From positions 1 through 22,364 of the IMG/VR virus record IMGVR_UViG_3300032092_000286: a DNA stretch of 22,364 nt; one strand, given 5' to 3'. Origin of the DNA: a virus. Below, one piece after another: positions 1 through 22,364 of the stretch; position 1 is the stretch's first letter; the number at the start of each line of letters is the position of its first letter. The notes below the pieces were generated by a model. It was not told the DNA's origin. It saw only the letters and a program-made list of their open reading frames with translations, and made no database searches. A program made the position numbers and the translations under genes.

Positions 1-2556
1 GGCCTTCTTGAGGTCTTTAAGCGCGTTGGCTTCGGCCTTAGACATACCTTCACCACGGTAGCCCTTATCAATCAAGGCATCAATACCGCGTTTGATGTAG
101 TCAAGCGTGCGGACATCAGGGATCTTGCCGACCGTAGTCAGGTTGCCGTCTTTGTCTACACCGTAGATGTCTTGCAGCTTAAAGCGGCTAGCGTCTTCTC
201 CACGCAGTTCTGCTGCACGAGCCTCTTTGCCAGAAATTGCTTGAGCTTCCTTGAATGCTTTCTTAAAGGTATCATCCTCCAAGACCTTCAGAATGCGTGT
301 ATCGTCTACGGAGCCATGAGCATAGGCTGTGTTGTAGAGATTGTTCGCATTGGCACGAAGCTTGCCCACCAAGGTATCTTCTTGCGCGACGTAGTCTACG
401 TTCTTGCCGATGTCTTTTAGGGCACGTCCTGCGGCAGCTTCACGACCACCTTCCAGGCGTTCCTCTAAGCCAGTGCCAAGAATCTTGCGACCTGGTCCTG
501 GACGCGTTACCACGGCTTCGCCAAGGCTTGACAAAGACGGACTTGCATCCATGATGGTGGACTTGACACCAAGGTTGATGTCCTTGTTTAGTTTGTCAGA
601 CAGTCCTTTGGCATCCATCTCGTCACGAGCCATGGCCTCAAGGACCTTGTTAGTAGCGCGCTGCTCAACTGCACCAGGAGAAGGTTTAATGGCATTCTTG
701 ACGGCGCGAATTCCTTTGCCGCCCATCTCAATGCTCTTAGCCACTGTTGGGCCAAGGACCAAGCCTGTTGCGCCACCTGAAAATGCGCCGCTAGTTCGGT
801 TGCCCTCGGTCTCGGAACCAGCTCCCGCAATTGTGCCAGTCACGGCTCCTGAACCGGCTGCCTTAGCAGTTGTGCCAGTCATAAACTTAGGAAGTGCCGA
901 GGCCAGGCGTTGTGCGGCCATGGCGGTACGAGTACCACCAAGCACGGCTCCTGGGGTGCCAGCTCCTGGGATCATGGCCATACCAATGGTTGGAACTAGG
1001 CCTGATACCAGTTCGGTGCCCAAGGCTGTAAAAGGATTTTTTTCCTGAAAGCGCTGGTAAGCTTCGCGTTCTTCTTTGACCACGTCTTCGTAGGGGCGTC
1101 CTTCCATCTTGGCACGAACCTTGGCAATTGCCTCGTCGCCAAAACCAAGACCTAGGCCCTGGCCCACGGCGCGCCCCATGTTTGCAAAGGACATCTCGCC
1201 GCCATTAGCCATGTGTACAGGACCACCGTCGGCGTATCCGACCAGGCCGCCATCTGCATTTGCTTCAGGTGTGATCTTGCCGTAAGCACCCTTGCGGATC
1301 TTGTCCATCTTCTCTTGGCTAGTCTTCATGCGGCGGGCAGCCGCCTGCATAGCCCTATCCCAGATTTTCTCGCGTTCTCCAGGGCTCATGTTGATAGAGC
1401 CTTGAATGTCAAGCAAGATCTTACGTTCGCCTTCGGTTGGAGCGCCACCAAAGATAGCTTTTAACTGATCTAGGCCGTTTGACAGGACCAAGTTCTCGAT
1501 CTCTGTGGTTGCGGTAACGCCTTCTGATTCGCTAACGCCTGGGATATTACGAGCGATGGTACGACGCGCTCCTGCTCCAAAACCAGAATACGCCTTATTG
1601 TTTAATTCCTTGGCTTTGCTCAAGTTCAAGAGGACTGATTTGCTGGCATTGACAATGTCTTCGGCCTCAAACAATTCCTTTTGCTCTTGGGCACTCAGGT
1701 TCATGCCCTTACCTTCGCCTGTCAGCGCTTTTACGCGGGCAATGTACTCAGGTGTTCCTGGAGTCAAGCCTTCATCTTTGGCAATCCTACCGGCAGGTGA
1801 TTGAGGCTTATCAGCATCGCGATCAGCCTTGGCTTCAGGAGCTATGTAGTTGAGCTTGTTCAGTCGCTGTCTTAAGATTGCCTTAGAAGAAGCTGGTGTA
1901 TTTGGATCATTGATCTTGTCAATGAGTTTTTCAACCTCAGTGGCTTTAGGTGCTGATGATGGCCTGGTGGTCAAGTAAGTGATGCGGGCCTGAGCGTTGT
2001 CCTTGGCTTTCTGATTGGCCCTAGGATCATCGATGATCTCCTGCATCTTCTCAATCTCGGTCAGGCGATCCTTTGGAATCGATCTAGCTAAAGTAGATAA
2101 AGCGCCCACTTGGGTCTTGTACTGTTCACCCTTGACGTCAGAAGCTGCCAAGTCATACTTGAGTGTCAGATCTTCTAGTTCCTGCTTAGTCTTGCGCTGT
2201 GAAGCTAGGCTTTCAGCAGTCGCTTCAGCAACATTGCCGAGCGTCTCACCAAAGCCCCCCGTCTTAGTTGGCTTGCCAAAAGCAGCCGCAAGACGAAACG
2301 CCATCTCTGCCGAGTCTGGACCAGCAGACCTAGCCATGATCCGCTCACGTGCCTTATCCAGCAAAGCCTGCTTGTCAGTCGCCGATTTTTCACTGTTTTG
2401 AAGATATTTTGTGAGCAGGGTTTGAAGCTGCCCGGTGTAAGGATTGGCCGCGCCCCTTGACGAGGTATAGCCCGTCGAAGAGACGACTTGGCTGCCAGCA
2501 CTTCCTTGTTCGTCTGCCGTGTCCAGATCGTTGTCTGCGTCGTCTTCGAATGCCAT
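1..2556 (-). CDS. Large internal-virion/ejection-type protein, 3' end missing
   Basis: The ATG at 2556 opens 852 codons that run off the left edge without a stop, so the C-terminus is missing. TAAGGA lies just upstream, made partly of the stop codon of the preceding gene. The N-terminus is acidic (about residues 1-20). Residues 45-430 are Lys/Glu/Ala-rich and look helical. Y441-A-D-G-G and M449-A-N-G-G carry the short motif seen in other proteins here. A G-F-G-D-E motif at about 469, followed by R-P-Y-E-D and a Gly/Ala-rich hydrophobic stretch to about 530, resembles a segment I know from large phage and prophage internal virion proteins. A second helical part follows. Size, composition and position after two other low-complexity virion proteins suggest a protein packaged in the head and ejected with DNA. 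No catalytic motif is visible. The ejection role is inference; the reading frame itself is secure. Confidence 0.85.
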   Translation of the reverse strand, partial: MAFEDDADNDLDTADEQGSAGSQVVSSTGYTSSRGAANPYTGQLQTLLTKYLQNSEKSATDKQALLDKARERIMARSAGPDSAEMAFRLAAAFGKPTKTGGFGETLGNVAEATAESLASQRKTKQELEDLTLKYDLAASDVKGEQYKTQVGALSTLARSIPKDRLTEIEKMQEIIDDPRANQKAKDNAQARITYLTTRPSSAPKATEVEKLIDKINDPNTPASSKAILRQRLNKLNYIAPEAKADRDADKPQSPAGRIAKDEGLTPGTPEYIARVKALTGEGKGMNLSAQEQKELFEAEDIVNASKSVLLNLSKAKELNNKAYSGFGAGARRTIARNIPGVSESEGVTATTEIENLVLSNGLDQLKAIFGGAPTEGERKILLDIQGSINMSPGEREKIWDRAMQAAARRMKTSQEKMDKIRKGAYGKITPEANADGGLVGYADGGPVHMANGGEMSFANMGRAVGQGLGLGFGDEAIAKVRAKMEGRPYEDVVKEEREAYQRFQEKNPFTALGTELVSGLVPTIGMAMIPGAGTPGAVLGGTRTAMAAQRLASALPKFMTGTTAKAAGSGAVTGTIAGAGSETEGNRTSGAFSGGATGLVLGPTVAKSIEMGGKGIRAVKNAIKPSPGAVEQRATNKVLEAMARDEMDAKGLSDKLNKDINLGVKSTIMDASPSLSSLGEAVVTRPGPGRKILGTGLEERLEGGREAAAGRALKDIGKNVDYVAQEDTLVGKLRANANNLYNTAYAHGSVDDTRILKVLEDDTFKKAFKEAQAISGKEARAAELRGEDASRFKLQDIYGVDKDGNLTTVGKIPDVRTLDYIKRGIDALIDKGYRGEGMSKAEANALKDLKKA

Positions 2557-2565
2557 GTTGTATCC

Positions 2566-3984
2566 TTATTTTCCGCCAAACATCTTGCTGAGACCATAAC
2601 CAGTTGCAACAGTTTGACCAAACTGGGCCAATGGCGAAGGTTGGTAGACGCTGGCAGGACCGCTTGATTCGGTGGTAGTTGATGTTGGTACTTGCAAACC
2701 CCTGATGGCTGCATTCAAATAGGCCGTGTTGCCACGTCCATAGTCGCGCTGGTTCAAGAAGTCTTGGTAAGCCTGATCCAAAGAACGCTGAGCTTGTTGC
2801 TGTTGTGTGGCACCAGCTGCCTCCAAAGCTGCAATGTTCTGCACGCCCATCTGTTGGGTCTGTTGACCAAGAGCCCCAAGGGCCTGACCGGACTGCAGCA
2901 TACGAGTAAAGTCTTGATTAGACAAGGCACCGACCTGCTGACCGGCTTGCAAGTTTTGGGCTCCCGCCTGACCAGCCAGTTGTCCTTGCATCTGACCAAG
3001 GGCTCCGATTTGAGCGCCTGCTTGACCGTATCTTGCAAGGTCTGCACCTTCAAGACCAGCTTGTGCTTGGCCCATAGCTGCTTGCTGTTGGGCACCAGCC
3101 AACATGCGCTGATAGTCTGCGGCATTTAAACCGGCCGTAGTTTGACCAAGAGCCTGTTGCTGTTGAGCGGCTTGCAGTTGGCGACCGCGATCTGCTTGCA
3201 GCAATTGGCCAGCTTGTCCGTAGCCTTGTTGAAGGGCGGCAGATTGTTGGGCCAGGGTAGATTCTTGGGTATCACGCAAAGCGCGTCCAATAGCTTCACC
3301 ACTGCGGCTACCGCCAAAAGTACCGGCCTGAATGGCACGGTCTTGAATGTTAGGGAGCAAGTTTTCACGAAGGTTGCGGGCACCAAGCTCACCGATACGA
3401 TTGACCACTTGGTCAGTGTATGGGTTCATGTAGTCTTGAATATTGCCAAGACCAGTTTGAGCTCCTTGCTGCGACAGGTCAGAAGCTTGCTGAAGGTATG
3501 GGGTTGCCAGACCAGCAGCTGCTTGAGTTCCCTGGCTAGTCAGTTGACCTGCCTGTTGAAAATATGGTTGGGCCAAGGCACTGGTATCTCCAACTTGCTG
3601 ACGCAAGAGGCCTGCTGACTCGCCTAGCATTGGCTGGGCTGTCGCGTATGGGTTGTAGCCTAGAGCCGTGTCGATATACGGTTGAGCCGCTCCCAACGTG
3701 CTGCCAGTTGATCCTTGAATGTTCTGCTGCGCCAGGTTCATGAATGGAGAGTACTGGCTCTCAAGATTTGTTGCCTTGTTGTAGGCAGCTTCTTGTGCCG
3801 GATCAAGACCAGCTATTCGTTGCTGACCATAAGCTTGATAAGGCTCGGCAGCAATGGCGTTTGCCCTGCTGATTAAGCCCTGCGTATAGTCGTTGTACCA
3901 AGCAGGAACGTTGGTCGTGGTCTCGCCATAAGTCGTGACCGACGGCGGAGGACTGCCCTGAAACAGGAAGTCGGTGAACGCCAT
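2566..3984 (-). CDS. Gln/Ala/Gly-rich helical virion protein, probable internal/ejection protein
   Basis: This encodes 472 residues. The ATG is one base after the upstream stop, with AGAGGAG inside the end of that gene as ribosome binding site. The N-terminal 70 residues hold a conserved-looking segment (W-Y-N-D-Y, then R-I-A-G-L-D-P at about 56-62) that I associate with phage virion proteins. Residues 80-420 are extremely rich in Gln, Ala and Gly, with imperfect repeats of the A-G-Q-Q-x-G-A-L type, consistent with long amphipathic helices. A motif F-G-G-S-R-S-G at about 220 interrupts the repeats. The C-terminus is Ser/Thr/Pro-rich and ends M-F-G-G-K. There is no signal peptide or clear membrane segment. 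It sits between two other large low-complexity proteins. An ejection or core role is inferred from composition and context only. Confidence 0.85.
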   Translation of the reverse strand: MAFTDFLFQGSPPPSVTTYGETTTNVPAWYNDYTQGLISRANAIAAEPYQAYGQQRIAGLDPAQEAAYNKATNLESQYSPFMNLAQQNIQGSTGSTLGAAQPYIDTALGYNPYATAQPMLGESAGLLRQQVGDTSALAQPYFQQAGQLTSQGTQAAAGLATPYLQQASDLSQQGAQTGLGNIQDYMNPYTDQVVNRIGELGARNLRENLLPNIQDRAIQAGTFGGSRSGEAIGRALRDTQESTLAQQSAALQQGYGQAGQLLQADRGRQLQAAQQQQALGQTTAGLNAADYQRMLAGAQQQAAMGQAQAGLEGADLARYGQAGAQIGALGQMQGQLAGQAGAQNLQAGQQVGALSNQDFTRMLQSGQALGALGQQTQQMGVQNIAALEAAGATQQQQAQRSLDQAYQDFLNQRDYGRGNTAYLNAAIRGLQVPTSTTTESSGPASVYQPSPLAQFGQTVATGYGLSKMFGGK

Positions 3985-3985
3985 A

Positions 3986-5965
3986 TTAGGCTCCTCTCAA
4001 GTATGACAACGGACTCTTAGCATCCGGGCTGATTTTGCCGCGTGACAAGGCTTGTCCTTTTTGCTTGCGCAAATTAGAGCGCATCTGGTCAAGTTGCTGG
4101 GCTCCTGCCTTAGAGGATCCATTTCCAAGCATTGCTACGGTCTCGGCGTCCATCACATATTCGCCGTCAGACAAGACAGCGTTTACGTCGTCTGAACGAC
4201 CGTCTGCGCCTCCACCAATCTTCATGCTGTGCACTTGGCTAAGACCTCCCATAGCTTTTGCCTGAGGTGGGTTGCCATATTGGTAGTAGGCCATCTTGGG
4301 GTCACGAGGACGCTGAGGCATTTGAGGACGCTGCGATTGTTGTGGAGGCATGCCTTGTTGGAGACCCCCTTGAGGACCACCTTGAGGCTGCATCATTGGA
4401 GGGCGTCCGCCTTGAGGAGGCATTGGACGACCGGTCTGAGGACCACCCATACCAGCAGGCCGCTGTTGGGCCATGGCCTGCATCATCTGGGCTCTGCGGG
4501 GATCCATCATCTGACCGCCTTGAGCAAAGTGCTTCATCTGAATCAAGCCCCCCATTTTTGCAGCTGTTGGGGCAGCAATTGGAATCGGCACAAAGCGTTC
4601 ATTTGCAAAGAAGTTTTGTTCACCGCCTTGTTGGCCATACTTTGTCAAGTCGCCTTGGTAGTTCTGACGGTCTCGCAAGTAAGCGTACAAATCAAGACCC
4701 TTGTCAAAGCTCTTGTCACGAGTCTTGCCACTAGTTGGCTTTGGAGGCTCTGGCTTATCTCTAGGATTTAACAGCTGGTCTGCAGCTACCACACCGGCAG
4801 CCGTATACCAAGGGTTCTCTTTGGCGTAGGCCCAAGCGTCTTTACCAAGGTCCTTAGCTGCCCCTGTAAGGTCACCGCTTGTGAACTTGTCAAAGGTGCC
4901 CATCTCTCCAATGTTTTCATTGCCATAGGAGATGTTGGGCTGATTAGGAGTTACGCCGCTTGCACTAAGCGTACCGCCTTGAGAGGGCTGTCCGTATATT
5001 TTGCCGTCTACTTGGTTTTGCCAAGAAGAATTTGCTCCTGCAAAATTACCTTCGTAAGGACCCATTTTAAATGCATCCATGCCTTGAACCGGGGCAGTCA
5101 CCCCTTGAGCTCCACCCATCCTGCTTAGGTAAGGCGAATCTGTTACTTGCATGCCAGGACCTGAAGTTACGTTAGGAGATCCTGACAAGCTGAAGTTAGG
5201 TTCGCCGTAGATGTCAAAAGAATTTGCAGGCGTAAATGGATTGGCTTGAAGTCCTGGTCCTTGTGGCAAACCGGTGGTTAAGTCAACCTTGGGCACCGAG
5301 TAGTCCATTGACAATGGAGAAGAAGGAGAGATTGTCTCCCCTGGAAGTGTTATCTTCTTCGGTGTTACGCCTCTTAATGGGCTGTCTTGTACTTGAATTT
5401 CAGGCGTTAACTCAGGGGCAGGTGCCGGCGCAGTCGATTCTAGAGGAGGAAGGTCAGTTGCTGTAGGAGTTGGGGAAAGATCAACTGGCGTTGACGAAGC
5501 CACGGGCTCTGTGAAATAAGAACCACTCTCCATTGGAGGTCCAACGAAGTTTTCTCCCATTCCAGGAGGAGCAGGAGGACCCATGGCACCTTCGCCCGCA
5601 GCACTTGGACCAAAGATGCCTTGAGCTGCGCCTGCCGTTAAGCCAGCTATTGTGCCGCCCTTGATTGCCTCGTCAAAGCTTTCGCCTTGAACTAAGCCTG
5701 CTGCCGTATTTCCAGCGGCAACAGCCAAGCCTGTACCAACTGCAGCACTTGTCCCAAAGTAAGAGGCGGCAACTGGTCCTAGATATACGGCGGCTGCAAC
5801 ACTTGCAATGGCCGTAAGCGGATCATCCAGGATGGGCTGAATTACATACTTGTCAAGCGCATTACCAACGTCAGAGAGTACGTTTCCAACACTTTCGACA
5901 ACATCACCAGCGGCTTCAATAATGCCGCCACCGACGTCTTCAATAACCTCTGCTACTGCACCCAT
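3986..5965 (-). CDS. Gly/Pro-rich virion protein with conserved DGEYVMDAETV C-terminal motif
   Basis: This encodes 659 residues. The ATG overlaps the upstream stop (TAATG), preceded by GAAGGAG. The N-terminus has alternating acidic/Gly-Val residues, then Ala/Gly-rich hydrophobic segments at about 49-115 that could insert in or cross a membrane. A Pro/Thr/Glu-rich linker covers about 127-210. Residues 479-574 are a Met/Gln/Pro/Gly-rich low-complexity tract that includes F480-A-Q-G-G. The last 76 residues (584-659) form a different, ordered-looking domain: G-R-S-D-D-V-N-A-V-L-S-D-G-E-Y-V-M-D, then L-G-N-G-S-S and a basic helix ending in S-P-L-S-Y-L-R-G-A. I recognise this terminal module from structural proteins of environmental phages; its function is not known to me. 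A role in DNA ejection fits the membrane-active N-terminus but is inference. Confidence 0.85.
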   Translation of the reverse strand: MGAVAEVIEDVGGGIIEAAGDVVESVGNVLSDVGNALDKYVIQPILDDPLTAIASVAAAVYLGPVAASYFGTSAAVGTGLAVAAGNTAAGLVQGESFDEAIKGGTIAGLTAGAAQGIFGPSAAGEGAMGPPAPPGMGENFVGPPMESGSYFTEPVASSTPVDLSPTPTATDLPPLESTAPAPAPELTPEIQVQDSPLRGVTPKKITLPGETISPSSPLSMDYSVPKVDLTTGLPQGPGLQANPFTPANSFDIYGEPNFSLSGSPNVTSGPGMQVTDSPYLSRMGGAQGVTAPVQGMDAFKMGPYEGNFAGANSSWQNQVDGKIYGQPSQGGTLSASGVTPNQPNISYGNENIGEMGTFDKFTSGDLTGAAKDLGKDAWAYAKENPWYTAAGVVAADQLLNPRDKPEPPKPTSGKTRDKSFDKGLDLYAYLRDRQNYQGDLTKYGQQGGEQNFFANERFVPIPIAAPTAAKMGGLIQMKHFAQGGQMMDPRRAQMMQAMAQQRPAGMGGPQTGRPMPPQGGRPPMMQPQGGPQGGLQQGMPPQQSQRPQMPQRPRDPKMAYYQYGNPPQAKAMGGLSQVHSMKIGGGADGRSDDVNAVLSDGEYVMDAETVAMLGNGSSKAGAQQLDQMRSNLRKQKGQALSRGKISPDAKSPLSYLRGA

Positions 5966-6420
5966 TATTGTGCTCCTTCACGTTTTTGTCCGAGTTGCAC
6001 AGCAACTTGATACTGCCCATCAGCAAGCATAGAGACGTTATAGCCCATGCCTGGATTAGGAGGATTTTTCATGACTTGCCTAAAGATATTTAGGAGACTT
6101 TGATTGCTGAACTGAGTGACCAGTGTGTCAAAGCCTGACTTGTAGGCATCAACAACAAAGGCGTAGGCAGAAGCAAGAAAATTAGAGGCCGTATCCGCGT
6201 TTAGAGCTCTAAACATGCCCTTTCGAGGGTCCTTTGAAGAGGCATGTACAATGTAGATCGTATTACCGTAGCGATAAAATTTGCTGCCTGGCATTTGCAC
6301 TTCCTTGACAAAAGAAGCGTAAACAAACTCCATTGGGTACTCGGACTTTGTGTCCTCAGCAGATACTTTAAGCAGTTCGCCAAGGTCTAACAATTGTTGT
6401 TTGCTATCTACAAGCGGCAT
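5965..6420 (-). CDS. Conserved phage protein of unknown function downstream of the ACP-like gene
   Basis: This encodes 151 residues and starts 53 bases after the ACP-like gene, with GGGGATC upstream of the ATG as a modest ribosome binding site. It is a soluble-looking mixed alpha/beta protein without membrane segments. The central part reads G-N-T-I-Y-I-V-H, then K-G-M-F-R-A-L-N-A-D-T-A, a helix, and the segment N-P-P-N-P-G-M-G-Y near residue 125. These look like conserved blocks of a family found in phage structural regions, but I cannot name a domain or an active site. It overlaps the start of the large Gly/Pro-rich virion protein by one base, so the two are probably translationally coupled. 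A minor virion or chaperone-type role is possible but unproven. Confidence 0.8.
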   Translation of the reverse strand: MPLVDSKQQLLDLGELLKVSAEDTKSEYPMEFVYASFVKEVQMPGSKFYRYGNTIYIVHASSKDPRKGMFRALNADTASNFLASAYAFVVDAYKSGFDTLVTQFSNQSLLNIFRQVMKNPPNPGMGYNVSMLADGQYQVAVQLGQKREGAQ

Positions 6421-6473
6421 AATAGATCCCCATGTTATTAAGTTTTGTTTCGGCGCCGTGAGTTTTAATCATT
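6421..6473 (-). other. Short intergenic gap without a recognised signal
   Basis: These 53 bases separate the ACP-like gene from the 151-codon gene and form one of only two gaps above 50 bases in the window. The gap holds a CGGCGCCG palindrome in an A/T-rich setting. The palindrome leaves no loop and is not followed by a run of T on the minus strand, so I do not call a terminator. I see no convincing promoter elements. Confidence 0.5.
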
Positions 6474-6749
6474 TTAATTTGTTCTAGGAAAACTTGGTTG
6501 TTTACGGCCCCATTTTTTGAGAAACTCAAGAAAGTCGCGAGGCGTTTCCCCAAACATTTCCTTGCTTTGTTCTTCTTCGACGTCGTAAATCTCACAAAGG
6601 TGAATGGCGCAAGTCAATATATCTAAGCTGTCTAAACCAGTATCATTGAGGCGCATGTCCATAGAATCAATAAAAGTCAGTTCGTTGTTAAACGGCTTGG
6701 CTTTTTTGGCCACTTCATTCAGCAGCTGAAGGAATTCTTGGTCTGTCAT
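6474..6749 (-). CDS. Acyl carrier protein-like protein with intact DSLD site
   Basis: This encodes 91 residues from the ATG at 6749, chosen because it overlaps the upstream stop as TAATG; an upstream start at 6782 would only add residues read out of frame from the neighbour. Acyl carrier proteins are small acidic four-helix proteins that carry acyl groups on a phosphopantetheine arm attached to the Ser of a D-S-L motif. Here G38-L-D-S-L-D43 is present, with Ser41 as the expected attachment residue. The preceding helix I and loop (M30-D-M-R-L-N-D) and the following helix II (L-D-I-L...L-C-E-I-Y-D-V) match the family layout, and the protein is acidic until the basic C-terminus. No synthase, transferase or other lipid gene is nearby, so the partner is unknown. 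The fold call is fairly strong; that it carries an acyl group is inference. Confidence 0.78.
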   Translation of the reverse strand: MTDQEFLQLLNEVAKKAKPFNNELTFIDSMDMRLNDTGLDSLDILTCAIHLCEIYDVEEEQSKEMFGETPRDFLEFLKKWGRKQPSFPRTN

Positions 6750-6976
6750 TAGTCTACCACTCCAACAAAACGTTGTGCCCACTCGCGCCAGTCGGTATAG
6801 AAAAATGGATCAGGAACATTCTTTTGGCTAAGTCCAGAGATTACGCAGAACTGTTGCCCCCACTCTTGCCATTTCGTTTCATCGTCCAGTCTTGAGAGTG
6901 CTCCGTAGGTTGACAGGTCCATTACGACCTGATCGGCCCAATCGCGCAAGCCCATTATAGCGGGTTGCGTGATCAC
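6749..6976 (-). CDS. Small conserved phage protein, Trp-rich
   Basis: This encodes 75 residues from a GTG that overlaps the stop of the tail protein gene (GTGA), with AGAGGG upstream; an internal ATG at 6955 (residue 8) is an alternative start. It contains the segments W-A-D-Q-V and, near the C-terminus, P-D-P-F-F-Y-T-D-W-R-E-W-A-Q-R-F, a Trp-rich amphipathic helix pattern. I have seen proteins ending in a similar D-W-R-x-W-A-x-R-F block next to tail genes in other phages, but no function is known to me. It lies between the large tail protein and the ACP-like gene, with overlaps at both ends, which supports it being real and co-translated. Confidence 0.8.
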   Translation of the reverse strand: MITQPAIMGLRDWADQVVMDLSTYGALSRLDDETKWQEWGQQFCVISGLSQKNVPDPFFYTDWREWAQRFVGVVD

Positions 6977-8619
6977 GTGGAACCCTCTACAACGCCACCA
7001 AGCATAGAGCCATCGGCTTCACCAACGTGAGCAATGATCTGGCCCATCTGATAGTCACCGTTGATGGTGTTAGAGGTAAACTTAAATCGCAGTTCGCGCC
7101 GTTCTTCTTTGAACCAGACGATCTGCTCGTAAGGGGTAGCGGGCTCTGCATAGATTGTGCGCTCAGGTCCTTGAACTTCCAGCGCCTTGGCGTTGGCTCG
7201 TCCTGTCAGCTGAACAGTCATGTTTCCAGACTGCACAAAGTCAGGCTCAATGGCCTCAACCCGGATCCACTTGTTCTTAGATCCTCCTGAAGGAACCAGC
7301 ATACTCATGTCAGCCGTCTCAAAGTAAGAAGGAACAGCCGTGATGAATTGGCCGTCAATCTCGTTGACGTCATGCTCGTGCTGCCAGACCTTATAGCCTT
7401 CCTCGGGGACAGTGACACGCTGGTCACCTGCTTCCGTGATCCTAAGATCACTTGCCTCGGTGATCCGGTTGTTTGACACAAAGGTGGAAGTTTCTAGACC
7501 GCACAGAAATGGGGCAGCATAAATAGGCGACCATTCGCCAGCCGTCCGTCCGCTGTTAGGCAGTACAGTGTCATACCAAGTATTTTCGCGAACGTTGTAG
7601 ATGATGGCATGGGTGCATTCAGTTGCATCTCCGCGCGGATAGCACCACCAAATCTCACCATACCTAGGGACCTTGTAGGCCCACACACGTTGAGCAGCAG
7701 CCCTGTTTATACCGTCATAAAAGTAGTTGATGTTCAGGTTGTTAGGGATCTCTCGAACTACACCGTTAAACATCAGCATGCGGTCAGTACCTAACCAGTA
7801 ATAGATGCCGTCGTATTCAATGACCGAATTGGCTGACAAGATGCTGGAATAAGGGCTGATCGTGTCAAACTGGAAGATCTCGGTGCCTCCTACAAAAGAA
7901 GCCCGTATGACTGCATCCGCACTCCAAAAGAGACCTGCTGGAGCGTTACCTGGACCGCCTCGAAGTGCCAAAGCCCTGACAATCTTTTGACCTGCTACGC
8001 GGGCATTGCCTGAACCTACGCCTGTCAAGTCTGTTGGGGCTCCTGCAACTGACCAGCCAACGACACCGTCATTGCCAAAATACATCAGGTAGGGGTGCAG
8101 GGCTACTACGCCTCCCGTGGCACTGACGCCAGCAGGAAATGTCGTGATCTCAGTCAGGCGATCTGTCCCGGTCATGCTGCCAATAAAAATCTGACCGCCC
8201 TCAGTGTTGCAAAGACATCCTGCATTTGGAGCTACTTGGGCAACAATCATGTTTGCAGCCGGTATGGACTGCGTGTCATAGATTACGTCAAACTGCCAGA
8301 GGTTGTCGTCGCTGACGTTGTAGGTCATCGGAGTGCGGTCAGTGATCAGGCTTGTGTTGCCGCTTGCGTCAATGGTAAAACGCTCAACAAAGCCAGAACT
8401 GCCAGAATGGAAATAAGTCAGGCCGTTCTCTGTGAACGTCTTAACTCCACGGCTGATCTCCGTCAAGTATCTGTTGATGACGGTATAACCTCCAACCTTA
8501 CGAGGAAGGCCCCGTTGCCAACGGACCCATTGGCCGTCGACGTGGTAGTCGCCCTCGTACCTGGTACCATCGCGCTTGATGCCGGGCAGCGACTTCAGGA
8601 TGACTGGGGTTGTTGCCAT
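6973..8619 (-). CDS. Tail hub/nozzle-type protein, P22 gp10-like (beta-propeller expected)
   Basis: This encodes 548 residues; the ATG overlaps the upstream stop as TGATG. The N-terminus holds P-G-I-K-R-D-G-T-R-Y-E-G, then G-Q-W-V-R-W-Q-R-G-L-P-R-K-V-G-G-Y (about 12-45), a block typical of podovirus tail proteins that bind below the adaptor ring and close the DNA channel. The rest is beta-rich with many aromatic residues and repeated segments of the type Y-Y-W-L-G-T-D, Y-G-E-I-W-W-C-Y and N-V-R-E-N-T-W-Y, which suits a beta-propeller. The paired R-I-T-E-A-x-D-x-R and V-T-V-P-E-E segments at about 385-410 form a short internal repeat. Context supports this role: an adaptor gene lies two genes upstream. 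Equivalence to gp10 is inferred from motif style; a homologous nozzle protein of SU10-like phages is the alternative. Confidence 0.72.
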   Translation of the reverse strand: MATTPVILKSLPGIKRDGTRYEGDYHVDGQWVRWQRGLPRKVGGYTVINRYLTEISRGVKTFTENGLTYFHSGSSGFVERFTIDASGNTSLITDRTPMTYNVSDDNLWQFDVIYDTQSIPAANMIVAQVAPNAGCLCNTEGGQIFIGSMTGTDRLTEITTFPAGVSATGGVVALHPYLMYFGNDGVVGWSVAGAPTDLTGVGSGNARVAGQKIVRALALRGGPGNAPAGLFWSADAVIRASFVGGTEIFQFDTISPYSSILSANSVIEYDGIYYWLGTDRMLMFNGVVREIPNNLNINYFYDGINRAAAQRVWAYKVPRYGEIWWCYPRGDATECTHAIIYNVRENTWYDTVLPNSGRTAGEWSPIYAAPFLCGLETSTFVSNNRITEASDLRITEAGDQRVTVPEEGYKVWQHEHDVNEIDGQFITAVPSYFETADMSMLVPSGGSKNKWIRVEAIEPDFVQSGNMTVQLTGRANAKALEVQGPERTIYAEPATPYEQIVWFKEERRELRFKFTSNTINGDYQMGQIIAHVGEADGSMLGGVVEGST

Positions 8620-9809
8620 CAGTAGGTTCCGCCTTGAATCGGATCGAGTCCAATAGCTACTTGTGCAGCTGCCTGCGTTGCTGCAGTAAAGATTGCAATA
8701 CCTGTCGAGGTTCCGCCTAGGTTGATCAATGCATTTCCTGCAGTAGTTGCCCCTGTACCGCCGTCAGAGATGCCGATAGGAACAGACACACCGCCTGTAT
8801 CTGCTGCAACTACATTGGTGCCGTCAGAATATAAGATGGCCCGTGAACCTTGGTTGATAGCTATACCTGCGGCAATAGAGGTCTTAACAGTTAGCGTATA
8901 AGGGCCAGTCGTGCTGTTGGTCACCCAGTATTGCTGGACTGTTTGGGGCACAATAACGGTACGGTTGCCCGTCAAGACACCCGTAAAGTTGTAGGCGATG
9001 CGGTTTAACTCGCTGCCAGACAAGGTGTAGTTGCCTGTTCCTGCCACGCTAATCGACGTGTAGTCAAATGCAAAGACAGGCGATTGACCATATCCAAGCG
9101 TATAGAAATTGCTGCCGTCTGTAAAGATGATGGCAGAATCACCAGGCTGGAAACTTAGGGTAAGAGAGCCATTGATTGTCTGGGAGCCAGGAGGATCCAC
9201 AACAAGAGCTCCTGTACCTTCATTGCGAAGTTGGATAAACCAGTTGTTGCCAAGTGTACCAGCTGCTGCAGAAGTAAGGGTGCCAGCTCCACCATTCCAG
9301 ATAAATGTCTTGGCGCGATCATCGATGCCTGCTGTGTAGCTGGTTCCAAAGAATGTGACCGGCATGGCCAAAGACAAGAGGGACCCAATGGCAACCAAAC
9401 CTGTTCCAGCCAAGGAAGCAGCATTTGCAGTTGATACGGCAGCCCCATACTGGAATGCAAGCCATGTGCCGCCAGCCGTAGTGTTGCTGGTCAGATAAAT
9501 CTGCCAAACTTGGCCGGCAGTAGGAGCCGCAATTTGGGTGCCGGCGTTGTTCCTAATGATGAAGGAATTTGATCCAACGTTGTTGAACAGGATGGTCTGG
9601 CCTGTAGAAGCTTCCAAGGCGCTAGGCAGAGTCAGGCTCCAAGGACCTGAGGTGGCCGTGACATCCATGATGCCCGCAATTAAGTCAGTCGACGGTGCCG
9701 TCTCAAGGGCCCAGTCATACGTCGTGTTAGCAGTCAGGCTGACTGCGGCGTAGCTGATCTCTGCAGGAGAGATATTGCTGCCGCCAAAGATGTTGGTGTA
9801 GACGGTCAT
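8619..9809 (-). CDS. Tail-fibre-like structural protein
   Basis: This encodes 396 residues; the ATG lies one base after the adaptor stop, with GAGGCC upstream. It is rich in Thr, Ser, Gly, Ala and Asn and poor in charge, with beta-strand repeats typical of trimeric fibres. Two related units can be seen: N-N-V-G-S-N-S-F-I-I-R-N-N-A-G-T-Q near residue 75 and R-N-E-G-T-G-A-L-V-V-D-P-P-G near 195, each followed by a stretch of the form (P/A)G-Q/D-x-x-x-I (T-A-G-Q-V-W-Q-I and Q-P-G-D-S-A-I-I). The C-terminal 51 residues include G-I-S-D-G-G-T-G-A-T-T-A-G-N-A-L, a motif common in phage fibre shafts and ends. It sits between the adaptor and the tail hub gene, so it may be a proximal fibre or a collar/hub-attached decoration rather than the main receptor binder. 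No enzyme motif is visible. Confidence 0.75.
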   Translation of the reverse strand: MTVYTNIFGGSNISPAEISYAAVSLTANTTYDWALETAPSTDLIAGIMDVTATSGPWSLTLPSALEASTGQTILFNNVGSNSFIIRNNAGTQIAAPTAGQVWQIYLTSNTTAGGTWLAFQYGAAVSTANAASLAGTGLVAIGSLLSLAMPVTFFGTSYTAGIDDRAKTFIWNGGAGTLTSAAAGTLGNNWFIQLRNEGTGALVVDPPGSQTINGSLTLSFQPGDSAIIFTDGSNFYTLGYGQSPVFAFDYTSISVAGTGNYTLSGSELNRIAYNFTGVLTGNRTVIVPQTVQQYWVTNSTTGPYTLTVKTSIAAGIAINQGSRAILYSDGTNVVAADTGGVSVPIGISDGGTGATTAGNALINLGGTSTGIAIFTAATQAAAQVAIGLDPIQGGTY

Positions 9810-9810
9810 A

Positions 9811-10464
9811 TTAGGCCTCGTTTCTTACTGCACCACGGTCAAGGACCTTGCTCATGTCTTCACCTTGCAGCGCTTGTGCTGCTGATGCGTACATGGTTTG
9901 CCAGACTGGGATGCGTTCGTCGTTCTTCAGGAATGGAGTAGCTTCCAACAAGGTAGCATAGAGCAACAAGTTTGGAGCATACTGGGTAAGCCAGTTGGTC
10001 TGAGTGTTCTCATCCAACAAGGCAGGCAATTCGTAGTATAGGATCTCGATTGGGTAAGCAGCATCTGGGGTAGGAACAATGAGCCAATTGGTATAGTTGT
10101 AGTCAGCATAAAAGACAGGCTCGTCAACTTGCGTCTCGTCAGGCCAATAGCTTCTGACGTATTCGTAGCTGCGGGTAAAGAGCTGCTGCCTGGTATCATT
10201 ACCAGTCCCTGTTCCAATGTTCATCGAGATGGTATCGCGCCAGCGGTCTGGCTTTGCTAGGACAGCTACGCCAGCTTGCAAGGTCGTGACAACAGCCACC
10301 TGAAAGCCCTGAATCTTGAGGTCGCGGCTGATGCGGCGTTCGGCAAAATTGATCAGGCTAGGAATCTGTGCAAAGACAAGCGGGTCTGTGACCAATGAAG
10401 CGCCACGTTCCAGGTAGCTGCGGACGTCGTTCTGCAGCGACGTAAAGGTCATTGCTTGTGGCAT
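9811..10464 (-). CDS. Head-tail adaptor protein, SU10 type
   Basis: This encodes 217 residues; the ATG overlaps the endolysin stop as TAATG, and a second ATG at codon 5 is possible. Adaptors of this kind form a ring under the portal and join it to the tail nozzle. Typical features visible are an N-terminal helix (T-F-T-S-L-Q-N-D-V-R-S-Y-L-E-R-G), the block P-S-L-I-N-F-A-E-R-R-I-S-R-D-L-K (about 35-50), K-P-D-R-W-R-D-T-I-S-M (about 71-81), and a C-terminal segment Y-A-P-N-L-L-L-Y-A-T-L-L-E-A-T-P-F-L-K-N-D-E-R. The match to the adaptor family known from SU10/phiEco32-like podoviruses is good by eye. It precedes a fibre-like gene and the tail hub gene. The window contains another adaptor-like gene at 19972-20964, so the two rings may be distinct. 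Confidence 0.78.
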   Translation of the reverse strand: MPQAMTFTSLQNDVRSYLERGASLVTDPLVFAQIPSLINFAERRISRDLKIQGFQVAVVTTLQAGVAVLAKPDRWRDTISMNIGTGTGNDTRQQLFTRSYEYVRSYWPDETQVDEPVFYADYNYTNWLIVPTPDAAYPIEILYYELPALLDENTQTNWLTQYAPNLLLYATLLEATPFLKNDERIPVWQTMYASAAQALQGEDMSKVLDRGAVRNEA

Positions 10465-10802
10465 TAGACGTTCCTCTCAAAGTGCGGGCAGTCCACCAGG
10501 CTCTTGAAATTGCCGCCCCAACGGTTTTTGGGGTACAAGCTTTCCCAATAGGCTCCTAATGGCGCCAAGATTGTTTTGTCCCAGATGATCTTACCGTCTT
10601 TGAAGAAGTTTAGGTCAATTGCGCAACGTTTTAAATGGATCGAGTCCATGGTCTTGCTGCGTCCGGTCTTGACGTAGATGGCTTGCTGTTCAGGGGTGCG
10701 CTGCAATTCTCCACCAGTCACCATGAAGCCTTGCTCCGTAGCGTACTGGATCAGCTTGCAGGCATCTAACAAGAATGCTGCTTGTTCTTGGCTTAGGCTC
10801 AT
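10464..10802 (-). CDS. Endolysin, M15 family (VanY-like) L-Ala-D-Glu / D-Ala-D-Ala peptidase
   Basis: This encodes 112 residues; the ATG overlaps the holin-like stop (ATGA). M15 peptidases are zinc enzymes that cut peptidoglycan stem peptides; phage T5 endolysin is a well-known member. The expected ligands are all present: S54-I-H56 followed by D63 in A-I-D-L, and H107 in D104-C-P-H-F-E. Asp104, three residues before the last His, is in the position of the catalytic acid. The segment T-G-G-E-x-x-R-T-P-E-Q-Q-A-I-Y at 29-43 is also typical. There is no signal peptide and no cell-wall-binding domain, so release to the periplasm should depend on a holin; the gene immediately upstream is a good candidate. 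At 112 residues it is a compact catalytic domain with nothing missing that I can see. Confidence 0.9.
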   Translation of the reverse strand: MSLSQEQAAFLLDACKLIQYATEQGFMVTGGELQRTPEQQAIYVKTGRSKTMDSIHLKRCAIDLNFFKDGKIIWDKTILAPLGAYWESLYPKNRWGGNFKSLVDCPHFERNV

Positions 10803-11317
10803 TTGTCGCCCCCTTTGCGCATTTCCATGACCTTTTCAACAGTCCGGCCGCCAAAATACGCGGTCATCACTAACATGCCCCACTGTCCTAGCAAGTTGAC
10901 ATAAGCCTCTTGCACCTGAATGCCGGCGGCACTTAAGCCTGCAAAGATCAGGTAGGCCGTAAGGATATAAAGCAGGGTGCCTGGGCGAATGTTCTTAGAC
11001 AACCAAGAATCGGAAGCCATGTCAGCTTGCCAACGTTTTGATACATTGTCTTCTTGATTGGCTTGGGCTTCCAACAAGACTTTCAATTCTTCTTGTTCAA
11101 GTTTTGCTTTTTCAATGCCAAGTTCCAGCAGCCGCTCTTCATGGTCATATTGCAGCTGACGTAGCTTAGACACATCTTCTGGTGTTGGATTGTCACTGAT
11201 CTTGACGCCAAGCGCGTTTTCTACTACTTCCTTGCCCTTGGCTTGGATAGCAGACGATAAAAGACCCAGGCCATTTTGAGCCAAGGTCCCTAGTAAAGAT
11301 GCAACTATTGGTATCAT
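10799..11317 (-). CDS. Holin-like membrane protein, three-TM gene-transfer-agent holin type
   Basis: This encodes 172 residues; the ATG overlaps the preceding stop (ATGATA). A hydrophobic N-terminal helix covers about 4-23. A long charged coiled-coil-like region follows (46-95, Glu/Lys/Leu/Gln-rich), then the signature R-W-Q-A-D-M-A-S-D-S-W-L-S-K-N-I-R-P at about 95-112. Two further membrane helices follow at about 112-131 and 143-160, ending in Y-F-G-G-R-T-V-E-K. The S-D-S-W-L-S-K-x-I-R-P block followed by two helices is characteristic of the holin family named for gene transfer agent release. It is placed directly before the endolysin gene with overlapping codons, which supports a role in timing lysis. 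Function has not been shown for most members, so holin is probable rather than certain. Confidence 0.82.
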   Translation of the reverse strand: MIPIVASLLGTLAQNGLGLLSSAIQAKGKEVVENALGVKISDNPTPEDVSKLRQLQYDHEERLLELGIEKAKLEQEELKVLLEAQANQEDNVSKRWQADMASDSWLSKNIRPGTLLYILTAYLIFAGLSAAGIQVQEAYVNLLGQWGMLVMTAYFGGRTVEKVMEMRKGGDK

Positions 11318-11661
11318 TTATCTTCCTTTTTAAAGGTTGTCTTCATACCTGCCCTATCTTCTAAGATAGCTATGTGCAGCCGATTGACTTGAATGTCATC
11401 GCGATTCTTTTGAATCTCTTTTTCAAGGTCTTGTCGCAGTTTTTCCCTTGCGAGTTCAGCTCCGGTATTGCTAGCTTGCTTGTTGTCTGAAGTCACAACC
11501 AGGCTGATCTTGCTGTTCAGGATCGTCACCTCGTGCGACAAGTTTGACAAAGCACTCATCAGATAGACGACACAGGAAAACAACAAAGGCAATAGGGCGA
11601 ACGTGATCTTCTCAACCAGAGCACTCTTGGTTTCCATTGCCTGTATCTTTTCTTCGCTCAT
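11314..11661 (-). CDS. Small membrane protein with periplasmic coiled coil, possible inner-membrane spanin
   Basis: This encodes 115 residues; the ATG overlaps the upstream stop (ATGAGC). A short cytoplasmic-type N-terminus (1-18) leads into one membrane helix at about 19-39 (F-A-L-L-P-L-L-F-S-C-V-V-Y-L-M-S-A-L), then a hydrophilic region with heptad-like spacing from about 42 to 108, rich in Leu, Ile, Glu, Lys and Arg, and a basic tail. This layout, with one TM at the N-terminus and a coiled coil outside, matches the general design of Rz-type inner-membrane spanins, and the gene lies in the lysis block. No partner outer-membrane lipoprotein with a lipobox is visible, embedded or downstream, so the spanin idea is only a hypothesis. 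Confidence 0.72.
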   Translation of the reverse strand: MSEEKIQAMETKSALVEKITFALLPLLFSCVVYLMSALSNLSHEVTILNSKISLVVTSDNKQASNTGAELAREKLRQDLEKEIQKNRDDIQVNRLHIAILEDRAGMKTTFKKEDK

Positions 11662-11936
11662 TTTTTATCCTTTTCTTCCAGGCTTTTTAAGACCTTTTCA
11701 ATTCGAGCTTGATCCCGCTCAGCTTGTTTTTGTATCTTTAAGATGTCGAAATACATCATCGTCATGATTGGAAGCAGCAGGCAAAACAAGAGCATCAACA
11801 GGGCCACTGCAATTACGTATCCCGATTCAGGTGAATTGCGTACATCAGTGCCCAGACTTCCAGGATTACTAACAGGACCGCTCCAAGAATTAGTGCGTCG
11901 TGCTGCAACCTGTCGATCATTTTTTGTCGTTGCCAT
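11658..11936 (-). CDS. Small single-TM protein; start uncertain, overlaps upstream gene by 124 bases
   Basis: This encodes 92 residues if it begins at the ATG at 11936, which has GGAAGAG upstream. That start lies 124 bases inside the previous gene in another frame. Residues 40-62 form a strong membrane helix (Y-V-I-A-V-A-L-L-M-L-L-F-C-L-L-L-P-I-M-T-M-M-Y), followed by F-D-I-L-K-I-Q-K-Q and a charged helical tail to the end. The first 38 residues are polar and low in complexity, as expected of sequence constrained by the overlapping gene. Alternatives are GTG at 11807 or ATG at 11795, just after the upstream stop, but these would cut into the membrane helix and lack a ribosome binding site. 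The protein itself is convincing; the overlap may be real or may reflect a wrong start. Role unknown; it belongs to the lysis-region membrane cluster. Confidence 0.65.
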   Translation of the reverse strand: MATTKNDRQVAARRTNSWSGPVSNPGSLGTDVRNSPESGYVIAVALLMLLFCLLLPIMTMMYFDILKIQKQAERDQARIEKVLKSLEEKDKK

Positions 11937-12340
11937 TTTCTCTTCCGTTCAGCTATCACCTCTTGTTTAATCTCTTCTTCATGCTTCTTAGCAAGCCTTG
12001 CAAATTCTTTCTCGTACCTTGACCAGACTGCGCCCAAGGCTGGGTCTGTGTGGTAGATCAAATATTCACGAAGCTCCACTGCCTGCCGCTCAAGTTCAAT
12101 CTGGTTGAACACATTTTCAAGGGCTTGCGCCTTAAGCGATTTTTCCTTTGGCGGGTTTAACTCGTCGCGCTTTACTTCCTTTTTTACTTCCTCCTGCGCC
12201 TCAAAAAACTGCCCGATAAACCCTGAAATCTCCTTTGTTACTTTATAAAGATCTGACCCCGTGGCCTTTGCATCCTTGTAAAGCGCTATCCCTTGCTTGA
12301 TGCCAGCAATTGCGGCAAGGGCAAGGGTGATCGGCTCAAT
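11813..12340 (-). CDS. C-terminally anchored helical membrane protein with non-canonical (ATT) start or readthrough origin
   Basis: The frame is open from 12340 to the stop at 11813, 175 residues. It begins directly after the UAA of the upstream gene and in the same frame as it. The first codons are ATT-GAG-CCG-ATC, and no ATG, GTG or TTG occurs until a GTG at codon 77 (12112). Codons 1-76 look coding: a hydrophobic stretch I-T-L-A-L-A-A-I-A-G-I-K at about 4-15, then K-A-T-G-S-D-L-Y, G-Q-F-F-E-A-Q-E and a Lys/Glu-rich helix, which I recognise as the N-terminal half of this phage family. Residues 80-145 are charged and helical; a membrane helix covers about 148-170. The start could be ATT, as known for infC, or the region could be made by readthrough of the upstream UAA, or a few bases may be missing in the assembly. 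The ribosome binding site (TTGGGG) is weak. Confidence 0.7.
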   Translation of the reverse strand: MEPITLALAAIAGIKQGIALYKDAKATGSDLYKVTKEISGFIGQFFEAQEEVKKEVKRDELNPPKEKSLKAQALENVFNQIELERQAVELREYLIYHTDPALGAVWSRYEKEFARLAKKHEEEIKQEVIAERKRKWQRQKMIDRLQHDALILGAVLLVILEVWALMYAIHLNRDT

Positions 12341-12556
12341 TTACAGCCCCAAAAGCTTTTTGACAAACTCGGCGGCAACGCCAGGACCTAGCAGCACAAC
12401 TAGTATGACGACATACAACAGGTACTCGACCCTAGTCATGCGCTTGGAACCCTCATCAAAGCGGGTCTGAATGACCTCGTACCGCTGCGCGCAAATTGCC
12501 TCGTGGACACTTAGGCGCTTATCGGTCTCGTTGGCTAAATCGTGAACCGCTTCCAT
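12341..12556 (-). CDS. Small single-TM membrane protein
   Basis: This encodes 71 residues. The ATG follows the previous stop by five bases, with CAGGA nine bases upstream. The N-terminal 44 residues are polar and helical, with the recognisable block S-V-H-E-A-I-C-A-Q-R-Y-E (16-27) seen in small phage membrane proteins. A membrane helix spans about 45-63 (Y-L-L-Y-V-V-I-L-V-V-L-L-G-P-G-V), and the last residues are basic (K-K-L-L-G-L). With a cytoplasmic N-terminus it would be a type II or tail-anchored protein. It is the first of five membrane proteins before the endolysin and could be a holin, antiholin or superinfection factor; nothing in the sequence decides. Its UAA is directly followed, in frame, by 175 open codons. 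Confidence 0.8.
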   Translation of the reverse strand: MEAVHDLANETDKRLSVHEAICAQRYEVIQTRFDEGSKRMTRVEYLLYVVILVVLLGPGVAAEFVKKLLGL

Positions 12557-12561
12557 GTCGT

Positions 12562-12714
12562 TTATTCCTGTACTGGTTGCTCAGGGGCAGCAGTCTGCGC
12601 TTGAGCTTCTTTTTGAATGGCGTCTACCAGCTGAAACACATCCGCATAGGGTCGTGTTCCAAGATACTGCAATATGCCGTTTACGAGGTTTGTTGAGAGT
12701 TTGATGTCGTTCAT
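12562..12714 (-). CDS. Small conserved phage protein, 50 residues
   Basis: I translated 50 codons from the ATG at 12714, which overlaps the upstream stop (ATGA) and has TTGGAGC upstream. The protein begins M-N-D-I-K-L-S-T-N-L-V-N-G-I-L-Q-Y-L-G and continues with P-Y-A-D-V-F-Q-L-V-D-A-I-Q-K-E-A, forming two predicted amphipathic helices, then a Gln/Ala/Pro-rich tail. Small proteins with the same pattern (L-x-x-L-G-x-x-P-x-x-x-V-x-x-L-I/V-x-x-I-Q) are common beside tail and lysis genes in environmental phages, without a known function. Coupling at the start, a good ribosome binding site and uninterrupted packing support it as a real gene. Confidence 0.78.
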   Translation of the reverse strand: MNDIKLSTNLVNGILQYLGTRPYADVFQLVDAIQKEAQAQTAAPEQPVQE

Positions 12715-13055
12715 GCTAGCTCCAATGCTTTCCAAGATTGAGTTTCTTCATTCCAAGCGTACGGGCCGCCCTCTGTCGGCATAGCCACAGGAGCATCCCA
12801 CAGGCAAGTGTCTTCATTAAGTAGCCAAGAGGCAAAGGGTTGTGGCGGTATAAACGCATCACGTTGCTCGTCATAGGTATACCCAATGCCAGCATAGTTT
12901 TTACGCAAAGGTCTGTTTTCTGGGTGTTGACCGCCATGCGTGTTGTATGAGGTTTGCACCCATCCGTGACCAAAGATGCCAGAGTCAATGACATCTTGTT
13001 CGGCAACGATGACCTGAACTACTAACCCGTTTTCTACTTTTGCAAAGTGCGACAC
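12711..13055 (-). CDS. Conserved phage protein, Trp/Pro/Tyr-rich, possibly fibre-associated
   Basis: I choose the GTG at 13055, giving 114 residues (V-S-H-F-A-K-V-E-N-G), because a strong AAGGAG sits upstream and overlaps the stop of the adhesin gene. A longer version from 13163 would read through the adhesin gene in another frame. The protein has the blocks V-V-Q-V-I-V-A-E-Q-D-V-I, G-W-V-Q-T-S-Y-N-T, L-R-K-N-Y-A-G-I-G-Y-T-Y-D, R-D-A-F-I-P-P-Q-P-F-x-S-W-L-L-N and C-L-W-D-A-P-V, then a Trp-containing end. I know this arrangement from proteins of marine phages encoded beside tail fibres; their role is not established. A minor virion or fibre-assembly part is plausible from position only. Confidence 0.82.
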   Translation of the reverse strand: MSHFAKVENGLVVQVIVAEQDVIDSGIFGHGWVQTSYNTHGGQHPENRPLRKNYAGIGYTYDEQRDAFIPPQPFASWLLNEDTCLWDAPVAMPTEGGPYAWNEETQSWKALELA

Positions 13056-13065
13056 TTGTTTCTCC

Positions 13066-15501
13066 TTAAAAAGTAATTGTTCCAGAAGCGGTGAATGTGT
13101 AGATGTAGTTACCGCCACTTGTTGTAAATGTTGGCGAACCAGTTGTTGATTTTGCGGGAGCAAAAGAAGTTGAGTAGGAAATAATCACAATACCAGAACC
13201 GCCATTGCCGCCATCATTAAGTCCAGTACCGTTACCGCCACCTCCACCACCCGTATTAGTTGTTCCAGCATATTTATTGGCATCTCTTGAGCCGTTTCCG
13301 CCGCCACCTGACCCGCCGCTTCCGGGTGTACTGCCCCCTGCTGTAGTAGCGCCTCCGCCCCCTCCACCAGCGTAAGTTACGCTAGAACCAGAAAGGCTTG
13401 AAGAGGAACCCGAACCACCATTTCCTCCGTTTTGTGCGCTAGGGGCGTTACTACCAGCACTACCTGCTCCGCCACCGCCACCGCCACCATTAGAACTACC
13501 ATTACCGCCATTATTTCCTTGCCCGCCCGTGCCAGACCCACCAGAACCACTGGTATAACCGCCGCCACCGCCAGAGCCGCCAGTACCGCCAGTACCGCCA
13601 GTACCGCCGCCACCGCCACCAAGTGAAGTAATTGTAGAAAATACTGAATCACTTCCATTTGCGCCAGCGCCACCACCACCGCCAACAGTTGCTGTGTAAG
13701 TCGTGCCAGAGGCTACGGATAGCGTTCCAGTTCTAAAACCACCAGCGCCAGCGCCACCAATATAGCCGCCACCACCGCCAGCAACAACCAGATAACTGAC
13801 CGATGAAGGTGGTTGACCAGACAAAGAACCGCTAGATGTAAACGTGTGAATTGTGTTGCCGCCAGAAGTAGTGACCGTTCCACCAGTAAACTTTTGCGGG
13901 GAGGTGTAAGAGATGATGACTACGCCAGAGCCGCCAGCAGCGCCAGAGCCGCCACCTGCATCACTAGAGCCACCAGCACCGCCCAAAACACCAGCGGCAG
14001 GATTTGGGCCATCTTGTGCGCCTCCACCGCCCCCACCTAGGTTTGCAGTTCCATTACTTCCAGCAGTTTTATTGGTTTGTGCGGCATTGCCACCACCACC
14101 CAAGCCACCAGTTCCGTTTGTGACGTTAGTTCCACTAGGCGAGAAGTTACCACCGCCACCACCGCCAGCGTAGTAAGTAGATGTTCCAGAAATTGATGAG
14201 GCTACGCCTACGCCACCATTACCACCGCCAGATGTAGTTCCGTTTGTTCCTACTGCGCCAGCACCACCGCCACCGCCACAACCTCGGTTGCCTGTAGTTA
14301 CGCCTGTACCGCCAGCAAAGCCTTGACCAGATGTGCCTGTACCTGCGGGTTGGTCATATCCACCTCCGCCACCAGAACCGCCTGATTGACCAGCAGAAAT
14401 TACAGTTCCAGATTGAGCGCCACCGCCTCCACCTCCCACAGCAGACGTAGCATACGCACTAAATAATGAATTAGTGCCGGGACTTCCATTTGCTGTGGTT
14501 GAATTGTTTGCGCCACCTGCGCCTCCAGCACCAACAGTAACAACATAGTTAGAGTTGGTATCAATGGTTAGACCAGAGCCTGATAACAGACCACCTGCAC
14601 CTGCACCACCACCTGAACCACCACCTCCACCAGCAACAATCAGATAACTCGCTGTCAATGCTGACAAAGGAGATAGTGTTCCTGATGTGTTGAATGTGTG
14701 AATGAAGTTACCGCCTGATTGGGTAACAGTTCCACCACCAAATAATTGTGTTGCGCTTGTGTATGAAATGATGACTACGCCAGAACCGCCAGAGCCTCCG
14801 CCACCTGCGCCTCCGCCTCCGCCGCCACCTCCTAGGTTAGCAGTGCCAGCTGTTCCTGTTGAACTAGCGCCACCTCCACCACCAGAGCCGCCCGTGCCTT
14901 GGGTGCCAGAGCCGTCGCAACGACCGCCACCGCCACCGGCATAAGTAACTGATGTTCCTGTAATGCTTGATGCCGTACCAGCACCACCATTTCCACCCAC
15001 ACCTCCAGTTGCAGTTGCTCCAACCGCGCCAGCGCCTCCACCACCTCCTGCTGCCGAAATGTTTGCTCCATCAGTCGCAGAGCCAGCGCCACCTGCGCTA
15101 CCCTGACCAGATGTTCCTGCGCCACCAGTTCCGCCACTTCCACTTCTTCGAGTACCACCGCCACCAGAGCCCCCACTTGAGCCGGCCGTGTTAGATGCAG
15201 AAGCGCCTCCACCACCTCCGACTGAGGCTGTCAACGAACCAAATTGAGAATTTGTTCCATTTGATCCATTGACTGAAGAAACTGCCCCGGCACCACCTGC
15301 GCCAACGGTGACCGTATATGAAAGAGTTGGGTTTAAAGAGGCTGTGCTTGTTAGATAACCGCCTGCACCACCGCCCCCGCCAACGTCATATCCCCCTCCA
15401 CCCCCACCAGCAACCACAAGGTAACTAGCAGATACAGACGATAGTCCTGTCCACCCGAAAGCAGCTAATGCAGCAGCACCAATCTTGGATAAGCGAGGCA
15501 T
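13066..15501 (-). CDS. Glycine-rich three-module tail adhesin
   Basis: This encodes 811 residues. The ATG is nine bases after the upstream stop, with TAAGGA as ribosome binding site. The N-terminus M-P-R-L-S-K-I-G-A-A-A-L-A-A-F-G-W-T is a likely attachment segment. Three tandem modules follow, starting with S-Y-L-(V/I)-V-A-G-G-G-G-G near residues 26, 285 and 570. Each has long runs of Gly with Ala, Ser and Thr and ends in S-G-(V/I)-V-I-I-S-Y, then a short beta segment (T-x-S-G-G-N-x-I-H/Y-T-F). This resembles the glycine-rich adhesin tips of T2/S16-type phages, whose Gly runs pack as polyglycine-II helices and bind receptors with loops between them. Its place after two fibre genes fits a fibre tip. 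The receptor role is inference; the modular layout is plain. Strong codon bias (Gly GGT/GGC) makes the plus strand look like CCACCGCC repeats. Confidence 0.85.
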   Translation of the reverse strand: MPRLSKIGAAALAAFGWTGLSSVSASYLVVAGGGGGGYDVGGGGGAGGYLTSTASLNPTLSYTVTVGAGGAGAVSSVNGSNGTNSQFGSLTASVGGGGGASASNTAGSSGGSGGGGTRRSGSGGTGGAGTSGQGSAGGAGSATDGANISAAGGGGGAGAVGATATGGVGGNGGAGTASSITGTSVTYAGGGGGRCDGSGTQGTGGSGGGGGASSTGTAGTANLGGGGGGGGAGGGGSGGSGVVIISYTSATQLFGGGTVTQSGGNFIHTFNTSGTLSPLSALTASYLIVAGGGGGSGGGAGAGGLLSGSGLTIDTNSNYVVTVGAGGAGGANNSTTANGSPGTNSLFSAYATSAVGGGGGGAQSGTVISAGQSGGSGGGGGYDQPAGTGTSGQGFAGGTGVTTGNRGCGGGGGAGAVGTNGTTSGGGNGGVGVASSISGTSTYYAGGGGGGNFSPSGTNVTNGTGGLGGGGNAAQTNKTAGSNGTANLGGGGGGAQDGPNPAAGVLGGAGGSSDAGGGSGAAGGSGVVIISYTSPQKFTGGTVTTSGGNTIHTFTSSGSLSGQPPSSVSYLVVAGGGGGYIGGAGAGGFRTGTLSVASGTTYTATVGGGGGAGANGSDSVFSTITSLGGGGGGTGGTGGTGGSGGGGGYTSGSGGSGTGGQGNNGGNGSSNGGGGGGGAGSAGSNAPSAQNGGNGGSGSSSSLSGSSVTYAGGGGGGATTAGGSTPGSGGSGGGGNGSRDANKYAGTTNTGGGGGGNGTGLNDGGNGGSGIVIISYSTSFAPAKSTTGSPTFTTSGGNYIYTFTASGTITF
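13581..13607 (-). repeat. Three tandem copies of a 9-base unit inside the adhesin gene
   Basis: The plus-strand unit cagtaccgc occurs three times in a row and encodes Gly-Gly-Thr repeats in module 3 of the glycine-rich adhesin. Its length is a multiple of three, so copy number changes would lengthen or shorten a glycine helix without breaking the frame. Confidence 0.85.
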
Positions 15502-15510
15502 CTTTTGTCC

Positions 15511-17490
15511 TTATGCGAACTTGGTTACGGAAGCCAGGACTGTAAACGCGGCGCTGCCTGTCTTGATGATTACGTAGGTGTAACTATCAATTGAGCTTGC
15601 ATTTCCGCTGGTAGGAGCAGTTCCCCCTTGCCACTTTGGAGTCACTGAGGAACCGTCTACTTGAACAGCAGAGTTGTAATAGGCAGTAGCACCATTGGTC
15701 ACCAAGAAGGTAGCCGAGATAGATTCGCCAGTCTGCATCACAGTGTTAAGTGACGTACCGCTTGAGCCTCTGAAGTTGACTGTGAAGTTACCAGATGCGT
15801 TGGTCGTGTAGTACAGGACTGATTGGGTCGTGACATCGTAATTGATTGTGCCTGTTGCCGCAGTTGCAGAGATGGTGTTTACCTCGGCAATGTTTGGAGT
15901 CTTAAAGGCAGACTCAGATGAGGAGCCAGTCGTCTGTAGCAGTGAGGTGGGTGTGGTTGTCCCAACACCCACATTGCCAGCAAAGTAGTTATCGGCAGTA
16001 CCACCCGCATAAAAGTTATAGCGATTTGTGCCGCTTCCTATGTTGGAATAGAAACCGTAGTTGTTGGTTGCACCTGTAAGGCCATTGTCTACATAAAAGC
16101 CATATTGGTTTGTTACAGTAGAGCCAACACCGAATGTTCCTTGGGCGGCTAAATAATGATACAGACTTGGCAACGTAAATGCCGTTGCTTGTGTAGCTGC
16201 GCCACTTCTAAAATATTGAGCATTGCTTGTTGCATCTGATTGAATAGTTCCAGTTGAAGCAATACCAACTGGCGCTGTTGAGCCAGTCATGTTTTTACTA
16301 ACACGCAATGAATAGCCAGTAAGAGAAGTAGTGCCTACGCCTAAAGCGCCAGTCAAATAATTATCAGCAGTACCATTCATGTACAGGTTGTAAGTGTTTG
16401 CGGCGGAAGCAAGATTTCCGTAGAAGCCGTAGTTATTGGTTGCCGCAGACATGGTGCTGTCAGCAACAAAGCCATATTGACTTGTTACTGCACCAGTAAA
16501 TGTTCCCGGATTTGCCCTGAAATGGCGCAGGGTTGGTATAGCGCCTGAAGTTGTAGGGCGAGATAAGAAAGTGTCAGTGCCACTTGAAGCCGCAGGAAAA
16601 TCTCCACGGGCTGATACAACTTCTGAAATGTTTGAACTAACTGGATATGTTCCGCCAATTCCAAGTTTTTGGTAATTTGCGGTAGAAGCGCCAATGCCTA
16701 CGTTACCAATGCTGTCAATCCTCATACGCTCAGTAGGCGTACTTGCACCATCAGCAGTGGTGCTAAAGACCAAGCGACCGGGCATATCACCTGTGCCGGG
16801 AGTTCCGTCTACTTCTGCAAGAATACTTGCCGCTTGAATTAAATCAGTTCCATCGGCCCCAAAAAAGAATAATGTACCAAGGTCATCACCAGACTGCACA
16901 ATGGTGTTTGTGCCTACTGTTGCGCTCCTAGATTTTGATAAATATATGCCGTTTCCGGTCGCATTTGCTGAGTATCTTCCTGACCATATACTTCCGTAGT
17001 TTCCAGCACCTAGCTGCTGAAATGCTGGAGTTAAGGTATTGATTGTTTGCGCTGTGGTAATTCCGACAAGCAAATTTCCACTTGTGTCAATTGCAACGGG
17101 CGTTGAATCAGGATTGGTCGAGTCCTCAACAAGTAAGGCATTACCTGTACCAAGCTGAGTGATACGCAAAGCGGCATTGGTGTTGTCGGTTACTTCAACA
17201 ATCGTGGCCTTGGAGTGCGTAAAAATTCCCGTTGTGTCAGCAATACTTGCCGAGGCTGTACCGTCCTTTGCCTTGATGTTGGTGACTTCGAGGTTGGTCG
17301 TGTCTACTGTGGTAGTGTCAATCGTACTTGGATTGGTACCAATCTCAACGACGTTGCCGCCACTGTCTTTGGTGTACAGACGCTTGGTTGCCGTGTTAAC
17401 AGCAAGCTCAGCGCCTCCAGCTGCATTGGTCAGGTCACCGGCAACCGGAGCCCCTGCCGTGTCCTTTTTCTTAGTCAGAATTGTTGTCAT
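15511..17490 (-). CDS. Tail fibre protein, modular
   Basis: This encodes 659 residues. The ATG overlaps the upstream stop (ATGA) and a strong GGAGGA lies upstream. The N-terminus (1-60) has A-E-L-A-V-N-T-A-T-K-R-L-Y-T-K-D-S-G-G-N-V-V, a block typical of the virion-proximal end of phage fibres. About 165-270 contains S-G-R-Y-S-A-N-A-T-G, S-G-D-D-L-G-T-L-F-F-F-G-A-D-G-T-D and a stretch ending in T-E-R-M-R-I-D, a domain widespread in phage fibres. Residues about 335-515 hold two related Y-G-F / A-T-N-N-Y-G-F-Y / G-T-A-D-N-Y units. The C-terminal 120 residues (L-V-T-N-G-A-T-A-Y-Y, V-T-P-K-W-Q-G-G-T-A-P, ending T-V-L-A-S-V-T-K-F-A) match a common marine-phage fibre end. No hydrolase motif is seen. 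It probably builds a fibre together with the neighbouring 730-residue protein and the glycine-rich adhesin. Confidence 0.82.
   Translation of the reverse strand: MTTILTKKKDTAGAPVAGDLTNAAGGAELAVNTATKRLYTKDSGGNVVEIGTNPSTIDTTTVDTTNLEVTNIKAKDGTASASIADTTGIFTHSKATIVEVTDNTNAALRITQLGTGNALLVEDSTNPDSTPVAIDTSGNLLVGITTAQTINTLTPAFQQLGAGNYGSIWSGRYSANATGNGIYLSKSRSATVGTNTIVQSGDDLGTLFFFGADGTDLIQAASILAEVDGTPGTGDMPGRLVFSTTADGASTPTERMRIDSIGNVGIGASTANYQKLGIGGTYPVSSNISEVVSARGDFPAASSGTDTFLSRPTTSGAIPTLRHFRANPGTFTGAVTSQYGFVADSTMSAATNNYGFYGNLASAANTYNLYMNGTADNYLTGALGVGTTSLTGYSLRVSKNMTGSTAPVGIASTGTIQSDATSNAQYFRSGAATQATAFTLPSLYHYLAAQGTFGVGSTVTNQYGFYVDNGLTGATNNYGFYSNIGSGTNRYNFYAGGTADNYFAGNVGVGTTTPTSLLQTTGSSSESAFKTPNIAEVNTISATAATGTINYDVTTQSVLYYTTNASGNFTVNFRGSSGTSLNTVMQTGESISATFLVTNGATAYYNSAVQVDGSSVTPKWQGGTAPTSGNASSIDSYTYVIIKTGSAAFTVLASVTKFA
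15952..16107 (-). repeat. Fibre repeat unit B (52 codons)
   Basis: This is the second copy of a 52-codon unit in the 659-residue fibre, from Q-Y-G-F to G-V-G-T-T-T. The other copy is at 16324-16479. Shared residues include A-T-N-N-Y-G-F-Y, Y-N and G-T-A-D-N-Y. Third codon positions differ, so this is an old duplication or module exchange rather than a fresh copy. Confidence 0.75.
16324..16479 (-). repeat. Fibre repeat unit A (52 codons)
   Basis: This is the first copy of the 52-codon unit, from Q-Y-G-F to G-V-G-T-T-S. It has exactly the same length as the copy at 15952-16107, so the unit is a complete structural repeat of the fibre shaft. Confidence 0.75.
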
Positions 17491-19679
17491 GCGTAAGTTC
17501 CTCCAGAGATTGTACTAGTCCAGGTAGGTGAACCGGTACCACCTGAGATCAAAAAGTCGCCAGATGTACCGGCAGCGCTAAAGCCATAAGCTGTTCCAGT
17601 GCCGTAAGACACTGCTCCAGACGTTGGAGTTGTTGTGGCATTTGTACCACCATTTGCAATTGGCAGCGTGCCAGACGTGATCTGGCTTGCCGAGATGGCA
17701 ATTGAAGTATTTGCTGCTAAGGTTAACTGACCCTGCGCGTTTACTGTAAATGTTGGCACTGATGACGCAGAACCGTAGGCAGCAGCCGCAACTGCCGTAT
17801 TGGTGATGCTAAAAACCGTGCCAGTCAAGGTCAGGCCCGTGCCAGCAGTGTAAGTACCTGCTCCTGAGAACTGAACCCAAGTGACCGGGCTTGTACCAAC
17901 AACCGTGACCGGATTGGTCTGCACCCAGCCCGTGTTGGCGTACAAGGTTCCGTTAGATACAAACGTAAAGTCACCGCTTGCCATCTCGGCAGCCGTGTCA
18001 AAGTCTGTTGCCCTGGTTAAGACAGTGCCGCCAGTTGCCCAGGTGTAGATGCCGTTGTTGGCAGTAGCAACTTCGTTCTTTACTACTACACGGTCGCCAT
18101 TGAGCAGCGTATAACCGTCTAAAACAGTCAAGGCTACCGACAAGGTAAGAGTGGCTCCGACTCCAGCCGTACCGTTGTTGTATGTAACCGTGCCACCAGT
18201 GATTGAGGCAAGCGTCCCTGTTGTAGCTGCAGCGCAAGAGGCGTGAATGTGAAGACCTTCAGCCACCGCGTCAACATATTGCTTGGTTGCTAACTGCAGC
18301 GCAGATGTTGGGTCTTGAGTCACTGCAACCGAAGTAAGGCCCCCCAAGGTAAGGCTTGAAGCCCCCAAAGCAATTGCAGTTGTTCCAACAGTCAAGGACG
18401 AGTTAGTCAGGCTGGCATTTGCAATGTTGCTGAGTGTATTGCTGCTGCCGCTGATTGTCTTATTGGTCAGCGTGTCAGTTGTGGCTCGTCCGACTAAGGT
18501 GTCCGTGGACGTTGGAAGCGTCAGGGTTCCCGTGTTGGTAATGGTCGATATGACTGGAGCCGTCAACGTCTTATTGGTCAGGGTTTGAGAGCCCGTCAGG
18601 GTGGCAACAGTCGCGTCAATTGCAATGGTCACGGCAGTCGAGCCGTTGTAGCTTGTACCAGACAAGCCGGTGCCAATGGTCAAGGCAGCCGTCGACGTTG
18701 CCGTAACGGTTATTGATCCGCCCAAAGAAACAGGCGTACCGTTGATAGTCACAGCCGAATTGGTCAGGCTGGCATTTGCAATGTTACTGAACGTGTTGGT
18801 AGACCCGCTCATCGACTTACCGGTTAAGGTAGACGGAACGTCGTCGTTAACGAGCAAGCGAAAGCCAGTGGCTGCAGAAGGACCTGAAGCAGGACCGGCG
18901 TAGACAAAGTTAGCCGGCTGATCTGACACGATCAGGGCAGACCCCCATACCGGAGCTGAAACGCCTCCTGAGACCAAGACTTGGCCATTTGTACCCTGAA
19001 CACTTTGCAAGAAGCCGTTGCTGCCGTCTGAATACCAAATTGCTCCAGCCGTAAGGCTGTTGACCTGCATGCCTGTGCCGCCTCGTGTCAATGGCAGCAA
19101 GCCGGTATATTCAGTCAGGTTTGCAAAGTTAAGGGCTGGATGGACGTGGTCACCTTGCGCTGCATTGTTTTGAGTGCCTGCTGCGGCAGTTCCCAAGGCA
19201 TTTGGCGTGGTCGTTGAAAAGACCATTGATAGGGTCCGGTCGGCCTGTAAGTTACCGCCGCCAGTCAATCCTGTCCCGGCAATTATCTGCCTGGTATCAG
19301 GAACATACCCAGAGATGACTAGGGCTGTCGTAGAGACACTCGTGACTAGGCCCTTAGCATCTATTGTGATTACCGGAATAAGCGAGCCAGAGCCATACGT
19401 ACCAGCAACGACCCCGTTATCTGCTAGCTTGGCATTAGTTACGCCGCCGTCTGAAATGCTCAATGTACGGTCTTGGGAAAGATCGCCGCCGCCTTGTAGG
19501 CCGCCGCCTGTGCTGATCAGGCGAGAAGCAGGGACCGAAACAGTCGACTGCAAGTCGATAAACGGAACCTGATACGTGATGCCGCCAATGACGCAAATCA
19601 TTGTGGCCGACGAAGTCGGGTTTGGCGCAACTGGAAGCTGCGTGATCGACGTTGGTACAAGGTTTGATGGTACTGTCAT
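17487..19679 (-). CDS. Tail fibre / tail protein with conserved phage domain
   Basis: This encodes 730 residues; the ATG overlaps the stop of the Cys-motif gene (ATGA). The first 460 residues are Thr/Ser/Gly/Asn-rich fibre repeats. They include D-R-T-L-S-I/M units near 70 and 150, a G-G-T-G motif (L-L-P-L-T-R-G-G-T-G-M), and the L-T-N-K-T-(L/I) and N-I-A-N-A-S-L-T-N-S units at about 298-430. About 463-606 is a different domain, starting A-T-K-Q-Y-V-D-A-V-A-E-G-L-H-I-H-A-S-C and containing N-G-D-R-V-V-V-K-N, N-G-I-Y-T-W, L-T-R-A-T-D-F-D-T-A-A-E and W-V-Q-F-S-G-A-G. This domain is found in tail proteins of many phages and its function is unclear to me. The end again has I-A-N-G-G-T-N-A-T-T. It probably is the proximal or shaft part of the fibre whose later parts are encoded immediately downstream. 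Confidence 0.82.
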   Translation of the reverse strand: MTVPSNLVPTSITQLPVAPNPTSSATMICVIGGITYQVPFIDLQSTVSVPASRLISTGGGLQGGGDLSQDRTLSISDGGVTNAKLADNGVVAGTYGSGSLIPVITIDAKGLVTSVSTTALVISGYVPDTRQIIAGTGLTGGGNLQADRTLSMVFSTTTPNALGTAAAGTQNNAAQGDHVHPALNFANLTEYTGLLPLTRGGTGMQVNSLTAGAIWYSDGSNGFLQSVQGTNGQVLVSGGVSAPVWGSALIVSDQPANFVYAGPASGPSAATGFRLLVNDDVPSTLTGKSMSGSTNTFSNIANASLTNSAVTINGTPVSLGGSITVTATSTAALTIGTGLSGTSYNGSTAVTIAIDATVATLTGSQTLTNKTLTAPVISTITNTGTLTLPTSTDTLVGRATTDTLTNKTISGSSNTLSNIANASLTNSSLTVGTTAIALGASSLTLGGLTSVAVTQDPTSALQLATKQYVDAVAEGLHIHASCAAATTGTLASITGGTVTYNNGTAGVGATLTLSVALTVLDGYTLLNGDRVVVKNEVATANNGIYTWATGGTVLTRATDFDTAAEMASGDFTFVSNGTLYANTGWVQTNPVTVVGTSPVTWVQFSGAGTYTAGTGLTLTGTVFSITNTAVAAAAYGSASSVPTFTVNAQGQLTLAANTSIAISASQITSGTLPIANGGTNATTTPTSGAVSYGTGTAYGFSAAGTSGDFLISGGTGSPTWTSTISGGTYA
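18406..18428 (-). repeat. 23-base direct repeat in the fibre gene, copy 1
   Basis: An identical 23-base stretch occurs here and at 18763-18785. It encodes the core of the N-I-A-N-A-S-L-T-N unit, which appears twice in the fibre shaft. Such identical patches could serve recombination between modules. Confidence 0.8.
18763..18785 (-). repeat. 23-base direct repeat in the fibre gene, copy 2
   Basis: This is the second identical copy of the 23-base stretch at 18406-18428, 357 bases apart, which is 119 codons and so in phase. Confidence 0.8.
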
Positions 19680-19975
19680 GGTATCATGTACTCGTCATTT
19701 GTGCCAATAATGAAGCTGTTGTCGTCCTCAGTCACAATGCCCGCTGGGTTAGTGGTAAGTGGCAAATCAGGCCTCACAAATGGCAAGGTAATGTTGTCGG
19801 GCTGACGAGGAGGCAAGCGATAGGGATCAAGCTCGTCTAAGTCTTCTTTGCAGACTCTCAACCCGGGAGAATTTGGATCTGAAAACAACTGGTCAAGGCT
19901 CATCTTGCGGCTGCAACGGGCGCACAGGCCAATGCCCAATGTGCTGCGTCCGCGGGTATCTAGCCAGACACTCAT
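19676..19975 (-). CDS. Small Cys-motif phage protein, probable metal-binding
   Basis: This encodes 99 residues; the ATG overlaps the stop of the adaptor gene (ATGA) and no separate ribosome binding site is seen, so translation is probably coupled. C18-A-R-C21 and C42, in G-L-R-V-C-K-E-D-L-D-E-L-D-P-Y-R-L-P-P-R-Q, resemble half of a zinc ribbon with three Cys ligands; a fourth ligand might be Asp or come from a partner. The C-x-x-C...G-L-R-V-C-x-x-D-L-D-x-x-D-P-Y-R block is one I have seen in other phages next to adaptor and tail genes. The C-terminus is Asp/Asn-rich and not conserved in any way I can name. Function unknown; position suggests a neck or tail-assembly part. Confidence 0.8.
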   Translation of the reverse strand: MSVWLDTRGRSTLGIGLCARCSRKMSLDQLFSDPNSPGLRVCKEDLDELDPYRLPPRQPDNITLPFVRPDLPLTTNPAGIVTEDDNSFIIGTNDEYMIP

Positions 19976-20964
19976 CGTGTGTACACCGCAATGTTAGGAG
20001 TCAAGTAGATTGGCGAGTCATCGCGTTCTTCGTTCTCTGCCTCAAGCAGGGAGCGTTGCGCTTTCTGGTCTAAGATGGCAATCATCTGGGGGTCCACCGT
20101 CGGAGTCTCTTCAGCCAAGCGTGCCGCCAAGACGTAGACAATTGAGTCATACCAGCGTTGTGGCACCTCAATCTCTTGCGTCATTGTGCCGACGTCCATG
20201 ATGTACCGCTTGACCCATACAACCACTTGGGCCGTGACAAACTGGGCTGATGGTACAGGCCACAAGTAAAGCACTGGGTTGTTGAGTTGGCGATCGCACC
20301 AGAATTGCAATGGGCGTCCTTCAAACGTTTTGTTTGGCAAGTTGACGTAATCGTCGCGGTTCAAGCGCGCCATAGGGATCTCGTTTGGCGTATTGGCCAT
20401 GATCACCTGTGTTTGGTTAAGTACGCCTGTTGTGGCTCTTACCCTGAAATAGGTGGTCGCTAGGGACCCTTGAATGTCAACCCATGTAACCTCATTGGCA
20501 ACCGTATTTGGATTGCTCTGGGTTGACACGGTGGTCCAGGTGGTACCGTTTGTTGAGGTCTCTAGCGCATAGGCAGTTGATGCTCCTGACCATTCAATTC
20601 CAACAACCGTGACTTGCGTATCCGTTGGAAAAATCGTTGTGTAAGTGGTTGAGGTGGTTGTGTCTGTTGTGTTCTCATTCACAACTTCGATGGTGCGCAA
20701 GTTAGTGTTAAGAATGTCAACGATGCCATTAGGCATTGTGATCAAGCCTTGAGCCTGATAAAGAGGCATCAAGTATCGCTCAATGCACCACAGCTGAAGG
20801 CCGCGATTGGCCAACATGCTGAGCACAAGATACAACGTGTCAAGAGCAAAATCAATTTGCTCCGATGAGATGCCTTCAGGAGGAATACGGCAGCGACGAT
20901 ACGCGTGGTCAATGACCTTACGCGTATTGAAAACCGTCATGCTGACTGTGCCTGAAACTGCCAC
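19972..20964 (-). CDS. P22 gp4-like head-tail adaptor with inserted beta-sandwich-like segment
   Basis: This encodes 330 residues. I take the GTG at 20964 because AGGAG sits eight bases upstream; an ATG at codon 9 is the alternative. Residues 10-90 are the helical N-terminal half typical of gp4-like adaptors (Y-R-R-C-R-I-P-P-E-G-I, then L-V-L-S-M-L-A-N-R-G-L-Q-L-W-C-I-E). Residues about 195-330 give the other half: R-L-N-R-D-D-Y-V-N-L-P-N-K, L-Y-L-W-P-V-P, V-P-Q-R-W-Y-D-S-I-V-Y-V-L-A-A-R-L-A-E-E and a helical tail. In between, about 96-190, is a Thr-rich beta segment with G-I-E-W-S-G-A-S-T-A-Y, S-T-N-G-T-T-W-T-T-V and T-Y-F-R-V-R-A-T-T-G, a pattern like F5/8-type C (discoidin) or similar sandwich domains. 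The adaptor seals the portal and binds the tail; the insert may face outward. The adaptor call is good, the insert fold is inference. Confidence 0.78.
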   Translation of the reverse strand: MAVSGTVSMTVFNTRKVIDHAYRRCRIPPEGISSEQIDFALDTLYLVLSMLANRGLQLWCIERYLMPLYQAQGLITMPNGIVDILNTNLRTIEVVNENTTDTTTSTTYTTIFPTDTQVTVVGIEWSGASTAYALETSTNGTTWTTVSTQSNPNTVANEVTWVDIQGSLATTYFRVRATTGVLNQTQVIMANTPNEIPMARLNRDDYVNLPNKTFEGRPLQFWCDRQLNNPVLYLWPVPSAQFVTAQVVVWVKRYIMDVGTMTQEIEVPQRWYDSIVYVLAARLAEETPTVDPQMIAILDQKAQRSLLEAENEERDDSPIYLTPNIAVYTR

Positions 20965-21032
20965 CGGATCTGCTCCTATTTGTTGAGTTGCGGCATGCCG
21001 TCAATGGCAGACCCAGGGGGATTGCCTTTATT
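20965..21032 (-). other. 68-base intergenic gap, open in frame after the upstream stop
   Basis: This is the longest non-coding gap in the window. It carries the ribosome binding site AGGAG of the adaptor gene. The frame of the upstream Lys-rich gene stays open after its UAA for 18 codons (N-K-G-N-P-P-G-S-A-I-D-G-M-P-Q-L-N-K) until a TAG at 20976-20978. I see no terminator hairpin or clear promoter. Confidence 0.5.
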
Positions 21033-21680
21033 TTACTTCATCTTGCCAAATTTTGGAACTTTTGAGAACGTTGGCACGCCACCTTTGGCAAGCTTGTTTC
21101 CGGCTCCTGGGCCATGCGCCTTACCAGCAGGCATATTGGCGTGCTTTTCAAGCTTTGCCGCAACAGCGCCGCCTTTTGCGTATTTTTGGCTCTCTGTACC
21201 AAACTTCTTAGCCAGTTTGTTGCCGGCCATACCTTCGGCATCCATCTTGGAGCGAGTACCTGCAGCATATTGACCGCCTTGAGCCATTCCGCCCCTTTTC
21301 ATGCCAGTTGGCTCTTCCATTTCGTGCTTAAGCATGGTCAGAGGTGCTTTTGCCTTGCGCATCATGCCGACTTCAGCTTTTTTAGTGGCCGGAGTGTCCA
21401 TCTCGCCTGACATTTCACGCACTTCGTGGCTTATTAGGGCTTTTGGAGCTCCTGACTTGCGCAAAAGGGCCACTTCCTTGCGGACCATGGCCTCGGGTTC
21501 ACGCTTTGCCTTGACTTTTGGACCGCCCTTAGCGTATCCGCCATCTTTCATGGCATGCGGAGCGTCATACATGGCCTTAGGGATGCCTTTTGTTGACTTA
21601 GCAGTCGACACCGAACGACCAGTTGGACGAGCAGGTGATGATGGGAACGTAAATTCCCCGTATTGAATGTTTTTTCCCAT
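21033..21680 (-). CDS. Basic Lys/Gly/Ala-rich phage protein with internal duplication
   Basis: This encodes 215 residues; the ATG is one base after the previous stop, with AAAGGAAA upstream. It is strongly basic and rich in Lys, Ala, Gly and Met. Four A-x-G-G motifs occur (Y49-A-K-G-G, M132-A-Q-G-G, Y167-A-K-G-G, L197-A-K-G-G). Residues 69-89 and 103-123 are a repeated helical unit: E-V-x-x-x-R-K, then A-P, then H-E and a final Glu agree in both copies (9 of 21 identical, and hydrophobic positions conserved). The rest, including G-N-K-L-A-K at 153-158 and 194-199, looks unstructured. DNA or scaffold binding inside the head would suit the charge, but I recognise no domain. It is one of three basic proteins in a row with similar motifs. 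Confidence 0.8.
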   Translation of the reverse strand: MGKNIQYGEFTFPSSPARPTGRSVSTAKSTKGIPKAMYDAPHAMKDGGYAKGGPKVKAKREPEAMVRKEVALLRKSGAPKALISHEVREMSGEMDTPATKKAEVGMMRKAKAPLTMLKHEMEEPTGMKRGGMAQGGQYAAGTRSKMDAEGMAGNKLAKKFGTESQKYAKGGAVAAKLEKHANMPAGKAHGPGAGNKLAKGGVPTFSKVPKFGKMK

Positions 21681-21681
21681 G

Positions 21682-21876
21682 TTATTTCCTTTTTGCGGCT
21701 GCCCGCATGTTGTCTACAAGATTGGGATAGGGGCGTCCGGCGGCTGCGGCTGCGGCCTTGGCACTAGCTTTTGCAGCAGGTGCCAGTTTTTTGGGCTTTG
21801 GCAGGTCCTTTGGCCTTGGTTTATCCCAAGGTGCTTTTACTTTGCCTCCCTTTGCGAAGGCCATCTTTTTTCCCAT
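21682..21876 (-). CDS. Small basic Lys/Ala/Pro-rich protein
   Basis: I choose the ATG at 21876 (64 residues; the adjacent ATG at 21879 is equally possible) because these lie directly after the previous stop and the resulting start M-G-K-K-M-A-F-A-K-G-G resembles the starts of its neighbours. A start at 21936 would overlap the previous gene by 56 bases. The protein is rich in Lys, Pro and Ala, has F7-A-K-G-G, an Ala/Lys run at about 34-46 and ends N-L-V-D-N-M-R-A-A-A-K-R-K. It looks like a small nucleic-acid-binding or disordered protein. Function unknown; its gene is followed after one base by the 215-codon gene. Confidence 0.7.
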   Translation of the reverse strand: MGKKMAFAKGGKVKAPWDKPRPKDLPKPKKLAPAAKASAKAAAAAAGRPYPNLVDNMRAAAKRK

Positions 21877-21880
21877 CATA

Positions 21881-22192
21881 TCAGCAATCCCATTTGTTAA
21901 GGGCAAGGGCTTTCCTGGTTGGTCGGCCTTTGTCATCTTTCATTGGACCAGGCATGCCTGACATTCGCGCACAAAAACTGTCGCGACGTCCTGCAGCCTT
22001 GGGGCTCTTTGCAGCTTGTTTTGCAGAGACTGGAGGCTTTAGGTTGCCGCCTGTCTTGCTGTTATAGGCGTCGCGACCTTTTTGGTTTAACCCGCCTTTA
22101 GGATTTTGTCCTTCCTTGCGCGCCCAGACAGCTCCGCCCTTTGCTACAAACAAAGTGCCTCCGCCTTTACCAAACTTGTGATCGTTTACCAT
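21881..22192 (-). CDS. Conserved phage protein with C-terminal SFCARMSGM block (DUF6321-like)
   Basis: I choose the ATG at 22192 (103 residues), which overlaps the stop region of the upstream gene (ATGGTAA). An ATG at 22216 and a TTG at 22258 lie further inside that gene. F7-G-K-G-G and V16-A-K-G-G carry the shared motif. The C-terminal half is an ordered conserved block: K-G-G-L-N-Q-K-G-R-D-A-Y-N, T-G-G-N-L-K-P-P-V, R-R-D-S-F-C-A-R-M-S-G-M-P-G-P-M-K-D and T-R-K-A-L-A-L-N-K-W-D-C. I know this block from phage proteins annotated as a domain of unknown function, which I believe is DUF6321; the number is from memory. Two Cys (in F-C-A-R and the last residue) recur in relatives. Role unknown, maybe a minor virion protein. 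Confidence 0.8.
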   Translation of the reverse strand: MVNDHKFGKGGGTLFVAKGGAVWARKEGQNPKGGLNQKGRDAYNSKTGGNLKPPVSAKQAAKSPKAAGRRDSFCARMSGMPGPMKDDKGRPTRKALALNKWDC

Positions 22193-22364
22193 GTTGCAAT
22201 CGCCACACGTTTCCATGTATTGGCGGCCACGCATACGTAGATGTAGCTTGAATCCCAACAGATGTCGCCAGCTGTACCAGTGGCTGCAGCAGTAGCTGGA
22301 GTCCTGGTCACTGGAACGTTGATGGTGTTACCAGTGATGCCAAAGTTGCCGTTGCTGTTAAACG
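22186..22364 (-). CDS. C-terminal end of a virion-type protein, 5' end missing
   Basis: Translating the minus strand from the right edge gives 58 residues and a TAA at 22186-22188. The start is outside the window. The sequence begins F-N-S-N-G-N-F-G-I-T-G-N-T-I-N-V-P-V and ends G-D-I-C-W-D-S-S-Y-I-Y-V-C-V-A-A-N-T-W-K-R-V-A-I-A-T-W. This ending is a familiar terminus of phage tail or fibre proteins, where a short beta segment with W and C-V-A-A-N-T-W-K-R closes the chain. With so little sequence I cannot say which tail component it is. Confidence 0.75.
   Translation of the reverse strand, partial: FNSNGNFGITGNTINVPVTRTPATAAATGTAGDICWDSSYIYVCVAANTWKRVAIATW

Follow-up and report, generated by a model that had tools for sequence, protein, structure and literature searches.

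A candidate receptor-binding fibre tip with up to three glycine-rich heads, encoded by three adjacent genes of a phage fragment

Described glycine-rich tips and the present locus

Among the closest described systems is that of the lake phage Pam3, for which the gp24-gp25 complex has been solved (7YPX; PMC9608196). There, gp24 carries a TNF-like and glycine-rich head with a conserved stem and a variable tip, there being one head per chain in a homotrimer that has its own alpha-helical baseplate-docking domain, and gp25 is a small chaperone with an N-terminal beta-sandwich and a C-terminal helical trimerisation domain. The Pam3 fibre (7YFW) and Bxb1 gp33 and gp29 contain polyproline-II-type bundles according to PMC13243192. 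In T-even phages, the adhesin gp38 (S16, 6F45; PP01, 9V85) is borne at the end of a separate fibre and shows glycine motifs and hypervariable loops; the literature on T-even gp38 and Pam3 describes single heads with such loops (PMC12892980, PMC6851490). A TNF-like/glycine-rich fold is also present in the TG domains of ALK and LTK, which in contrast are ligand-binding animal receptor tyrosine kinases. Furthermore, a tail fibre and its chaperone are shared between distant phages in the case of Alteromonas phage A5/V22 (PMC10579305), although these are other fibres and chaperones, and the word 'glycine' is absent from the main text of that paper.

The window analysed here is the whole of a 22,364-base IMG/VR virus fragment. 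Three adjacent genes on its minus strand, namely the fibre gene fib2 (15511..17490, 659 aa), an adhesin gene (13066..15501, 811 aa, ATG at 15501) and g13 (12711..13055, 114 aa, phrog_7759, GTG start after AAGGAG), would together make a receptor-binding fibre tip, a reading to which we give a probability of about 0.8. The parts of this cassette, their linkage, the replacement of modules and the loop bias are seen in sequence comparisons. We infer a mechanism in which fib2 ends in a conserved tip domain onto which the adhesin would dock via a 17-residue N-terminal plug, while three TNF-like/glycine-rich heads would turn their glycine-rich loops outward from the fibre, so that these contact the cell surface; g13, a putative small chaperone, would bind the heads while they fold. 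Specificity could then shift when recombination replaces one head or when single loops change, and also when other domains replace heads (either LamG, SPRY or DUF7483 following two or three heads, or else DUF7483 or LamG joined to the plug with no head between).

As in Pam3, the candidate tip combines TNF-like/glycine-rich heads with a small protein whose first half resembles the gp25 beta-sandwich. Unlike Pam3, it can carry as many as three heads on one chain, its 17-residue plug follows a fibre encoded separately, and its chaperone candidate is shorter and lacks a helical trimer domain. Compared with T-even gp38, the core fold differs by alignment, no gp38 Pfam match is found, and three heads, a short plug and a separate chaperone candidate are present. 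If this reading holds, common and unannotated genes of aquatic phages would become readable, since plug, heads and helper can be told from the sequence, and it would be possible to assign loop sets to hosts; the cassette would also offer a natural example of a receptor-binding tip altered head by head.

The source phage is likely a podovirus, judging by one of its proteins. The product of 6973-8619 has 53% identity with a protein of the Caulobacter phages GB2A, RW, RLK and KcrB, and it finds less similar matches that carry the annotation 'phage stabilization protein'. Among relatives of this stabilisation gene, a PF21722 gene is present in 3 of the 11 records searched (L003, L012 and L013; the proteins of the last two are identical, and that of L014 is a part of it), and by motif in 6 of the best 80 loci, many of which are short. 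Where fib2 itself finds matches in the stabilisation-gene loci, 9 of 16 are restricted to its first 55-65 residues (best segment per gene, among the matches listed, which cover 44 of 80 loci). Given that matches often stop after the fib2 N-terminus and that PF21722 genes are few, the tip region is often replaced in this phage group.

The adhesin modules and their predicted fold

The adhesin is made of three modules, each holding eight variable segments: module 1 (14761..15426, residues 26-247, 222 aa), delimited by motifs, Pfam and fold match, module 2 (13906..14649, residues 285-532, 248 aa), delimited by motifs and Pfam, and module 3 (13174..13797, residues 569-776, 208 aa), in which one variable segment has only 3 residues. 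Between them, the alignment and the model place linker 1 (14650..14760, residues 248-284, 37 residues), formed of beta-strands, and linker 2 (13798..13905, residues 533-568, 36 residues), and the chain closes with a C-terminal strand unit (13069..13173, residues 777-811, 35 residues) that is like the linkers in kind; all lie on the minus strand. The start motif SYL[VI]VAGGGGG begins at residues 26, 285 and 569 and the end motif G[VI]VIISY finishes at residues 247, 532 and 776, the last residue of each module. The sequence-only reading had described three units sharing a start block and a V-I-I-S-Y end block, and both blocks do occur three times in the 811-aa frame. Its unit size of 240-285 residues agrees with the start-to-start distances (259 and 284) or with the last unit plus its 35-residue tail (243), but the modules proper measure 222, 248 and 208 aa.

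The Pfam family PF21722 (Gly_rich_2) matches the adhesin in three stretches with E 1.2e-43 and 150 bits, above the curated cut-off of 24.3, and 36 other three-module proteins, picked by length and then checked for module number, align with it at 53-70% identity. Since both lines agree, the three-module pattern is not a product of chance. Proteins of the same family and of similar length are already in databases as 'glycine-rich domain-containing protein' (e.g. UniProt A0A6J5SA97, 808 aa). In the open-licence papers searched, PF21722 or Gly_rich_2 was named in none and no description was found of such tandem heads, the plug, a g13 chaperone or head exchange; similar proteins are thus known as 'glycine-rich domain', while apparent novelty lies in the logic of the cassette and in the exchange of heads. 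PDB sequence searches with the adhesin yielded nothing useful and a search with its profile only three monobodies (E 0.12-0.37), and tblastn and megablast against 50,697 phage records returned no match, to which little weight is given as low-complexity filtering was on. On the plus strand, the proline-rich open frames at 13913-14173 and 14702-14944 (86 and 80 codons) seem to be antisense reflections of the glycine codons and not genes.

The AlphaFold2 model of the single adhesin chain (37 sequences) has a mean pLDDT of 85.5 and a pTM of 0.54. DSSP assigns its long glycine stretches to no helix and no strand, and places strands at both module ends and in the linkers. Using VIA-align, the best alignment of module 1 was obtained with chain Q of the Bxb1 tail tip (9d93_Qa of 9D93; Z 13.1, rmsd 3.0, 160 residues, 37% identity), a part of a mycobacteriophage tail tip; module 1 also aligned with the Pam3 fibre 7ypx_A (Z 12.1, rmsd 3.0, 162 residues, 31% identity), so that the predicted module 1 displays a head fold of the Pam3 gp24 type; with ALK/LTK, Z was about 5 to 5.7. 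These matches rest on module 1, modules 2 and 3 being barely covered, and Foldseek of the adhesin against the PDB was weak (best E 0.019, Pam3 E 2.7). S16 gp38 (6F45) was absent among the structural matches listed, an absence that excludes nothing. Structure prediction thus supports a TNF-like/glycine-rich head that resembles Pam3, Bxb1 and ALK more than T-even gp38, an analogue whose sandwich is borne on a beta-helix; the sequence-only reading had set the adhesin beside T-even-like tips. Based on the match to structures with polyproline-II-type bundles (PMC13243192), the modules may adopt polyglycine-II packing. The N-terminal alpha-helical baseplate-docking domain of Pam3 gp24 has no counterpart, module 1 starting at residue 26 with only a short plug before it.

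The docking peptide and the chaperone candidate

The C-terminal tip domain of fib2 (15514..15990, minus strand, residues 501-659) matches phrog_5906 over residues 506-658 and is the putative docking site of the plug. The latter comprises adhesin residues 1-17 (15451..15501, minus strand; MPRLSKIGAAALAAFGW), for which a helix is predicted at low confidence over residues 2-14; the mean pLDDT of residues 1-20 is 47. A PDB sequence search with fib2 gave nothing useful beyond a surface-anchor protein (E 3e-4). In the window, 9 bases separate fib2 from the adhesin, which is hence encoded directly after the fibre that it would cap, as is typical of gp38. Loci found with the adhesin usually have the fib2 tip domain directly upstream and g13 downstream, and rarely the fib2 N-terminus.

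We collected 135 distinct cassettes, counted when the tip domain had at least 300 bases behind it, from the best 80 loci per search (adhesin, stabilisation gene, tip domain and g13); 67 came from tip-domain loci, 52 from adhesin loci, 11 from g13 loci and 4 from stabilisation-gene loci, to which the window was added. Among the matches listed, the gap between tip domain and adhesin is 8-10 bases in 95 of 135, and the open reading frame that follows is glycine-type in 115, glycine-rich in 2 and of another kind in 18, shares that are biased because the cassettes came from mixed search seeds; the last class, moreover, holds three doubtful rows, namely a broken glycine-type gene (L143), a short frame without plug (L175) and a second short frame in L233. 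The frame of L175 (5465-6019) contains cysteines and is possibly an insertion in the cassette. A plug follows the tip domain in 133 of the 135 distinct cassettes listed, the two misses being doubtful frames; these cassettes also served to train the matrix, and the scoring omits each own 17-mer but not those of close relatives. The commonest plug is that of the window, and other adhesin types carry for instance MPLLGTRGAASAQGFGF.

The plug is present in 54/54 glycine-type genes behind a tip domain versus 0/9 without a tip domain upstream (one of the nine being a fragment, a piece in L143), and the plug score exceeds the threshold in 158 of 161 frames behind a tip domain versus 72 of 2175 elsewhere in a random sample of 3000 frames, a cleaner background than an earlier control (110/2216) that contained adhesins. 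Ten alternative, non-glycine proteins were scanned with Pfam; one matched DUF7483, one LamG and one DUF4883, one had sub-threshold beta-propeller repeats and six gave nothing. One docking peptide apparently serves unrelated adhesin types, and similar starts occur in cultured T4-like cyanophages and roseophages. By eye, the gene behind the tip domain has a like start in P-SSM7, CRP-3 and ctXG6705; S-CAM22 has a further tip-like gene in between, and in Syn30, S-SCSM1, CRP-738 and DSL-LC01 the start is more distant or unclear. The 'sericin 1 precursor-like' genes of the T4-like cyanophages S-CAM22 and P-SSM7 (L326, L327) are distantly related to the fib2 tip domain, and the genes after them encode glycine-rich proteins that begin in a plug-like way.

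The third gene, g13, is tied to the glycine-type adhesins. In the tip-domain loci among the matches listed, it lies at most 1.6 kb behind the adhesin in 33 of 37 glycine-type cassettes (one of them only glycine-rich) versus 0 of 16 others (p 3e-10), or 33/37 versus 0/13 without the three doubtful rows (p 6.7e-9); 4 of the 37 show no g13. Conversely, 78 loci among those listed were seeded with g13, of which 12 were dropped for too little sequence and 9 as duplicates, and in the 57 usable ones a glycine-rich frame is immediately upstream in 50, within 2.5 kb in 4 and lacking in 3. Out of 37 phage records with g13, seven named phages were viewed, and g13 is directly behind the module gene in six (CRP-207, CRP-143, Melnitz-3, phiPsal1, HTVC025P and Bellamy) and away from it in S-TIM4. 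Some g13 proteins (L012, L085) end in long proline-valine-glutamate repeats.

The g13 model (mean pLDDT 90.4) aligns with the Pam3 chain 7ypx_a, which has 162 residues, the same as gp25 (Z 5.8, rmsd 2.3, 52 of 114 residues, 29% identity; Foldseek E 0.036, prob 1.00). Although a Z of 5.8 falls in the range where chance arrangements occur, this chain was the only match with Z of at least 2 among the 32 aligned, and it pairs g13 residues 1-70 with residues 3-56, the gp25 beta-sandwich being residues 1-55, the fibre-head-binding part. No helix follows residue 25 in the model, so that the C-terminal helical trimerisation domain of gp25 has no equivalent; the second half of g13, outside the fold match, is rich in tryptophan. 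A PDB sequence search with g13 gave a single match at E 0.43. Module 1 fits the 7YPX fibre and g13 the 7YPX chaperone, and thus two genes of the cassette point separately to both partners of one solved complex. Structure prediction hence supports a chaperone fold, and g13 probably acts as a chaperone that binds the heads during folding.

Two other identities have to be weighed against these matches. The strong link of g13 to glycine-type adhesins and the resemblance of its first half to the fibre-binding domain of gp25 speak for a chaperone, so that a second binding protein (a lectin) or a permanent tip component seems unlikely to us, if well short of far-fetched: weak matches to PA-IL (LecA) are seen in 16 of the 90 members of the g13 family alignment (best E 0.015), the fold match leaves the second half uncovered and the gp25-like helical domain is lacking. 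As regards the adhesin, a longer member of the T-even gp38 family with a polyglycine sandwich borne on a beta-helix would account for the order of fibre then tip adhesin and for glycine motifs alternating with variable segments, and a gene directly behind the tip domain of a spring-water podovirus is annotated 'phage tail fiber adhesin gp38'. We nevertheless hold this to be very unlikely, given that the Pfam scan down to E 0.1 returned PF21722 alone and no gp38 family match (PF05268, which we take to be the gp38 model), that the best module 1 alignments are with TNF-like/glycine-rich heads and that each chain has three heads. No beta-helix carrying a polyglycine sandwich was among the chains aligned with module 1, which is no exclusion. 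Furthermore, one short N-terminal helix is predicted at low confidence, against a three-helix attachment domain described for S16.

Module number, exchange and loop variation

Among the matches listed, 103 complete adhesins have no module (18), one (19), two (3), two with a tail (20), three (37) or three with a tail or insert (6), and never more than three. The 37/103 share is inflated by the search; in a hand count of the 55 complete adhesins found by the tip domain, 10 have three modules without tail, 4 three with a tail or insert, 10 two with a tail, 2 two, 14 one and 15 none. The sequence-only reading had set a tandem triple against the single tip of T-even adhesins; three heads are indeed present here, but the triple is not rare (37/103; 10/55). 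Seven long adhesins were scanned, the tails and inserts of which include LamG, SPRY and DUF7483, with no further Pfam match in L201. At L149:3218-6997, three single-module glycine-rich genes with unlike N-termini precede g13, and no fib2 tip domain was found there.

Each module opens with a strand that leads into glycine and closes in the reverse order, glycine leading into a strand. Taken with DSSP and with the description of Pam3, this suggests that both module ends lie at the base of the head. A long rod, the other arrangement that had been envisaged, is therefore unlikely, and a stacked rod was put aside; the heads would probably stand side by side, the pTM of 0.54 being compatible with several arrangements. 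The same geometry, which leaves no tip-to-base stacking, makes it very improbable that the modules are a mere spacer or rod that lifts another binding site and binds no receptor itself, even if two or three of them precede LamG, SPRY or DUF7483 in some relatives like a stalk; moreover, amino-acid changes sit in the loops, and the 37 of 103 adhesins with three modules end after the third one with only a unit of 34-40 residues. The reading of the gene product as a probable fibre-tip adhesin, in which every one of the three glycine-rich heads has a loop set of its own, is supported.

More tentatively, and with the odds rather against it, the three-module chain may be a covalent pseudo-trimer that replaces the homotrimer of single-head fibres and puts on one shared plug three different loop sets, each of which can be replaced separately, in which case single-head relatives with the same plug (19/103, one broken) would be the homotrimeric form. 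It is favoured because heads never exceed three in the 103 adhesins and both head ends are placed at the base; in addition, 91 of 108 modules have their nearest relative at the equivalent position of the chain, and linkers are of near-constant length, mostly 38-39 and 35-38 residues (L179, L202 and L214 differ). It is disfavoured because relatives with two heads and another domain exist (20/103), each chain has one plug and the pTM is only 0.54; position means, too, are little different (0.59-0.62 within and 0.57-0.58 between positions).

In the alignment of 37 three-module proteins (A1, with the beginning of L097 placed manually at MPRL), a threshold delimits eight variable segments per module between the glycine motifs, and conservation at the amino-acid level is seen in the plug and the linkers. 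Variation by whole modules was examined at the DNA level in the window and L003 and in four further locus pairs. The modules of the window and L003 are only 0.59-0.67 identical, with identical codons at 0.37-0.51 of identical residues and with indels, whereas the linkers (0.85 and 0.98), the C-terminus (0.94) and nearby genes (g13, endolysin, g10464, fib3 and stabilisation, 0.89-0.97) are well conserved; fib2 stands at 0.70 and its tip domain at 0.85. Near-identical module pairs number six among 189 modules, all six in the same position. L104 and L107 have modules 1 and 3 in common and differ in module 2 (0.95, 0.64, 0.97), and module 1 alone is shared by L141 and L185 (0.95, 0.63, 0.60) and by L138 and L293 (0.97, 0.64, 0.58). 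In L117 and L164 modules 1 and 2 are shared (0.99 and 0.89), and other sequence, which includes a SPRY domain, stands in place of the third. The plug stretch is 0.79-0.88 identical in these four pairs, versus 0.95-0.99 for the module 1 that they share.

Linker identity is 0.98 and 0.90 in L141/L185, 0.82 and 0.90 in L104/L107, 0.92 and 0.74 in L138/L293, and 0.66 and 0.58 in L117/L164. The idea that linkers act throughout as conserved joints of exchange was rejected on this range of 0.58-0.98, so the module and not the linker would be the constant unit that moves; the main reading does not rest on linker conservation. Exchange of single heads between phages suggests how the recognised surface changes.

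Within near-identical modules, amino-acid changes fall in 17 of 336 loop codons versus 10 of 591 framework codons (odds 3.1, p 0.007), small counts pooled over four of the six module pairs (L164 lies outside alignment A1), and silent changes favour the framework (15/336 versus 55/591, p 0.007). The hypervariability that had been anticipated among relatives is hence observed, and neither module number, which runs from 0 to 3, nor the loops are fixed. By comparison of sequences, variation is two-fold, with replacement of whole modules while others are kept and with amino-acid changes focused on loops. The latter could also be expected if point mutation or a diversity-generating retroelement, and not recombination, had produced the module differences. 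This we regard as extremely improbable: whole modules of the window and L003 differ even at silent sites, with indels, beside linkers kept at 0.85-0.98, in other pairs a shared module lies next to one that is not shared, and no reverse transcriptase (PF00078) is found in the 22,364-base record, itself a fragment.

In one phage group (L093-L096), three glycine-rich genes occur together with two copies of g13, and the plug is seen only in the gene behind the tip domain, one of the others being cut at its start.
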